Shown here: one piece after another, positions 1 through 64,000 of the stretch
Position numbering within the stretch: the stretch's first letter is position 1
Layout of the letters: each line of letters starts with the position of its first letter
NCBI RefSeq assembly: GCF_041320705.1
Contig: NZ_JBGGTQ010000004.1
Span: 434,001-498,000, forward strand
Length of the DNA stretch: 64,000 nt
DNA from: Kineococcus mangrovi
GTDB taxonomy: Bacteria > Actinomycetota > Actinomycetes > Actinomycetales > Kineococcaceae
Direction of reading: 5' to 3'
Program-made: the position numbers and the translations under genes
The notes under the pieces: model-generated
Told to the model about the DNA's origin: nothing
The model's input: only the letters and a program-made list of their open reading frames with translations
Databases searched by the model: none

Positions 1-446
1 CCACGGCCGGGCTGGAGGACACCCGCCGCGCCGTGCACGCGCTGCGGGTGGACACCCCGCCGCTGCCGGACTCCCTCGCCGCGCTGGCCGCGGGGGCGGG
101 GGGGAGCGGGACGGAGGTGAGCCTGCGCGTGGCGGGCCGACCGCGGCCGCTGGGAGCGGGGGAGGTGGCCCTGCTCCGGACCGCGCAGGAAGCGGTCGTC
201 AACGCGGGCAAGCACGCTCCCGGCTCACCCGTCGCCGTCGAGCTGAGCTACCGGGACACCGACACCGAGCTCGTCGTCACCGACACCGGGACCCGGTGCA
301 CCACCTCCGCGGCCGCCGCGCTGCGCACGGTCGACGGCGGCTACGGTCTGGCCGGGCTGCGCGAACGCCTGGAACTGGCCGGGGGCTCGCTCGCGGCGGG
401 CCCGCACGGGGCGGGCTGGCGCGTCACCGCCCGGGTGCCGGCGTGA
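1..446 (+). CDS. Sensor histidine kinase, NarL/DesK type, C-terminal part (5' end outside window)
   Basis: This is the end of a two-component sensor kinase that would autophosphorylate a histidine and pass the phosphate to the regulator directly downstream. The reading frame is open from the first bases of the window, so the sensor and dimerisation parts are missing. What remains is the tail of the helical HisKA_3 region (TRRAVHALR near base 30) and a short HATPase_c domain: an N-box (EAVVNAGKHAP), a D-x-G box (VTDTG) and a glycine box (GYGLAGLRERLELAGG). This spacing is typical of kinases that pair with LuxR-type regulators. The stop overlaps a possible GTG of the next gene (GTGA), which indicates one operon. 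The signal sensed cannot be read from this fragment. Confidence 0.9.
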   Translation, partial: TAGLEDTRRAVHALRVDTPPLPDSLAALAAGAGGSGTEVSLRVAGRPRPLGAGEVALLRTAQEAVVNAGKHAPGSPVAVELSYRDTDTELVVTDTGTRCTTSAAAALRTVDGGYGLAGLRERLELAGGSLAAGPHGAGWRVTARVPA

Positions 447-472
447 ACGGGCCGGTGCGGCAGGATCCGTCC

Positions 473-1138
473 GTGACCGCCCCGGACGTGCTGCGCGTGC
501 TCGTGGCCGACGACCAGACGATCGTCCGCGACGGTCTCGTGGCCCTGCTGGACCTCATGCCGGAGTTCGAGGTCGTCGGCACCGCCGGCGACGGGGCGCA
601 GGCCGTCGCGCGCGTGGCCGACCTCGCCCCCGACGTCGTCCTCATGGACCTCGGGATGCCCGGCGTCGACGGCGTCGAGGCCACCCGCCGGGTGAGCGCG
701 GAGCACCCGCAGACGGCCGTGGTCGTCCTCACGACGTACGCCGACGACGCCTCGATCCTCGGTGCGCTGCAGGCGGGTGCGCGCGGCTACCTCACCAAGA
801 GCGCCGGGCGGGCCGACATCGCCCGCGCGCTGCAGGCGGCGGTCTCACGCCAGGTCGTGCTCGACGCCGACGTGCAGGCCCGGCTCCTGCGGGCCGCGGG
901 CACCCCGGTGCCCCCGCCGCCGGTCGAGCTCCCGGACGGTCTCACCGAGCGCGAGGCCGAGGTGCTGCGCCTCATCGCCCGCGGGTCGTCCAACCAGGAG
1001 ATCGCGCGGGAACTGTTCGTCTCCGTCGCGACCGTCAAGACGCACGTCAACCACCTGTTCGCCAAGACCGGCTCGCGCGACCGGGCGCAGGCCGTCGCGT
1101 ACGCGCACGCGCACGGTCTGGTGCCACGTCACGGGTGA
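473..1138 (+). CDS. Two-component response regulator, NarL/FixJ (LuxR) family
   Basis: The product is a DNA-binding response regulator of about 221 residues. The receiver domain begins with the acidic pocket ADDQ and carries the expected phosphoryl-acceptor Asp in VLMDLGMPG (about residue 59) and the conserved Lys in LTKSAG. The C-terminal LuxR-type helix-turn-helix reads LTEREAEVLRLIARG, then a recognition helix around VSVATVKTHV. I chose GTG 473 because a CAGGAT hexamer ends 6 nt before it, the leaderless pattern seen repeatedly in this window. A GTG at 443 overlapping the kinase stop would add 10 residues and remains possible. The regulator forms a cognate pair with the upstream kinase. 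Its targets are unknown. Confidence 0.93.
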   Translation: MTAPDVLRVLVADDQTIVRDGLVALLDLMPEFEVVGTAGDGAQAVARVADLAPDVVLMDLGMPGVDGVEATRRVSAEHPQTAVVVLTTYADDASILGALQAGARGYLTKSAGRADIARALQAAVSRQVVLDADVQARLLRAAGTPVPPPPVELPDGLTEREAEVLRLIARGSSNQEIARELFVSVATVKTHVNHLFAKTGSRDRAQAVAYAHAHGLVPRHG

Positions 1139-1343
1139 AGGTCCCGGCGGGCGACAGGTCCGGGGTGAGCACGAGGCGCCACGCGGGCGGGTCGGGCGGC
1201 GGCGGGCCGGGGTCGACGGCGTGCGCCAGGAGCCAGCGCCGCGACCGGGCCTGCTCGGCCCGCCACAGCGCGCGGTGCCGACGCCACGTCCCGGCGACCA
1301 CCCCGACCGACGCGAGGACCCCCAGCACCACGTACCCGAGCAC
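1047..1343 (-). CDS. Possible small single-pass membrane protein, hypothetical
   Basis: This frame encodes about 98 residues. It opens with a hydrophobic stretch (VLGYVVLGVLASVGVVAG), then an Arg-rich stretch, then a Pro-rich segment and the phrase AWRLVLTPDL. Third codon positions are almost all G or C until about base 1140. Past that point, where the frame runs antisense into the response-regulator gene, the bias collapses, so the true end may be nearer 1140 or the 3' end may be disturbed. GTG 1343 is the only reasonable start and has no good ribosome site. I recognise no family. It is the only content of the 302-base gap between the response regulator and galK. Confidence 0.35.
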   Translation of the reverse strand: MLGYVVLGVLASVGVVAGTWRRHRALWRAEQARSRRWLLAHAVDPGPPPPDPPAWRLVLTPDLSPAGTFTRDVAPDRARARTRRPAPGRASRSWRTGG

Positions 1344-1414
1344 CCGAGCAGGCTCGCGGTCCCGCCCCGCCGTCCGGTGAACCCACCCTGAACGGCGCCC
1401 GACCTGCCGCGGAA

Positions 1415-1442
1415 GACACCGTTCCTCCGTGGAGCCGGTGTC
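1415..1442 (-). terminator. Hairpin overlapping the galK stop codon
   Basis: GACACCG and CGGTGTC form a perfect 7-bp outer stem, and CTCC/GGAG form an inner stem around a two-base loop. The hairpin overlaps the last codon of galK, the final gene of the galactose operon. There is no U-tract, as is usual for actinobacterial hairpin terminators. Confidence 0.5.
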
Positions 1443-2670
1443 AGAGGTCGCGGGCGGCGCCTTCCGAGGGCAGGGCGGACAGGAACCGGGGGGCGCGCAG
1501 GCCCCGCTCGGCGAAGGCGGCGGCGACCGCGACCGCGACCTCCTCGACGCGCTCGGCGGCGACGAGGGCGATCGCCGACCCGCCGAACCCGCCACCCGTC
1601 ATCCGGGCGCCGAGCGCCCCGTGCGCCCGCGCGGTGTCGACCGTGAGGTCGAGCTCGGTGCAGGAGACCTCGTAGTCCTCGCGCAGGGAGTCGTGCGAGG
1701 CGTCGAGCAGCGGCCCGACCTCACCCGCTCGCCCGGCCCGCAGGAGGTCGGCGGTGCGCCGGACCCGGTCGATCTCGGTGACGGCGTGCCGGACCCGGCG
1801 GACCAGCACGTCCCCGTCCGGCCCGGCGCCCACGCGCTCGAGCACGGAGTCGAGGTCGGCGGGGTCCACGGCCCGCAGGTTCGGGACCTCGAGCACCTCC
1901 GCGGCGCGTTCGACGTCCGCGCGCCGCTTGCCGTACTCCCCGCCGGCGTGGGAGTGCTCGGCGCGGGTGTCCACGACGAGCAGCGCGAGCCCGGCCCCGG
2001 CGAGGTCGAGCGCGACCTGCGTCACCGAGTCGTCGTCGGTGTCGAGCAGGATCGCCCCGCCCTCGCGGCAGCGCAGCGACGCGGCCTGGTCCATGCCACC
2101 GGTGTTCGCGCCCGCGACGACGTTCTCGGCGCGCTGGCAGGCGCTCGCGAGCCCGGCGCGGCCGGTGTCGTCGAGGGGCAGCTCCACGAGTTCACCCAGC
2201 GCGACCGCGACGGCGCACTCCAGCGCCGCCGAGGACGACAGGCCCGATCCGTACGGGACGTGGCCGTCGACGAGGGCGTCGAAACCCCCGGACAGGGCCA
2301 GACCCTCGAACCCGTCGTGCTGCATCGCCCACGGCACCCCCGCGACGTAGGCGGCCCAGCCGGCGGGGGACCCGGGACCGACCTCGGCCAGCGGGACCTC
2401 CACCTCACCGGAGGGTTCCTGCAGCGAGCGGACGCGGACGACGCCGTCGGTGCGCGGGTGCAGCGCGACGAACGTCCGGTGCGGCAGCGCCAGCGGCAGG
2501 CAGAGGCCGCCGGTGTAGTCCACGTGCTCGCCGATGAGGTTGACCCGGCCCGGGGCCGACCACACCCCCTCGGGGTCGGTGCCGTACGCGGTGCGGAACT
2601 CCCGGGCCAGCGCCTGCGCGGTCCCCGCGCGGTCGGGGGCGTGGAAGAACTCGGTGCCGGGGGTGCTCAT
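1441..2670 (-). CDS. galK: Galactokinase
   Basis: Galactokinase phosphorylates galactose to galactose-1-phosphate with ATP, the first step of the Leloir pathway. The 409-residue protein has the usual length for the GHMP family. It carries the galactose signature GRVNLIGEHVDYTGG (residues 41-55), the nucleotide loop PYGSGLSSSAAL (about 139-150) and the late GHMP glycine motif TGGGFGGSAIAL. ATG 2670 overlaps the galT stop as ATGA, so the genes are translationally coupled. It is the last gene of a minus-strand deoR-galT-galK operon. No epimerase gene is present in the window, so galE must lie elsewhere. Confidence 0.97.
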   Translation of the reverse strand: MSTPGTEFFHAPDRAGTAQALAREFRTAYGTDPEGVWSAPGRVNLIGEHVDYTGGLCLPLALPHRTFVALHPRTDGVVRVRSLQEPSGEVEVPLAEVGPGSPAGWAAYVAGVPWAMQHDGFEGLALSGGFDALVDGHVPYGSGLSSSAALECAVAVALGELVELPLDDTGRAGLASACQRAENVVAGANTGGMDQAASLRCREGGAILLDTDDDSVTQVALDLAGAGLALLVVDTRAEHSHAGGEYGKRRADVERAAEVLEVPNLRAVDPADLDSVLERVGAGPDGDVLVRRVRHAVTEIDRVRRTADLLRAGRAGEVGPLLDASHDSLREDYEVSCTELDLTVDTARAHGALGARMTGGGFGGSAIALVAAERVEEVAVAVAAAFAERGLRAPRFLSALPSEGAARDL

Positions 2671-3808
2671 CGGGAAACCTCGCGCAGTCGGGCCGCCACC
2701 TTCTCAGGTGTCGTGTCGTTGATCCAGGCCGCCATCGCCGACTCCGAGCCGGCGAGGTACTTCACCTTCCCCGGGCCCCGCAGGACCGAGAACACCTGCA
2801 GGTGCAGGCGGAACTCGTCCCGGCCCTCGCGGACGGGGGCCTGGAACCAGCCCGCGATGTAGGGCAGCGGGTGCTCGTCGGGGTAGTAGCGGTCCAGCCG
2901 GCCCAGCAGGTCCAGGTAGGCGCCGACGAGGTCGGCGCGCTCGGCCTCCGTCAGGGCGGGCAGGTCCGGGACGTCGCGGTGCGGGGCCAGGTGGACCTCG
3001 ACGGGCCAGCGCGCGGCGGCCGGGACGTAGGCGGTGAAGTGCTCGGTCTCGAGCACGACGCGGTGCCCGGCGCGGCGTTCGGCGTCCAGCACGTCCCGGA
3101 ACAGGTTGCGGCCCGTGGCTTCCCGGTGCTCACGGGCACGGCGCAGCATGGTCGCCGTCTTGGGCGTCACGTACGGGTAGCCGTAGATCTGACCGTGCGG
3201 GTGCGGCAGCGTGACGCCGATCTCGGCGCCGCGGTTCTCGAACACGAACACCTGCTCGACGCCCTCGGTGGCGCCGATCTCCTCGGTCCGGTCGATCCAC
3301 GCCTCGAGCACCGTGCGGGCCCGGGTCGGGCTCAGGGTCGCGAAGGACCCGTGCGTGTCGGAGGTGAAGCAGACGACCTCGCAGCGCCCGGCGGCGGGTC
3401 TCGTCGGCCACAGCTCCTCACCGTCGACGAACCCGGCCTCGCCGCCGATGCGGTTCGAGAACGACGGGAACCGGTTCTCGAAGGCGACGACGTCGTAGCT
3501 GGAGTCGGCGATCTCGGTGGGGAACCCCCCGGGCACGGTGGGGGCCAGCGGGTCCTGGTCCGGTGGTGGCATGAGGGTGCGGTCGTTGCGGTGGGAGGCC
3601 ATCGCGATCCAGTCGCCCGTCAGCGGGTCGAAGCGGACCTGCGACCCGCCGCGCACGGTCTCCTCCGCCGGTGGCAGGGGCCGGTGGTCGACCGCGTCGC
3701 GGACGCGCCCGCCGGACAACCAGGGTTCGGTGTCGTCGAAGTGGACGAGTTCGCGGCCGTCGGCCATCCGGGTCGACGTCTTGCGGAACGCGTGCTGCGA
3801 GGGTTCGG

Positions 3809-3812
<4 letters not shown>
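2667..3812 (-). CDS. galT: Galactose-1-phosphate uridylyltransferase
   Basis: GalT exchanges galactose-1-phosphate with UDP-glucose to give UDP-galactose and glucose-1-phosphate. The 381-residue protein carries the family active-site motif HPHGQ (H204-P-H206), where the second His is the one uridylylated in the family. The surrounding FENRGAEIG and the later GWFQAP and EFRLHLQVFS segments match the GalT fold. GTG 3812 is preceded by a strong GGAGG seven bases upstream and overlaps the stop of the DeoR gene as GTGA. A long upstream extension in the same frame is only the antisense of that regulator. The gene sits between its regulator and galK. Confidence 0.96.
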
Positions 3813-6293
<2,481 letters not shown>

Positions 6294-6309
6294 GAGGGGA
6301 GCCCTCGCA

Positions 6310-7395
6310 GTGAGCGGCGCCGTGGACCAGGCCAAGAGCGCGGTGAGCACCGTCCAACGGTCGCTGCCGCTGCGGGCGTACCAGCGGTACGGACAGGCGC
6401 GGGGGAACGTCCTGGCCGGCGGGATCGCCTACTTCGCCTTCTTCTCCCTCATCCCGGCGGTGACGGTGTCGCTGACGGTGCTGGGCCTGGTGATGAACGG
6501 CGTCCCGGAGGTCCGGGACTGGGTGGTGCGCAACCTCGTCGACGGCATCAACCAGTACGCACCCGGGCTGGTGAACCAGGGGCCGCGGCCCGTCGGGCCG
6601 GCGGGGGAGGACGCTCAGGGCATCTACGTCGACGAGTTCCTCGGCGGGTCCAAGCTCACCTTCGCCCTCCTCGTCTCCCTGGCCACCGGGTTGTTCACCG
6701 GGCTGGGCTGGGTCGACGGTCTGCGTCAGGGCGTGCGGGCGGTGTTCGGTGAGGACACCGGGGCCGGGAACTTCCTCGTCGTCCGGCTGCGCGACCTCCT
6801 CGGCATGGTGATCATCGGCTTCGGCATCCTGCTCTCGGCCGTCTCGCTGGTCGCCACGAACGCGGCGGGGGACTTCGTGCTCGACCTGCTCGGCTTCGAA
6901 CCGTCCACCTGGTCGTCGTGGACCCTGCGGGTCCTGGGGATCGGCGTGTCCCTGGCCATCGACACCGCGACCTTCCTGGCCGTCTTCCGGTTCCTGCCGG
7001 GTGCGGACGTGCCGGTGCGCGACCTCATCCAGGGGGCCGTGCTCGGGGGCATCGGCATCGGCCTGCTCAAGCAGTTCGGCACGACGATCGCCAGGCGCAG
7101 CGCCGAGGGCAACCCGGTCCTGGGCTCTGCCGTCACTCTCGTCGTGCTGCTGGTGCTCATGAACCTCATCGCCCGCCTCGCGCTGCTGGCCGCGGCGTGG
7201 GCTGCGACCCGGGCCGAGGACCGCGGGTCCCTGAACCCCGACCTCATGGCGCAGGCGCGGCTGACGGTGCCGCTGGGTCCGGAGGCGCCCGACGGCTTCA
7301 CGGCGCCCGGACGCCGTCGGCGCGTGCCGTTCGTCTCGGGGCTGCTGGTGGGGGCGGTCTCGGCCGCGGCGCTGCGGCGGGTCCGGCGCGGCTGA
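6310..7395 (+). CDS. YihY/BrkB-family integral membrane protein
   Basis: This is a 361-residue polytopic membrane protein. The family hallmark is visible near the N-terminus (NVLAGGIAYFAFFSLIPA), followed by several hydrophobic segments and the late IQGAVLGGIGIGLLKQFG and TLVVLLVLMNLIARLALL helices. YihY/BrkB proteins are not RNases, although they were once annotated as RNase BN. Their transport or envelope role is not settled. The GTG start has a GAGGGGA site nine bases upstream. The C-terminus is basic and ends with another hydrophobic segment. Placement between trpS and the SCO4848-type gene matches my memory of the order in other actinobacteria. Confidence 0.88.
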   Translation: MSGAVDQAKSAVSTVQRSLPLRAYQRYGQARGNVLAGGIAYFAFFSLIPAVTVSLTVLGLVMNGVPEVRDWVVRNLVDGINQYAPGLVNQGPRPVGPAGEDAQGIYVDEFLGGSKLTFALLVSLATGLFTGLGWVDGLRQGVRAVFGEDTGAGNFLVVRLRDLLGMVIIGFGILLSAVSLVATNAAGDFVLDLLGFEPSTWSSWTLRVLGIGVSLAIDTATFLAVFRFLPGADVPVRDLIQGAVLGGIGIGLLKQFGTTIARRSAEGNPVLGSAVTLVVLLVLMNLIARLALLAAAWAATRAEDRGSLNPDLMAQARLTVPLGPEAPDGFTAPGRRRRVPFVSGLLVGAVSAAALRRVRRG

Positions 7396-7412
7396 CCCAC
7401 CGCCGCGGGTGG

Positions 7413-7445
7413 CAGGATCGCACCCGTGGTGATCTCGTGGTGATG
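7413..7445 (+). promoter_or_regulatory. CAGGAT -10 element and five-codon leader preceding the SCO4848-type gene
   Basis: CAGGAT (7413-7418) is followed 7 nt later by GTG GTG ATC TCG TGG TGA. That stop overlaps the ATG of the next gene as TGATG (7441-7445). If the transcript is leaderless at GTG 7426, ribosomes would translate a five-residue peptide and re-start at the membrane-protein ATG. The sequence is seen directly; the translation is inferred. Confidence 0.4.
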
Positions 7446-7670
7446 TCCAAGCCGGTCAGCTGGTTCCTCGTCCTGTTCGGCGCGTGGAGCTGGTTCATCT
7501 GGCCCAATTTCCTGCGCAACATCTGGTCCGACCCTCGCTCGTTCGACGGTGGCCCGCAGCCGTTCTTCCTCGTCCACCTGGTGCTGGTCGTCGTGAGCCT
7601 GGCGTTCGGGACGGCCATCGCCGTCATCGGGATCCGGGGGCTGCGCGGCGCCGCGCGACGCCCGCGCTGA
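7443..7670 (+). CDS. SCO4848-family small membrane protein
   Basis: The 75-residue product matches the SCO4848-like family as I know it: PVSWFLVLFGAWSWFIWP, then a short polar loop with DPRSFD, then a second helix (FFLVHLVLVVVSLAFGTA) and the ending VIGIRGLRGA. Two transmembrane segments are visible. Function is unknown. It lies just after the YihY gene, the same neighbourhood as in Streptomyces. The ATG overlaps the stop of a possible five-codon leader. A longer upstream reading frame is antisense or shadow sequence and lacks proper codon bias. Confidence 0.85.
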   Translation: MSKPVSWFLVLFGAWSWFIWPNFLRNIWSDPRSFDGGPQPFFLVHLVLVVVSLAFGTAIAVIGIRGLRGAARRPR

Positions 7671-7915
7671 GACGTGGCCGGTGGTCGCGGTGGGCCGGGG
7701 CCGGGCCCGCTCGCCGGCGGCGGCAGCGCGCCGACCTCGGTACCGGGCGCGTCGCAGGGGTCGTCCGCGCGGTGGTCGTGGGTGAGCCCCACGACCGCGG
7801 TCGGCCCCCGCCGCCGGCCCGGGACCCCGTCCCCTTGCGCGGGAAGGCGCGACCAGATTGGGTGGGCATCACCGCGCCGGCACCGGAGCTGGCGCCGCGA
7901 GAGGGAGTTGCGTCC

Positions 7916-9151
7916 GTGACCACGACCGACACGTCCCACGGCAACCGCGCCGTCGCCTACCTCGGCCCCGGCCAGGTCGAGGTGCAGACCATCGACTACC
8001 CCACGTTCGAGCTGAAGGACGGACCGGGGGTCAACCCCGCCAACGTCGGCCGCAAGGTCGACCACGGCGTCATCCTCAAGCTGGTCGCCACCAACATCTG
8101 CGGCTCGGACCAGCACATGGTCCGCGGCCGCACGACCGCGCCGCCGAACCTCGTGCTGGGGCACGAGATCACCGGTGAGGTCGTCGAGGTCGGCCGGGAC
8201 GTGGAGTTCCTGTCCGTCGGCGACCTCGTGTCGGTGCCGTTCAACATCGCCTGCGGTCGGTGCCGCAACTGCAAGGAGCGCAAGACCGGCATCTGCCTGA
8301 ACGTCAACCCCGACCGCCCGGGTTCGGCGTACGGGTACGTCGACATGGGTGGCTGGGTCGGTGGGCAGGCCGAGTACGTCCTCGTGCCGTACGCGGACTT
8401 CAACTGCCTGAAGTTCCCCGACAAGGACCAGGCGATGGAGAAGATCCTCGACCTGACGATGCTCTCGGACATCTTCCCGACCGGTTTCCACGGCGCGGTG
8501 ACCGCGGGCGTGGGCGTGGGGTCCACGGTCTACGTGGCCGGGGCCGGTCCGGTCGGCCTGGCCGCCGCCGTCGGGGCCCAGCTGCTGGGGGCAGCGGTCG
8601 TCATCGTCGGCGACCTCAACGCCGAGCGGCTCGAGCGGGCCCGCAGCTTCGGCTGCGAGACCGTCGACGTGTCCAAGGGCGACCCGCGCGACCAGGTCGA
8701 GCAGATCCTCGGCGTGCCGGAGGTGGACTGCGGCGTCGACGCGGTCGGCTTCGAGGCGCGCGGGCACGGGTCCGGCTCGGCGACCGAGGCGCCGGCGACC
8801 GTCCTGAACTCCCTCATGGAGCTCACCGCGGCCGGTGGCGCGCTCGGCATCCCGGGCCTGTACGTGACGGGTGACCCGGGCGGGGTCGACGAGGCCGCCA
8901 AGAAGGGGTCCCTGTCGCTGGACCTCGGCACCGGGTGGGCGAAGTCGCTGTCGTTCACGACGGGCCAGTGCCCGGTCATGAAGTACCACCGCGGCCTGAT
9001 GATGGCGATCCTGCACGACAAGGTGCAGATCGCCAAGGCCGTCGGGGCGACGCCCATCTCGCTGGACGAGGCCCCCGACGCGTACGCGAAGTTCGACGCC
9101 GGCGCCCCGCAGAAGTTCGTCATCGACCCGCACGGCATGATCAAGCGCTGA
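7916..9151 (+). CDS. fdhA: Glutathione-independent, zinc-dependent formaldehyde dehydrogenase (alcohol dehydrogenase superfamily)
   Basis: The 411-residue product is a medium-chain zinc dehydrogenase closest to the glutathione-independent formaldehyde dehydrogenases. It has catalytic zinc ligands in NICGSDQH (C62) and GHE (H83, E84), the structural zinc cluster CGRCRNCKERKTGIC, and the NAD-binding GAGPVGLAA motif. The insertion AYGYVDMGGWVGGQAEYVLVP and the C-terminal KSLSFTTGQCPV region are typical of this branch rather than of ordinary alcohol dehydrogenases. In the family, formaldehyde or other short aldehydes are oxidised with a tightly bound NAD. GTG 7916 has GAGGGAG eight bases upstream. 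A dioxygenase gene follows about 100 bp later. Confidence 0.9.
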   Translation: MTTTDTSHGNRAVAYLGPGQVEVQTIDYPTFELKDGPGVNPANVGRKVDHGVILKLVATNICGSDQHMVRGRTTAPPNLVLGHEITGEVVEVGRDVEFLSVGDLVSVPFNIACGRCRNCKERKTGICLNVNPDRPGSAYGYVDMGGWVGGQAEYVLVPYADFNCLKFPDKDQAMEKILDLTMLSDIFPTGFHGAVTAGVGVGSTVYVAGAGPVGLAAAVGAQLLGAAVVIVGDLNAERLERARSFGCETVDVSKGDPRDQVEQILGVPEVDCGVDAVGFEARGHGSGSATEAPATVLNSLMELTAAGGALGIPGLYVTGDPGGVDEAAKKGSLSLDLGTGWAKSLSFTTGQCPVMKYHRGLMMAILHDKVQIAKAVGATPISLDEAPDAYAKFDAGAPQKFVIDPHGMIKR

Positions 9152-9190
9152 CAATCTGTCCAGAAGTGGGGCCGTGAACTAGGCAGACTG

Positions 9191-9239
9191 CCCATCGTCG
9201 ACGCGCTACGGTGTAAATCCATAGTGCGTCGACGATGGG
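9191..9239 (+). promoter_or_regulatory. Long inverted-repeat operator flanking the promoter of the dioxygenase gene
   Basis: Two 18-base arms, 9191-9208 and 9222-9239, are inverted copies with a single mismatch and a 13-base centre. Each arm contains the self-complementary core CGTCGACG (9196-9203 and 9227-9234), and the two cores lie 31 bp apart, about three helical turns. A TACGGT hexamer (9207-9212), a possible -10, lies between them. The right arm ends at the ribosome site GGGAG of the dioxygenase gene. The arrangement suggests a dimeric or tetrameric repressor; a transcript hairpin that masks the ribosome site is the alternative. Confidence 0.7.
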
Positions 9240-9247
9240 AGCTGCTC

Positions 9248-10243
9248 GTGTCCTCGGTGTTCCTCGACTCCTCGGCCGCCGTGCCGACCTTCCGCGAGCT
9301 GGCCGCCCCCGAGCGCGACGCGCTGGCGGCCCTCGGTGCCCGGCTCACGGCCGACCCCGTCACGGCGCCCGACGCTTTCAGCCGGCAGGCCCGGTTGCTG
9401 GCGCGGGAACTGCCCGCCGAGGTGACCGAGACGTTGTGGGCCTTCGAGGAGCGCGGGTCCGACTCCGGCGTCCTGGTCCTGCGCGGCCTCGACGTCGGCG
9501 ACCTGCCCCCCACCCCGCCGGACAACACCGGCGGCGTCGGCGGCCGCACCCTGCTGGCCCGCCAGCAGGCCATCGTCAGCCACGCGCTCGGCCACGTGGT
9601 CGGCTACGCCGCCGAGGGCCACGGGCACCTGCTGCAGGACATGGTCCCCAACGCCAGGCTCGCCGCGACCCAGCAGTCCCAGGGATCGCGCGTCGAGCTG
9701 GAGGCGCACACCGAGCAGTGCTTCTCCGGGCTGCGCCCCGACTACGTCGTCCTCGGCTGCCTGCGCGGTGACGCCGACGCCGCCACCTACGCCTTCCGGG
9801 CCCTGGACCTGGTGCAGCACGTCGACCCGACCGACGTCCTGGAACTGTTCCGGCCGCTGTGGACGACGCTCGTCGACGAGTCCTTTGCCGACTTCCTCGA
9901 CACCCGCGAGGTCCGTGGGCCGTTCGCGATCCTGTCCGGCGACGTCGACGACCCGACGATGCTCGTCGACCAGGACCTCATGCACGGGATCACCCAGCAC
10001 GCCCAGGCCCTGCTGGAGCGCGTGCTGGAGGTCTACCTCGCCCACCGGCACGCCGTCGTGCTGGAACCCGGTGACGTGCTGCTGCTGGACAACCTGCGCG
10101 CCATGCACGGCCGTTCGCCGTTCGCCCCCCGCTTCGACGGGACCGACCGGTTCATCAGCCGCGGGTTCGTCGTCCGCGACCTCCGCCGCTCCCGCTTCGC
10201 CCGCCCCGGCGGGGGGCGGGTCGTGCAGGCCAGCTTCTCCTGA
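9248..10243 (+). CDS. Fe(II)/2-oxoglutarate dioxygenase, clavaminate synthase/VioC-like
   Basis: The 331-residue protein resembles the clavaminate-synthase-like amino-acid oxygenases (arginine 3-hydroxylase VioC, asparagine oxygenase, some lysine hydroxylases). The metal triad is readable: H154-x-E156 in EAHTEQCFSG and the distal His at about 287 in RAMHGRSPFAPRFDG. Arg301 or Arg305 in DRFISRGF would bind 2-oxoglutarate. VLEPGDVLLLDNLR also matches VioC-type enzymes. The likely reaction is hydroxylation of an amino acid or peptide-like substrate, but the substrate is unknown. GTG 9248 is favoured because GGGAG lies six bases upstream. No biosynthetic cluster surrounds it; the only partner candidate is the adjacent formaldehyde dehydrogenase. 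Confidence 0.82.
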   Translation: MSSVFLDSSAAVPTFRELAAPERDALAALGARLTADPVTAPDAFSRQARLLARELPAEVTETLWAFEERGSDSGVLVLRGLDVGDLPPTPPDNTGGVGGRTLLARQQAIVSHALGHVVGYAAEGHGHLLQDMVPNARLAATQQSQGSRVELEAHTEQCFSGLRPDYVVLGCLRGDADAATYAFRALDLVQHVDPTDVLELFRPLWTTLVDESFADFLDTREVRGPFAILSGDVDDPTMLVDQDLMHGITQHAQALLERVLEVYLAHRHAVVLEPGDVLLLDNLRAMHGRSPFAPRFDGTDRFISRGFVVRDLRRSRFARPGGGRVVQASFS

Positions 10244-10270
10244 CGCGTCCCTCGCTCCGCTCGGGGTTGC

Positions 10271-10319
10271 CCTCGTTGCCTCCCCGGGGTCGATGATCGA
10301 CCTCGCGGAGGCAACGAGG
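10271..10319. terminator. Strong hairpin between convergent dioxygenase and UbiB genes
   Basis: A perfect 13-bp stem pairs 10271-10283 with 10307-10319, and a smaller palindrome (GTCGATGATCGAC) fills the loop. It lies between two genes that converge, so it could stop transcription from both sides. The 3' arm is repeated downstream in two tandem units. Confidence 0.7.
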
Positions 10320-10390
10320 CGTTCCGGTGTCCTCGGGGAGGCAACGAGGCGTTCCGGTGTCCTCGGGGAGGCAACGAGGCGTCCCCGGGG
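10301..10390. repeat. 30-bp direct tandem repeat carrying copies of the terminator arm
   Basis: Bases 10321-10350 and 10351-10380 are identical 30-base units. A partial unit (10301-10320, one mismatch) precedes them. Each unit holds GGAGGCAACGAGG, the same 3' arm that pairs with 10271-10283, so three alternative partners exist for one 5' arm. The units translate as an in-frame decapeptide in one direction, but no gene covers them. It looks like slippage or duplication of terminator sequence. Confidence 0.85.
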
Positions 10391-10394
10391 GAGG

Positions 10395-12050
10395 TCAGCG
10401 GCGGCGGCGGTGGCCGCGGGCGGTCCAGCCGAGGTAACCGGTGAGGGCCGCGAGGGCGGCCCCGCCGACGGCGACGACCTTCGTCTCGTGCGGTTTGAGC
10501 CGTTCCGGGTCGGTCGAGCCGAGCGTGGCGAGGGCCTCGATGCCGGCGGACACGACGAGGCCGACGACGAGGCGGTTGCCGATCCGTTCCAGCCGGGCCA
10601 CGAGCGGGTCGAGCTCGTCGGTGCGCAGCGAGACGGAGACCCCGTCGCGGTCCAGGACGTCGAGCAGCCGGCCGAGCTGACCGGGCAGCTCCACCCCGAG
10701 CTGGGCCACGTCCACCCCGGCCTGCCGGACGCGCTTGGCCAGCACGAGCGGGTCGAAGTGCCGGGCGACGAGGCGCCGGGCGTAGGGGCCGAGGATGCGC
10801 CCGAGCTGGAAGTCGGGGTCCAGGCTCGCCCCGAGCCCTTCCGTCATGACGATCATTTTCACGACGAGAGCGAGGTTGCGGGGCAGCGCCAGGTGGTGCC
10901 GACGCAGGATCTCCAGCACGTCCCGGACGATGTCGCCGACCTTGATGCGCCCCAGCGGCAGCCCCTCGTACGTGCGCAGCAGGTGCGCGCAGTCGGTCGT
11001 CAGCCGCACCCGGTCGACCCGGTGCTCGGTGACGCCGATCGTCGCGAAGGCCGCCGCGATCCGCGCCGGGTCGCGCCGGTCGAACGCGGCCAGCAGCATC
11101 GCCAGGTGCTCGCGGGAACGTTCGTCGACCTCGCCGACCATCCCGTAGTCGAGCAGGCCGATGCGGCCCGAGGGTTCGATGAGGAAGTTCCCCGGGTGCG
11201 GGTCGGCGTGGAAGAAGCCGTGCTCGAAGACCATGTCCGCCAGCAGCCGCGTCGCCCGCGCGGCCAGCGCGGACCGGTCGATCCCGTGCTCGGCGAGACC
11301 GGCCCCGTCGCTGATCTTCACCCCGTGCAACCGTTCGAGGGTGATGACACGCGACGTCGTGGTGTCCCAGAAGACCCGAGGGATGCGGATGTCGGGGTCG
11401 CCGTGGAAGTTGCGGGCGAAGCGCTCGGCGTTGTGACCTTCGGACAGGTAGTCGAGCTCGGCCCGCAGGGTGTCGGCGAAGTCGGTCGCCAGGCCCACGA
11501 CGTCGTAGTCGGCGGCCACGGACCAGCGGCGCGAGGCCTGCACGGCGAGGGTCCGCAGGATCTCCAGGTCACCCTCGACCTCCTCGACGACGCCGGGGCG
11601 GCGGACCTTCACGACGACCCGGGTCCCGTCCTCGCGCACCGCCGTGTGGGCCTGCCCGATCGAGGCGCTGGCCAGCGGTTCGCGGTTGAAGTGGACGAAC
11701 AGCTCCTCCGGGTCCCCGCCCAGCTCCTCCTCGACGGCGTTGCGGACGACCTCCCACGGCACCGGGCTCGCGCTGTCCTGCAGCCGTTCCAGCTCACGCT
11801 GGAAGGCGGGGGAGAGCAGGTCGGGACGGGTGGAGAGGATCTGCCCGATCTTGACGGCCGTCGGGCCGAGCTCCTCCATGACGAGCCGGACGTGCTCGGC
11901 GCGGGTGTGCCGCTCCCGCTCCCGGGGGCGGCCGAACAGGTCCCAGTCGGTGCGCACCCACCGTTCGAGCCCGAGGGCGTCGATGAAGTACCCCAGACCG
12001 TGCCGGGACAGGATCCGGCTGATCTGCAGGTAACGGTCCTGGTGGCGCAC
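10395..12050 (-). CDS. ABC1/AarF/UbiB-family atypical kinase
   Basis: The 551-residue protein belongs to the UbiB (ABC1/ADCK) atypical kinase family, linked in other organisms to quinone biosynthesis or lipid handling. The family KxGQ motif is present in AVKIGQILSTRPD, the nucleotide-binding lysine in VVVKVRRPG, and the catalytic/metal region in FFHADPHPGNFL. Near the C-terminus the hydrophobic VVGLVVSAGIEALA and KVVAVGGAALAALTGYLGW look like two membrane helices, as is common in this family. GTG 12050 has GGGAGA upstream. A methyltransferase gene lies just upstream on the same strand. The true substrate is unknown. Confidence 0.93.
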   Translation of the reverse strand: MRHQDRYLQISRILSRHGLGYFIDALGLERWVRTDWDLFGRPRERERHTRAEHVRLVMEELGPTAVKIGQILSTRPDLLSPAFQRELERLQDSASPVPWEVVRNAVEEELGGDPEELFVHFNREPLASASIGQAHTAVREDGTRVVVKVRRPGVVEEVEGDLEILRTLAVQASRRWSVAADYDVVGLATDFADTLRAELDYLSEGHNAERFARNFHGDPDIRIPRVFWDTTTSRVITLERLHGVKISDGAGLAEHGIDRSALAARATRLLADMVFEHGFFHADPHPGNFLIEPSGRIGLLDYGMVGEVDERSREHLAMLLAAFDRRDPARIAAAFATIGVTEHRVDRVRLTTDCAHLLRTYEGLPLGRIKVGDIVRDVLEILRRHHLALPRNLALVVKMIVMTEGLGASLDPDFQLGRILGPYARRLVARHFDPLVLAKRVRQAGVDVAQLGVELPGQLGRLLDVLDRDGVSVSLRTDELDPLVARLERIGNRLVVGLVVSAGIEALATLGSTDPERLKPHETKVVAVGGAALAALTGYLGWTARGHRRRR

Positions 12051-12108
12051 GCTGTCTCCCCGCGGGTTGCCCTGCCCGGCACTCTACGCAGCGCCGCCCG
12101 GGCCGACC

Positions 12109-12723
12109 TCAGGGGCGGGTGAGGCGGTGGACGCTCACGGCCGGCGGCCCGTCGTGCGGCACGGGCTGCACCGTCCACGTGCGGGCGGCGCCCGCGAGGA
12201 ACTCCGGCGTCGGCAACCGGCCCGGGTCGGCGACCATCGCCCAGCCCCCCGGGGCCAGCAGCGCCGGGAGCGCGGCGAGGATCGGTGCGACGTTGCGGCG
12301 TTCGTACAGGACGTCGGCCGCCAGCACGACGTCGAAGGGCGGGGCCAGGGGAGCGGGGTCGTCCGTCCAGCTCCACCGCTGCGCCCGCAGCGTCGCCCCG
12401 TTGCGGTCGGCGTTCTCGCGCAACAGGTCCACCGCGTCCGGCGCCCAGTCCGCCGCCGTCACCTCGTGACCGGCCAGGGCCGCGCACAGGGAGGGGACAC
12501 CCAGCCCGGCGCCGATCTCCAGCACCCGGCAGGGCCCGTCCCCGAGCTGGCCGGGCAGCACGTCGGCCAGGACGAGGGCGCTCGGCCACAGCTCGGCCCA
12601 GTAGGGGACGAACTCGTCGTGGGCGAAGGCCTCCTCGGTGAACAGCGCTTCGAGGTCGCGGGGCATCTTGAGCGAGAGGTGGCGGCCCGCCGCCTGCACG
12701 TCGCGGTCGACGAGGTCCAGCAC
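12109..12723 (-). CDS. Class I SAM-dependent methyltransferase
   Basis: About 204 residues form a Rossmann-type methyltransferase. Motif I is VLEIGAGLGVPSL, followed by the acidic end of strand 2 in VTAADWAPDA and the motif near FDVVLAADVLYE. The FAHDEFVPYWAELWPSALVLA opening is characteristic of the METTL/nicotinamide-N-methyltransferase-like group, which often modifies proteins. The GTG start at 12723 is chosen because the conserved region begins soon after; an internal ATG (MPRDLEALF) about 20 codons on is an alternative. Substrate cannot be assigned. Confidence 0.85.
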   Translation of the reverse strand: MLDLVDRDVQAAGRHLSLKMPRDLEALFTEEAFAHDEFVPYWAELWPSALVLADVLPGQLGDGPCRVLEIGAGLGVPSLCAALAGHEVTAADWAPDAVDLLRENADRNGATLRAQRWSWTDDPAPLAPPFDVVLAADVLYERRNVAPILAALPALLAPGGWAMVADPGRLPTPEFLAGAARTWTVQPVPHDGPPAVSVHRLTRP

Positions 12724-12789
12724 CTGTGGATCGTACCGACCGACCCGACGCCGGTCGGCGATACTGGTGCCGACCGAGGAGGGGTGGCC

Positions 12790-13356
12790 GTGGCAGCCGA
12801 GATGAGCGACGACGCCGTGAGCGTCCTGCGCCGCGAGTGGGTGTTCGAGGACCTGCTCGCCCTGCCCGACGACGGGTACCGCTACGAGATCCTGGATGGG
12901 CAGCTCACCGTGACTCCGCCGCCCTCGGTCCTGCACCAGGACGTGATCGACAACCTGCGCACCGTGCTCCTCGGCCGGGTGCCCGAGCAGTGGCGGCTGA
13001 AGACCGGCGTCGGGGTGCGGGTGCCCCGGCCGGGCCCGGAGCGCTACGTCGTCCCGGACCTGCTGGCCGCGTCCGGACCGCGACCGGAGCGGTACTACGA
13101 GCCGGGGGCCGTCCGCCTCGTCGTCGAGGTGGCGTCGGCATCGACGGAGCTGCGGGACGCGGGCTCGAAGAAGGCCCTCTACGAGGCGCACGGCATCCCG
13201 ACCTGCCTGCTGGTCGATCCGGTGGCCCGGACCCTCACCGCCTTCGAGCTGGCGGGAGGCGCCTACCGGACGGCGTGGCGGATGACCGACGACGCCCCCG
13301 GCCGGGACCTGCTGGCGGGCGTCGCGCTCGGGGACCTGACGGCCGAACCCCGCTGA
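12790..13356 (+). CDS. Uma2-family (DUF820) putative restriction-endonuclease-fold protein
   Basis: The 188-residue product has the Uma2/DUF820 layout: DGYRYEILDGQLTVTPPPS near the start, the PD-(D/E)xK-like residues spread over YVVPDLL, VRLVVEVAS and KKALYEAHGIP, then the CLLVDP strand. These proteins share the restriction endonuclease fold, but cellular roles are poorly known and they occur in many copies in cyanobacteria and actinobacteria. Start choice is open. GTG 12790 has GAGGAGGGG five bases upstream; GTG 12784 and ATG 12802 are alternatives. It converges with sdhB, 25 bp apart. Confidence 0.87.
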   Translation: MAAEMSDDAVSVLRREWVFEDLLALPDDGYRYEILDGQLTVTPPPSVLHQDVIDNLRTVLLGRVPEQWRLKTGVGVRVPRPGPERYVVPDLLAASGPRPERYYEPGAVRLVVEVASASTELRDAGSKKALYEAHGIPTCLLVDPVARTLTAFELAGGAYRTAWRMTDDAPGRDLLAGVALGDLTAEPR

Positions 13357-13381
13357 CCTCTCGCAGGCCCGGGACGACGCG

Positions 13382-14227
13382 TCAGAGCTTGCGCGAGATG
13401 AGGGCCTGCTTGACCTCGGCGATCGCCTTGGTCACCTGGATGCCGCGCGGGCACGCCTCGGAGCAGTTGAAGGTCGTGCGGCAGCGCCACACGCCCTCCT
13501 TGTCGTTGAGGATCTCCAGGCGCAGGTCCGACCCGACGTCGCGGCTGTCGAAGATGAACCGGTGCGCGTTGACGATCGCGGCCGGGCCGAAGTACTGCCC
13601 GTCGTTCCAGAACACCGGGCAGCTCGACGTGCACGCCGCGCACAGGATGCACTTGGTGGTGTCGTCGAAGCGCTCGCGGTCGGCCTGGGACTGGATCCGC
13701 TCGCGGGTCGGCTCGGAGCCCTTCGTGATGAGGAACGGCATGACCTCGCGGTAGGCCGCGAAGAACGGCTCCATGTCGACGATGAGGTCCTTCTCGACGG
13801 GCAGGCCCTTGATGGGTTCCACGACGATCGGCTTCTTGATGTCGAGGTCCTTCAGGAGCGTCTTGCACGCCAGGCGGTTGCGGCCGTTGATGCGCATGGC
13901 GTCGGACCCGCAGACCCCGTGGGCGCAGGAACGGCGGAACGACAGCCGCCCGTCCTGCTCCCACTTCACCTTGTGCAGGGCGTCGAGCACGCGGTCGGTG
14001 CCGTGCATCGTCAGCTCGTAGGACTCCCAGTGCGGTTCGGAGTCCTGCTCCGGGTCGTACCGGCGCACCTTGAGCGTGATGGTGAACGAGGGGATCTCCC
14101 CGCTGCCGGACACGTTCCCGCCCTCGCGGGGGGCGGCGCCCCCGGAGCCCTCACGGGCGCGGTCGGCGGACTTGGCCGAGCCCGCCTCGGCGTTCGTCTC
14201 CTGCGGGCTGGTCTCGGGGGTGGACAT
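13382..14227 (-). CDS. sdhB: Succinate dehydrogenase iron-sulfur subunit
   Basis: SdhB carries electrons from the flavin to quinone in complex II. The 281-residue protein has the 2Fe-2S cluster region SCAHGVCGSDAM with the later RLAC, where an Asp replaces one cysteine as in several bacterial SdhB. It also has CILCAACTSSCPV and CSEACPRGI for the 4Fe-4S and 3Fe-4S clusters. The first 45 residues are a polar, low-complexity extension beyond the usual start and may be partly unstructured. The ATG overlaps the sdhA stop as TGATG. It is the last gene of the minus-strand sdhCDAB operon. Confidence 0.97.
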   Translation of the reverse strand: MSTPETSPQETNAEAGSAKSADRAREGSGGAAPREGGNVSGSGEIPSFTITLKVRRYDPEQDSEPHWESYELTMHGTDRVLDALHKVKWEQDGRLSFRRSCAHGVCGSDAMRINGRNRLACKTLLKDLDIKKPIVVEPIKGLPVEKDLIVDMEPFFAAYREVMPFLITKGSEPTRERIQSQADRERFDDTTKCILCAACTSSCPVFWNDGQYFGPAAIVNAHRFIFDSRDVGSDLRLEILNDKEGVWRCRTTFNCSEACPRGIQVTKAIAEVKQALISRKL

Positions 14228-16059
14228 CAGTACTTGCGCTCCATCGGCTGGTAGCGGGTCTGGACGACGGGCTTGAAGTCCAGGCGCGTCGTGTACGACC
14301 CGTCGGCGTCGTGCTCGCGGTACACCATCGTGTGCCGCATGTAGTTCACGTCGTCGCGGTTGGGGTAGTCCTCCCGGAAGTGCCCGCCACGGGACTCCTT
14401 GCGCTCCAGCGCCCCGAGGCACATCGCCTCGGCGAGGTCGAGCAGGAACCCGAGCTCGAGACCCTCGAGGAGGTCGAGGTTGAACCGCTTGCCCTTGTCC
14501 TGCACCGAGGCGCGGGCGTAGCGCTCCTTGAGCCGGTCGATGTCGGTGAGCGCCTGCTTCAGCGTCGCCTCGGTGCGGAACACCTGGGCGTTGGCGTCCA
14601 TCGTGTCCTGCAGCTCGCGGCGGATGTCGGAGATGCGCTCACCCTGGGGGCGGTCGCGCAGGTCGGCCATCCAGTTCACGACGTGCAGCTCGGAACCGTC
14701 GGGCACCGCGATCCACTCGGCCTTGGTGGCGTACTCGGCGGCGGCGATGCCGGCGCGGCGGCCGAACACGTTGATGTCCAGCAGCGAGTTCGTGCCCAGG
14801 CGGTTGGACCCGTGGACCGACACGCAGGCGACCTCGCCGGCCGCGTACAGGCCCGGCACGACCCGGGTGTTGTCCTGCAGGACCTCCGCGTCGACGTTCG
14901 TCGGCACGCCGCCCATCGCGTAGTGCGCCGTCGGGTACACCGGGACGGGCTCGGTGTAGGGCTCGACGCCGAGGTAGGTGCGGGCGAACTCGGTGATGTC
15001 GGGCAGCTTGGCGTCGATGTGCGCGGGTTCCAGGTGCGTCAGGTCGAGCAGGACGTAGTCCTTGTTCGGCCCGGCGCCGCGGCCCTCGCGCACCTCGTTG
15101 GCCATCGAGCGCGCGACGATGTCGCGCGGCGCGAGGTCCTTGATGGTGGGCGCGTAGCGCTCCATGAACCGCTCGCCGTCGGCGTTGCGCAGGATCCCGC
15201 CCTCGCCGCGCGCGGCCTCGGACAGCAGGATGCCCAGGCCCGCCAGGCCGGTCGGGTGGAACTGGAAGAACTCCATGTCCTCCAGCGGCAGCCCGCGCCG
15301 GTAGGCGATGGCCATGCCGTCCCCGGTGAGGGTGTGGGCGTTGGAGGTTGTCTTGTAGACCTTGCCGGCGCCGCCGGTGGCCAGGACGACGGACTTGGCC
15401 TGGAACACGTGGATCTCGCCGGTGGCGAGCTCGTAGGCCACGACACCCGCGATGCGCTGGTCGCCGGGGGTCCCGATCGAGGGAGGGGTCTGCAGACCGG
15501 GCTGGTCGGCGGCGCCCTCGATCTCCTGGCCCGTCTTCGCCTCCGCCGTCGGGACGAGGAGCAGGTCGAGGACGTAGAACTCGTTGAAGAACTCCACCTC
15601 GTGCTTGACGCACTGCTGGTAGAGCGTCTGCAGGATCATGTGGCCCGTGCGGTCGGCCGCGAAGCAGCTGCGGCGCACCGGGGACTTGCCGTGGTCGCGG
15701 GTGTGCCCGCCGAACCGGCGCTGGTCGATCTTGCCCTCGGGGGTGCGGTTGAACGGCAGCCCCATCTTCTCCAGGTCCAGGACCGCGTCGATGGCCTCCT
15801 TGCACATCACCTCGGCGGCGTCCTGGTCGACCAGGTAGTCACCGCCCTTGACGGTGTCGAAGGTGTGCCACTCCCAGTTGTCCTCCTCGACGTTCGCCAG
15901 GGCGGCGCACATGCCGCCCTGGGCCGCACCGGTGTGCGAACGCGTCGGGTACAGCTTGGTGAGGACGGCGGTCCGGGCGCGCTGCCCGGACTCCAGGGCC
16001 GCGCGCATCCCCGCGCCGCCGGCCCCCACGATCACGACGTCGAACTGGTGGGTCTGCAT
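14227..16059 (-). CDS. sdhA: Succinate dehydrogenase flavoprotein subunit
   Basis: SdhA oxidises succinate to fumarate on covalently bound FAD. The 610-residue protein begins with the dinucleotide fold VVIVGAGGAGMRAALE. The FAD-attachment His is in RSHTGAAQGG, and the catalytic loop FGGHTRDHGKSPVRRSC is intact. Its C-terminus has the SdhA-type ending (GHFREDYPNRDD). Length and motifs fit the SdhA rather than the fumarate-reductase branch, although the two cannot be separated by sequence alone. It lies between sdhD and sdhB. Confidence 0.97.
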   Translation of the reverse strand: MQTHQFDVVIVGAGGAGMRAALESGQRARTAVLTKLYPTRSHTGAAQGGMCAALANVEEDNWEWHTFDTVKGGDYLVDQDAAEVMCKEAIDAVLDLEKMGLPFNRTPEGKIDQRRFGGHTRDHGKSPVRRSCFAADRTGHMILQTLYQQCVKHEVEFFNEFYVLDLLLVPTAEAKTGQEIEGAADQPGLQTPPSIGTPGDQRIAGVVAYELATGEIHVFQAKSVVLATGGAGKVYKTTSNAHTLTGDGMAIAYRRGLPLEDMEFFQFHPTGLAGLGILLSEAARGEGGILRNADGERFMERYAPTIKDLAPRDIVARSMANEVREGRGAGPNKDYVLLDLTHLEPAHIDAKLPDITEFARTYLGVEPYTEPVPVYPTAHYAMGGVPTNVDAEVLQDNTRVVPGLYAAGEVACVSVHGSNRLGTNSLLDINVFGRRAGIAAAEYATKAEWIAVPDGSELHVVNWMADLRDRPQGERISDIRRELQDTMDANAQVFRTEATLKQALTDIDRLKERYARASVQDKGKRFNLDLLEGLELGFLLDLAEAMCLGALERKESRGGHFREDYPNRDDVNYMRHTMVYREHDADGSYTTRLDFKPVVQTRYQPMERKY

Positions 16060-16087
16060 GGTGTGGTCTCCCGCCTCGTCGTTCCGG

Positions 16088-16585
16088 TCAGTTCGTGATG
16101 CTGGGGACGTTCGCGCTGCCGGCGCGGCAGACCTCCAGGGTGGAGTTCGGGTCGGCGCAGGGGTCGAACGTGAAGATGACGAGGGTGCCGACGACGATGA
16201 CGATGACCGTCGCGACGTAGAGCGCCATCTTGAGCCAGAACCGGGTCGCGTCCCGATCGGCGTAGTCGTTGATGACGGTGCGGACGCCGTTGGTGCCGTG
16301 CAGCTGCGCGAGCCACAGCATCAGCAGGTCCCACACCTGCCAGAACGGGCTGGACCACTTGCCGGCGACGAAGCCCCAGTCGACCTGGTGGATCCCGTCG
16401 CCCGTCATGAGGTTGACGAACAGGTGGCCGAAGACCAGGACGATGAGGAGCAGGCCGGACATGCGCATGAACAGCCAGCCGTACAGCTCCCAGTTGGTCC
16501 GGGTCGGCTTGTTGCGCTTGTACGGCGAACGCGGGGTTTCCAGGGCCGGGGCGTAGCTGCCGCCGGGGGTCTGATCGGTGCTCAC
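16088..16585 (-). CDS. sdhD: Succinate dehydrogenase hydrophobic membrane anchor subunit
   Basis: The 165-residue protein anchors complex II in the membrane. After a polar N-terminus of about 30 residues, three hydrophobic segments follow: GWLFMRMSGLLLIVLVFGHL, then WQVWDLLMLWLAQLHG, then ALYVATVIVIVVGTLVIF. The His in the first helix and HGTNGVRTVINDY after the second match SdhD anchors of actinobacteria that have two membrane subunits. The GTG start lies 13 bp after sdhC. The C-terminus ends with a short Cys-containing tail. Confidence 0.92.
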   Translation of the reverse strand: MSTDQTPGGSYAPALETPRSPYKRNKPTRTNWELYGWLFMRMSGLLLIVLVFGHLFVNLMTGDGIHQVDWGFVAGKWSSPFWQVWDLLMLWLAQLHGTNGVRTVINDYADRDATRFWLKMALYVATVIVIVVGTLVIFTFDPCADPNSTLEVCRAGSANVPSITN

Positions 16586-16598
16586 GGCGCGTCGCCCC

Positions 16599-17027
16599 TC
16601 AGTGCGTGAAGACGTTGGTCAGGTGACGGACGAGGAAGGGCACCATGAGGACGACCCACAGGCCGACGACGCCCCAGAACAGCTTGCGCTGGTGCCTGGT
16701 CCCGCCGGACCAGAAGTCGATCAGGATGATCCGGACCCCGTTGAGGGCGTGGAAGACCACGGCGCCGACGAGACCGGCCTCGCCCAGGCCCATGACCGGG
16801 TTCTTGTACTGCCCGATGACGCCGTTGTAGACCTCGGGCGACACGCGCACCGTGGCGGTGTCCAGGACGTGCACGAAGAGGAAGAAGAAGATCAGCACCC
16901 CGGAGATGCGGTGCATGACCCACGACCACATGCCCTCGCGACCGCGGTAGAGCGTGCCTGCTGGTCGTCCGGTCTTCGACTTCCCGACGGGCGCGCCCTG
17001 TCCGGGTGGGGTCAGGCTCGTGGCCAC
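16599..17027 (-). CDS. sdhC: Succinate dehydrogenase cytochrome b556 subunit
   Basis: The 142-residue protein is the first gene of the operon. It has the SdhC signature region MWSWVMHRISGVLIFFFLFV, with the His expected to ligate haem, then VYNGVIGQYKNP, the helix VGAVVFHALNGVRIILIDFW and a final helix before its C-terminus. GTG 17027 is chosen over an upstream start because GAGGAGGA lies five bases ahead and the coding bias begins there. Its promoter must lie in the divergent region 17028-17369; TACAGT at 17106-17101 on the minus strand is a possible -10. Confidence 0.94.
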   Translation of the reverse strand: MATSLTPPGQGAPVGKSKTGRPAGTLYRGREGMWSWVMHRISGVLIFFFLFVHVLDTATVRVSPEVYNGVIGQYKNPVMGLGEAGLVGAVVFHALNGVRIILIDFWSGGTRHQRKLFWGVVGLWVVLMVPFLVRHLTNVFTH

Positions 17028-17204
17028 CGACGTCCTCCTCGAGTGCTCCTCGACGCCGGGTCCACCCGGGCTCCGGCGCTCAGGCGGCGGCGTCGTGACC
17101 ACTGTAGGCGCGCAGGCGTGCGGGAGCCGACCCACGGCCGTCGCCGTGTGCCTTTTGTGATGAAGGACTCACGGCGGCGTGAAGGGGGCTGAGGCGCAAG
17201 TCAC

Positions 17205-17223
17205 GCAGGTCAGCCTCACCTAC
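17205..17223. promoter_or_regulatory. DtxR/IdeR-like iron-box palindrome between sdhC and manC
   Basis: The 15 central bases have the symmetrical skeleton AGGT-n-AG-n-CT-n-ACCT, which is that of the DtxR/IdeR/DmdR iron box. Fourteen of 19 positions agree with the consensus as I remember it. It overlaps a TACCTT hexamer (17221-17226). It lies 178 bp upstream of sdhC and 147 bp upstream of manC, in the only promoter region available to the iron-rich succinate dehydrogenase operon. The match is seen; regulation is inferred. Confidence 0.55.
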
Positions 17224-17260
17224 CTTGGACCAACCTCGGGCCGCCGCGCAAGCCGCCGCA

Positions 17261-17290
17261 CCCGTTCGGACCCGTCCGGACCCGTCCGGT
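17261..17290. repeat. Three 10-bp tandem repeats in the sdhC-manC intergenic region
   Basis: CCCGTTCGGA, CCCGTCCGGA and CCCGTCCGGT follow each other without a gap. The period is one helical turn, so equivalent bases face the same side of the helix. The last two contain TCCGG. The rest of the 342-base region 17028-17369 has the iron box, possible -10 hexamers and no supportable gene. Confidence 0.7.
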
Positions 17291-17369
17291 CCACCGCCCT
17301 GCTCCGTCCGGGCGAGCGACCTCGGACGAGTCGCCGTCGCGGCACGTGCGCACCGGTAGGTTCCGGGTC

Positions 17370-18566
17370 ATGACCGACGGGGGACAGTCCAGCAGCAGCA
17401 CCGGACCGGGGTCGTGGGCCTCCACGACGGCCTGGTCGGTCGACGACCTCGAGGACGCGCAGATCGACCTGTCCGACTTCCACGCCGTCGTGCCCGCGGG
17501 CGGCGCCGGCACCCGGCTGTGGCCGCTCTCGCGCAGCGACCGCCCCAAGTTCCTGCTCGACCTCACCGGCCGCGGTCGCACGCTGCTGCAGCAGACGTGG
17601 GACCGGCTGCTGCCCCTCGCCGACGCCGACCGGCTCCTGGTGGTCACCGGCCGCTCGCACGCCGAGGCGGTCGTCGAGCAGCTGCCCGACCTGCCCGCGG
17701 CCAACGTCCTGCGCGAACCGGCGCGCCGGGACTCCGCCGCCGCCATCGGCCTCGCCGCCGCCGTCCTGGTGCGCCGCAACCCCGACGCCGTCCTCGGCTC
17801 CTTCGCCGCCGACCACGTCATCTCCGGGCGCGACGACTTCGAGAGCTCGGTGGAGGAGGCCGTCGTCACCGCGCGCCGCGGCTTCGTCGTGACCATCGGC
17901 ATCGCCCCCTCGCACCCGGCGACCGGCTTCGGCTACATCCGCCTCGGCAAGCGGCTGCGGCTGCAGGGGGCCCCCAACGCGCGCCGCGTCGTGCAGTTCA
18001 AGGAGAAGCCCGACGCCCGCACCGCCTCGGCGTACCTGTCCACGGGCGACTACCGCTGGAACGGCGGCATGTTCGTCACCCGCGCCGACGTCCTGCTCGA
18101 GCTGCTCGCCACCCACGCCCCCGCCCTGCACGCCGGGCTGCAGCGGATCGCCGACGCCTGGGAGACCCCGCAGCGCGAGGCCGTCCTCGAGGAGCAGTGG
18201 AGCGCCCTGCCGGCCATCGCCATCGACCACGCCGTCGCCGAACCGGCCGCCGAGGAGGGCCGCGTCGCCGTCGTGCCCGCCACCTTCGGCTGGGACGACG
18301 TCGGGGACTTCTCCTCCCTGGCCGAGCTGCTGCCCGCCGACGTCGACCAGCCCAAGGTGCTCGGCGACCCCGACCTCGTCATCACCGAGGGCGTCGCCGG
18401 CGGGCTCGTCGTGCCCGGCAACGAGCGCGTCGTGGCCCTGCTCGGCGTCGACGACCTCGTCGTCGTCGACACCCCCGACGCGCTCATGGTCACGACGCGG
18501 GCGCGGGCGCAGGAGGTCAAGAAGCTCGTCGAGCGGGCGCTGGAGGCGGGGCTCGACGTCGTCTGA
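17370..18566 (+). CDS. manC: Mannose-1-phosphate guanylyltransferase
   Basis: The enzyme makes GDP-mannose from mannose-1-phosphate and GTP for glycans and polysaccharides. The nucleotidyltransferase signature GGAGTRLWPLSRSDRPK is followed by RDSAAAIGLAAAVL, FAADHVI, GFGYI and FKEKPD. At 398 residues it has only the transferase domain with a short tail, and lacks the phosphomannose isomerase domain of bifunctional enzymes. The first 35 residues are a polar extension rich in Ser and Thr. ATG 17370 follows TAGGTT (17357-17362) by 7 nt, a possible leaderless start. Confidence 0.93.
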   Translation: MTDGGQSSSSTGPGSWASTTAWSVDDLEDAQIDLSDFHAVVPAGGAGTRLWPLSRSDRPKFLLDLTGRGRTLLQQTWDRLLPLADADRLLVVTGRSHAEAVVEQLPDLPAANVLREPARRDSAAAIGLAAAVLVRRNPDAVLGSFAADHVISGRDDFESSVEEAVVTARRGFVVTIGIAPSHPATGFGYIRLGKRLRLQGAPNARRVVQFKEKPDARTASAYLSTGDYRWNGGMFVTRADVLLELLATHAPALHAGLQRIADAWETPQREAVLEEQWSALPAIAIDHAVAEPAAEEGRVAVVPATFGWDDVGDFSSLAELLPADVDQPKVLGDPDLVITEGVAGGLVVPGNERVVALLGVDDLVVVDTPDALMVTTRARAQEVKKLVERALEAGLDVV

Positions 18567-18574
18567 GGGCCGTC

Positions 18575-18604
18575 CCCGAGCCCCCCGCCGAGGCGGGCCG
18601 GGGT
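18575..18604 (+). terminator. GC-rich hairpin after manC
   Basis: CCCGCC and GGCGGG pair around a two-base loop (18584-18597), extended outward by CCCCG/CGGGG-type flanks. It lies between the manC stop and the promoter-like TACCGT of the next gene. Confidence 0.5.
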
Positions 18605-18651
18605 GGGGTGAGGTCGGCGGTCGGCGGGCGGCGCGGGTACCGTCGCACGAC

Positions 18652-19887
18652 GTGACGAGCGACACGAGCAGCCCGCGGACCGCGACCGGCCCGGGCGGGC
18701 TCGGCGAGCGCGTCACCGGCCTCGTCGCCACGCACGAGCCCACGGCCAGGGCCCTGCGCCGCGAGCTGCACGCCCACCCCGAGCTCGCCCGCGCCGAGCA
18801 CCGCGCGACGGCCCGGGTCGCCGACCTGCTCACCGCCGCGGGGGTGGAGGTGCAGCTGCTCCCGGGCACGGGGCTCGTCGCCGACCTCGGGCCCGAGTCC
18901 CCGTGCGAGCGCACCATCGCCCTGCGCGCCGACCTGGACGCCCTGCGCACCCCGGAGTCCACGGGCCTGCCCTACGCCTCGACGGTGCCCGGCACCGCGC
19001 ACGCCTGCGGGCACGACGTCCACACCGCCTCGGTCCTGGGGGCCGGTCTCGTCCTGGCCGACCTGGCCCGCACGGGTGACCTGCCCCACCGGGTGCGGCT
19101 GCTGTTCCAGCCGGCCGAGGAGGTCATGCCCGGCGGGGCGCTGGACGTCGTGGGCGCCGGGGCCATCGACGACGTGGCCGCGATCTACGGTCTGCACTGC
19201 GACCCCAGCCTCGACGTCGGCACGGTCGGCCTGAAGGCCGGACCCATCACCTCGGCCTCCGACCACGTCACCGTCCGGTTGCGGGGGACCGGCGGGCACA
19301 CGTCCCGCCCGCACCTGGCCGGCGACCTCGTCTTCGCGCTCGGCCAGGTCATCACGCAGCTGCCCGCGGTCATCGCGCGCCGCGTCGACCCCCGCGCCGG
19401 GGTCAACCTCACCTGGGGCGCCGTCCACGCCGGCGACGCCGCCAACGCCGTGCCCGCCGAGGGGTTCGCCGCGGGCACGTTGCGCTGCATGGAGACTGAG
19501 GCCTGGCACCACGCCGGCGAGCTCGTCGAGGCCGTCGTGGCCGACCTCGTGCGCCCCTACGCCGTCCGCGCCGAGGTCGACCTCGTGCGCGGGGTGCCGC
19601 CGGTGGACAACGACGTCCACGCCACGGCCGCCCTGGACGCCGCGGCCCGCGCGCTGCTCGGCGACGACGGCGTCCTGCCGACGCGGCAGTCCCTGGGCGG
19701 GGAGGACTTCGCCTGGTACCTGCACCACGTGCCCGGGGCCATGGTGCGGCTCGGGACGCGGACCCCGGGCGGTCCCACGTACGACCTGCACCGCGGCGAC
19801 TTCGCCCCCGACGAGGGGGCGCTCGCCGTCGGGATGGGGGTGCTGGCCCTCACCGCCCTGTCGGCGAAGGCGCTGCCCGGCGCCTGA
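18652..19887 (+). CDS. M20-family amidohydrolase
   Basis: The 411-residue protein is an M20D-type metallo-amidohydrolase, a group that removes acyl or similar groups from amino acids and related amides. Metal-binding residues appear in CGHDVHTASV, in FQPAEEVMPGGA and in LGGEDFAWYL. RRELHAHPELA is also typical, and the dimerisation insert (GTGGHTSRPH) is present. Substrate is unknown. GTG 18652 follows TACCGT (18638-18643) by 8 nt, suggesting a leaderless transcript. The nucleoside importer operon starts about 200 bp downstream, but nothing shows that the two are linked. Confidence 0.9.
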   Translation: MTSDTSSPRTATGPGGLGERVTGLVATHEPTARALRRELHAHPELARAEHRATARVADLLTAAGVEVQLLPGTGLVADLGPESPCERTIALRADLDALRTPESTGLPYASTVPGTAHACGHDVHTASVLGAGLVLADLARTGDLPHRVRLLFQPAEEVMPGGALDVVGAGAIDDVAAIYGLHCDPSLDVGTVGLKAGPITSASDHVTVRLRGTGGHTSRPHLAGDLVFALGQVITQLPAVIARRVDPRAGVNLTWGAVHAGDAANAVPAEGFAAGTLRCMETEAWHHAGELVEAVVADLVRPYAVRAEVDLVRGVPPVDNDVHATAALDAAARALLGDDGVLPTRQSLGGEDFAWYLHHVPGAMVRLGTRTPGGPTYDLHRGDFAPDEGALAVGMGVLALTALSAKALPGA

Positions 19888-20012
19888 GCGGCCCGCACCG
19901 TCCGTGACCTGTTCGTCACCTTCTCCCGGCGCCCGGGTGAGGTGACCGGTGCGAAGATCTCGATCTGGACAACGTGACCGCTCGGCGGCACGGATCGCGG
20001 GTTTTCGCGCAC

Positions 20013-20088
20013 TACGATGACCGCGCGTTCGCACCTGCCCGAGGCGGGGCCGACGCCACGATGCGATCCACCCCGACCTGGAGGACCT
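20013..20088 (+). promoter_or_regulatory. Candidate -10 and ribosome site of the nucleoside operon
   Basis: TACGAT (20013-20018) is a good actinobacterial -10, but no convincing -35 lies 17 bp upstream. The leader runs about 70 nt and ends with GGAGG (about 20082-20086) just before the BMP-lipoprotein ATG. It is the only promoter-like signal ahead of this seven-gene stretch. Confidence 0.45.
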
Positions 20089-20092
20089 CACC

Positions 20093-21190
20093 ATGACTTC
20101 GATCCACCGCCTCGCCCCGGTGGCAGCTGTCGGCGTCGCCGCCCTGCTGCTCGCCTCGTGCGGCGACCGGCCGACCGACACGCAGGGGTCCTCCGGCGGG
20201 TCCGAGGGCGGGTCCGGCGACGCGTTCAAGGCCTGCATGGTGCTGGACACCGGCGGCGTCGACGACCGCTCGTTCAACCAGTCCTCCTACGCCGGATTCG
20301 AGGCCGCGAAGGAGGAGAACCCGAACATCACCATCTCCTACGTCGCCTCCAACAGCGACGCCGACTACGTGCCGAACCTCAACGCCGAGGTGGGCAAGGG
20401 CTGCGGAACGATCGTCGCCGTCGGCGGGCTCATGTCCGACGCGGTGAAGGAGGTCGCGGAGCAGAACCCCGACCAGGACTTCGCCGAGATCGACTCCGCG
20501 CCCGTGGCCGACAACGTCTACGGCTTCGAGTACAACACCGTCGAGGGCGGATTCCTCGGCGGGTACCTCGCCGCGGGCATGACCAAGACGGGCACCGTCG
20601 GCACCTGGGGCGGGCTGAACATCCCGCCGGTGACGATCTACATGGACGGCTTCTGGGAAGGCGTCCAGTACTACAACCAGCAGAAGGGCACGGACGTCAG
20701 GGTCATCGGCTGGGACGAGAACAACCCCAGCGGCGGCACGTTCTCGAACTCCTTCACCGACCAGGCCGCGGGCCGGTCCATCACCGAGACCCTGGCCTCC
20801 CAGGGTGCCGACATCGTCATGCCGGTCGCCGGTCAGTCCGGCCTGGGTGCGGGCGCGGCGGCCGAGGCCGCCGGCGGCAGCCTCAACCTCATCTGGGTCG
20901 ACACCGACGGCTGCGTCAGCGCCGAGCAGTACTGCCAGTACTTCATCTCCTCGGTGACGAAGAACCTCACCGACGCCGTGAAGGAGTACGTCGTCGACGC
21001 CGCCGAGGGGAACGTCCCGACGGGTGCCTACATCGGCACGCTGGAGAACGACGGCACCGGCCTGGCGCCGTTCAACCAGTGGGACGACCGGGTCCCGGCC
21101 GAGCTCAAGACCGAGCTGGACACGGTGAAGCAGGGCATCGTCGACGGCTCGATCGCGATCACCTCGCCCAACGCCATCGCGGCCGGCTGA
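20093..21190 (+). CDS. BMP-family substrate-binding lipoprotein (nucleoside ABC importer)
   Basis: This 365-residue lipoprotein is the extracellular receptor of the downstream ABC importer. A signal peptide ends in the lipobox LLLASC (Cys about 23), followed by a Ser/Gly-rich linker. The BMP fold is shown by [21 protein letters not shown], then [16 protein letters not shown], and later [16 protein letters not shown] proteins (PnrA/Med type) bind purine or pyrimidine nucleosides, which fits the cytidine deaminase and thymidine phosphorylase genes in the same operon. The ATG has a GGAGG site. About 60 bp separate it from the ATPase gene. Confidence 0.94.
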
Positions 21191-21249
21191 GCGACCGGCA
21201 GCACCACCGCAGGACCGACGGACGACGGCGACGAGGGGACGACCCGCAG

Positions 21250-22764
21250 GTGCAACTGGAACTCAAGGGCATCACGAAGCGCTTCGGGCCCCTCGTCGCC
21301 AACGACTCCATCGACCTCGTCGTCCGCGAGGGCGAGATCCACGCCCTCCTGGGTGAGAACGGCGCCGGCAAGAGCACGCTGATGAACGTGCTCTACGGCC
21401 TGTACACCCCCGACGAGGGGCAGATCCTCGTCGACGGGGACCCCGTGGAGTTCTCCTCCCCGGGGGACGCGATGGCCGCCGGGATCGGCATGGTGCACCA
21501 GCACTTCATGCTGGTCCCGACGTTCACCGCCACCGAGAACATCGTCCTGGGGGCCGAACTCACCTCCGGTGGCGGGTTCCTCGACCGCCGCCGGGCCCGC
21601 CAGCGCGTCGAGGAGACGTCGCAGCGGTTCGGTCTGGCGATCCCGGCCGACACCCTCGTCGCCGACCTCGCCGTCGGCGTGCAGCAGCGCGTCGAGATCG
21701 TCAAGGCGCTGCTGCGCGACGCCAGGGTCCTCGTCCTGGACGAGCCGACGGCGGTGCTCACCCCCGCCGAGACCGACGACCTCATGCGTGTCATGCGCGA
21801 GCTCGCCGACGCCGGGACCTCGATCGTCTTCATCACCCACAAGCTGCGCGAGGTCAAGGCCGTCGCCGACCGCATCACCGTCATCCGCCGCGGCAAGGTC
21901 GTGGGGGAGGCCTCCCCGCAGGCCTCGCCGGAGGAACTGGCCGCCCTCATGGTCGGGCGGGACGTCCGGCTGCGGGTGGAGAAGGCGGACGCCGAACCCG
22001 GCGACGCCGTCCTGCAGATGGCCGGCGTCCGGGTCGTGGACCCCTCCGGCGCGGTGCTCCTGGACGACGTCGACCTGCAGGTGCGGGCCGGGGAGGTCCT
22101 GGCCGTCGCCGGGGTCGACGGCAACGGCCAGACCGAGCTCACCCGCAGCATCGTCGGGCTGCAACCCGTCGACGCCGGCACCGTGACCGTCTCCGGCGCC
22201 GACGTCACCGGCCGGCCCATCGCCGAGGTGCTCGCCCTCGGGGTCGGGTACGTCCCCGAGGACCGGCTGCACGACGGCCTCGTCGGGTCGTTCAGCATCG
22301 CCGAGAACCTCGTGCTCGACCTCGTGGACTCGCCCGCCTTCGCCAGCGGCCCCTCGGTGAACCGGGAGGCCGTGCGGCGCAACGCCGACGAGCGCATCAG
22401 CGAGTTCGACATCCGCACCCCCTCGGCCCAGGCGGCCGCCTCGACCCTGTCGGGCGGGAACCAGCAGAAGGTCGTGCTGGCCCGGGAGATGACGCGCTCG
22501 CTGGACCTGCTCGTCGTCGCCCAGCCCACCCGCGGCGTCGACGTCGGCAGCCAGGAGTTCGTGCACCAGCGGATCGTGGCCGAGCGCGACCGCGGCGCGG
22601 CGGTGCTGCTCGTGTCCACCGAGCTCGACGAGGTGCGGGCGCTGGCCGACCGCATCGTCGTGATGTACCGCGGCCGGATCGCCGGCGAGGTCGGCCCGGA
22701 CGCGACGCAGGAAGAACTCGGCCTGCTGATGGCGGGCGCCACCCTCGGGAAGGACGACGCGTGA
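21250..22764 (+). CDS. Nucleoside ABC transporter, two-domain ATP-binding protein
   Basis: The 504-residue protein has two fused nucleotide-binding domains, the arrangement of RbsA- and NupO/NupA-type importers. The first has Walker [10 protein letters not shown] and Walker [12 protein letters not shown], with a degenerate signature [11 protein letters not shown]. The second has a weak Walker A ([10 protein letters not shown]) but an intact signature [15 protein letters not shown]. This asymmetry is normal for the family. GTG 21250 is placed at the first residues of the ABC fold ([13 protein letters not shown]). Its stop overlaps the first permease gene as GTGA. Confidence 0.94.
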
Positions 22765-23978
22765 GTTCCCCCTCGCTCGAGAAGGACCGCAAGGAGGCGG
22801 CACCCCCGCGCCGCCGCCTCTACTGGGGCGGGAGCTGGCTCGTCACGGTGTTCGCCGTCGTGGGCGCGCTGCTCGTGGGGGCCGTGCTCATCGTCGTCGG
22901 CGACGAACCGTCGCGGCAGAGCGCGGGGTACCTCTTCTCCTACCCGCAGGACTTCCTGCTCAACGTCTGGTACTCGGTGCGCGACGCCTACGTGGCGCTG
23001 CTACAGGGGGCCGTCTACAACCCGAACTTCACCGGGACCGCCGCGCTGCGGCCGATCTCGGAGACCCTCGTCAACGCGACGCCGCTGATCCTCGCGGGCC
23101 TGGCGGTCGCGCTGTCGTTCCGGGTCGGGCTGTTCAACATCGGCGCCCAGGGGCAGATCATCGTCGGCGCGATCGCAGCCGCCTGGGTGGGGTTCGCGGT
23201 CGACCTGCCCGTCGTGCTGCACCTGCTGGCCGCGCTGGTGGGCGGGATCGCGGGCGGGGTCGTGTGGGGCGGGATCGTGGGCCTGCTCAAGGCCCGCACC
23301 GGGGCCCACGAGGTCATCACGACGATCATGCTGAACTACGTCGCGATCAACCTGCTGACGTACCTGCTCAGCGTGCGGGGCTTCCAGCGCGCGCCCTACA
23401 CGCAGGCCATCTCCGAGCAGGTCGACGGCACCGCCGTCCTGCCCAAGCTGCTCGGTTCCTCGTTGCGGGTGAACCTCGGCCTGGTCCTGGCGGTCCTGGC
23501 CGCCGTCGCGGTGTGGTGGCTCTTCGAGCGGTCCCGCCTCGGGTTCCGGTTGCGTGCCGTGGGGGCCAACCCGAACGCCGCCCGCACCGCCGGGATGGGG
23601 GTGGGCCGGTTGCAGGTCGTGTCGATGGCGCTGGCCGGCGGTCTGGCCGGGCTCGCCGGGGCGACCCAGGTCCTCGGCGTCACCGGCAGCGTCACCGGCA
23701 GCGTGGCGGGGAACATCGGCTTCGACGCCATCACCGTCGCCCTGCTGGGGCGCAACAACCCCTACGGCGTCATCGCCGCCGGGCTGCTGTTCGGCGGCCT
23801 GCGCGCGGGCGCGGTGCAGATGCAGTCCGTGACGGGTGTCCCCGTCGACCTCGTCGGGGTGCTGCAGGCCCTCGTCGTCCTGTTCATCGCGGCCCCCGCC
23901 CTCGTGCGGGCCGTGTTCCGGTTGCGCGCCGGCGGTCCCGCCGTGGGTGCCGAGTTGTCGGGAGGGTGGACCCGGTGA
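22761..23978 (+). CDS. Nucleoside ABC transporter permease 1
   Basis: The 405-residue permease belongs to the BPD_transp_2 family (RbsC/NupP type). After a long N-terminal segment with one helix and an external loop, the conserved core starts at [26 protein letters not shown], the family hallmark. [15 protein letters not shown] and the glycine-rich end of its core are also typical. It forms a heterodimer with the next gene's product. Both ends overlap the neighbouring genes by GTGA. Confidence 0.93.
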
Positions 23979-25279
23979 GCGGTTCGGCCGACGTGCAGAC
24001 CCCAGCGGCCACCACCGCGACGACACGGGCGCAGCCACCGGTGAGCCTGCGCAAGCGGGTGCTCACCGGCGCGCTCCTCGTCGTCGTCGGTCTCCTCACC
24101 GTCCTCGGCTGGGGCGTCGGCTCGGGCCCGGCCGACGCGACGTTCCGCTTCGGCGGCGGGTCCTCGGTCACGCTGCCCGACCTCACCCTGCCCGGCACGG
24201 TGACCCCCGTCGTGCTCGGCGTGGTGATCGTGCTGCTCGGGCTGTTCCAGCTCGCGCGGGGTTTCCGCGCCCGGCGCAGCCCGGTCGTCATCGCCGTGAC
24301 CCTCCTCTGCTTCGTCCTGGCGTTCCTGTGCTGGGTGATGAGCGGGGCCCAGGCGCAGTCGATGGACCTCGTCCGGTTGCTGCAGCAGACGGTGTTCCTG
24401 GCGACCCCGCTCATCCTCGGGGCCCTCGCCGGGGTGCTCGGCGAACGCAGCGGCGTCGTCAACGTCGCCATCGAGGGGCAGATGCTCACCGGCGCCTTCG
24501 CCGGCGCGCTCGTGGGGTCGATGGCCGGCAGCCTCGGCGCCGGGGTCGTCGGTGCGGTCCTGGCCGGGGCCGTCGTCGGCTGGTTGCTGGCGGTGTTCGC
24601 CATCCGCTACCGGGTGAACCAGGTGATCCTGGGTGTCGTCTTGAACGCGGCCGCGCTGGGGTTCACGGGGTGGGCGTACAAGGCGCTCATGCAGTCCGAC
24701 ACCCAGCGGTACAACTCACCCGGCGTCCTGTCGCCGATCCGGGTCCCCGTGCTCGCCGACGTCCCCGTCGTCGGTCCGCTGCTGTTCCAGGCGAACGTGC
24801 TCGTCTACGTCATGTACGTGGTCATCGTCGCGTTGCAGGTCGTGCTGTTCCGCACGAGGTGGGGGCTGCGGACGCGCGCCGTGGGCGAGCACCCCAAGGC
24901 CGCCGCGACCGTGGGGATCGACGTCCTGCGCGTCCGGTACGTCAACGTCGTCGTCGCCGGCGGGATCGCCGGGCTCGCGGGGGCCTACCTGTCCATCGGG
25001 ACCATCGGGCCGTTCACCGAGAACATGTCGGCGGGCAAGGGGTTCATCGCCCTGGCCGCCGTGATCTTCGGCCGCTGGAGCCCGCGCGGGGCCGTGGGGG
25101 CCTCGCTGCTGTTCGGGTTCTTCGCCGCGCTGCAGACCCTCGTCGGGATCCTGCAGGGGCCCGCCGCGGTGCCGTCGAGCTTCCTCGCGATGCTGCCGTA
25201 CCTGGCGACGATCCTCGCGGTCGCGGGGTTCGTGGGCCGGGTCAGGCCGCCGGCCGCGAGCGGGGAGGCGTACCCGTGA
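23975..25279 (+). CDS. Nucleoside ABC transporter permease 2
   Basis: The 434-residue second permease has the same core: TPLILGALAGVLGERSGVVNVAIEGQ, then GVVLNAAALGFTGWAYKA and YVNVVVAGGIAGLAGAYLS. Three hydrophobic segments precede the core, more than in the first permease. GTG 23975 is preceded by GGGAGGG and overlaps the previous stop. Its own stop overlaps the cytidine deaminase start, tying uptake to catabolism. Confidence 0.92.
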   Translation: MSGSADVQTPAATTATTRAQPPVSLRKRVLTGALLVVVGLLTVLGWGVGSGPADATFRFGGGSSVTLPDLTLPGTVTPVVLGVVIVLLGLFQLARGFRARRSPVVIAVTLLCFVLAFLCWVMSGAQAQSMDLVRLLQQTVFLATPLILGALAGVLGERSGVVNVAIEGQMLTGAFAGALVGSMAGSLGAGVVGAVLAGAVVGWLLAVFAIRYRVNQVILGVVLNAAALGFTGWAYKALMQSDTQRYNSPGVLSPIRVPVLADVPVVGPLLFQANVLVYVMYVVIVALQVVLFRTRWGLRTRAVGEHPKAAATVGIDVLRVRYVNVVVAGGIAGLAGAYLSIGTIGPFTENMSAGKGFIALAAVIFGRWSPRGAVGASLLFGFFAALQTLVGILQGPAAVPSSFLAMLPYLATILAVAGFVGRVRPPAASGEAYP

Positions 25280-25710
25280 CCACCCCCCGCGACGTCGACT
25301 GGGACGGGCTGCGGACCGCGGCCCGGGCGGCGCTGGCGCACTCGTACGCGCCGTACTCGGACTTCCCCGTCGGGGCGGCCGCGCTCGTCGCCGACGGCCG
25401 GGTGGTGGCGGGCGCGAACGTCGAGAACGCCTCCTACGGCGTGACCCTGTGCGCCGAGTGCACGCTCGTCGGGCAGCTGCAGATGACCGGGGGTGGGCGC
25501 CTCGTCGCGTTCGCCTGCGTCGACGCGGCCGGGAACGTCCTCATGCCGTGCGGTCGGTGCCGCCAGCTCCTGTTCGAGTTCGGCGGACCGGACCTGCTCG
25601 TGGACTCCCCGCGCGGCATCGTCCCCATGACCGAGGTGCTGCCCGACGCGTTCGGGCCGCACGACCTGACCGACCCCGCCCGCAAGAAGCCCGGAGAGGC
25701 ACCCCAGTGA
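25276..25710 (+). CDS. cdd: Cytidine deaminase
   Basis: The enzyme converts cytidine and deoxycytidine to uridine and deoxyuridine. At 144 residues it has the homotetrameric form's length. Zinc and catalytic residues are in LCAECTLV (C-x-E) and MPCGRCRQLL (PCxxC). ENASYGVTLC and the N-terminal SYAPYSDFPVGAAAL match well. It is coupled on both sides by overlapping start and stop codons, between the importer and thymidine phosphorylase genes. The last 30 residues form a tail beyond the catalytic core. Confidence 0.96.
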   Translation: MTTPRDVDWDGLRTAARAALAHSYAPYSDFPVGAAALVADGRVVAGANVENASYGVTLCAECTLVGQLQMTGGGRLVAFACVDAAGNVLMPCGRCRQLLFEFGGPDLLVDSPRGIVPMTEVLPDAFGPHDLTDPARKKPGEAPQ

Positions 25711-26990
25711 GCCAGCAGTTCGCCGCCGTCGACGTCATCCGCACCAAGCGCGACCGGGGCGAGCTGTCCGACGCGCAGATCGACTGGGTCATCGACGCCT
25801 ACACCCGCGGCGACGTCGCCGAGGAGCAGATGTCCTCCCTCGCCATGGCCGTCCTGCTCAACGGGATGACGCGCCGCGAGGTGTCGCGCTGGACCTCGGC
25901 GATGATCGCCTCCGGCGCGCGGCTGGACTTCACCGACCTGCCCCGGCCCAGCGTCGACAAGCACTCCACCGGCGGGGTGGGGGACAAGGTGACGCTGCCG
26001 CTGGCCCCGCTCGTCGCGGCCTGCGGCGCCGCCGTCCCGCAGCTGTCCGGCCGCGGGCTCGGCCACACCGGCGGGACCCTCGACAAGCTGGAGGCGATCC
26101 CCGGCTGGCGGGCCTCGCTGACGCTGCCGCAGATCCGCGCCCAGCTCACCGACCTCGGCGCCGTGATCTGCGCCGCCACCGGCGACCTCGCCCCGGCCGA
26201 CAAGAAGCTCTACGCGCTGCGCGACGTCACCGGCACCGTCGAGGCCATCCCGCTCATCGCCAGCTCGATCATGAGCAAGAAGATCGCCGAGGGCACCAGC
26301 GCCCTCGTCCTCGACGTCAAGACCGGTTCCGGGGCGTTCATGAAGGAGCTGGCCCAGTCCGTCGAGCTGGCCCGGACGATGGTCGACCTCGGCACCGACG
26401 CCGGGGTGGAGACCGTCGCCGTCGTCACCGACATGTCGACCCCGCTGGGCCGCACCGCGGGCAACGCCCTCGAGGTCCGCGAGTCCGTCGAGGTCCTCGC
26501 CGGCGGCGGGCCCGCCGACCTCGTGGAGATCACGCTGGTGCTGGCGCGGGAGATGCTCGCCGCGGTGGGCCTGGACGCCGTCGACCCCGCCGACGCCCTC
26601 GCCGACGGCCGGGCGATGGACGCCTGGCGGCGGATGATCGCCGCCCAGGGCGGGGACCCCGACGCCCCGCTGCCGGTGGCCCGGCACACCCACGAGGTGC
26701 TCGCCCCCGCCGACGGGTTCCTCGACGTCGACGCCATGGCCGTGGGCGTGGCCGCCTGGCGCCTCGGTGCGGGCCGCTCCCGGCGCGAGGAGGCCGTGCA
26801 GGCCGGGGCGGGCGTGGAGCTGCACGCCGTGCGCGGTGACGCCGTGCGCGCCGGCCAGCCCGTCATGACCCTGCACACGGACACCCCCGAACGGTTCGAG
26901 TGGGCGTTGCAGGCGGTGGAGGGCGGGTTCCCCGTCACCGCCGAACCACCCGCCGCGCGCCCCCTCGTGCACCAGCGCGTCACGGCCTGA
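25707..26990 (+). CDS. deoA: Thymidine phosphorylase
   Basis: The enzyme splits thymidine or deoxyuridine with phosphate into base and 2-deoxyribose-1-phosphate. The 427-residue protein has the family signature SGRGLGHTGGTLDKLE, the phosphate loop KHSTGGVGDK and the SSIMSKKIAEG segment. The C-terminal domain (AGVELHAVRGDAVRAGQPVMTLHTD) is complete. A GGAGAGG ribosome site precedes the GTG, which overlaps the cdd stop. It is the last clear gene of the nucleoside operon. Confidence 0.96.
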   Translation: MSQQFAAVDVIRTKRDRGELSDAQIDWVIDAYTRGDVAEEQMSSLAMAVLLNGMTRREVSRWTSAMIASGARLDFTDLPRPSVDKHSTGGVGDKVTLPLAPLVAACGAAVPQLSGRGLGHTGGTLDKLEAIPGWRASLTLPQIRAQLTDLGAVICAATGDLAPADKKLYALRDVTGTVEAIPLIASSIMSKKIAEGTSALVLDVKTGSGAFMKELAQSVELARTMVDLGTDAGVETVAVVTDMSTPLGRTAGNALEVRESVEVLAGGGPADLVEITLVLAREMLAAVGLDAVDPADALADGRAMDAWRRMIAAQGGDPDAPLPVARHTHEVLAPADGFLDVDAMAVGVAAWRLGAGRSRREEAVQAGAGVELHAVRGDAVRAGQPVMTLHTDTPERFEWALQAVEGGFPVTAEPPAARPLVHQRVTA

Positions 26991-26994
26991 GCCC

Positions 26995-27477
26995 GTGCGT
27001 CACGGCGGGTCCGCCCACGCCGGGCTGCGGGAGCAGCTCGACGCGTTCCTCGACGAGCACCGCGGCGCCCTCGCGGCCTGCCTGGACGGTCTGAGCGAGG
27101 AGCAGGCGCGGCGCCGGCTCGTGCCGTCGGAGACGACGCTGCTCGGCCTGGTCAAGCACGCCACCTTCGTCGAGCGCGTCTGGTTCGAGGAGGCCGTCAC
27201 CGGGCGCAGCCGGGCCGAGCTGGGGATCGAGGCCGGGCCGACGGAGTCGTTCGCGCTCACCGCGGGCGACACGGTCGCCTCCGTCCGCACGGCCCACGCC
27301 GCGGCGTGCGCGGCGTCGCGGCGGGCTGTGGCCGACCTCGACCTCGACGACGTGCTGCCGGGCAACCGACGGGGCCCGCTGCCGCTGCGGTGGGTCCTGC
27401 TGCACGTGCTGCGCGAACTGGCCCAGCACTGCGGGCACGCGGAGATCCTGCGGGAGCAGGTGCTCGCGGCGGGGTGA
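26995..27477 (+). CDS. DinB-family (DUF664) protein
   Basis: The 160-residue protein fits the DinB/DUF664 four-helix fold. LREQLDAFLDEHR opens the first helix; TLLGLVKHATFVERVWFEEA carries the first metal His, and LLHVLRELAQHCGHAEILRE the last two. Such proteins bind a divalent metal, and several actinobacterial relatives are thiol-dependent transferases, but no substrate can be named. GTG 26995 lies only 5 bp after deoA, so it may be a tail-end gene of that operon. Confidence 0.85.
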   Translation: MRHGGSAHAGLREQLDAFLDEHRGALAACLDGLSEEQARRRLVPSETTLLGLVKHATFVERVWFEEAVTGRSRAELGIEAGPTESFALTAGDTVASVRTAHAAACAASRRAVADLDLDDVLPGNRRGPLPLRWVLLHVLRELAQHCGHAEILREQVLAAG

Positions 27478-27579
27478 GGGGCGCTCGCGCGGCGTGCGGT
27501 GGTGCCACCCGAACGGACCAGCCCGTGATCAAGGTCGTGGGACCGGGAGCCGATGGGACCGGGGATGAGAGGAGTCCAC

Positions 27580-29862
27580 GTGGTCCAGCAGGAGGTGACC
27601 GCCCCGCGCCGCCCGCGCGGGTGGTTCGCGTACGTCCTCGCCGCCGCGGTGCTCACCGTCGCCTACCTGCTGCCGCTGCCGGACGCCCTGCGCTCGGCCG
27701 GGGTCGGCGTCTTCGGCGTGGGCGCCCTCGTCCTCGCCGCGGTCCTGGTCCGCCGGCGACGGCCGGAGCCGCCCTCGAGCTGGTCGCTCGTGCCGCTGTG
27801 CGCGGGCCTGTTCCTCCTCGGTTCGGTGCTGCGGCCGTGGGCCGACGGGAACCCCGGCCTGGCGGCCTTCGCCCCCGACCCGTTCTCCCTCACCGGGTAC
27901 GCCCTGCTCGTCGTGGCCCTCGCGCGGATGGCGCGGGCCGTGGGCGGGCTGCGCCGGGAGGTCGTCTGCGACGTCCTCGTCGCGAGCCTGGCCGGCGCCT
28001 CCGCGGCCGTGCAGTTCCTCGTGCTGCCGGTGCTGGACCTGCCCGGGCGCACGGTCCTCGGGTCGGTCCTCGCCGGGGTCTACCCGCTGTTCGACGTCGT
28101 CCTCGTGGTCCTGGCCCTCGACCTCATCATGAGCGCACCGGGGGTCGTGGCGCACCGCTGGTTGTGCGCGGCCGTCGCGTGCCTGCTCGTGGGGGACGTC
28201 GGGTACGCCGTCCTGGGGCGGCAGGGGTACTACGTCGCGCCCACCGCGTTCGACGCCCCGTTCCTCCTGGCGTACTTCCTGCTGGCCGTGGCGGTCCTGC
28301 ACCTGCCGCGTCCGGGCGCGGCCCCCGCGCCGCCCCCTCCCACGTTCGACGCGTGGTCGGCGCCGCGGCTGGTCGTCCTCTGCCTGTCGCTGCTGGGGGC
28401 CGCCTACCTGGCGAGCACCCGCACCGACCAGGGGCTCGTGGGGCAGGTGGCCGCCTTCGCGCTGCTGTGCGCGATGATCGGCCTGGTCCTGGCGCGGGCG
28501 GTCGCCGCCGTCAACGGGCACGCCGCCGCCAAGGCCGTCCTGGAGCACCGCGCCACCCACGACGCCCTGACGGACCTGCCCGGCCGCGACGAGTTCGAGC
28601 GCCGGGTGCAGGCGCTCCTGGACGCCGAACCGGCCGCGGAACGCTTCGTCCTGTTCGTCGACCTCGACGGGTTCAAACGCGTCAACGACACCCACGGGCA
28701 CGTCGTCGGCGACCTGCTGCTGTGCGAGGTGGCCGCCCGGCTGCGGGGGGTGGCCCCCGCGGGCGCGGTTCCGGCCCGGCTGGCCGGGGACGAGTTCGTC
28801 CTGACGGTCCCCGGCCCGGACGTGGCCGCGGTGGCCTGGGCCGTCGAGCTGCTCGACGCGCTGCGCCGGCCGGTGCGGTTGCCGGTCGGTGACGTCGTCG
28901 TCTCGGCCTCGGTGGGGATCGCTCCCGTCTGCTCGTCCCTGTCGGTCGCCCTGCGCGAGGCGGACCTGGCGATGTACCGGGCGAAGTCGCAGGGCCGGAA
29001 CCGGTACGTCCTGTGGGACGACGAGTTGCGGCGGGCCATCGGTGACGACGTCGAGTTCGAGCTCGACCTGCGCTGCGCCGTGGCCGAGCAGTCCCTCGAG
29101 GTGCACTACCAGGCGATCGTGTCCCTGGCGACGGGTGTTCCCCGGGGCGTGGAGGCCCTGCTGCGCTGGAACCACCCCCTGCACGGGCCGATCTCCCCGG
29201 CCGTCTTCGTGCCCGTGCTGGAGGAGACCGGTCTGGTCCTGGAGGTCGGTCGCCGGGTCCTGGACACCGCGCTGGCCGACCTCGCCTCCTGGCGCCGGGA
29301 CGGCGTCGTCGGCGAGGACTTCCTCGTGTCCGTCAACGTCTCACCGCGCCAACTCCTCGACCACGACTTCGCCGAAACCGTGCGGGACCTGCTGGCCGCC
29401 CGCGGCGTCTCCGGCGAGGCCCTGCTGCTGGAGATCACCGAGTCGTCGATGCTCGAGAAGGACGACCGCACGCTGGCCCTGCTGGACCGGTTGCGCGGTC
29501 TCGGGGTCGGCCTGGCCGTCGACGACTTCGGCACCGGGTACTCCGCGCTCAGCTACCTGCGCAGCTTCCCCGTGACGCGGGTGAAGGTCGACCGCAGCTT
29601 CGTCTCCGGGCTGGGGTGCGACGGAACCGACGCGGCCGTCGTCCGCGCCGTCGTGGCGGTCAGCGAGGCCCTCGGGCTGGCGGTCACGGCCGAGGGCGTC
29701 GAGACCGAGCAGCAACGTGCCGTCCTGGCCGGCCTCGGGGTCGGGCACGGGCAGGGGTGGCTGTGGCACCGCGCCCAGTCCGCGCCGGAGGCGGCCCGGT
29801 ACCTGCGGGACGCCGGGGCGCGGCACCCCCGGCGGGCGGTTCAGGCCGACGCGAAGTCGTAG
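27580..29862 (+). CDS. Membrane-anchored GGDEF-EAL protein (c-di-GMP turnover)
   Basis: About 760 residues contain an N-terminal block of eight or nine hydrophobic segments (roughly residues 10-300), a GGDEF domain and an EAL domain. The GGDEF motif reads AGDEF, preceded by FVDLDGFKRVNDTHGH; Ala in the first position does not by itself rule out cyclase activity. The EAL domain keeps GVEALLRW, SVNVSPRQ, EITESS, DDFGTGYSAL, KVDRSF and AEGVETE, so it should hydrolyse c-di-GMP. Start GTG 27580 has GAGGAG five bases upstream; ATG 27553 and ATG 27565 are alternatives. Its 3' end overlaps the convergent GNAT gene by 22 bp. Confidence 0.9.
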   Translation: MVQQEVTAPRRPRGWFAYVLAAAVLTVAYLLPLPDALRSAGVGVFGVGALVLAAVLVRRRRPEPPSSWSLVPLCAGLFLLGSVLRPWADGNPGLAAFAPDPFSLTGYALLVVALARMARAVGGLRREVVCDVLVASLAGASAAVQFLVLPVLDLPGRTVLGSVLAGVYPLFDVVLVVLALDLIMSAPGVVAHRWLCAAVACLLVGDVGYAVLGRQGYYVAPTAFDAPFLLAYFLLAVAVLHLPRPGAAPAPPPPTFDAWSAPRLVVLCLSLLGAAYLASTRTDQGLVGQVAAFALLCAMIGLVLARAVAAVNGHAAAKAVLEHRATHDALTDLPGRDEFERRVQALLDAEPAAERFVLFVDLDGFKRVNDTHGHVVGDLLLCEVAARLRGVAPAGAVPARLAGDEFVLTVPGPDVAAVAWAVELLDALRRPVRLPVGDVVVSASVGIAPVCSSLSVALREADLAMYRAKSQGRNRYVLWDDELRRAIGDDVEFELDLRCAVAEQSLEVHYQAIVSLATGVPRGVEALLRWNHPLHGPISPAVFVPVLEETGLVLEVGRRVLDTALADLASWRRDGVVGEDFLVSVNVSPRQLLDHDFAETVRDLLAARGVSGEALLLEITESSMLEKDDRTLALLDRLRGLGVGLAVDDFGTGYSALSYLRSFPVTRVKVDRSFVSGLGCDGTDAAVVRAVVAVSEALGLAVTAEGVETEQQRAVLAGLGVGHGQGWLWHRAQSAPEAARYLRDAGARHPRRAVQADAKS

Positions 29863-30404
29863 GCCCAGTACGTCTGCTCGTCGAGGCGTTCGCCGGTGGC
29901 CTCGTGGCCGAAGGAGTTCACGATCCGGCCGATGAGCCGGGGCAGGGCGAGCTGCTGGTCGTTGTAGCGGCAGATGTCGAGGCTGGCGACCCCGCCCTGG
30001 TCGTGGACGACGCGGCACATCGCCTCGACGAGGGTCACGAACACCCCGCTGCTGCGGTAGGCGGGGTGGACCCCCACGCACCCGATGTACCAGATGCTGC
30101 GCTCGGCGAACTGCCGCGGCCAGCGACGTTCGTAGTAGGCCTCGGACAACTGGTACACGGTGGACAGGTCGTTGGAGAACGTCGCGAAACCGCAGAGCAC
30201 GTCGAGGTCGGCGTCACGCACGACGTACTTGAACACCCGCTCGTCCGCGCACACCTCGTCGAACTCCTCCCGCGTCATGAGGTGCTGCTGCACCGCGCGC
30301 GTGGCGAGCCCGCCGAACGCGAGTTCGTAGACCTTCCACGCCTGCTCGCGGTCGTCACCGGTCAGCGTGGTCGTCGTGTCCAGAACCGTCGTCGCGCGCG
30401 GCAT
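29841..30404 (-). CDS. GNAT-fold N-acetyltransferase-like protein
   Basis: The 187-residue protein is probably a GNAT-fold protein. RSIWYIGCVGVHPAYRSSGVFVTLVEAM fits the acetyl-CoA-binding strand, loop and helix, although the usual R/Q-x-x-G-x-G/A loop is imperfect (HPAYRSSGV). The start is well defined: ATG 30404 has GGAGGAG six bases upstream. An odd feature is the Thr-rich beginning (ATTVLDTTTTLTG). Substrate is unknown. It converges on the GGDEF-EAL gene with a 22-bp overlap. Confidence 0.65.
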   Translation of the reverse strand: MPRATTVLDTTTTLTGDDREQAWKVYELAFGGLATRAVQQHLMTREEFDEVCADERVFKYVVRDADLDVLCGFATFSNDLSTVYQLSEAYYERRWPRQFAERSIWYIGCVGVHPAYRSSGVFVTLVEAMCRVVHDQGGVASLDICRYNDQQLALPRLIGRIVNSFGHEATGERLDEQTYWAYDFASA

Positions 30405-30589
30405 GTCGTCTCCTCCAGGGGCGGGTGGGATGACCGGGATCCTGCCAGGACGCGTGCACCGTACGTGACGAGAGATGATCTTGGCCACCCTTCCGGCGCA
30501 CCGGGTTTCCCTCGGACGGCGGCCTCGGCCACCCTCTGCTACGGCCGGCGGCGGCAGAACGGGTGAGTTCCCGGGCGGGCCCGGGGAGT

Positions 30590-30910
30590 TCAGCGGGCGC
30601 CGAGTTCGACGAGCACCACCCCGGCGGCGATGAGGGCCAGGCCGAGGGCCGTCGTGCGGGTCAGCGGGTCCCCGAACACCGCCCGGGACAGCAGCGCGGT
30701 CAGGGCGATGCCGACCGCCGACCACACCCCGTAGGCGATCCCGACGGGCATCCCGGCCCGCAGCGCGAAGGAGAGGAAACCGAACGACACCAGGTACCCA
30801 CCGGCCACGACGGGCAGCCACCGGCGCCGCCGCCCCCCGTCGGAAACCCTCAGCACGGCGGTCGCGGCCACCTCGAACACCACCGCACCGGCCAGGAGCA
30901 GCCAGGTCAC
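30590..30910 (-). CDS. SMR-family small multidrug/guanidinium-type exporter, subunit B
   Basis: The 106-residue protein has four transmembrane helices. The membrane-embedded Glu that binds proton and substrate is in GAVVFEVAATAVL (about residue 12). IAYGVWSAVGIALTALLSRAVF and GVVLVELGA follow the SMR pattern. GTG 30910 overlaps the stop of the upstream homologue as GTGA and has a GGAGG site. Paired SMR genes of this kind usually form a heterodimer inserted in opposite orientations. Substrates could be quaternary ammonium compounds or other cations. Confidence 0.9.
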   Translation of the reverse strand: MTWLLLAGAVVFEVAATAVLRVSDGGRRRRWLPVVAGGYLVSFGFLSFALRAGMPVGIAYGVWSAVGIALTALLSRAVFGDPLTRTTALGLALIAAGVVLVELGAR

Positions 30911-31248
30911 CGTTCCTCCCGCGGGTGGCGCGCCCCGAGCTCCACCAGGAGCACACCGGCGACGACGAGGGCGATCCCGCCGCCCATCACCGGGGTGAGG
31001 GGTTCGGCGAACAGGAACGCCCCCGCCACCGCGGTGAGGGTGACGCCGGTCGCGGCCCACAACCCGTAGGCCACCCCGAGCGACAGGCCGGTGCGCAGCA
31101 CCGCGGCCAGCAGGACGAACGCCGCCGCGTACCCGGCCACGACGAGGACGAACCACCCCGGCCGGTCGTTCGCCGCCCGCAGGGCCAAGGTCGCCGTGAC
31201 CTCGGACAGGACCGCCCCGGCCAGCAGGACCCACGTTCTCGCGCGCAC
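30907..31248 (-). CDS. SMR-family small multidrug/guanidinium-type exporter, subunit A
   Basis: The 113-residue partner has the same four-helix layout with the essential Glu in GAVLSEVTATLALR (about residue 15), VAYGLWAATGVTLTAVAGA and a longer charged tail (GARHPREER). The charge balance of the tails differs from the downstream subunit, consistent with dual-topology heterodimers. The GTG start is the first possible start after a GC-rich spacer. No regulator or riboswitch (for example a guanidine aptamer) could be recognised upstream. Confidence 0.9.
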   Translation of the reverse strand: MRARTWVLLAGAVLSEVTATLALRAANDRPGWFVLVVAGYAAAFVLLAAVLRTGLSLGVAYGLWAATGVTLTAVAGAFLFAEPLTPVMGGGIALVVAGVLLVELGARHPREER

Positions 31249-31515
31249 CCGCGCACGGTAGCCGGGCCCGGGGGACCCCGGGGCGGGGTGCGGCCGGTGG
31301 CCGGTCCACCCCCGTCCGCGGGCGACTGCGACTCCCCGCCGTCGTCGCCGAACACGTCGTCGGTGTCGAGTTCTCGGTGCCGGACCGGGTGCTGGAGCGG
31401 GTGTCGCTGCGGACCACGCCGCTGGTCACGGGGCCACCGTCGGGGTTCGGCCTGTGCCGGTGCTCCGGGTCACGACCTCACGCCAGGACCTGCAGCGCGC
31501 TGCAGGTCGACCCGT
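31249..31515. other. Gene-poor gap between SMR pair and broken LysR gene
   Basis: The 267 bases contain no supportable gene. A plus-strand stretch near 31340-31440 keeps coding-like composition and reads VGVEFSVPDRVLERV in one frame, so it could be the remnant of a lost gene, but no family is recognisable. The right end holds a 22-base palindrome described separately. Confidence 0.4.
31487..31508 (-). terminator. Perfect 22-base palindrome after the LysR remnant
   Basis: Two 11-base arms beginning GACCTGCAGCG are exact inverted copies with no spacer. It starts 8 bases beyond the stop codon of the LysR reading frame and is placed as a hairpin terminator. A binding site is the alternative. Confidence 0.6.
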
Positions 31516-32421
31516 TCACGCCCGGGCCGGGTCCGCCTCGGAGCGGGCGACGTCGCGCAGGGCGTCCAGGACGGTCCGCACACCGCGCCGGGCGAGGGCC
31601 TCCGGGCGCAGCAGCGCGTCCACGCGCCGGTTCACGCTCACGTCGGCCAGGGGGCGCAGCACCACGTCCGGCCCGGGGCGGCTCGTGCGGGCCGGTATCA
31701 GGGCGATCGCGTCCCCGGCCGCGACGACGGACGCCGCGACGAAGAACTCGTTGATGCGGTGGACGACGTCGAGGGGGCGGTGCGCGGCGACGGCGACGGC
31801 GTCGAGGGCACCGGCCAGCGGGAACCCCTCGTGCACGGAGATTCACCGCTCGGCCGCGACGTCGGCGACCCGCAGCTCCTCGCGCTGCGCCAGCGGGTGG
31901 CCCACCGCCAGCGCCACGTGCAGGGGTTCCAGCAGCAGCGGCACGACCCGCACCCTGCGGGTGGGCCAGGCGGGGGAGGCCTCGGGGCGGTGGGCCACGA
32001 CGACGTCGTGGTCGGCGACGAGGGCGGGGAAGGCGTCCTGGGCGACGTCCTCGTCGGTGCAGCGCAGCGGCGGGGTGCCGTCCAGGGCGGTGAGCAGCGG
32101 CCCGAACCAGGCCAGCGCCGCCGAGTGGAAGGCGGCGACGGAGACGGGGGTGCGGGCCGAGTCGAGGTGGTCGCCCACGGCGCGGCGGGCGGCGTCCAGG
32201 GCGGTCGCGACGTCCACGGCCGCGCCGGCCAGCGCCTCCCCGGCCGGGGTGAGGGCGAGCTGGCGGCCCCGTCGCTCGGTCAGCGGGACGGGGCAGGACC
32301 GTTGCAGCGCCGCCAGCTGCTGCGACACGGCGGACGGGGTGACGTGCAGGGCGCGGGCGACGGCGACGAGGGTGCCGCGCTCGGCGAGCTCGCGCAGCAC
32401 GGTCAACTGCCGCTCGTCCAT
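31516..32421 (-). pseudogene. LysR-family regulator interrupted by an in-frame TGA
   Basis: The N-terminal winged helix-turn-helix is intact (LTVLRELAERGTLVAVARAL, HVTPSAVSQQLAALQ) and the effector domain runs to about residue 192, where the phrase AAER is followed by TGA (31843-31845) and then ISVHEGFPLAGAL in the same frame. In related LysR proteins a Trp usually stands at this point, so a single TGG to TGA change would explain the break. Downstream codons keep normal third-base bias, so the change is recent or is a sequence error. Position just upstream of, and divergent from, an EamA transporter gene is typical of a regulator and its target. A shortened DNA-binding protein might still be made. 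Confidence 0.85.
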
Positions 32422-32492
32422 GAAGGGATGCTAATGCCGGCGTTGAGCAGATCGACCTGGACTGGACGGTTGCCCGCCTGGACGCTGCAGGG

Positions 32493-33416
32493 GTGCGAGA
32501 CCGACGGGTGGACGCCCTGCTGCTGGGCGTCGCGGTGGTGTGGGGCAGCAGCTACCTCGCGGCCAAGGCGCTGCTCGACAGCGGTGCGGGTACGGACGCG
32601 GTGCTGCCCGTCCTCACGCTGCGCTACGTCGGCGCGGCGCTCGCGCTCGCGGTCGTCGTCGTCCTCACCCGGGCCCGCGTCGGCCGGCACGAGCTGCGCT
32701 GGGGGCTGGTCCTGGGGTGCTCGCAGGCGGCGGTCCTGCTGCTGGAGACGTTCGGGGTGGCGGGGACCAGCGCGACCAACGCCGGTCTGCTCATCTCCAC
32801 GACCATCCTGCTCACCCCCGCGGTCGAGGGGCTGTGGACCCGGTCCTGGCTGCCGCCGTCGTTCTTCGCCGCCGCCCTCGTCGCGGTCGTGGGCGTCGCG
32901 CTCCTCGTGGGCGGGGGCGGGTGGCGCACACCCACGGCCGGTGACCTGCTGGTGCTGGCCGCGGCCGTCGTGCGGGCCTGCCACGTGACGGCGATCGGGC
33001 GGGTCACCCGGCGCGTCCGGCTGGACCTGCGCGGCCTGACGTTCGTCCAGACCGTCGTGGGCGCGGTCGGGGGTCTCGCGCTGTCCCCCTCGGCGACCGT
33101 CGGGTTCGCGGCGTCGGCCGGTGCCGGGCAGTGGGCCGGGGTGGCGTACCTGGCGCTGGGGTGCAGCGTCTTCGCCTTCCTCGCGCAGTCCTGGGCCGTG
33201 CGCCGGACCTCGGCCGCGCGGGCGAGCCTGCTGCTGGGGACCGAACCGTTGTGGGCGGTGCTGTTCGGCGTCGTCCTCGCGGGCGACGCCCTCGGGCTCG
33301 CCGGGGTGCTCGGGGCCGTGCTGCTGCTGTCGGCCACGGCGGCCGGGCAGCGCATCGAGCTGCGGTCGGCCGCGCGCAGGCGGCCCACCCCGGAACTGGC
33401 AGGATCGGAACCGTGA
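32493..33416 (+). CDS. EamA/DMT-family transporter
   Basis: The 307-residue protein has ten hydrophobic segments in two EamA repeats. The first repeat opens with [20 protein letters not shown], and the second ends with [19 protein letters not shown], a phrase typical of drug/metabolite exporters. Substrate is unknown. GTG 32493 has a poor ribosome site; GTG 32508 would lose five residues. Only about 70 bp separate it from the divergent broken LysR gene, its probable regulator. Its stop overlaps the adenosine deaminase start as GTGA. Confidence 0.88.
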
Positions 33417-34525
33417 GCGAGACGACCTCCCCGACGCAGGACCAGACCACCCTCGACCGCGTGCGGGCCCTGCCCAAGGTGTCCCTGCACGACCACCTCG
33501 ACGGTGGTCTGCGTCCGGCGACGATCGTGGAGATCGCCGCGCAGAACGGCCACCGGCTGCCGACGACGGACCCGGAGGAGCTGCGCGCGTGGTTCCGCGA
33601 CGCCGCGGACTCCGGCACGCTCGTGCGGTACCTCGAGACGTTCGACCACACCATCGCCGTCATGCAGGACCGCGAGTCGCTGGCCCGCGTCGCGACCGAG
33701 GCCGTCCTCGACCTCGCCGCCGACGGCGTCGTCTACGGGGAGCTGCGGTACGCCCCCGAGCAGCACCTGCAGGGCGGTCTGTCCCTCGACGAGGTCGTCG
33801 AGGCCGTCGAGGAGGGCATGCGTCGCGGGGAGCAGCAGGCCGCCGCGGCCGGGACGCCCGTCCGGGTCGGCACGCTCGTCACCGCGATGCGGCACGCCGA
33901 CCGCGGTCTGGAGATCGCCGAGCTCGCGCTGCGCCACCGCGACACCGGGGTCGTCGGGTTCGACATCGCCGGCGCCGAGATCGGGTTCCCGCCCTCGAAC
34001 CACCTCGCCGCCTTCGACCGCCTGCACGCCGAGAACTTCCCCGTGACCATCCACGCCGGGGAGGCCTTCGGCCTGCCGAGCATCGCCGACGCCCTGCACC
34101 CGTGCGGCGCCGAGCGCATCGGGCACGGCGTCCGCATCGTCGAGGACGTCACCGTGCACGAGGGCCACGACGCGCACGGGCTGCCGAACGCGACGCTCGG
34201 CCGCCTGGCCACGTGGGTGCGCGACCGCGGGGTCGTGCTGGAGCTGTGCCCGTCGAGCAACGTGCAGACGGGGGCGGCCACGAGCGTGGCCGAGCACCCG
34301 ATCACGCTGCTGAAGGACCTGGGGTTCTCCATCAGCGTCAACACCGACAACCGGCTCATGTCCGGGACCTCGCTGTCGCGGGAGTTCGCGCTGCTCGTGG
34401 AGGAGGCCGGCTGGGACCTCGCCGACGTCGAGCGGGCGACGATCACGGCGCTGTCCGGGTCGTTCCTGCCCTTCCCCGACCGGGTCGCGCTGGCGAGCGA
34501 CGTCATCCGGCCCGCCTTCGCCTGA
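33413..34525 (+). CDS. add: Adenosine deaminase
   Basis: The enzyme converts adenosine or deoxyadenosine to inosine or deoxyinosine. The 370-residue protein carries zinc ligands in [12 protein letters not shown] (H-x-H) and IHAGEAFG, and the catalytic end in [11 protein letters not shown] and [25 protein letters not shown] is also typical. GTG 33413 follows CAGGAT (33400-33405) by 7 nt and overlaps the EamA stop, so it can be transcribed both from its own leaderless start and by read-through. Adenosine deaminase belongs with the nucleoside operon at 20-27 kb, from which accessory genes separate it. Confidence 0.96.
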
Positions 34526-34528
34526 CCC

Positions 34529-35512
34529 TCACCCCGGGGCGTACGTCGCGAGGACGTCCCGGGCCGTCGCCACGAGGTCGGCGACGAGCTCGGGGGGTTC
34601 GAGGACCACGACGAGGCGGCCCAGGCCCAGCAGGACGGCCCGGGCGGCCGGCAGCGCGCGGAACGCGGCGCTCACCTCCACGAGCCGTTCGCCCTCGAGG
34701 ACCGGCAGCTCGCGCACGACGGGCTCGGAGACCAGCTGGGCGTCGGCGATGCGCAGCAGCATCCCGGCGTCGGCGGCCGCCACGCGCAGCCGGACCCGCA
34801 CCCCTGCGCTCGCGGGACGTTCCACCTGCTCGCGCAGCCGCTCCCACACCGCGGGCAGGGCCGGCAGGTCGGCCGGGACGGGGTCGTCGAGCACGTCGAC
34901 GCCCACCACCCGGTCCACGCGGAACAGCCGTTCCCAGTCCCGGCCCGCCTCCGCCGGGGCGGCGACGAGGTACCAGGTGCCGCCCTTGGCGACGAGGCCG
35001 AGCGGGTCCAGCGTGCGCGTCGTGACGCGGGTGGCGCCGGCCGAGCGGTAGCGCAGCCGGACGCGGCGGGCCGAGAACACCGCCTCCTGCAGCGGTGCCA
35101 GGTGCTCGGGCCGTTCCTCGCGCGAGCGCCACCCGGCGGGTTCGACCAGGATGCGCTCGGCCGCCCGGGCGAAGGGGGCGCGTTGGGCCGACGGCGTCGC
35201 GGCGAGCAGCTTGCGGACGGCCGACTCCCAGGCGGGCCGTTGCGGGTCGCCCGTGCCGGCGGAGCCGGAGAACAGCGCGCGCGCCTCGGCGGTGGTGAAC
35301 CCCGTGACGTCGGTGCGCCAGTTCTCCACCAGCGAGATGCCGCCGCCGCGGCCGCGTTCGGTCCAGACCGGCACGCCCGCCGCGGACAGCGCCTCCACGT
35401 CGCGCAGGACGGTGCGCGTGGAGACCTCCAGGCGTCGGGCGAGGTCGGGCGCCGTGCAGCGCCCGTGCGTCTGCAGCAGGAAGAGCAGGGACAGGAGGCG
35501 GTCGGCGCGCAC
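34529..35512 (-). CDS. WYL-domain transcriptional regulator
   Basis: The 327-residue protein begins with an HTH_11 domain (RLLSLLFLLQTHGRCTAPDLARRL, VSTRTVLRDVEAL) and a WYL domain with TLDPLGLVAKGGTWYLVA. The C-terminal WCX-like region is present. WYL regulators sense small ligands or nucleic acids and usually control a neighbouring gene. Here the divergent neighbour is a DinB-fold TIGR03086-type gene, a pairing common in actinobacteria. The GTG start follows a CACCCT hexamer by 8 nt. Confidence 0.9.
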   Translation of the reverse strand: MRADRLLSLLFLLQTHGRCTAPDLARRLEVSTRTVLRDVEALSAAGVPVWTERGRGGGISLVENWRTDVTGFTTAEARALFSGSAGTGDPQRPAWESAVRKLLAATPSAQRAPFARAAERILVEPAGWRSREERPEHLAPLQEAVFSARRVRLRYRSAGATRVTTRTLDPLGLVAKGGTWYLVAAPAEAGRDWERLFRVDRVVGVDVLDDPVPADLPALPAVWERLREQVERPASAGVRVRLRVAAADAGMLLRIADAQLVSEPVVRELPVLEGERLVEVSAAFRALPAARAVLLGLGRLVVVLEPPELVADLVATARDVLATYAPG

Positions 35513-35573
35513 CCGGTGAGGGTGTCAGGGAAAGGTGACGAGAGGTGTCGTGTTCAGGGCGGAAGCTGCCGTC

Positions 35574-36167
35574 ATGATCACCGCAGAGGACCCCCGTCAG
35601 ACCATGCTCCGCGCCGCCGACCTCGCCGGCCGTGTGCTCGACGCCGTCCCCGTCGCCGCTCACCAGGACCCGACCCCGTGCACGGAGTGGACGGTGGGCG
35701 ACCTGCTCGGCCACCTCGTCGCCGTGACGCACCGCGTCGCCCACATCGCCCGCGGCGGGTACGCCTCCGACCTGCCGACGGTGCTGACGGCCGAACCCGA
35801 CGAGGGTTTCGCCGCCGCCTACGCCGCCGGGGTCGACGGTGTCCGCGCGGCCTGGGCCGACGACGCCGTGCTGACGGCCACGGTGCACCACCCGGCCGGC
35901 GACGTGCCGGGCGCGGTCGGCGCGACGATCTACGTCCAGGAGTTCGCCACCCACGCCGTGGACCTCGCCGTCGCGACGGGGCGGCAGGACCTGCTGGAGG
36001 AGGAGTTCCTCGCCGGGGTCCTGGAGATCGCCCGGCGCGTCGTCCCGGCCCAGCGGGACGGTTTCCCCTTCGACCCGCCGGTCGCCGTCCCGGACGACGC
36101 CCCCGCGCACGTGCGGCTGTCCGGGTGGCTCGGCCGGGAACCCCGCGTGGCCTCCCGTCAGCTGTAG
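35574..36167 (+). CDS. TIGR03086-family DinB-like metal-binding protein
   Basis: The 197-residue protein belongs to the mycothiol-dependent maleylpyruvate isomerase/DinB-like group. PTPCTEWTVGDLLGHLVAVTHR carries the first metal His, and a second region has EFATHAVDLAVATGR. The C-terminal part is short. A GSH- or mycothiol-dependent transferase role is possible in the family, but the substrate is unknown. The ATG has GGAAG upstream. The divergent WYL gene is its likely regulator. It overlaps the convergent RsgA-like gene by 10 bp. Confidence 0.85.
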   Translation: MITAEDPRQTMLRAADLAGRVLDAVPVAAHQDPTPCTEWTVGDLLGHLVAVTHRVAHIARGGYASDLPTVLTAEPDEGFAAAYAAGVDGVRAAWADDAVLTATVHHPAGDVPGAVGATIYVQEFATHAVDLAVATGRQDLLEEEFLAGVLEIARRVVPAQRDGFPFDPPVAVPDDAPAHVRLSGWLGREPRVASRQL

Positions 36168-37018
36168 CGGTCGCGGTTCGCCTTCGCGATCCTCTTCCCC
36201 TCCCGGTGCCGGTCGGCGGCCAGGCGCGCGTCGGTCCGGCCGGCGAACCACGCCCGCTCCCGCTCGGGCGTGCGCAGGTTCTCCAGGCGATGCCGGTCGA
36301 ACACCCCGACGTCGGAGACCCCGAGGCTGCGCAGGCCGGGGGTGTCGACGAGGACGAGCGGTGCGCCGTCACCCGGGACGGGGTGCAGTTCCCACGTCAC
36401 CGTCGCGTGCCGGCCCTTGCCGTCCGCCGAACGGACCGCTCTGACCGCGAAGCGGTCCTCACCGAGCAGGAGGTCGGCCGGCGTGGACTTGCCCGCACCC
36501 GAGGAGCCGAGGAGGACGACGGTGCCCCGCAGGTGGTTCCGCAGTTCCGCGATCGTGGCGGGATCGTCCTGGCGGACCGGGACGACCTCGACCCCGACCG
36601 CGTCGGTCCGCACCCGTTCGGCGACCCGTTCGAGGTCGTGGGCGGGAACGAGGTCGCTCTCGGTCAGGGCGACCACGGGGTGCGCCCCGCAGTTCCACGC
36701 CAGGGCGAGGAACCGTTCGACCCGGCCGTTCGTCGTCCGCGACGGCGCGCCGATCGCGACGACGACCGTGTCGACGTTCGCCGCCAGCACGTGCTCGGCC
36801 GAACGCCCCGTCACCGAGGCCCGCGCGAGGACCGTCCGCCGGGGCAGGACTCCGACGGGTCGGGCCCCGACCGGGTCGTCGAGCGAGGGGCCGACCCAGC
36901 CGCCCGTGGTGGGTTCGGGCACGAGTGCCCCCGCAGGGACCTCGACCCGCTGCGGGCCGAGCGGGGTCTGCACGTCGCACGCCCCGCGGTGCACCCGCAC
37001 GACGCGGGCCCGCAGCAC
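36158..37018 (-). CDS. RsgA-like circularly permuted GTPase, degenerate
   Basis: About 286 residues show an OB-like start (VRVHRGACDVQTPLG), then the permuted G domain with P-loop GSSGAGKST, DGKGRHATV and VDTPGLRSLG. RsgA normally helps mature the 30S ribosome subunit. Three features are odd. The guanine-specificity motif reads LTESD in place of (N/T)KxD. The zinc-binding C-x-H-x-C region that should follow the G domain is absent. The usual N-terminal segment (LGWDEDRDRRWAVF) is found upstream at 37020-37163 but in another frame. I start the gene at GTG 37018. It may be a paralogue losing function, with the true RsgA elsewhere. Confidence 0.7.
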   Translation of the reverse strand: MLRARVVRVHRGACDVQTPLGPQRVEVPAGALVPEPTTGGWVGPSLDDPVGARPVGVLPRRTVLARASVTGRSAEHVLAANVDTVVVAIGAPSRTTNGRVERFLALAWNCGAHPVVALTESDLVPAHDLERVAERVRTDAVGVEVVPVRQDDPATIAELRNHLRGTVVLLGSSGAGKSTPADLLLGEDRFAVRAVRSADGKGRHATVTWELHPVPGDGAPLVLVDTPGLRSLGVSDVGVFDRHRLENLRTPERERAWFAGRTDARLAADRHREGKRIAKANRDRYS

Positions 37019-37022
37019 CCGG

Positions 37023-37039
37023 GTTCCCCGCCGGGGAAC
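37023..37039. repeat. 17-base palindrome at the RsgA frame break
   Basis: Arms GTTCCCCG and CGGGGAAC are exact inverted copies around one base. They lie inside the 50-base stretch that separates the out-of-frame RsgA N-terminus from the main frame, which makes an insertion here the simplest cause of the break. Confidence 0.6.
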
Positions 37040-37215
37040 GCGTGCCGGAACCCGCCGTGGAACCGGTGGGCAGCCCTGCGTGGAACACCGCCCAGCGCCG
37101 GTCCCGGTCCTCGTCCCAGCCGAGCCGGGTCAGCGGGTCGGAGGGGTGCCCCTCGATGGTCACGTCGTCGAGGTCAGGTTCGGGCGCGAACTCCCGGCGA
37201 GGGGTTTCCGGGCGG

Positions 37216-38133
37216 TCAGAGCGTCACGACGACGCGGCCGCGGAACCGGCCGGCCTCCCCGTCCGCGTGGACCGCGGCGAGGTCGGCCAGGGGGCGGCGC
37301 TGGGAGACGTCCAGGAGGAGTTCCCCGGCATCGACGGCGCGGACCAGTTCGGCCAGCTGCTTGGTGTCGTTGCGGACGTACAGGACGGTCCAGCGCACGT
37401 CGCGCGCCTCGTCGTCGGTCAGCGGCAGCGGCGGGGCGCTCACGGCGCGCCCGCCCGGGCGCACGAGGTCGGTGAGGCGGCTCAGCTGCGCCGGGTCCCC
37501 GGAGACGTTGTTGAACAGCAGGTCGACGGGTCCGTCGAGGGCGTCGGTCAGCGACGTGGTGGTGTAGTCGACGACCTCGTCCGCGCCGCGGGCCAGGACG
37601 GTGTCCCGGCTGCGTGGGCCGGCCGTGGCGATCACGTGGGCGCCGGCGCGCTTGGCCAGCTGCACCGCGAAACCGCCGACGCCCCCGCCCGCGCCGTTGA
37701 CCAGGACGCGTTCCCCGGCCCGCAGGCGGCCGTGGTCGAACAGGCCCTGGAAGGCGGTGAGGCCGGCGACGGGCAGGACGGCGGCGTCGGCCAGCGGTAC
37801 CGACGCCGGCGCCGGGACGAGCAGCTCGCGGGGCACGGCGGCGAACTGCGCGGCCCCGCCGCCGACGGGGACGCCGAGGAAGGCGACGACGTGCTCGTCC
37901 GTCTCCACGTCGTCCACCACCACGGTTCCCGACACCTCCAGGCCGGGGGTGTAGGGCAGCTCCACGGGGATGAGGTCGGTCATGACGCCGGAGCGGATGG
38001 CGGCGTCGACGGCGTTGAAGGTGGTGCCGGCGACCCGGACGAGGACCTCGCCGGGGCCGGGGACGGGCCGGTCGACCTCGGCGACCTGCAGGACGTCGGG
38101 GGTGCCGAAGCGGGTGACCTGGACTGCGCGCAC
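37216..38133 (-). CDS. NADPH:quinone reductase-like, zinc-free medium-chain oxidoreductase
   Basis: The 305-residue protein is a zinc-free MDR (quinone oxidoreductase/ synaptic-vesicle type). The nucleotide-binding motif NGAGGGVGGFAVQLAK and the front phrase GPGEVLVRVAGTTFNAVDAAIRSG match the family, while the zinc ligands of alcohol dehydrogenases are absent. It probably reduces quinones or reactive enones using NADPH. GTG 38133 has GAGAGGAG upstream. It is divergent from a MarR gene, with two operator-like sites between them, so it is likely the regulated target. Confidence 0.9.
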   Translation of the reverse strand: MRAVQVTRFGTPDVLQVAEVDRPVPGPGEVLVRVAGTTFNAVDAAIRSGVMTDLIPVELPYTPGLEVSGTVVVDDVETDEHVVAFLGVPVGGGAAQFAAVPRELLVPAPASVPLADAAVLPVAGLTAFQGLFDHGRLRAGERVLVNGAGGGVGGFAVQLAKRAGAHVIATAGPRSRDTVLARGADEVVDYTTTSLTDALDGPVDLLFNNVSGDPAQLSRLTDLVRPGGRAVSAPPLPLTDDEARDVRWTVLYVRNDTKQLAELVRAVDAGELLLDVSQRRPLADLAAVHADGEAGRFRGRVVVTL

Positions 38134-38154
38134 GGTGCGCTCCTCTCGTCTAGT

Positions 38155-38208
38155 GCTCCGAATTCGAAGCATACGAGGAGAGTAGAGCTGCTTTGAATTC
38201 GACGCAAG
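38155..38208. promoter_or_regulatory. Two MarR-type operator sites in the divergent promoter
   Basis: Two 16-base sites centred on GAATTC (about 38155-38170 and 38190-38205) share 13 of 16 positions when the first is reverse complemented: GCTTCGAATTCGGAGC and GCTTTGAATTCGACGC. Their centres are 35 bp apart. They fill the 87-bp gap between the oxidoreductase and MarR genes. In this GC-rich context such AT-centred repeats stand out. Confidence 0.65.
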
Positions 38209-38220
38209 TAGGCTGCCGGC

Positions 38221-38712
38221 GTGGACCGCAACGGACTCAGCGACCAGCAGCTCGCGGCGTACCTCGCCCTCACCGAGGTCGGCAACCTGCTCCAGCAGGC
38301 CGTCGCCGACCAGCTGCGCACCGACGGCGACCTCAGCCCGGTGCAGTTCCAGGTGCTCGCGCTGCTCGCCGCTCCCGGGGCACCGCAGTACCGCATGACG
38401 GACCTGGCCGACCGCATCGTCTTCAGCCGCAGCGGGTTCACCTACCAGGCCGGCCAGCTCGAGAAGCGGGGCCTCATCGCCCGCGAACCGTCCCCGCAGG
38501 ACGAACGCAGCACCGTCGTGCGGCTGACCGACGACGGCCGGGCCCTGCTCGCCGACGTCATGCCCGGGCACGTGGAGGTGGTGCGCAGCCTGCTGGTGGA
38601 GGCGGTGCCCGACGGCGATCTCGGTGCGCTCAGCGCGGTGCTGGGCCCGGTGCGGGACCGGTTGCGCCAGGCCCCACCCCGCTCGGCGCGACCACGGCGC
38701 CGGCGGGGCTGA
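38221..38712 (+). CDS. MarR-family transcriptional regulator
   Basis: The 163-residue protein is a winged-helix MarR regulator: LSPVQFQVLALLAA, RMTDLADRIVFSRSGFTYQ and the wing DERSTVVRLTDDGRALLADV. It contains no cysteine, so direct thiol oxidation sensing is unlikely and a ligand is more probable. A basic C-terminal tail is present. It likely represses itself and the divergent quinone-reductase-like gene. Confidence 0.93.
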   Translation: MDRNGLSDQQLAAYLALTEVGNLLQQAVADQLRTDGDLSPVQFQVLALLAAPGAPQYRMTDLADRIVFSRSGFTYQAGQLEKRGLIAREPSPQDERSTVVRLTDDGRALLADVMPGHVEVVRSLLVEAVPDGDLGALSAVLGPVRDRLRQAPPRSARPRRRRG

Positions 38713-38731
38713 GGGGAGCGGTCCGGACGGG

Positions 38732-39292
38732 TCAGCGGCCCGGGACGGCGTCCAGGACCCGCCCGACCGTGGGCCCGGCCCCGTCGAACGCGCTGACGAC
38801 GACCTGCCGGGCACGGTCCAGACCGTCGAACCGGTCGAACCCGTCGAACCCGCCCGGGGCGGCGACCGGGCTCCCCGGCAGCAGCGGCAGGACGAGGGCC
38901 AGGACCAGCACGGCGAGCCCACCGCGCAGGACCGCGCCGACGCTGCGGTCGAGCACCCGCAGGTGCACCGCCCCCAGCGCCCGGGCCAGGGCGGTGCCCA
39001 GCGCCCCGCCCAGGCCGGCCCCGACGACGGCCAGGACGAGGACGGCGCCGGCGAGCAGGGCGAGCGCGGTCCAGCCGGTCTGCGGCCACCGCGCGTCGAT
39101 GCGGACGGCGAGGCTCAGACCGACCCAGGCCCCGGCCCCCAGACCGAGCAGGGTCAGGACGAGGCGCGAGGCCCCGCGGCGCCACCCGGAGCGGGCGGCC
39201 AGGACCACGACGAGCACCGCCAGGGCCAGCACGAGCAGATCGGCCAGGCGGCCCGCGCCGAACGGGTCCGGGAGGGAGAAGGGGATGTCCAC
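38732..39292 (-). CDS. CvpA-family membrane protein
   Basis: The 186-residue protein has four hydrophobic segments in the CvpA/colicin-V-production arrangement: ADLLVLALAVLVVVLAARSG, WRRGASRLVLTLLGLGAG, then the central ALLAGAVLVLAVVGAGLGGALG and a final helix. Unlike MarP (Rv3671c) it lacks a trypsin-like protease domain. Near the C-terminus the phrases GFDGFDRFDGLDR come from short imperfect DNA repeats at about 38821-38850. The GTG at 39292 and a GTG at 39328 are both possible starts. Function is unknown. Confidence 0.8.
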   Translation of the reverse strand: MDIPFSLPDPFGAGRLADLLVLALAVLVVVLAARSGWRRGASRLVLTLLGLGAGAWVGLSLAVRIDARWPQTGWTALALLAGAVLVLAVVGAGLGGALGTALARALGAVHLRVLDRSVGAVLRGGLAVLVLALVLPLLPGSPVAAPGGFDGFDRFDGLDRARQVVVSAFDGAGPTVGRVLDAVPGR

Positions 39293-39452
39293 GCCCAGAC
39301 CGTATGCACGCCAGGTCAGTCGAAGCACCTGTGCGGCAAGAACTTCAGGGTCGCCTCAGGGTTTCCCCGGAGCGGTGCGGGGGACGGGTGCGGGACGTCC
39401 ACGCGCTGCGCACGGATCCTCCGCGGCTCCTGCCCGGGACGCCCGCGTCCGC

Positions 39453-40088
39453 TCAGGCGGGCCGGACGGCGCCGGTGAACAGCGGGCCGACCAGCGCGAG
39501 GTCGTCGAGGTCGGCGAGGTGGTCGGGGGGCAGCGGGGGCAGGACGCGGGTGCCGGCCTCCGCGCACGCCCGGCGCAGCCCGGCGTCCCAGTCGTCGGGG
39601 GCCGCCCGCACGTCCAGCAGCGTCACGGTCGCGGCGAGCTCGCGGACGGTGCCGGGGTCGCGGGCCACGACGGTCACGGCCTCGGCGGGGAACTCCGCGG
39701 CCACGACGTCGACGAGGGCGGCGACCGCCGCGGACTCGTGGGCGACGACGCACCGCGCGCCCGCCGCGAGCGCCGAGCACAGGACGCGGGCCGCGCCGAG
39801 GAACTCCTCGGGCGGCAGGACGGCGAGCGGGGGCGGGCGCCGGCCGCCGGCCGCGACGGGCAGGACGAGGTCGAGCTTGTCGGCCCACCCGGCCCACCGC
39901 ACGATCGTGTCGACGCACCCGTCCACCTGCGCGACCGCCTCGGAGATCCGGCAGCGGTGCGCGCGGCGCACCTGCTCGACGAAGCGCTGGCGACCGGACT
40001 CCACCTCGGCGGCGGCGGCCAGCAGCGCCCGCCCGCGCCGGGCGGCGCCGTGCGCGGGGGAACGGGGCCGGAGGGGGCGTTCACCCAC
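39453..40088 (-). CDS. Truncated aldehyde dehydrogenase-like protein, no catalytic domain
   Basis: The 211-residue protein resembles only the N-terminal nucleotide-binding half of aldehyde dehydrogenases. RISEAVAQVDGCVDTIVRWAG has the position and character of the helix that precedes the cofactor fold, and LAVLPPEEFLGAARVLCSALAAG stands for the segment that normally reads as the N-x-P region. No catalytic domain, active-site Cys or general-base Glu follows. The start overlaps the preceding homologue by 8 bp. Codon bias is as strong as in neighbouring genes, so it does not look like debris. A structural or regulatory role with its partner is the likely explanation. Confidence 0.6.
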   Translation of the reverse strand: MGERPLRPRSPAHGAARRGRALLAAAAEVESGRQRFVEQVRRAHRCRISEAVAQVDGCVDTIVRWAGWADKLDLVLPVAAGGRRPPPLAVLPPEEFLGAARVLCSALAAGARCVVAHESAAVAALVDVVAAEFPAEAVTVVARDPGTVRELAATVTLLDVRAAPDDWDAGLRRACAEAGTRVLPPLPPDHLADLDDLALVGPLFTGAVRPA

Positions 40089-41481
40089 GGCACGCCCGGA
40101 GCAGGTCCAGGGCGTCCTGGCGCGGGTCCGGCGGGGCGGGCACCTCGGTGCCGAGCTCCCCGCCCCACACGGTGACCGACCCGGCGCCCGCGAGGTGGGT
40201 CAGCGCGTCGTCGGCGGAGCGGATCGACCGGACCCCCGGGACGGGACCCGGCGGCGGCCACGCGCTGTGCCGCCCGACGGTCGCGACCCCCGGCGGTGCC
40301 CACCACCCGCCGGCGGGGAGCCCCGCCGGCAGGCCGGCCGTGGCGTCGAGGACCTCGCGCGCGGCCCGGGCCAGGTGCGGGGTGGGGACGGGGCCGACGG
40401 CGGTGGCCCGGTCCAGCGGGTGGCCGGTGCGCAGCCGCGAGACCACCGGCGCCACGCGCTCCACGAGCGCGTCGACGACGGAGCGGTGGGCGAGCACGCG
40501 GGACCCGCCGGGCCGCTCGTGGGCGCCGCCGATCGCGGCCTCCACGAGGGCCAGCGACACGGCCTCGAGGTCGGCTCCGGCGAGGACGACGTCCACGTGC
40601 GGGGCGTCGGGGCGCTGCAGCAGGGGCGTGCCGCGCCCGGCGAGCGCCACGCCCACCGCGCGCAGGTCGTCGGCGGAGCCGTCGGCGCGGACCGCGACGA
40701 GGTCGGGGTGGGCCCACAGGGTCGCGTCCGTCGCGGCGTCGGCGCCCGGCGCGGAGCGGACGAGCCCGGCGGGCAGCCCGGCCTCCTCCAGGAGCCGGAC
40801 GAACTGCCGCGCGCTCGCCGCGGCCGCGGGCCGGGCCCGCAGCACGACGCCGCAGCCGGTCGCGAGGGCGGCGACGACGGCGCTGAGGGTGTCCGCGGTG
40901 CTCGTGCGCCAGGTGGTCAGGAGCACGACGACGCCACCGCCGGGGCGGTGCGCGGCGCCGACGCTCTCGAGCTTGTCGGCCCAGCCGGCGGCGGAGAACG
41001 CGGCGGTGTGCGCCGCCGGGACGTCGAGGGTGAACCCGGCGGCCAGGGGGCGACCGGTCGTCAGCGCGGCCGTGACGGCGAGCGCCCGCACGTGCCCGCC
41101 GAGGACGTCGGAGACGGCGAAGAGGAACCGCGCCCGGTCCTGGGCCGAGAGCCACGCCCAGTCGGTGCGGCTCGTGCCGGCGACGGCCGCGGCGATGTCG
41201 CGGGCCAGGTCCGGGCTGGTGTCCTCCACCCGCAGGAGGCGTTCACCCGTCGTGGGGGCGAGCACGTCGAGCAGGTCGCCGGTCGTCCCGGCGGCGCCGC
41301 CGGGGCCGTCGGCCAGGACGAGGCCGGGGACCTCGTCGGGCAGGGTGCTCGTGCCCGGGACGGGCGGGGGGGAGGCGGCCAGGGAGTCGGCGGCGGCGGG
41401 CAGGTCCAGGGTGGTCACGCGCAGCGGGGACTCCCGGGGGGCGGACAGTCCCACGACAGCATCCGGTAGCGAAGCGCTCAC
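40081..41481 (-). CDS. Aldehyde dehydrogenase-fold protein lacking catalytic residues
   Basis: The 466-residue protein follows the full aldehyde dehydrogenase length and fold: DLLDVLAPTTGERLLRVEDTS, DIAAAVAGTSRTDWAWLSAQDRARFL and WADKLESVGAAHRPGGGVVVLL. But where the family has GQxC, this protein has ERPGGSRVLAH, with no Cys, and where LELGGK carries the general-base Glu it has LLQRPDAP. It is therefore probably not an active dehydrogenase. GTG 41481 follows TAGACT (41495-41490, minus) by 8 nt. In other actinobacteria I recall ALDH pairs following deoC; no deoC is present here. Confidence 0.7.
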   Translation of the reverse strand: MSASLPDAVVGLSAPRESPLRVTTLDLPAAADSLAASPPPVPGTSTLPDEVPGLVLADGPGGAAGTTGDLLDVLAPTTGERLLRVEDTSPDLARDIAAAVAGTSRTDWAWLSAQDRARFLFAVSDVLGGHVRALAVTAALTTGRPLAAGFTLDVPAAHTAAFSAAGWADKLESVGAAHRPGGGVVVLLTTWRTSTADTLSAVVAALATGCGVVLRARPAAAASARQFVRLLEEAGLPAGLVRSAPGADAATDATLWAHPDLVAVRADGSADDLRAVGVALAGRGTPLLQRPDAPHVDVVLAGADLEAVSLALVEAAIGGAHERPGGSRVLAHRSVVDALVERVAPVVSRLRTGHPLDRATAVGPVPTPHLARAAREVLDATAGLPAGLPAGGWWAPPGVATVGRHSAWPPPGPVPGVRSIRSADDALTHLAGAGSVTVWGGELGTEVPAPPDPRQDALDLLRACRG

Positions 41482-41561
41482 GAAGCGTGAGTCTACTGAG
41501 GTTCCTGTGTTCTGAGAGGGCCGTTCGGGGGATGCGTCCGGCGCACTGAGAGGGTGGGACC

Positions 41562-43139
41562 GTGGCCGCCCACCCGCACGAGCACCCGCACGAGCACGCC
41601 CACCCCCACTCCCACGCGCACCCGCTGCCCGCCGACCCGGCGTCCACGCCGGGGGACGACCGCGAGTACGCCTGGTACGCCGGGGACCACCACATCCACA
41701 CGACGTTCTCCCGCGACGCCATGTACTCCGTCGACGACCAGGTGCGCCGCGGCCACGCGTGCGGGCTGGACTGGATGGTCATCACCGACCACGGCGGCCC
41801 CGACCACGCCAAGCAGTCCGTCGCCCTCCAGACGCCGCTCATCGCGCAGGCCCGCCGACGCCACGACGTCCTCGTCTTCCAGGGCATGGAGTGGAACATC
41901 CCCGGCGCCGAGCACGCCACGTTCATCGCCCCCGAGCACGAGGGCACCCCGGACCTGCTGCAGCGCTTCGAGCGGACGTTCGACGGCGAGGTCCTGTCCG
42001 CCCGGCACAACCCTGGCGGGCCGCGGCGCATCCAGGACACCTTCGAGGCCGGCCCGGTCGCCGAGCAGCTGGGCCTGGACGCCCTCGCCTGGCTCGCCGA
42101 GGAGCTGCGCACCGGCCCGGTCGGCGAGGCGCTCGTGCTGTCCAACCACCCCATGCGCACGGGCCGGGTCTCCCCGTCGAAGGTGCGGGGCTGGCGCGAC
42201 GCCGCCCCCGGCCTGTTCGTCGGCTGGGAGGGGGCCCCGGGCCACCAGGCCGCTGCGCTGCCCGCGCCGCTGGGTCGCGGCCGCGGTCGGGGCCAGTACG
42301 ACGAGGTGCCCGGTCCGGCGTCCTTCCCCGGCTACGACCTCGACCAGTACCGCACGTGGGGCGGGTTCGACGCCGGGACCGCCCGGATGGGCGGGTTGTG
42401 GGACTCCCTGCTCGCCGAGGGCCTGCCGTGGTGGATCACCGCGAACTCCGACAACCACTTCGACATCGGCGACACCGTCGCCGTCGGCAACCCCTCCGCC
42501 GAGCACTACCGCCGGCACGGCTCGCGCGGGGAGCCCGTCGAGACGGGCGTCGTGCAGCACGGGTACGTCGACTTCGCCCCGGGGTTCTACTCCCGCACCT
42601 GCGTCGGGTCGACCACCCGCGACTACCGGTCGGTCATGGCCGCGCTGCGCTCAGGCCGCGTCTTCGTCGTCCACGGCGGGCTCGTACGCGCCGTCGAGGG
42701 ACGCGTGCGCACCGGCCCCGGCCCCGGCGTCACGTTCGGCGCCCGCACCACCGTCGAGCGGGGCGGGGACGTCGAGGTGGAACTGCGCGTCGACCCCGCC
42801 ACCGAGGCCAACGGCAGCGGCGAGGTGCCCCGGTCGGCGCGCTGGGACGTCATCGTCGGCACCGTCACCGGCCGGGTCGCCGACACCGACCGCGACCTGT
42901 TCGAGGCCCCCGGCACCCGGGTCGTCGAGAGCTTCGAGGTCCCCGCCCGCGCGACCGGCCGGCAGGTGTTCCGGACCGTCCTGCGCAACGTGGCCGACCC
43001 CCTCTACGTCCGGTTCCGCGGCAGCGACGGCCGCCACGCCGACGCCGACGGGCACCCCCGCGTCGACCGCATCGGGGACTCCGACCCGTGGGACGACCTG
43101 TGGTGCTACACGAACCCGGTGTTCGTCGACGTCGTGTGA
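41562..43139 (+). CDS. PHP-domain metallo-phosphoesterase with His-rich N-terminus
   Basis: The 525-residue protein has a PHP fold: YAGDHHIHTTFSRDAM (H-x-H), VITDHGGPDH and the late TANSDNHFD. PHP enzymes hydrolyse phosphoesters with two or three metals, and this group may act on nucleotides or sugar phosphates. It opens with about twenty residues of HPHEHPHEHAHPHSHAHP type, which may bind or buffer metal ions. The C-terminal 150 residues form a beta-rich domain not part of PHP. It is divergent from the ALDH-like gene and upstream of the convergent DUF418 gene. Substrate is unknown. Confidence 0.82.
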   Translation: MAAHPHEHPHEHAHPHSHAHPLPADPASTPGDDREYAWYAGDHHIHTTFSRDAMYSVDDQVRRGHACGLDWMVITDHGGPDHAKQSVALQTPLIAQARRRHDVLVFQGMEWNIPGAEHATFIAPEHEGTPDLLQRFERTFDGEVLSARHNPGGPRRIQDTFEAGPVAEQLGLDALAWLAEELRTGPVGEALVLSNHPMRTGRVSPSKVRGWRDAAPGLFVGWEGAPGHQAAALPAPLGRGRGRGQYDEVPGPASFPGYDLDQYRTWGGFDAGTARMGGLWDSLLAEGLPWWITANSDNHFDIGDTVAVGNPSAEHYRRHGSRGEPVETGVVQHGYVDFAPGFYSRTCVGSTTRDYRSVMAALRSGRVFVVHGGLVRAVEGRVRTGPGPGVTFGARTTVERGGDVEVELRVDPATEANGSGEVPRSARWDVIVGTVTGRVADTDRDLFEAPGTRVVESFEVPARATGRQVFRTVLRNVADPLYVRFRGSDGRHADADGHPRVDRIGDSDPWDDLWCYTNPVFVDVV

Positions 43140-43164
43140 TGCGCGGCCCGAGGCGGGTGCCGGG

Positions 43165-44403
43165 TCAGCGCGCGTCCGCCACCGCCGGGCGCGGGTAGGT
43201 CAGCCGGCGCAGCAGCGTCTCGGCCGGCCCGCGCCGCCCGGCTCGTTCCAGCGCCACGGCCAGCGCCACCGTCGCCGCCCACGTGGCGACCGCGACCAGC
43301 GCGATCGACCAGCTCGACAGGTGCTGCCCCCACCCCAGCCCCCACGCGCTCATCAGCGGTGCGAACACCACCGACTGCGCGAGGTAGCAGGTCATCGACC
43401 GGCGTCCGGTGGCCTGCAACGCCCGGACCACGGGCCCGCGCCGTGCACCCCACCGGACGGCCAGGAGACCGAACAGGGCGGCGTACCCCAGGCCGCAGGC
43501 CAGCCCCGCGCAGTTCTGCAGCAGGAGCAGGCCGAGCCCCACGGACCCGTCGGCCCTCAGCACCCCGAGGTTCTGCAGGGCCGTGACCGACCCTGCCCCC
43601 CACCCCACCGCGATGCCGGTCACCGCGGTCCACCTCAGCAGCCGCAGGTGGTCCGCGGGCCGTTCCAGCACCTGGTGGCGAGCGGCGAGGAAGGCCACCA
43701 GCACGGCGAGCGGCATGACCAGCAGCAGCCAGTCCAGCAGCAGCTGGAGCAGCCAGTACCCGAACCGCACCGCGGCCGCGAGCAGGTGGTCCTCCATGGC
43801 CGCCGGTTCCGGCAGCGCCGTCAGGTCGCCGTCGACCGTCGCGGGACCGGTCGGGGCGGTGGCGCTCGCCCACGCACCCACCAGGGCCGTCGACAGCAGC
43901 AGCAGACCGGTCAGGATCCCGACCCACACCGCGATCGTCCGGTCACGCCGGTCGAGGAACGCCGCGGTCAGGACGAGCCCGATGAGACCGTAGGCGCCGA
44001 TGACGTCGCCGGACCACAGCAGCAGAGCGTGCACGGCGCCGAACGCGACCATCCACCCGTGCCGGCGGCGCAGCAGCCGCCGCGCCTCGTCGTGGGGGAC
44101 GCCCGCGGTGTGCTGGCGCCGGTGCAGCTGGACGATCCCGTACCCGAACAGGAAGGCGAACACCGGGTACGTCCGGCCGTCGACGAGCACCAGCGCGAGG
44201 GTCTGCACGACCCGGTCGGCCACCCCGCCTTCGACCGGGTGCGCGCCGAACGCGCCCGGGGCCGTGCCCCACAGGTGCAGGGGCGCGTTCGCCACCGCGA
44301 TGAGCAGCAGCAGCGCCCCACGCGCCACGTCCGGCGCCGGGCTGCGCGCGTCCAGCGGGGTGGGAGTCGCGATCGGGGCGGTCCGGCGGCCGGTGCTGTC
44401 CAC
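43165..44403 (-). CDS. DUF418-family membrane protein
   Basis: The 412-residue polytopic protein matches DUF418: VARGALLLLIAVANAPLHL near the start, FAFLFGYGIVQLHRR, and the C-terminal DUF418 core QATGRRSMTCYLAQSVVFAPLMSAWGLG. About ten hydrophobic segments can be counted. It is a possible acyltransferase-3-related transporter, but function is unknown. GTG 44403 has AGGAGG nine bases upstream; the longer frame adds a non-biased region. Confidence 0.85.
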   Translation of the reverse strand: MDSTGRRTAPIATPTPLDARSPAPDVARGALLLLIAVANAPLHLWGTAPGAFGAHPVEGGVADRVVQTLALVLVDGRTYPVFAFLFGYGIVQLHRRQHTAGVPHDEARRLLRRRHGWMVAFGAVHALLLWSGDVIGAYGLIGLVLTAAFLDRRDRTIAVWVGILTGLLLLSTALVGAWASATAPTGPATVDGDLTALPEPAAMEDHLLAAAVRFGYWLLQLLLDWLLLVMPLAVLVAFLAARHQVLERPADHLRLLRWTAVTGIAVGWGAGSVTALQNLGVLRADGSVGLGLLLLQNCAGLACGLGYAALFGLLAVRWGARRGPVVRALQATGRRSMTCYLAQSVVFAPLMSAWGLGWGQHLSSWSIALVAVATWAATVALAVALERAGRRGPAETLLRRLTYPRPAVADAR

Positions 44404-44435
44404 TGGGTGATCCTCCTGCCCGCCGGGTGTCCCGC

Positions 44436-44660
44436 TCACCGCGGCTGCACGCTGAACAGGTCGCCGGGCTGGCACTGCAGCACGTCGCAGATCGCCGTCA
44501 GGGTCGAGAAGCGGACCGCGCGGGCCCGGTCGTTCTTGAGCACCGACAGGTTCACGACGGTCACCCCGACACGGGCGGCGAGCTCGGCCAGCGTCATCCC
44601 GCGGTCGGTGAGCAGCCGGTCGAGGTGGCAGACGACGCGGTGCGGGGCGTCCTCGCTCAC
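44436..44660 (-). CDS. XRE/Cro-CI-type helix-turn-helix regulator
   Basis: The 74-residue protein is a stand-alone HTH_26/XRE domain: LLTDRGMTLAELAARVGVTVVNLSVLKN, then a third helix and CDVLQCQPGDLFSV, which is the typical YozG-like ending. GTG 44660 overlaps the stop of the DUF2975 gene as GTGA, so the pair is translated together. In many Gram-positive genomes this regulator is paired with a DUF2975 membrane protein, in which case it probably regulates its own operon. Confidence 0.92.
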   Translation of the reverse strand: MSEDAPHRVVCHLDRLLTDRGMTLAELAARVGVTVVNLSVLKNDRARAVRFSTLTAICDVLQCQPGDLFSVQPR

Positions 44661-45316
44661 ACGAGCCCCTCGCTGTCGGTCTGCAGGCGCCGGCCCACGT
44701 CGAGCGCGCCGGCCAGCAGGAAGAGCAGGAGCACGAGCACCAGCGAGGTGTGCAGGGGGAACCCCCACGCGGGCGACCAGCCCGACCCGCCGAGCCGGTG
44801 CAGCGCGAGCACCGTGGCCAGCGGCGTGAGCAGCGGGGCGACGTGGGTCGCGACGAGCGCGGCCACGGCGATCCCGCGCAACCGGCCGGCGTTCCCCGGC
44901 GCGAACGGGTCGCCTTCGGCGAACCGCCGCAGCAGGGGGGTCAGCCAGACGAGTGCCACCCCGACGGCGGTCCACGCGAGCGGGGTGCCGGCCGCTGCCA
45001 GCAGGCGTTCGACGGCGCCCCCGTCCACGCGCAGCACCGGGCTCACGGCGGAGCCCTCGTCGCGGACGGTGCTGCCCGGGGGTGGTGCGGGGTAGAGGAC
45101 CGTCCCGTCCGCGGTTCCCGTCACGGCCCCACCCGAGGGGGTGACCGGCAGGTCGAGCGAGGTGGGCACGGGGCTCAGCGCGATGGCGGCCGCGACGACG
45201 AGGCAGAGGGCGCCGATGCGCCGCGAGAAGAAGGCGCACAACGTGATGACGTGCGGCCGTGTGTGGACCCCGAACCGCCGCGCGATCCGCGGGACCATCG
45301 ACAATCGATACGCCAT
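44657..45316 (-). CDS. DUF2975-family membrane protein
   Basis: The 219-residue protein has the DUF2975 layout: a first hydrophobic segment (ALCLVVAAAIALSPV), a polar extracellular-like region, then WTAVGVALVWLTPLLRRFAEGDPFAPGNAGRLRG, and two further helices. Function is unknown, but it is coupled to the downstream XRE gene. The start is uncertain: ATG 45316 and an ATG six codons later (MVPRIARRFG) both lack a ribosome site. The latter would place both nearby operator-like repeats upstream of the gene. Confidence 0.85.
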   Translation of the reverse strand: MAYRLSMVPRIARRFGVHTRPHVITLCAFFSRRIGALCLVVAAAIALSPVPTSLDLPVTPSGGAVTGTADGTVLYPAPPPGSTVRDEGSAVSPVLRVDGGAVERLLAAAGTPLAWTAVGVALVWLTPLLRRFAEGDPFAPGNAGRLRGIAVAALVATHVAPLLTPLATVLALHRLGGSGWSPAWGFPLHTSLVLVLLLFLLAGALDVGRRLQTDSEGLV

Positions 45317-45345
45317 GGCGTGAGCGTGACACATCGACAGTCGAT
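45297..45345. promoter_or_regulatory. Two ATCGA-n3-TCGAT operator-like repeats at the DUF2975 start
   Basis: ATCGACAATCGAT (45297-45309) and ATCGACAGTCGAT (45333-45345) differ at one base. Each is an inverted repeat of ATCGA with a three-base spacer, and their centres are 36 bp apart. They straddle the start codon of the DUF2975-XRE pair, so the small XRE protein is the natural candidate to bind them. Confidence 0.6.
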
Positions 45346-45365
45346 GCGTCACGCGTTCCGGGGAA

Positions 45366-47045
45366 TCAGGCCGTGGCCGCTCGCACGTCGGCCAGGACCG
45401 CGTCGAGGCGCTCGCGGGCACCGGCCCGCACCGCGGCCAGGTCCGCCCCGGCCGGCACGTCGGCGACGACCTCGCAGTAGCACTTCAGCTTGGGTTCGGT
45501 GCCGCTGGGGCGGACGACGACGCGGGTCCCGTCGGCCGTGCGGAACCGCAGGCCGTCGGTCGGCGGCAGCCCGTCGAGACCGTCGGCGAGGTCCTCGGCC
45601 GACGTCACCGGCGAACCGCCGAGCGCCGCCGGGGGTTCGGCGCGCAGCCGGGCCATCGTCGCGGGGATGACGGCGAGGTCGTCGACCCGCACCGTCACGG
45701 GCGCGGTGAGGTGCACGCCGTCGGCGCGGTCCAGGTCGTCGAGGACGTCGGGCAGCGTGCGGCCCGCGCCGAGCTCGCGCCGCACGACGGTGGCGACGAG
45801 CAGGGAGGCCGAGATGCCGTCCTTGTCGCGCACGACCTCCGGCGCGACGCAGTAGCCGATGGCCTCCTCGTAGCCGAACGTCAGCTCCGGGACCCGGGCG
45901 ATCCACTTGAACCCCGTCAGGGCGGAGGTGAACCGGGCCCCCGTGCGGGCCGCGACCCGCTGCAGCGCCTGGGAACTGACGACCGAGCAGGCCAGGACTG
46001 CGCCAGGCGTGGCGAGTTCCTGACCCAGCAACCTGCCGAGTTCGTCACCGGTGAGCTGACGGAAACCGTCGGGGGTCGGCACGGCGACGCAGCACCGGTC
46101 CGCGTCGGGGTCCACGGCCAGCACGACGTCGGCCCCGATGTGCTGCGCCAGAGCCACGGCGCGGTCCAGCGCGCCGGGTTCCTCCGGGTTCGGGAACGGC
46201 ACCGTCGGGAACGCCGGGTCGGGGTCGGCCTGCTCGGTGACGGAGTGGACGTCGGTGAAACCGCCGCGGCGCAGCACCTCCAGCAGCACCGGACCCCCGA
46301 CGCCGTGCATCGCGGTGACCACGATCCGCGGGTCGCGCCCGGGGGTTCCCGCACCGACCGCCGACCCGATCGCAGACAGGTAGTCCGCCACGACGTCGTC
46401 GCCGAGCACGGTCCACCCCCCGTCGGCGCGGGGCAGGTCCCGCAACCGCCCGACCGCCGCGATGCGCTCGGCGATCTCGGCGTCCACGGGCGGCACGATC
46501 TGCACCCCGCGGCCCTCGGTCCCGGTGGCCCGGGCACCGAGGTAGACCTTGTACCCGTTGTCGGCCGCCGGGTTGTGGCTCGCGGTGACCATCACGCCCG
46601 CGTCGGCGTCCAGGTGCCGCACGGCGAACGCCAGCACGGGTGTCGGCAGGGGCCGCGGCAGCAGCAGCACCTCGCACCCGGCCGCCGTCAGCACCGCGGC
46701 GGAGTCGTCGGCGAACTCCCGCGAGCCGTGGCGGGCGTCGAGACCCACGACGACGCGCGGCCGCGGGAACCGCTCGGTGAGCCAGGCACCCAGACCCGCC
46801 GCGGCGCGCTGGACGACGGCGCGGTTCATCCGGTGCTCCCCGGCGCCGACGCGGCCGCGCAGCCCCGCCGTGCCGAACTCCAGCGGCCCGCGGAAACGGT
46901 CCCGCAGCTCGGCGGTGGCCTCGGCCGAGCCGGCCCGCGACGCGTCGAGCAGGGTCTGCAGCTCCGTCCGGTCCCGCTCGTCGGGGTCGTCCTCGATCCA
47001 CGCCTCCACGCTGGCACTGACCCGGTCGTTCAACGGTGCGCTCAC
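45366..47045 (-). CDS. Phospho-sugar mutase (phosphomannomutase/phosphopentomutase type)
   Basis: The 559-residue enzyme belongs to the alpha-D-phosphohexomutase family. The phosphoserine loop is VTASHNPAADNGYKVYLG, the metal-binding loop is DPDADRCCVA, and the sugar-phosphate contact is RPSGTEPKLKCY. It is most like the PmmB/YhxB-type enzymes, which can act on pentose phosphates. Near purine nucleoside phosphorylase and the nucleoside catabolic genes, a role in converting (deoxy)ribose-1-phosphate is likely; mannose or glucose phosphates remain possible. Confidence 0.9.
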   Translation of the reverse strand: MSAPLNDRVSASVEAWIEDDPDERDRTELQTLLDASRAGSAEATAELRDRFRGPLEFGTAGLRGRVGAGEHRMNRAVVQRAAAGLGAWLTERFPRPRVVVGLDARHGSREFADDSAAVLTAAGCEVLLLPRPLPTPVLAFAVRHLDADAGVMVTASHNPAADNGYKVYLGARATGTEGRGVQIVPPVDAEIAERIAAVGRLRDLPRADGGWTVLGDDVVADYLSAIGSAVGAGTPGRDPRIVVTAMHGVGGPVLLEVLRRGGFTDVHSVTEQADPDPAFPTVPFPNPEEPGALDRAVALAQHIGADVVLAVDPDADRCCVAVPTPDGFRQLTGDELGRLLGQELATPGAVLACSVVSSQALQRVAARTGARFTSALTGFKWIARVPELTFGYEEAIGYCVAPEVVRDKDGISASLLVATVVRRELGAGRTLPDVLDDLDRADGVHLTAPVTVRVDDLAVIPATMARLRAEPPAALGGSPVTSAEDLADGLDGLPPTDGLRFRTADGTRVVVRPSGTEPKLKCYCEVVADVPAGADLAAVRAGARERLDAVLADVRAATA

Positions 47046-47101
47046 GGGCCGCAGCCTACGAGGGGCGGTGCGGGGGGAGGGGCCGGGCGGACGGTGCGAG
47101 C

Positions 47102-48109
47102 ATGGGCGGCGTGAGCACCCCCGTCGTCGTCCTCGCCGGGTTCCTCGGCGCCGGCAAGACGACGGTGCTCAACCACCTCCTGCGCTCGGCCGCCGACGTG
47201 CGGCTCGGCGTCGTCGTCAACGACTTCGGCGCCGTCGGCGTCGACGCGATGCTCGTGTCCGGGTGGGCGGACAGCACCGTGTCGCTGGAGAACGGCTGCC
47301 TGTGCTGCTCCACCGAGGACGGCACCGTCGACGAGCTCCTGGCGCGGCTGACGGCCCGGCGGGGACGGGACGCGCTGGACGCGGTCGTCGTGGAGGCCAG
47401 CGGGGTCGCCGACCCCGCGGCGATGGTGCGGCAGGTCCTGGCCAGCACGGTGCCCGGTGTCCGGTACGGCGGTCTGGTGGTCGTCGTGGACGGGGTCGAG
47501 TTCGAGACCGTCCGGCGGCGCCACCGGCAGCTCGACGACCACGTCGCGATGGCCGACGTCGTCATCCTCGCCAAGACCGACCTGCTCGACGGTGCGGCCG
47601 TGGCGCGGCTGAGCGCCCGCTGCCGGGAGCTGAACCCGTGGGCGCCGCTCGTGCCCGCCGCCCGCGGGTCCCTCGACCCGCGGCTGCTGTTCGAGGCCGG
47701 GCCCCCGCGCACGCGGCAGCTCGCGCTGGGGGAGGCGGTGCCCGACGAGGCCGAGCACCTGCACTCCTGCTACGACGCCGTGGAGTTCCGCAGCCCCGAA
47801 CCGCTGGACCCGCGCCGGTTCACGGCCTTCCTCGACGACCGGCCCCCGGGGGTGTTCCGCGTCAAGGGACCCGTCCGGTTCGCCGGCGCGGACGAGCGGT
47901 ACCTGCTGCAGACCGTCGGGGCGGCCGTGCGGTTCACCCGCGGGCCCTGGCCGCGGGGTTCGGCGCGGACGACGGAGCTCGTGCTCATCGGTGCCGGGCT
48001 CGACGCCCCCGCGCTGCTGGCGGGCCTGGCCGCGTGCGTCCGGGAACCGGGGGAACCGCCCGACGAGTGGGCGATGATGGGCGTCCTGCGCAGCACCGAG
48101 GGGGCCTGA
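47102..48109 (+). CDS. COG0523/CobW-family GTP-binding metallochaperone-like protein
   Basis: The 335-residue protein has a P-loop in GFLGAGKTT, the metal-binding CxCC motif in ENGCLCCSTE, and an LAKTD guanine motif, followed by the CobW C-terminal domain (FTAFLDDRPPGVFRVKG). Family members insert or deliver metals such as zinc or cobalt, using GTP. Targets are unknown here. ATG 47102 and GTG 47111 are both possible. No Zur-type operator was recognised upstream. Confidence 0.9.
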   Translation: MGGVSTPVVVLAGFLGAGKTTVLNHLLRSAADVRLGVVVNDFGAVGVDAMLVSGWADSTVSLENGCLCCSTEDGTVDELLARLTARRGRDALDAVVVEASGVADPAAMVRQVLASTVPGVRYGGLVVVVDGVEFETVRRRHRQLDDHVAMADVVILAKTDLLDGAAVARLSARCRELNPWAPLVPAARGSLDPRLLFEAGPPRTRQLALGEAVPDEAEHLHSCYDAVEFRSPEPLDPRRFTAFLDDRPPGVFRVKGPVRFAGADERYLLQTVGAAVRFTRGPWPRGSARTTELVLIGAGLDAPALLAGLAACVREPGEPPDEWAMMGVLRSTEGA

Positions 48110-48241
48110 GGTCGCGCGTCCCGTCCCGCCGATGAGTTCCGCCCCGCTCCCGGGTCGTGGGGGTGGAGCCGGCAGGCGGCTGCGAGCGGGTCGGGGACAG
48201 GAGTGGGCGTGGTGTCGGAGGTCGTCTCTAGGGTCGGGTCC

Positions 48242-49234
48242 ATGACGGGTCGGGCGGGGCAGGCGCGGGCGGTCGAAGCCCGCGGGTTGGTGAAGCGGTA
48301 CGGCGACGTCACCGCGGTGGCGGGGGTCGACGTCGACGTCCCCGAGGGGACGGTGCTGGCCCTGCTGGGGCCCAACGGCGCCGGCAAGACGACCACGGTG
48401 CGGATGCTCACGACGCTGCTGGTCCCCGACGAGGGGACCGCGACGGTCGCGGGCGTCGACGTCGTGGCGGACCCGCGCGAGGTGCGCCGGCGCATCGGGC
48501 TGTCGGGTCAGTACGCCGCGGTGGACGAGAACCTCACCGGGTTCGAGAACCTCGACATGGTCGGGCGGCTCTACCACCTGGGCCGCAGGCGCTCGCGCGA
48601 GCGGGCGAGGGAGCTGCTGGAGCAGTTCCGCCTCACCGACGCCGCGCACCGCGTCGCCAAGACGTATTCCGGCGGGATGCGCCGCCGCCTCGACCTCGCC
48701 GGGGCGCTGGTGGCCCAACCGCCCGTGCTGTTCCTCGACGAGCCGACGACGGGGCTGGACCCGCGTTCGCGCAACGACATGTGGGAGCTGCTGACGACGA
48801 TGGTCAGCGGCGGCACGACGCTGCTGCTGACGACGCAGTACCTGGAGGAGGCCGAACGCCTCGCCGACGACATCGTGGTCATCGACCACGGCCGGGTCAT
48901 CGCGCGCGGCACGGCCGACGAGCTGAAGACGCAGGTCGGTGGGCAGCGCGTGGAACTGGTCGTGGCCGCCGACCACGAGGTCGGCACGACCGTGGAGGCC
49001 CTGCAGCCGCTGGCCGTGGGCGAGGTGCAGGTCGACCGGCGCGCCCGGCGCGTCACCGTGCCCGTCAGCGGCGGGACGCCCACGCTGGTCGACGGGCTGC
49101 GCCGCCTGGAGCAGGTGGGGGTCGTCCCCCTCGACGCGGGGCTGCGCCGGCCCACGATGGACGACGTCTTCCTCACCCTCACGGGGAAGCCGGCGGAGGA
49201 ACTGGTCACCGAGCAGGAAGGGGCGGACGCGTGA
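48242..49234 (+). CDS. ABC-2-type exporter ATP-binding protein (DrrA-like)
   Basis: The 330-residue ATPase has Walker A GPNGAGKTT, the signature YSGGMRRRLDLA and Walker B VLFLDEPTTGLD. The QYAAVDENLTGFENL phrase and a C-terminal extension ending in GLRRPTMDDVFLTLTGK put it in the DrrA (daunorubicin-resistance) group. Such exporters move drugs or lipids out of the cell. The stop overlaps the permease start as GTGA. The start at ATG 48242 removes a low-complexity upstream run. Confidence 0.93.
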   Translation: MTGRAGQARAVEARGLVKRYGDVTAVAGVDVDVPEGTVLALLGPNGAGKTTTVRMLTTLLVPDEGTATVAGVDVVADPREVRRRIGLSGQYAAVDENLTGFENLDMVGRLYHLGRRRSRERARELLEQFRLTDAAHRVAKTYSGGMRRRLDLAGALVAQPPVLFLDEPTTGLDPRSRNDMWELLTTMVSGGTTLLLTTQYLEEAERLADDIVVIDHGRVIARGTADELKTQVGGQRVELVVAADHEVGTTVEALQPLAVGEVQVDRRARRVTVPVSGGTPTLVDGLRRLEQVGVVPLDAGLRRPTMDDVFLTLTGKPAEELVTEQEGADA

Positions 49235-50031
49235 GTTCCCTCGGGACGGCCCTGGCCGACGGCTCCGTCGTCGCCAAGCGCAACCTCATCAAGATCAAGC
49301 GGATCCCGGACCTGCTGGTCGGGACGCTCATCTCGCCCATCATGTTCATCCTGCTGTTCGGGTACGTCTTCGGCGGGGCGATCGACGTGCCCGGGGTGAA
49401 CTACCGAGAGTTCCTCGTGCCGGGGATCTTCGCCCAGACCGTCATCTTCGGGGCGACCATCACCGGCGCCGGCCTCGCCGACGACATGCAGAAGGGGATC
49501 ATCGAGCGGTTCCGGTCCCTGCCCATGGCGCAGTCGGCGGTGCTCGTGGGGCGTACGACCTCCGACGTCGCCACCAACGTCATCGTCACCGTCATCATGT
49601 CGTTGACCGGTCTGGTCGTCGGGTGGCGGATCCGGAACTCGGTCCTCGACGCGGTCATCGCCTACGGCCTGCTGCTGCTCTTCGCCTACGCCATCTCGTG
49701 GTGCATGGCGCTGCTGGGGCTGCTCATCCGCACCCCGGAGGCGTTCAACAACCTGACGTTCATCACGATCTTCCCGCTCACGTTCCTCACGAACGGGTTC
49801 GTCCCGATCGAGAGCTACCCCGCGGCGTTGAAGGCGATCGCCGCGTGGAACCCCGTCTCCACGCTCGTGCAGTCGGTCCGGGAACGGTTCGGCAACGTCG
49901 GTCCAGACTCCGGAGCGACGTCGTGGGCCCTCCAGAACGCCGAGCTCTACACGCTGGCGTGGATCGTCCTCATCCTGCTCGTCTTCGTCCCGCTGGCGAC
50001 CCGCCAGTACCAGCGGGCCGCCGCGCGCTGA
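49231..50031 (+). CDS. ABC-2-type exporter permease (DrrB-like)
   Basis: The 266-residue protein has six hydrophobic segments and the ABC-2 pattern: GTLISPIMFILLFGYVFGGAI, FRSLPMAQSAVLVGRTTSD, then PLTFLTNGFVPIESYPAALKAIAAWNPVS, the family signature near the end of the membrane part. It works with the ATPase coded immediately upstream. Only 8 bp separate it from the convergent purine nucleoside phosphorylase gene. Substrate is unknown. Confidence 0.92.
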   Translation: MSSLGTALADGSVVAKRNLIKIKRIPDLLVGTLISPIMFILLFGYVFGGAIDVPGVNYREFLVPGIFAQTVIFGATITGAGLADDMQKGIIERFRSLPMAQSAVLVGRTTSDVATNVIVTVIMSLTGLVVGWRIRNSVLDAVIAYGLLLLFAYAISWCMALLGLLIRTPEAFNNLTFITIFPLTFLTNGFVPIESYPAALKAIAAWNPVSTLVQSVRERFGNVGPDSGATSWALQNAELYTLAWIVLILLVFVPLATRQYQRAAAR

Positions 50032-50039
50032 CGGCAGGT

Positions 50040-50879
50040 TCAAAGCAGGGGGACGACCCCCGCGAGGAGGTCCGCGCAGCGCCCGGCCGCGTCCCGGCCG
50101 GCCTGCAGGACCTCCTCGTGGGACAGCGGCTCGTCCGAGACGCCCGCCGCGAGGTTCGTCACGAGGGAGAACCCGAGCACCCGCATCCCCGCGTGGCGGG
50201 CCGCGACGGCCTCCAGCGCGGTCGACATGCCGACGAGGGAAGCGCCCAGGACACCGGCCATCCGCACCTCGGCGGGCGTCTCGTACTGCGGGCCGTGGAA
50301 CTGGGCGTAGACCCCCTCGCGCAGCGAGGGGTCCACCGTCCGGGCCAGGGCCCGCAGCTCGGCGGCGTACAGGTCGGTGAGGTCGACGAACGTCGGCCCC
50401 TCCAGCGTCGTGGCGCCGGTGAGGTTGAGGTGGTCGGAGATCAGCACGGGGGAGCCGGGGGCGATCGAGCGGTCCAGACCGCCGCAGCCGTTGGTCAGCA
50501 CGACCGTGCGGCAGCCCGCGGCCGCGGCGACGCGCACGCCGTGCGCCACGGCCCGCACGCCGTGGCCCTCGTAGTAGTGGCTGCGCGGCAGCACCAGCGC
50601 CCGCAGCGGGTCGGCGCCCTCGCGGTCCACCCGGATCGAGCGGACCGTCCCGGCGTGACCGACGACGCTGGCGGCGCGGAAACCGGGCAGCTCGGTGGCG
50701 GGCACCTCGGCGACGACCTCCCCGAGCCGGTCGGCCGCCGCCGCCCAGCCCGAGCCCAGCACGAGGGCCACGTCGTGCCGCGGCACGCCCGAGCGCTGCG
50801 CCAGGGCCGCGGCGGACTCCTCGGCGAGGGTGAACGGGTCGGTGTCGCGCCGGGCGGTGTCGGTCGAGGTGTCGGTCAC
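50040..50879 (-). CDS. Purine nucleoside phosphorylase
   Basis: The 279-residue enzyme is a trimeric PNP. It has the phosphate-site phrase LGSGWAAAADRLG, the SHYYEGHG loop, VVLTNGCGGLDRSI, the substrate Glu and Met in VGMSTALEAV and the Asn loop LVTNLAAGVS. It splits inosine, guanosine and their deoxy forms with phosphate. It completes a set with adenosine deaminase, thymidine phosphorylase and the phospho-sugar mutase of this window. The start is GTG 50879. Confidence 0.95.
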   Translation of the reverse strand: MTDTSTDTARRDTDPFTLAEESAAALAQRSGVPRHDVALVLGSGWAAAADRLGEVVAEVPATELPGFRAASVVGHAGTVRSIRVDREGADPLRALVLPRSHYYEGHGVRAVAHGVRVAAAAGCRTVVLTNGCGGLDRSIAPGSPVLISDHLNLTGATTLEGPTFVDLTDLYAAELRALARTVDPSLREGVYAQFHGPQYETPAEVRMAGVLGASLVGMSTALEAVAARHAGMRVLGFSLVTNLAAGVSDEPLSHEEVLQAGRDAAGRCADLLAGVVPLL

Positions 50880-50900
50880 GCGCGGAACCCTAGTGCCGGC

Positions 50901-51365
50901 TCAGGCGTCGTTGGACCGGCAGGGACGGGCCCGCAGCCCCAGGACGTAGTCGTGCGGGGCGCCCCCGGCCTCGGCGGCCTCGGCCAGCCGGCCGAGGTAC
51001 TTCGCGGTGGGCAGACCGCCCTCGTAGTCGTCCAGCACGTACGTCCACGCCACGACGTCGCCCTCGAGCGTCTTCACGCGCACGCGGATCTTGCGGAACA
51101 GGCCGATGTCCATGCCCTCGGAGGCGTCCAGACGCGTCTCGTCGGCCTCGGTGAGGTCGTACAGGGCGACGTAGACCTGCTCGCCGGGCCCCTCCACGAC
51201 CGTGGCCAGCGGGCCCTCCCAGCTGCGGTCCTCCCCGCCGAAGGTCAGCCGCCAGTCCTGCAGCCACCCCGTCGAGCGCAGGGGGGAGTGCGGGGCCTTC
51301 CGGGACATGACCTCGGGGTCGAGGTTGGTCGCGTAGGCGGCGTAGGAGGGCGAGGGGACGGGCAC
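50901..51365 (-). CDS. Gamma-glutamylcyclotransferase-like protein
   Basis: The 154-residue protein has the GGCT (BtrG-like) fold: YAAYATNLDPEVMSRKAPHSPL in place of the canonical YGSN loop, DWRLTFGG, and EADETRLDASEGMD, where an acidic residue may act in catalysis. DDYEGGLPTAKYLGRL is also family-like. GTG 51365 follows TACCCT (51379-51374, minus) by 8 nt, so it should be leaderless, and lacks a ribosome site. In other actinobacteria I recall it beside the PNP and LpdA genes, as here. Substrate is uncertain. Confidence 0.85.
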   Translation of the reverse strand: MPVPSPSYAAYATNLDPEVMSRKAPHSPLRSTGWLQDWRLTFGGEDRSWEGPLATVVEGPGEQVYVALYDLTEADETRLDASEGMDIGLFRKIRVRVKTLEGDVVAWTYVLDDYEGGLPTAKYLGRLAEAAEAGGAPHDYVLGLRARPCRSNDA

Positions 51366-51394
51366 GGAGCAAGAGGGTAGGGGAGCATGGGGGT

Positions 51395-52837
51395 GTGAGT
51401 CCCACCAGTGCGTCCCCAGCAGCAGCAAAGGCCACCCGGGTCGCCGTGCTCGGCGGTGGCCCCGGCGGGTACGAGGCCGCGCTCGTCGCGGCCCAGCTCG
51501 GTGCCGACGTCACCGTCGTCGAGCGCGACGGCCTCGGCGGGTCCACCGTGCTCACCGACGTCGTCCCCTCCAAGACGCTCATCGCGACCGCCGAGCTCAT
51601 GGCGACGGTCGACGGCGCCTCCGAGCTCGGGGTGCGCTTCCCCGGCGGGACGGCGCCCGACACCGAGCCCGAGGGCGCGGTGAGCGTCGACCTCGCCCGG
51701 GTCCACGCCCGCGTCAAGGCGCTCGCGTTCGCCCAGTCGATGGACGTGCGCGCCCGGCTGGAGAAGGAGGGCGTCCGCATCCTGTCCGGAGCCGGTGCGC
51801 TGGAGGGCCCGCAGACGCTCGTCGTGCGCGAGGGGGAGGACGAGGGCGCCCGCGTCGAGGCCGACGTCGTCCTCGTCTCGGTCGGGGCCAGCCCGCGGAC
51901 CCTGCCCGACGCCCAGCCCGACGGCGAGCGCATCCTCACCTGGAAGCAGGTGTACGACCTCACCGAGCTGCCCGAGCACCTCGTCGTCGTCGGCTCCGGC
52001 GTGACGGGGGCGGAGTTCGCCAACGCCTACGACGCCCTCGGGGCGCACGTCACGCTCGTGTCCTCCCGCGACCGCGTCCTGCCCGGGGAGGACGCCGACG
52101 CCGCCGAGGTCCTCGAGGGCGTGTTCCGCCGCCGCGGCATGGACGTCATGTCCCGCTCGCGCGCGCAGAGCGTGCGGCGCCACGGCGACCGGGTCGTCGT
52201 CACCCTCGCCGACGGACGCACCGTTGAGGGCTCGCACTGCATCGTCGCCGTCGGCGCGGTCCCGAACACCGCCGGCATCGGCCTGGAGGAGGCCGGGGTG
52301 TGGACGTCGGAGTCCGGGCACGTCGACGTCGACAAGGTCTCGCGCACCTCCACCCGCGGCGTGTACGCGGCCGGGGACTGCACCGGCGTCTTCCCGCTGG
52401 CCTCCGTCGCCGCCATGCAGGGCCGGATCGCGATGTGGCACGCGCTCGGGGACACCGTCGCCCCGCTGAAGCTGCGCTCGGTCGCCTCCACCGTCTTCAC
52501 CTCCCCGGAGATCGCGACCGTCGGCTGGACGCAGGCGCAGATCGACTCCGGTGAGGCGCAGGGGGAGATCATCAAGCTGCCGCTGTCCACGAACGCCCGG
52601 GCCAAGATGCTGGGCATCCACGACGGGTTCGTGAAGCTGTTCTGCCGCACCGGGTCCGGCACCGTCATCGGCGGTGTCGTCGTGGCCCCGCGGGCCAGCG
52701 AGCTGATCTTCCCCGTCACCCTGGCCGTCGAGAAGCGGCTCAACGTCGACGACGTGGCCCACGCCTTCACGATCTACCCCTCGTTGTCGGGGTCGATCGC
52801 CGAGGCCGCGCGGCAACTGCACGTGACGGGTGAGTGA
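51395..52837 (+). CDS. lpdA: LpdA-type flavoprotein (NAD(P)H-quinone dehydrogenase)
   Basis: The 480-residue protein has the pyridine nucleotide-disulfide reductase fold: VAVLGGGPGGYEAALVAAQLG, VVVGSGVTGAEFANAYDALG, GVYAAGDCTGV and the C-terminal dimerisation domain with HAFTIYPSLSGSIAEAA. But the normal redox pair C-x4-C is replaced (GGSTVLTDVVPSK has neither Cys), so it cannot act as lipoamide dehydrogenase. This matches the LpdA/Rv3303c group, which reduces quinones using NAD(P)H. It is divergent from the GGCT-like gene and converges on the biotin carboxylase. Confidence 0.9.
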   Translation: MSPTSASPAAAKATRVAVLGGGPGGYEAALVAAQLGADVTVVERDGLGGSTVLTDVVPSKTLIATAELMATVDGASELGVRFPGGTAPDTEPEGAVSVDLARVHARVKALAFAQSMDVRARLEKEGVRILSGAGALEGPQTLVVREGEDEGARVEADVVLVSVGASPRTLPDAQPDGERILTWKQVYDLTELPEHLVVVGSGVTGAEFANAYDALGAHVTLVSSRDRVLPGEDADAAEVLEGVFRRRGMDVMSRSRAQSVRRHGDRVVVTLADGRTVEGSHCIVAVGAVPNTAGIGLEEAGVWTSESGHVDVDKVSRTSTRGVYAAGDCTGVFPLASVAAMQGRIAMWHALGDTVAPLKLRSVASTVFTSPEIATVGWTQAQIDSGEAQGEIIKLPLSTNARAKMLGIHDGFVKLFCRTGSGTVIGGVVVAPRASELIFPVTLAVEKRLNVDDVAHAFTIYPSLSGSIAEAARQLHVTGE

Positions 52838-52845
52838 TCCACCGT

Positions 52846-52887
52846 CACCGGGTCGGGGTCCGTGTCGTCACGGGCCCCGACCCGGTG
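52846..52887. terminator. Strong bidirectional hairpin between lpdA and the biotin carboxylase gene
   Basis: A perfect 13-bp outer stem (52846-52858 with 52875-52887) encloses a T-G wobble pair and a further perfect 5-bp stem (CCGTG/CACGG) closed by a TCGT loop. The whole 54-bp gap between the two convergent stops is essentially this structure. Confidence 0.85.
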
Positions 52888-52891
52888 CCGT

Positions 52892-54796
52892 TCAGGCGTC
52901 GACGATCTCGCAGAGGACGGCACCGGTCGTCGTGGTGTCACCGGGTTTGGCCGCGAGGCCGGAGACCACCCCGGAGCGGTGGGCCAGCAGCGGCTGCTCC
53001 ATCTTCATGGCCTCCAGGACGGCGACGAGGTCGCCCTCGGCCACCGTGTCGCCCTCGGCCACGTCGATCTTCACGATCGTCCCCTGCATGGGGGTGACGA
53101 GCGCGTGCGGGTTCTGCGCCGACCCGCCGCCCTTGCTCTTCTTCTGGCCGCGGTGCGTGGCCGAGCGGTAGGCGCGTGCCACCGCAGCCCCCGTGGCGAC
53201 ACCGGCGCGGGAGATCTCGTGCCCGGCCCGGGACAGCTGCGCGTTGAGCTGCTCGACCGGGATCGACACCTCCAGGCGCTTGCCGGCGACCTCGACCACG
53301 ATCGTCTCCCGGTGCGCCGCAGCGCCTTCGGACGCCTCCAGCGCGCCCGAACCCGGCATCGTGGACTTGTCGAACTCCGGGGACTCGATCCAGCGCGTGT
53401 GGACGGTGAAACCCTCCGCGCTCGTCGCCGCGAACGCCGGGTCCGTCACGACGGTGCGGTGGAAGGGGATGACCGTCGGCACGCCCTCGACGACGAACTC
53501 CGCCAGCGCGCGGGCCGCGCGGGCCAGCGCCTGCTCGCGCGTGGCGCCGGTCACGATCAGCTTGGCCAGCAGCGAGTCGAAGTCCTGGGAGATCTCCACC
53601 CCACCGCTGACGGCCGCCGCCCGCGGGTCGATGCCGGTGTCGACGCGCACCCCGGGACCGGACGGCAACGAGAACCGGGTGAGCTTGCCCGGACGGGGCA
53701 GGAAGTTCGCGCCGGGGTCCTCGCCGTTGATGCGGAACTCGATGGAGTGCCCGCGGGTGGGGACCTCGGAGTACCCCAGGTGCTCGCCGCGGGCGATGCG
53801 GAACTGCTCGGTGACGAGGTCGATCCCGCTGACCTCCTCGGTCACGGGGTGCTCGACCTGCAGGCGGGTGTTGACCTCCAGGAACGCCAGCGTCCCGTCG
53901 GCGGCGACGAGGAACTCCACCGTCCCGGCCCCGACGTACCCGGCCTCGGCGACGATCGCGAGCGAGGCGCGGCGCAGTTCGGCGTCCTGCTCGGGGGTGA
54001 GGAACGGCGCGGGCGCCTCCTCGACGAGCTTCTGGTGCCGCCGCTGCAGGGAGCAGTCGCGGGTGGAGACGACGACGGCCCCGCCGTGGGCGTCGGCGAG
54101 CACCTGGGTCTCGACGTGCCGCGGCCGGTCGAGGTAGCGCTCGACGAAGCACTCCCCGCGCCCGAACGCGGCCTCGGCCTCGCGGACCGCGGAGGCGAAC
54201 AGCTCCGGGACGTCCGCACGGGCGCGGGCCACCTTCAGCCCCCGGCCACCGCCGCCGAACGCCGCCTTGATGGCGATGGGCAGACCGTGCTCGTCGGCGA
54301 ACGCGAGCACCTCCTCCGGCCCGGCGACCGGGTCCGGCGTGCCGGCCACCAGCGGGGCACCGGCGCGCGCGGCGAGGTGGCGGGCGGAGACCTTGTCGCC
54401 GAGGGCCTCGATGGCCGCCGGCGGCGGCCCGATCCACGTCAGGCCCGCGTCCATCACGGCCTGGGCGAAGCCCGCGTTCTCCGACAGGAACCCGTAACCG
54501 GGGTGCACCGCGTCCGCACCGGCCCGCAGGGCGACCTCGACGATCTTGGAGCCGTCGAGGTAGGAGTCCTTGGCCGACGTGCCGCCCAGGGCGTACGCCT
54601 CGTCCGCGCTGCGCACGTGCAACGCGTCGCGGTCGCCGTCGGAGTAGACGGCCACCGACGCCAGGCCCGCGTCCCGCGCGGCGCGCACGACGCGCACCGC
54701 GATCTCCCCGCGGTTGGCGACGAGGACCTTCGTCACCGGACCCGTGATCCCCGACGCCGTGCTCGACGTCGGGGTGGTCGGCTCGGGGGAGGTCAT
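52892..54796 (-). CDS. Acetyl/propionyl-CoA carboxylase alpha subunit (biotin carboxylase + BCCP)
   Basis: The 634-residue protein carries the biotin-carboxylase and biotin-carrier domains in one chain. [24 protein letters not shown] opens the carboxylase domain; FGGGGRGLK is the ATP-grasp glycine loop and [14 protein letters not shown] the catalytic end. The biotin-acceptor Lys is in [10 protein letters not shown] near the C-terminus. It supplies carboxybiotin for acyl-CoA carboxylases of fatty-acid and polyketide metabolism. ATG 54796 has GGAGA upstream. The beta subunits must be coded elsewhere. BirA, which would biotinylate it, lies 2.5 kb away. Confidence 0.95.
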
Positions 54797-54852
54797 GCGG
54801 CGTCTCCGGGAGGTCGAGGGTGGGGTGGGACGAGGGCTGAGACTACCCGCGC

Positions 54853-55494
54853 CTACGCCGGGCGCGGCGCCCACAGGTCCGGCCACGCCACACCCGCCTC
54901 GCGGACCAGCTCGCGCAGCAGCGGCAGCGAGACGCCGACCACGGCGTGGTGGTCGCCCTCGATCCCGCGCACGAACGCCCCGCCGAGCCCGTCGACCGTG
55001 AACGCCCCCGCCACCTGCAGCGGTTCGCCGGTGGCGACGTAGGCCTCGACCTCGGCGTCGGTGACGTCGGCGAAGTGGACCGTCACGCTCGCGACGCCCC
55101 CGATCGTGGCGCCCGAACCGTCCTCGCGGTCGTCGATGAGCCAGTGCCCGGTGTGCAGGACCCCGCTCCTGCCCCGCATCGCCTTCCAGCGCCGGACGGC
55201 GTCGGCGGCGTCGGCGGGTTTGCCGAGGACCTCCACGCCCTCCCCGAGGTCGACGGCCAGGACCGAGTCGCAGCCCAGGACGAGGACGTCCTCGGGCCGG
55301 TCCTCGTCCGCCGCGACGTCCTCGGCCTTCGCCTTGGCCAGCACGAGGCAGACGTCCTCGGCCTCGGTGACGCCGTAGCGCTCGACGACGGCGGGCTCGT
55401 CGACGCCGGAGACGAGGACGGCGGGGTCGAGCCCGGCCGCGCGCAGGGTGGCCAGGCGGGCGGGGGAGGCGGAGGCGAGGAGCAGCGACGTCAC
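54853..55494 (-). CDS. maf: Maf-family nucleotide pyrophosphatase
   Basis: The 213-residue protein has the Maf signature [28 protein letters not shown], the catalytic [19 protein letters not shown] and [20 protein letters not shown]. Maf proteins hydrolyse non-canonical or excess nucleoside triphosphates and are linked with septum control. It lies just upstream of the biotin carboxylase on the same strand, a common actinobacterial order. The start is GTG 55494. Confidence 0.94.
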
Positions 55495-55585
55495 GGCGGC
55501 ATGGTTCCACGTCCGCCCGCCTCCCCCGCCCCTGACGCCGTCGCCACCGCGCGGTGCGACGACGCGAGCGGCGGCAGGTGCGGGG

Positions 55586-57238
55586 TCAGGTCAGGAGCGC
55601 GGCGCGGAGCACGTCGAGGCCGACGGAGCCGACGTCCAGGGCCCGGCGGTGGAAGCCCCGGAGGTCGAACGACGCGCCCTGGGCCACCGCGACGTCGTCG
55701 CGCAGCGCCGTCCACAACCGCTCGCCCACCTTGTAGCTCGGTGCCTGCCCGGCCCAGCCGAGGTAGCGGTCGAGCTCGAAGCGCAGCACGTCGGGGTGGT
55801 TGCCGGACACCGACCGCAGGTAGGCCCACGCCTTCTCGTACGTCCAGGCGCCCCCGCCGACCTCGGCGGGGGCGGGCAGGGCGCAGTGGACCCCGATGTC
55901 GATGACGACGCGACCGGCGCGCAGCAGCTGCGCGTCGAGCATCCCGAGCACCTCACCGGGCCCGCGCAGGAAGCCCAGGTCCTGCATGAGCCGCTCGGCG
56001 TACAGGGCCCACCCCTCGCCGTGCCCGGAGATCCAGCAGCCCTGCCGGCGCCAGCGGTTGAGCACCTCGCCGCGCACGGCGGTCTGCCCGATCTGCAGGT
56101 GGTGGCCCGGGACGCCCTCGTGGTGGACGGTCGTGGCCTCCCGCCACGTCGAGAACCGCGTCTGGCCGGCCGGGACGGCCCACCACATGCGCCCCGGGCG
56201 GGAGAAGTCCTCGCTGGGGCCGGTGTAGTAGATGCCCCCGCTCGTGGTCGGCGCGATCCGGCACTCCAGCCGGCGGATCTGCTCGGGGATGTCGAAGTGC
56301 TCGCCCTGCAACGCCTCGACGGTCTCGTCGGAGCGGTCCTGCATCCACGCGCGGAAGTTCTGCGCGCCCTCGACGACGGCGGACGGTTCGGCGTCCAGGA
56401 CCGCGGCGGCCGCCTCCACGTCCCCGGAACCGCAGACCTGCCGCGCCACGTCGGCCATCTCGGCGCGCAACCGCGCGACCTCCTCCAGGCCCCACGCGTA
56501 CGTCTCGTCGAGGTCGATGCGCGCGCCGACGAACCACCGCGACCACAGCGCGTACCGGTCCCGGCCCACGGCGTCGGTCTCGGGGGCCCGCGGGAGCAGG
56601 TCGTCGGTGAGGAACCGCGCCAGCTCGCCGTAGGCCCGGGCCGCGGTGGCACCCGCGCGTTCGACGTCCTCGCCGCGACCGGCCGCGAACGTCGCGAAGA
56701 ACCCGCCCGGCGCCGCGTACGAGGCCGCCTCGGCCGCGCACGCCCGCACCTGGCGGACCGCCGCCACCCGACCGGCCGCCGCCGCGGCCCGCAGGCTCTC
56801 GACGTACCCGGCCACGGCGGCGGGGACGGCCGCGAGGCGTTCGCCGACGACCTGCCAGTCCGCCTCCGTCTGCGCCGGCAGCAGGTCGAAGACCATCCGC
56901 AGGTCCTGCACGGGGGAGGCGATGACGTTGAGGTCGCCCAGCAGCTCCCCGGCCTCCCCGAGCGCGACCTCCAGACCGAGGCGGTCGCGCATCGCGGCGA
57001 GCGTCACCCGGTCGACGTCGTCGACGGGGCCGGACCGCTCGGCCTCCTCGAGCGCGGCGAGCGTCGCCCGGTCCGCCGCCGCCACCTCGGCCAGCCCCGC
57101 GGGGGACCGGTCGCCGAGGCCGGGCGCCGCGTCGGGCACGCCCAGACCCAGCGCGAGGGTCGGCTGCAGGCGCAGCACCGTCTCGAGGTGTCGCTCGGCC
57201 ACGGCGTCGATGGCCGTCGCCGGCCGCTGCTCGCTCAC
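55586..57238 (-). CDS. DUF885-family metallopeptidase-like protein
   Basis: The 550-residue protein has the DUF885 core: TTVHHEGVPGHHLQIGQ, the modified zinc-binding helix, and SGHGEGWALYAERLMQDLGF with the third ligand Glu region. WFVGARIDLDETYAWGLEEVARL is typical of its N-terminal half. It should be a zinc-dependent peptidase or carboxypeptidase-like enzyme, cytoplasmic, as there is no signal peptide. Substrate is unknown. Confidence 0.9.
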   Translation of the reverse strand: MSEQRPATAIDAVAERHLETVLRLQPTLALGLGVPDAAPGLGDRSPAGLAEVAAADRATLAALEEAERSGPVDDVDRVTLAAMRDRLGLEVALGEAGELLGDLNVIASPVQDLRMVFDLLPAQTEADWQVVGERLAAVPAAVAGYVESLRAAAAAGRVAAVRQVRACAAEAASYAAPGGFFATFAAGRGEDVERAGATAARAYGELARFLTDDLLPRAPETDAVGRDRYALWSRWFVGARIDLDETYAWGLEEVARLRAEMADVARQVCGSGDVEAAAAVLDAEPSAVVEGAQNFRAWMQDRSDETVEALQGEHFDIPEQIRRLECRIAPTTSGGIYYTGPSEDFSRPGRMWWAVPAGQTRFSTWREATTVHHEGVPGHHLQIGQTAVRGEVLNRWRRQGCWISGHGEGWALYAERLMQDLGFLRGPGEVLGMLDAQLLRAGRVVIDIGVHCALPAPAEVGGGAWTYEKAWAYLRSVSGNHPDVLRFELDRYLGWAGQAPSYKVGERLWTALRDDVAVAQGASFDLRGFHRRALDVGSVGLDVLRAALLT

Positions 57239-57347
57239 GCCGCGAGCCTAGTGATCACCGCGCGGGACGACCCGTCGGAGCGTCGGGGCCCTCCCACCAC
57301 GACGGCGTCCGACCACCACGAGGCGTCCGACCCGGCAGGATGACCGG

Positions 57348-58148
57348 GTGGAGCCCACGTGGAGCGACCTGGACCGCCCGCCCCTGCGGGCCGCCGCCGT
57401 GCGCAGGGCGCTCGTCGGACCGGGGGCCTGGACGCGGCTGGACGTCGTGGCGAGCACCGGGTCGACCAACGCGGACCTCATCGCCGACGAGACCGCCCCC
57501 GACGGCGCGGTCCTCGTCGCCGACCACCAGGACGCCGGCCGGGGCAGGCTGGGCCGGACCTGGAGCGCGCCACCGCGGTCGGCGCTCGCGGTCTCGGTGC
57601 TGCTGCGGCCCGCGGTCCCGCCCGACCGGTGGGCCCTGCTGCCGCTCGTGACGGGTCTGGCGGTCCTCGACGCGGTGCGCGACCTCGGCGTCGAGGCCGG
57701 GCTGAAGTGGCCCAACGACGTCCTCGTCACCGGACCCGGCCGGCCCGGGAAGGTCTGCGGGATCCTCGCCGAGGCGCGCGGGGACCGCGTCGTGCTCGGG
57801 GCGGGGGTCAACGTCTCGCTGCGCGCCGACGAGCTGCCCGTCGGGTCGGCCACCTCGCTCGCGCTCGCCGGGGCCGGCACGAGCGACCGCGACACCGTGC
57901 TGCGCCGGTACCTGCGCGCGTTGCGCCGGCGCGTCGACGCGTGGGCGCTGGGGGAGTCCCCGCTGCCGGACTACCGCGCCGTCAGCGCGACGCTCGGGGT
58001 GGCGGTGCGGGCGCACCTGCCCGACGGGACGACGCTCGAGGGGGAGGCGGTCGACGTCGACGACGACGGCCGGCTCGTGGTGCGGGGTTCAGGCGGCGCC
58101 CGGACGAGCCTGGCTGCGGGGGACGTCGTCCACCTGCGGCGGCGCTGA
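57348..58148 (+). CDS. birA: Biotin--[acetyl-CoA-carboxylase] ligase
   Basis: The 266-residue ligase activates biotin with ATP and attaches it to the carrier lysine of acyl-CoA carboxylases. STGSTNADLI, DAGRGRLGRTW, LKWPNDVLV and the GVNVSL segment are all conserved, and the C-terminal SH3-like domain is present. It lacks an N-terminal helix-turn-helix, so it is a class I ligase without repressor function. GTG 57348 follows CAGGAT (57336-57341) by 6 nt, a leaderless pattern. Its 3' end overlaps the convergent GtrA gene by 60 bp. Confidence 0.95.
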   Translation: MEPTWSDLDRPPLRAAAVRRALVGPGAWTRLDVVASTGSTNADLIADETAPDGAVLVADHQDAGRGRLGRTWSAPPRSALAVSVLLRPAVPPDRWALLPLVTGLAVLDAVRDLGVEAGLKWPNDVLVTGPGRPGKVCGILAEARGDRVVLGAGVNVSLRADELPVGSATSLALAGAGTSDRDTVLRRYLRALRRRVDAWALGESPLPDYRAVSATLGVAVRAHLPDGTTLEGEAVDVDDDGRLVVRGSGGARTSLAAGDVVHLRRR

Positions 58149-58676
58149 CGAGTCGGCGGACGGGTCCTCCCAGCCCTCGGCGCGCAGCTCCGCCACGAAG
58201 ACGAAGCGGCGGTAGGCCCACCAGCGGAACAGGGTGCCCAGCCCGACCCCGACGACCTTGGCGGAGACGTTCGAGGCCAGTGGGCCGCGCAGGTCCAGCA
58301 CGTAGTAGGTGAAGCCCAGGCAGGCCAGCGAGATGAGCAGGCCGACGCCGTTCATGACGAAGAACAGCAGCAGCTCACGCGGGGCCGACGCGCGCCGGCG
58401 GTGTCGGAACGTCCAGTACCGGTTGCCCAGCCACGCCACGACGATGCTCGTCACCACGGAGATGACGTTCGCCGTCAGCGGTTTGTGGTGCAGGACTCCC
58501 ACGCCGTCCGGCCCCGCGTAGCGCAACAGGTTGAAGATGCCGAAGTCCGTGACGAAGGCCACGGCGCCGACGATGCCGAACTTGGCGGCCTCGCGGACCA
58601 GGACCTCGTAGGTGTCGCGCAACCGGCGCACGAGACCCCGCTCGTCCTGCTGCTCCCCGCTCAACGCCCTGCTCAA
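58089..58676 (-). CDS. GtrA-family membrane protein
   Basis: About 195 residues with four transmembrane helices in the GtrA pattern: AKFGIVGAVAFVTDFGIFNLL, ANVISVVTSIVVAWLGNRYW, LLLFFVMNGVGLLISLACLG and a last helix before RWWAYRRFVFV. GtrA-like proteins act in flipping or transferring lipid-linked sugars, and many are involved in cell-wall glycans. The first codon is TTG at 58676; a GTG 15 codons on (VRRLRDTYEVL) is an alternative. The tail overlaps birA by 60 bp. Confidence 0.87.
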   Translation of the reverse strand: MSRALSGEQQDERGLVRRLRDTYEVLVREAAKFGIVGAVAFVTDFGIFNLLRYAGPDGVGVLHHKPLTANVISVVTSIVVAWLGNRYWTFRHRRRASAPRELLLFFVMNGVGLLISLACLGFTYYVLDLRGPLASNVSAKVVGVGLGTLFRWWAYRRFVFVAELRAEGWEDPSADSSAPPQVDDVPRSQARPGAA

Positions 58677-58765
58677 CGCGCATCCCCTCAGCCGGTGGCC
58701 GTCCGGTTCCCGATCGGTCCCGGGGTCACGCAGTCTGACGGGTCAGGCTGGGAATCGGCTCCAGG

Positions 58766-58888
58766 TCAACGGTCCGCCGGGACGCGTGTCTCGCGGCGCG
58801 CGCTCCGGGGGTCCAGGTGGTCCTCCATCTTCATGGCTCCGACGATGCCGACGGCGACGAACGCCACGCAGGCGATCACGGTGATCAA
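58766..58888 (-). CDS. Small (40-residue) single-pass membrane protein, unknown
   Basis: This short frame reads ITVIACVAFVAVGIVGAMKM, an ideal transmembrane helix, then EDHLDPRSARRETRVPADR, a charged tail. Codons are strongly G/C in the third position over the whole length. The start is TTG 58888, with GGGGGAG four bases upstream; GTG 58879 is the alternative. It lies between the GtrA gene and purK, in a gap that would otherwise appear empty. I recognise no family. Confidence 0.55.
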   Translation of the reverse strand: MITVIACVAFVAVGIVGAMKMEDHLDPRSARRETRVPADR

Positions 58889-59021
58889 AGAGCTCCCCCT
58901 CCATGGGTGCGCGCCGCGGTCCCACGGCGTGCCGGGTCAAGGGTGACCCACGCCGCGCGGACGGGCATCTCGGGGTCCATCGGCCGAACGGGTGATGATC
59001 TGAGCCACCGGCCGCGCCCAC

Positions 59022-59038
59022 TACCCTCGGACCCCGTG
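59022..59038 (+). promoter_or_regulatory. -10 hexamer placing a leaderless start for purK
   Basis: TACCCT (59022-59027) is followed after 8 nt by the purK GTG, leaving no room for a ribosome site. It is one example of the leaderless pattern in this window. Confidence 0.5.
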
Positions 59039-60298
59039 ACCGCCTCGTCGCCCGCTTCGTCCGCCCAGGCCGATCGGCCGGACCCGGCCCCCTACGCGCG
59101 CCCCGGGGGGTTCCCCGTCGTCGGCGTCGTCGGCGGCGGTCAGCTCGCCCGCATGATGCAGCCGGCCGCCACGGCCCTCGGCCTGCGGCTGCGCGTCCTG
59201 GCCGAGGGCCCCGACGTCGCGGCGGCGCAGGTCGTCACGCCCGCCCCGATCGGTGCGGCCGACGACCTCGAGGCCCTCGTGGCGTTCGCCTCCGAGTGCG
59301 ACGCCGTCACCTTCGACCACGAGCACGTGCCCGGTGCGGGGCTGCGCGCCATGGCCGAGGTGACGAGCGTGCAGCCGGGTGCCGACGCGCTGGTGCACGC
59401 CCAGGACAAGGTCGTCATGCGCGAGCGCCTCACCGCGCTCGGCGTCCCCTGCCCCGCGTGGGCGCGGGTGGCCGACCGGGCCGCGGTCGAGGCGTTCGCC
59501 ACCGAGGCGGGCTGGCCCGTCGTCCTGAAGACCCCGCGCGGGGGCTACGACGGCAAGGGCGTGCTCGTGCTCGACGGCCCCGACGACGCCGGGTGGGCCA
59601 CCGCCGGCGCCTGGTTCGCCGACTGGGCCGACCGCGGTGGGCTGCTCGCAGAGGAGCACGTGCCCTTCACCCGCGAGCTGGCGGCCCTCGTCGCCCGCAG
59701 CCCCTCGGGCCAGGCCGCGGCGTGGCCGGTGGTGGAGACCGTGCAGCGCGACGGGGTCTGCCACGAGGTCACCGCCCCCGCACCGGACCTGGACCCCGAC
59801 CTGGCCGCGGAGCTGACCGACGTCGCGCTGCGCATCGCCGGCGGCCTGGGCGTCACGGGGGTGCTGGCCGTGGAGGTCTTCGAGGTCGAACGCGTCGTCC
59901 AGGGGGTGAGCCGGCGCACGTTCGTGGTCAACGAGCTGGCGATGCGCCCGCACAACTCCGGGCACTGGAGCATCGACGGCGCCGTGACGAGCCAGTTCGA
60001 GAACCACCTGCGGGCCGTGCTGGACCTGCCGCTGGGCTCGACGGCCCCGCGCGCACCGTGGACGGTGATGGTCAACGTGCTCGGACCGAAGGCGATCGAG
60101 GCGCGCCACGAGGACCTGTACCGGTCCTACCTGCACGTCATGGCGCACGACCCGGGCGTCAAGGTGCACCTGTACGGCAAGGAGCAGCGGCCCGGCCGCA
60201 AGCTCGGGCACGTCACCGTCTACGGCGACGACCTGGACACCGTCCGCGCGCGTGCCCGGCACGCGGCGGCCTTCACCGCGGGGGAGATCGATGAGTGA
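59036..60298 (+). CDS. purK: N5-carboxyaminoimidazole ribonucleotide synthase
   Basis: PurK makes N5-CAIR from AIR, bicarbonate and ATP in purine synthesis. The 420-residue ATP-grasp enzyme has [17 protein letters not shown] at the start, [13 protein letters not shown], and [17 protein letters not shown] with the catalytic and metal residues. About 30 extra residues precede the usual start and may be a dispensable tail from the leaderless GTG. Its stop overlaps purE by 8 bp. Confidence 0.95.
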
Positions 60299-60812
60299 CG
60301 TGCGCGTGGGCCTGGTCATGGGGTCCGACTCCGACTGGCCCGTCATGGAGGAGGCCGCGAAGGCACTGGAGGAGTTCGGCGTCGGGTACGAGGCCGACGT
60401 CGTCTCGGCGCACCGGATGCCGCACGACATGGTCGCGTGGGGCGCCTCGGCCGCCGAGCGCGGTCTGCAGGTCGTCGTCGCCGGCGCCGGTGGTGCCGCG
60501 CACCTGCCCGGGATGCTGGCCAGCGTGACCCCGCTGCCCGTCATCGGCGTCCCGGTGCCGCTGCGCCACCTCGACGGCATGGACTCGCTGCTGTCGATCG
60601 TCCAGATGCCGGCCGGGGTGCCCGTGGCGACGGTCTCGATCGGCGGGGCCCGCAACGCCGGGCTGCTCGCCGTGCGCGTCCTCGCCGCCACCGACGCCGA
60701 CCTGCGCGCGCGGATGGTCGAGTTCCAGGACGGGCTGCGGCAGACCGCCCACGACAAGGGCGAGAAGCTCCGGGCCCGCACCCGGCGCGGGGGCGTCGGC
60801 TTCGGGGGCTGA
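60291..60812 (+). CDS. purE: N5-carboxyaminoimidazole ribonucleotide mutase
   Basis: PurE moves the carboxyl group of N5-CAIR to give CAIR. The 173-residue protein has the class I signature [28 protein letters not shown] and [11 protein letters not shown], with the active-site His and Ser in place. The ATG lies inside the purK 3' end, so the two are coupled. Both steps of the two-enzyme bacterial route are therefore encoded together. Confidence 0.96.
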
Positions 60813-61059
60813 CGCGCCGCGCGGGCGCGAGCCCGGGACGTGAGGGGCGGCGGGTCCCCTGACCCACCCTCACCGGACGGACCGACACACGGTGGTGCTG
60901 CGTGCTGGGTGCACCGTGGATGGTGCGCGGTGCGGGGCTGCTCGGTGCGCGGAGACTCGAACTCCAGGCTGCCCTCCACCTCCAGCGGGTGGCCGATGTG
61001 CCCGCCGGCCACGTGCGGGTCGTGTCCGCTCCCGTCCGGTTACCGACTGCCGTCGCCCC
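60813..61059. other. Gap between purE and the DIP1984-type gene
   Basis: These 247 bases hold no supportable gene. GTGAGGG (60840-60846) and CCCTCAC (60867-60873) form a 7-bp stem with a 20-base loop and may terminate purE transcripts. A stretch near 60950-60975 (GACTCGAACTCC) superficially resembles a tRNA T-arm but no cloverleaf can be drawn around it. Confidence 0.45.
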
Positions 61060-61533
61060 TCACTCCTCCTCCGCTCTGTCCAGCAGGTCGTGGGTCCAGT
61101 TCGCCTGCTGGATCCGGCCGTCGAGGGTGCGCAGCGTGCGCGCCACCTCGTCGGCCTGCCGGCGCAGGTCGGCCACGGGCAGGGCCGACAGGTGCCGCAG
61201 CTCGCTGCGCAGGTGCCGCGCGCCCTGGCCCGCCGCCGCGTCGGCCGCCGACGTCAGCACGGCGTGCTGCAGCCGCAGGACGTCGCGGGTGGCGAGGGCG
61301 TCGGTCATCGTGCCGTCCGGGCCGAGGTCGATCCGCGCGTTCGTGCGGTTGACCTGCGCGATGAGGGTGCGCAGCCGGGACAGCACCTCGCCGACCTCGA
61401 CGAGCAGGGCGGCGGCGTCCTCGGCGGGTTCCTCGCCCTCCTGGTAGCGCGCGTTCGCCGCGATGCGGCTGCGCAGCTGCTCGACCCGGCGCTGGGCGTC
61501 GGCGCGCTCGGTGAGCGCTTCGGCGATCTTCAC
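61060..61533 (-). CDS. DIP1984-family protein
   Basis: The 157-residue protein matches the DIP1984 family: VKIAEALTERADAQRRVEQL at the start, then RLRTLIAQVNRTNARIDL and RSELRHLSALPVADLRRQADE. It is all-alpha and largely charged, probably a coiled-coil bundle with no membrane segment. Function is unknown. GTG 61533 has GGGGAC directly upstream. It is divergent from the alpha/beta hydrolase gene. Confidence 0.87.
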   Translation of the reverse strand: MKIAEALTERADAQRRVEQLRSRIAANARYQEGEEPAEDAAALLVEVGEVLSRLRTLIAQVNRTNARIDLGPDGTMTDALATRDVLRLQHAVLTSAADAAAGQGARHLRSELRHLSALPVADLRRQADEVARTLRTLDGRIQQANWTHDLLDRAEEE

Positions 61534-61615
61534 GTCCCCGACCGTAGGCGGCGCCGGGCGCACCGTCCACGGGGTTCGCGCCGGGTGTGGACGAGGCCCC
61601 GGTAGCGTCGCCGCC

Positions 61616-62905
61616 GTGAGCGCCCGCACCGACGGCCCCCTGGTCACCGAGTCCCACCGCGTCGACGGCCACGACGTCCACGAGCACGTCCTCACCGTCC
61701 CGGTCGACCACTCCGGGAACCTGCCCGGGACGCTGGAGGTCTTCGCGCGCGAGTACGTCCGCGACGGTCGGTGCGACGCCCCGCGGCTGGTGTTCTTCCA
61801 GGGCGGGCCGGGGAACCCCTCGCCCCGGCCCGACGTGGTCGGCGGCTGGCTGGACCGCGCGCTGGAGGAGTTCCGGGTCGTCCTGCTGGACCAGCGCGGG
61901 ACGGGCCGGTCGACCCCGCTGGACCGGCAGTCCCTCACCGGGACCCCCGCCGAGCAGGCCGCGCTGCTGCGGTGCGTGCGGGCCGACTCCATCGTCGACG
62001 ACGCCGAACTGCTGCGGGCCGCCCTCGGCGGGGACACCTGGGCCGCGCTGGGGCAGAGCTACGGCGGGTTCTGCCTCACGACGTACCTCTCCCGGGCCCC
62101 GCAGGGGTTGCGCGAGGTGTTCATCACCGCCGGGTTGCCCGGGATCGACACCACGGCCGACGACGTCTACCGGCGCACGTACGCGCAGACCGCCCGCCGC
62201 AACGCCGAGTTCTTCGCCCGCTACCCCCGCGACCTCGCGGTGGCGCGCCGGGTCGCCGACCACCTGGAGGCCACCGAGGAGAACCTGCCGACGGGGGAGC
62301 GGTTGTCGGGCCGGCGGTTCCGCACCCTCGGGATCGCGCTGGGGACGGTCTCGGGTTTCGACGCGCTGCACTTCGCCCTCGAGGACCCGTTCACCACCGT
62401 CCGGGGCCGGACCCGGCTGCGTGAGCGGTTCCTGCTCGAGGTGGGTCGGCGCCTGTCGTTCGCCCCGCACCCGCTGTACGCCCTCGTCCACGAGAGCATC
62501 TACGCGCAGGGGGCGGCGACGGGCTGGTCCGCCGAGCGGGTCCGCGGGGAGTTCCCCGAGTTCGCCCTCGACGCGCCGGGGTTCTGCTTCACCGGCGAGC
62601 ACGTCTACCCCTGGCAGTTCGAGGAGGACCCCGCCCTGGTCCCGCTGCGCGAGGCCGCCCACCTGCTCGCCGCGGACGCCACCCTGCCGCCGCTGTACGA
62701 CGCCGACGTCCTGGCGCAGAACACCGTGCCCGTGGCCGCGGCGGTCTACGTCGACGACATGTTCGTCCCGTACGAGTTCTCCGCCGCCACCGCGCGGGCG
62801 ATCCGCGGGGCCCGGACGTTCGTGACGAACGAGTACCAGCACGACGGGTTGCGGATGGACGGACGGCGGTTGCTCGACGTGCTGCTCAACCTCGCCCGAC
62901 GGTGA
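61616..62905 (+). CDS. Alpha/beta hydrolase, proline iminopeptidase-like (S33)
   Basis: The 429-residue protein has the S33 layout: FQGGPGNPSPRP for the oxyanion loop, LLDQRGTGRSTPLD, and the nucleophile elbow GQSYGGFCLTTY (Ser at about 146). A helical lid follows, and the Asp/His partners lie in VYVDDMFVPYE and NEYQHDG. It probably removes an N-terminal residue (often Pro) from small peptides. GTG 61616 follows TAGCGT (61603-61608) by 7 nt. Confidence 0.88.
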   Translation: MSARTDGPLVTESHRVDGHDVHEHVLTVPVDHSGNLPGTLEVFAREYVRDGRCDAPRLVFFQGGPGNPSPRPDVVGGWLDRALEEFRVVLLDQRGTGRSTPLDRQSLTGTPAEQAALLRCVRADSIVDDAELLRAALGGDTWAALGQSYGGFCLTTYLSRAPQGLREVFITAGLPGIDTTADDVYRRTYAQTARRNAEFFARYPRDLAVARRVADHLEATEENLPTGERLSGRRFRTLGIALGTVSGFDALHFALEDPFTTVRGRTRLRERFLLEVGRRLSFAPHPLYALVHESIYAQGAATGWSAERVRGEFPEFALDAPGFCFTGEHVYPWQFEEDPALVPLREAAHLLAADATLPPLYDADVLAQNTVPVAAAVYVDDMFVPYEFSAATARAIRGARTFVTNEYQHDGLRMDGRRLLDVLLNLARR

Positions 62906-63012
62906 CTCGCAGAGGCAACTACCAGGGCGGAGTGTCCAAGGTCAAGGGTTGTCTGTGTGCAGTCTGTGCAGCACACTCTGCGGCGTTGATCCTTTTGAGG
63001 CAGGGAGGCCCC

Positions 63013-64000
63013 GTGCGCAAGATCGTCCTGTCGGCCGCGATGAGCACCGCGCTGCTCGCGACGACGCTGGCGGTGACGCAGTCCGCGTCCGCCGGCACCA
63101 GTTCCGGTTCCACCACCGGGACCACCACCCGCACCCAGCAGGGCGCGGCCACCGCGCAGCAGGGCACCACCCGCTACGTCGTCCTCTACGACGCCGGCAC
63201 GAGCGACGTCATGGCCCGCGCCGCCATCGCCCAGGCGGGCGGGACGGTCCTGTCGAGCAACGCGGAGGTCGGGTACGCGCTCGTCGAGAGCTCTGCCGCC
63301 GACTTCTCCGCCAAGGCCGACGCCGCCGGCGGTCTCGTCGGCGCCGCCGCGGACCGCAGCATCGGCCAGGCCCCGGCCGACGCCGTCTCCGACGTGGACG
63401 CCGTGGAGAAGCTGTCGGACGCCGAACGCGCCACCCTGGCGGGCCGGGCGTCCCTGAAGTCCTTGGCCGCCAGGGCGAAGGGCGCCGAACCTCTCGCGCC
63501 GCTGCAGTGGGACATGCGCGCCATCGGCGCCACGCCGGACGGTTCCTACCGGGTCCAGCCCGGCAGCAAGAAGGTCACCGTCGGCATCATCGACACCGGT
63601 GTCGACGGGACCCACCCCGACATCGCCCCCAACTTCGACGCCGCGGGCAGCCGGAACTTCGTCACCGACCTGCCCGACATCGACGGCCCCTGCGAGGTCG
63701 CGTCCTGCGTCGACCCCGTCGACGTCGACGACGACGGGCACGGCACCCACGTCGCCAGCACCATCGGCGCGCCCGTCAACGGCGTCGGCATCGCCGGTGT
63801 CGCACCGAACGTGAACCTCGTGAACCTGCGCGCCGGCCAGGACTCCGGGTACTTCTTCCTGCAGCCCACCCTCGACGCGCTGACGTTCGCGGGCGACTCC
63901 GGCGTCGACGTCGTCAACATGAGCTTCTACGTCGACCCGTGGCTCTACAACTGCCAGGCGAACCCCGCCGACTCCCCGGAGGAGCAGCAGCAGCAGCGCG
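63013..64000 (+). CDS. Secreted subtilisin-like serine protease (S8), 3' end outside window
   Basis: The frame is open to the window's end (329 codons seen). The first 27 residues are a Sec signal peptide (RKIVLSAAMSTALLATTLA ... SASA). An inhibitor-I9 prodomain follows (RYVVLYDAGTSDVMARAAI, GYALVES), then the catalytic domain with Asp in VGIIDTGVDGTHPDI (about residue 195) and His in DDDGHGTHVASTIGA (about 245). The Ser lies beyond the window. DFITDLPDIDG-type loops and two cysteines (CEVASC) are present. GTG 63013 has GGGAGG five bases upstream. It is an extracellular protease made as a zymogen. Confidence 0.93.
   Translation, partial: MRKIVLSAAMSTALLATTLAVTQSASAGTSSGSTTGTTTRTQQGAATAQQGTTRYVVLYDAGTSDVMARAAIAQAGGTVLSSNAEVGYALVESSAADFSAKADAAGGLVGAAADRSIGQAPADAVSDVDAVEKLSDAERATLAGRASLKSLAARAKGAEPLAPLQWDMRAIGATPDGSYRVQPGSKKVTVGIIDTGVDGTHPDIAPNFDAAGSRNFVTDLPDIDGPCEVASCVDPVDVDDDGHGTHVASTIGAPVNGVGIAGVAPNVNLVNLRAGQDSGYFFLQPTLDALTFAGDSGVDVVNMSFYVDPWLYNCQANPADSPEEQQQQR

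Follow-up and report, generated by a model that had tools for sequence, protein, structure and literature searches.

A split ALDH16 gene pair of Kineococcus that has probably turned into a pseudoenzyme

Two neighbouring minus-strand genes in a 64,000-nucleotide stretch of Kineococcus mangrovi DNA (positions 434,001 to 498,000 of contig NZ_JBGGTQ010000004.1, assembly GCF_041320705.1; hereafter the window) encode relatives of aldehyde dehydrogenases (ALDHs). The first, N (40081..41481), encodes a protein of 466 aa and the second, C (39453..40088), one of 211 aa; both start with GTG. An earlier, sequence-only reading of the window had described a full-length and a half-length reading frame with an 8-bp overlap at these positions, and both were confirmed. 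N matched the Pfam family Aldedh (PF00171) at 6.4e-39, its 134 bits lying above the curated cut-off of 23, and C did not match any Pfam or NCBIfam family at an E-value of 0.001. The GC content at the three codon positions (0.83/0.62/0.97 for N and 0.87/0.58/0.98 for C) is that of strongly coding DNA. The best PDB match of N was the ALDH16 of Loktanella (6mvr; 3.8e-27), in which a second region also matched N. This was the first hint of what the findings below suggest, namely that N and C represent the two domains of an ALDH16 in separate genes.

We compared the locus across 12 genomes of Kineococcus and one GTDB sister genus, here referred to as the family. Whole-genome searches returned an N orthologue in 11 of the 12; in the remaining one, the draft G299 with its 1060 contigs, N was not matched. 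Contigs end in or near the pair in G304 (in which C was not seen), G297 and G298. The last genome yielded only the first 210 residues of N, at a contig end, and was left out of alignments A1 and A3 and of the rate calculations, as was the C gene of G297 from alignments A2 and A6 and the rates. In both N of G298 and C of G297, the last residues before the contig end are unaligned, which may reflect a frameshift or the assembly edge. The N stop and the C start overlap by the 8 bp GTGGGTGA (40081..40088, minus strand), probably allowing translational coupling. All nine family genomes in which both ends are visible have a GTG at the same site, within the pattern GTGNNTGA. This GTG is the first possible C start in five of the nine; in the other four we picked it over one or two starts further upstream.

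The gene order in the family is phosphohexomutase, a gene for a PHP-domain protein on the opposite strand, N, C and adenosine deaminase. The mutase, N, C and deaminase follow each other in this order in the window and in seven other family loci; where the stretch was sufficient, the mutase was present in eight of nine loci and the deaminase in eight of eight; the one locus without a visible mutase was G304, examined up to 6.3 kb from the PHP gene. In the window, the phosphohexomutase-family gene (45366..47045, minus strand; Pfam PGM_PMM I-IV) and the adenosine deaminase gene (33131..34525, plus strand; Pfam A_deaminase at 2.5e-100 over residues 115-459) are, by synteny, the putative upstream and downstream anchors of an ancestral deo cluster. 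The deaminase reading frame was probably called with a start too far upstream. Between the deaminase and the pair there is a reading frame (36158-37018) that resembles an RsgA-type GTPase by eye, an arrangement also present in L059-L063 and L065. Another ALDH gene 40 kb upstream of the window (G000:C4:395449) was considered as part of a second such pair and rejected, as it is an ordinary ALDH with a retained Cys (by eye) and unrelated neighbours.

The divergent PHP gene (41562..43139, plus strand; Pfam PHP at 2.2e-6) encodes a CehA/McbA-like metallohydrolase, matching the NCBIfam CehA/McbA model at 3.2e-18, although its 66 bits fall short of the cut-off of 80. It stands beside N in all 11 family loci, 80 bp away in the window, and occupies the place that deoC has in other Actinomycetota. 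The gene was not matched in any of 22 N loci outside the family. Judged by its position alone, this conserved gene is a candidate functional neighbour of the pair.

The sequence-only reading had noted that N lacks the active-site Cys and the general-base Glu of ALDHs. Both are indeed missing, and so is the oxyanion Asn. Alignment with ten catalytically intact orthologues placed Arg192, Arg290 and Arg323 of N at the positions of Asn169, Glu268 and Cys302 (ALDH2 numbering). A phmmer alignment to the ALDH16 structure 6mvr agreed on all three; which Cys is meant is pinned down by 6mvu, a mutant entry with Ala in place of the Cys at the catalytic column. The codon for Arg192 lies at 40906..40908, that for Arg323 at 40513..40515, where it opens a new RPGG motif, and that for Arg215, which replaces the cofactor residue Lys192, at 40837..40839 (all minus strand). 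Each of these three is Arg in all ten family rows, and the residue replaced is invariant in all ten deoC-linked rows. The position of the general base (Arg290 in the window, 40612..40614, minus strand) is not fixed in the family and holds R, Q or D. The E(I/V)FGPV loop that carries the cofactor residue Glu399 is replaced by PPPGPV (40240..40257, minus strand), with PPPGP in all ten family rows.

Taken together, the positions of Asn169, Lys192, Glu268, Cys302 and Glu399 read R, R, (R/Q/D), R and P in all ten alignable family proteins, as opposed to N, K, E, C and E outside the family, in 40 of 40 genomes and in 19 of 19 loci. The family profile, searched across the phylum, returned these 19 loci; they score among the best for the family N and so form a non-random sample; one genome (G106) is common to both sets. 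The answer to the question whether Cys and Glu are always missing from orthologues is thus yes within the family and no outside it. At the cofactor positions, Lys192, Glu195, Gly250 and Glu399 are all replaced in the family N.

In 28 columns of N, family and deoC-linked rows are fixed to different residues. Seven of ten functional positions are fixed to a new residue in the family, compared to a background of 102 of 386 comparable columns (binomial 0.005), although the ten positions were taken from general ALDH knowledge and listed only after the alignment had been inspected. Such fixed columns are modestly enriched in loops (18/45, versus 84/341 elsewhere; Fisher p 0.032); these statistics treat related rows as independent and serve as guides only. 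Among the residues that do not vary across the ten family N rows, there is no Cys, Glu, His, Tyr, Asn or Gln; those with polar or charged side chains are T, D, R, K and W, plus a single S at a column that holds Tyr in the outside rows.

In Actinomycetota outside the family, deoC, an intact ALDH gene and a half-length ALDH gene stand in a row. The three occurred together in 22 of 22 outside loci of 10-14.5 kb with an N-type gene, and within the fetched stretches the phosphohexomutase was also visible in 14 and the adenosine deaminase in nine of them. In G327, deoC lies about 1.5 kb from N, beyond the short locus used in the 40-genome set, but is counted among the 22. A separate C was present in 39 of the 40 genomes of that set (none was found for G328), and in the 19-locus set deoC was not within the short locus L116. 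Six further hits (L053-L058), scoring 265-325 against the N of the intact locus L091 and with intact residues, were classed as other ALDHs and not as orthologues.

Comparison with known structures indicates what the intact pair encodes. Residues 9-286 of the intact C of L091 (287 aa) align to residues 501-766 of the ALDH16 entries 6mvu/6mvr, with a whole-sequence E-value of 8.4e-53 and the next family at 9.8e-28. Intact N matched the ALDH16 6mvr at 1.1e-168, followed by ALDH2 at 2.4e-123, and a profile built from 18 C proteins (eight from the family and ten from outside) matched ALDH16 at 1.6e-66. As intact C covers the second domain of ALDH16 and intact N matches ALDH16 best, the actinobacterial deoC-linked ALDH pair encodes a split ALDH16. 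Its layout is that of ALDH16, in which a truncated second ALDH-type domain comes after a full ALDH domain, here in the form of two overlapping genes; the domains do not share one chain, as a stop codon and a new start lie between N and C. This split is common to the window pair and its intact actinobacterial relatives. By profile, the C of the window matched intact C at 4.9e-19 and intact N at 1.5e-7, and the N of the window matched intact N at 1.5e-35. We therefore regard N and C as putative descendants of ALDH16 domain 1, now without catalytic residues, and of domain 2, now eroded.

Fused counterparts of the split genes occur in Alphaproteobacteria. On plasmids of Paracoccus, Phyllobacterium and Roseicitreum, a single ALDH16 gene of 787-799 codons directly follows deoC (L094:4016-7355, L095:3929-7373 and L096:4035-7340) in all three regions that we examined out of 871 records matching N. 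All three fused proteins carry a VCCAG motif and both domains; the match of the C of L091 to their C-terminal 270-280 residues has E-values between 7.4e-43 and 3.8e-40. In the regions examined, bacterial ALDH16, fused or split, is thus a neighbour of deoC. A ribokinase gene lies upstream of deoC and the fused ALDH16 gene in two of the three plasmids.

The family itself appears to have lost this partner. The earlier observation that deoC is not beside the pair is correct within the window, and the long, cluster-type deoC was not found in any of the 12 family genomes, four of which are in at least 120 contigs. Each of the 12 contained one weaker deoC match elsewhere (62-79 bits, 39-45% identity); cluster deoC in seven order-level genomes, among 39 genomes searched, gave 400-452 bits. 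The only deoC of the window genome (TIGR00126, above cut-off) lies on another contig and differs in type from the cluster deoC. This gene (L092:6759-7802, G000:C2) adjoins a gene for a HAD-type phosphatase, as judged by eye. An intact ALDH16 domain 1 was not seen elsewhere in the 12 family genomes: the best other ALDH reached 374 bits at 46% identity, compared to 652-1090 bits for intact N orthologues in a search with a different query protein.

In a tree of N computed under LG+C20 from 35 rows (10 family, 17 deoC-linked from the 40 genomes, three fused and five other ALDHs), the family formed a single starred clade whose branch is very long, at about 4.5 changes per column in all. AU tests rejected neither the placement of the family with the deoC-linked rows (p 0.168) nor that with the fused rows (0.11). 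As the tree did not settle the placement, we argue orthology from gene order, the paired layout and the match of C. By synteny and profile matches, the pair is the presumed Kineococcus form of the actinobacterial deoC, ALDH and half-ALDH cluster.

Both proteins of the family are also shortened. The family N proteins lack, by alignment, the C-terminal GGYKESG strand of intact N. Missing from the C of the window are almost 60 residues at the N-terminus, the greater part of the segment that follows WAGWxDK (the flap) and the WHPxG tail. C proteins measure 209-266 aa in the family, with G306 the least shortened at 266 aa, as compared to 280-306 aa in ten outside rows of alignment A2. The GWxDK motif is retained in both N and C. 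From general ALDH structure, we assume that the segments missing from N and C belong to the oligomerisation domain. Both proteins would then be expected to have lost the elements that would join them in the manner of ALDH16.

An AlphaFold2 model of C (pLDDT 79) displayed an ALDH-type cofactor-domain fold when searched with Foldseek and VIA-align (Z 19.8, rmsd 3.0 over 195 residues). ALDH16 was absent among the structural matches listed for this model, which decides nothing either way. The model of N, built with five sequences (pLDDT 47), was too poor for mapping of a pocket.

Selection on the pair, as claimed in the sequence-only reading, was borne out. Among the six nearest genomes, the codon-model omega was 0.062 for N and 0.065 for C, close to that of the mutase (0.056) and above that of the PHP gene (0.034). 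With all usable rows, the values were 0.068 for N (10 rows), 0.075 for C (8), 0.065 for the mutase (8) and 0.039 for the PHP gene (10). NG86 estimates for the nearest pair were 0.113 for N, 0.129 for C, 0.103 for the PHP gene and 0.141 for the mutase, and of the 126 sites at which the two nearest N genes differ, 97 are third codon positions. Among the wider pairs listed, NG86 rose to 0.29 for N and to 0.53 for C (G302), with 0.24 and 0.22 for the neighbours. Codon tree lengths were 13.1 for N versus 4.8 for the PHP gene in the same 10 genomes, and 11.8 for C versus 5.2 for the mutase in the same eight. Part of the constraint on N and C thus appears to be relaxed, given that both genes evolve faster than their neighbours, that some C pairs reach 0.53 and that segments have been lost. 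The fairest summary would be a strong present constraint on the pair after a phase of fast change.

These data bear directly on the possibility that the pair is a slowly decaying relic, useless after the loss of deoC and kept open only through the scarcity of stop codons in high-GC DNA. Catalytic, cofactor and oligomerisation elements are indeed lost together, C is shortened, both genes outpace their neighbours across the family, and protein ends fail to align at contig edges in two of the drafts. However, an omega of about 0.06 in both genes, like that of the adjacent mutase, makes decay unlikely; the nearest-pair NG86 values lie in the range of the neighbours, the N frame is open in all ten aligned genomes, and the GTGNNTGA overlap is constant in nine of nine. 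The sequence-only reading would have seen decay if orthologues retained the catalytic residues or if dN/dS was near 1. Orthologues outside the family do retain them, but dN/dS is far below 1, which argues for loss followed by constraint rather than decay, and we consider a relic quite improbable.

The sequence-only reading had instead envisaged a sensor or scaffold that binds NAD or an aldehyde as an ALDH-like complex in deoxyribose breakdown. In its favour, the pair descends by synteny from a deoC locus, and it would also fit the conserved overlap that couples the two genes and the other deoC found elsewhere in all 12 family genomes. The binding of NAD is unsupported, with all four cofactor positions named above replaced, and so is an ALDH-like complex of N and C, since by alignment N has lost its C-terminal strand, and C its N-terminal segment, flap and tail. 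A role in deoxyribose breakdown is weakened by the failure to find the cluster deoC in the family; the deoC that remains differs in type from that of the cluster and lies, in the window genome, on a separate contig. This version therefore seems unlikely to us. That N has remained catalytic, using another nucleophile or carrying out another reaction, would agree with the strong selection and with the new residues fixed in the former active-site loops, but we judge it highly improbable in view of the narrow set of invariant residues, which contains none of Cys, Glu, His, Tyr, Asn and Gln. Just as improbable is an N that derives from another ALDH paralogue that moved in: the deep family branch of unsettled placement would allow it, but the same anchors stand on either side, N and C keep their order, and the best match of the C partner is intact C.

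We consider it likely that the pair is a split ALDH16 turned pseudoenzyme, made as two chains and reused for binding or regulation. In our proposed course of events, deoC would have been lost from an ancestral locus of deoC, ALDH and half-ALDH genes in the Kineococcus family, and the ALDH16 pair would have lost its catalytic triad, several NAD-contacting residues and the segments expected in the oligomerisation domain. New residues are fixed in the former active-site loops, and purifying selection and the 8-bp overlap have been maintained. N and C would be produced jointly and work as a non-catalytic unit for binding or regulation.

The positions of Asn169 and Cys302 lie near each other in ALDH structures. 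The best candidate for a binding site is the former active site, with its fixed Arg at the positions of Asn169, Lys192 and Cys302, and these arginines make an anionic ligand the most testable guess. A more specific picture is a good deal less certain and is offered tentatively: the Kineococcus ALDH16 active site might have become an anion pocket, in which the three arginines would hold a phosphate or carboxylate, as of a sugar phosphate or nucleotide, and the coupled N and C might have a sensing or regulatory role without catalysis, possibly in concert with the PHP metallohydrolase, in parallel to vertebrate ALDH16A1.

Among known systems, the closest is the intact split ALDH16 of other Actinomycetota. 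Like the window pair, it consists of two genes with the half gene second, between phosphohexomutase and adenosine deaminase; its triad, cofactor residues and deoC are intact, whereas the window pair lacks these and several segments. Bacterial ALDH16 proteins such as LsALDH16 (6mvr) and the fused alphaproteobacterial forms share with the pair a full ALDH domain and a truncated second ALDH-type domain. They differ in being one chain with a catalytic Cys, as opposed to two chains without it. A review describes the Loktanella ALDH16 as carrying an additional, large cofactor-binding domain that is non-functional (PMC8160307). The fused genes are linked to deoC in three regions, like the presumed ancestral locus of the window pair. 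This linkage, in split and fused forms alike, hints at an ancestral enzyme that acted on an aldehyde from deoxyribose breakdown, and gives ALDH16 in general a background in nucleoside metabolism.

The other counterpart is vertebrate. Published reports describe human ALDH16A1 as an ALDH16 that lacks the catalytic triad and for which a binding role is proposed (PMC10650815, PMC8160307), and the role of inactive ALDH16 in vertebrates as unsettled (PMC10650815). Neither a bacterial ALDH16 pseudoenzyme nor a link between ALDH16 and deoC was found among the literature matches listed, although such remarks may appear in the paper on the ALDH16 structure and in two papers on ALDH16A1. The Kineococcus pair combines the features of an ALDH16 pseudoenzyme, namely ALDH16 architecture, a lost triad and a constrained sequence. 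As intact bacterial relatives exist, the bacterial loss of the triad looks like a second one, separate from that in ALDH16A1. Like ALDH16A1, which according to these reports is a proposed binding protein, the window pair belongs to ALDH16 and lacks the triad; ALDH16A1 is a single animal chain, whereas the window pair consists of two bacterial ones. With intact relatives in the same gene order, the bacterial pseudo-ALDH16 provides a before-and-after series in easily handled organisms.
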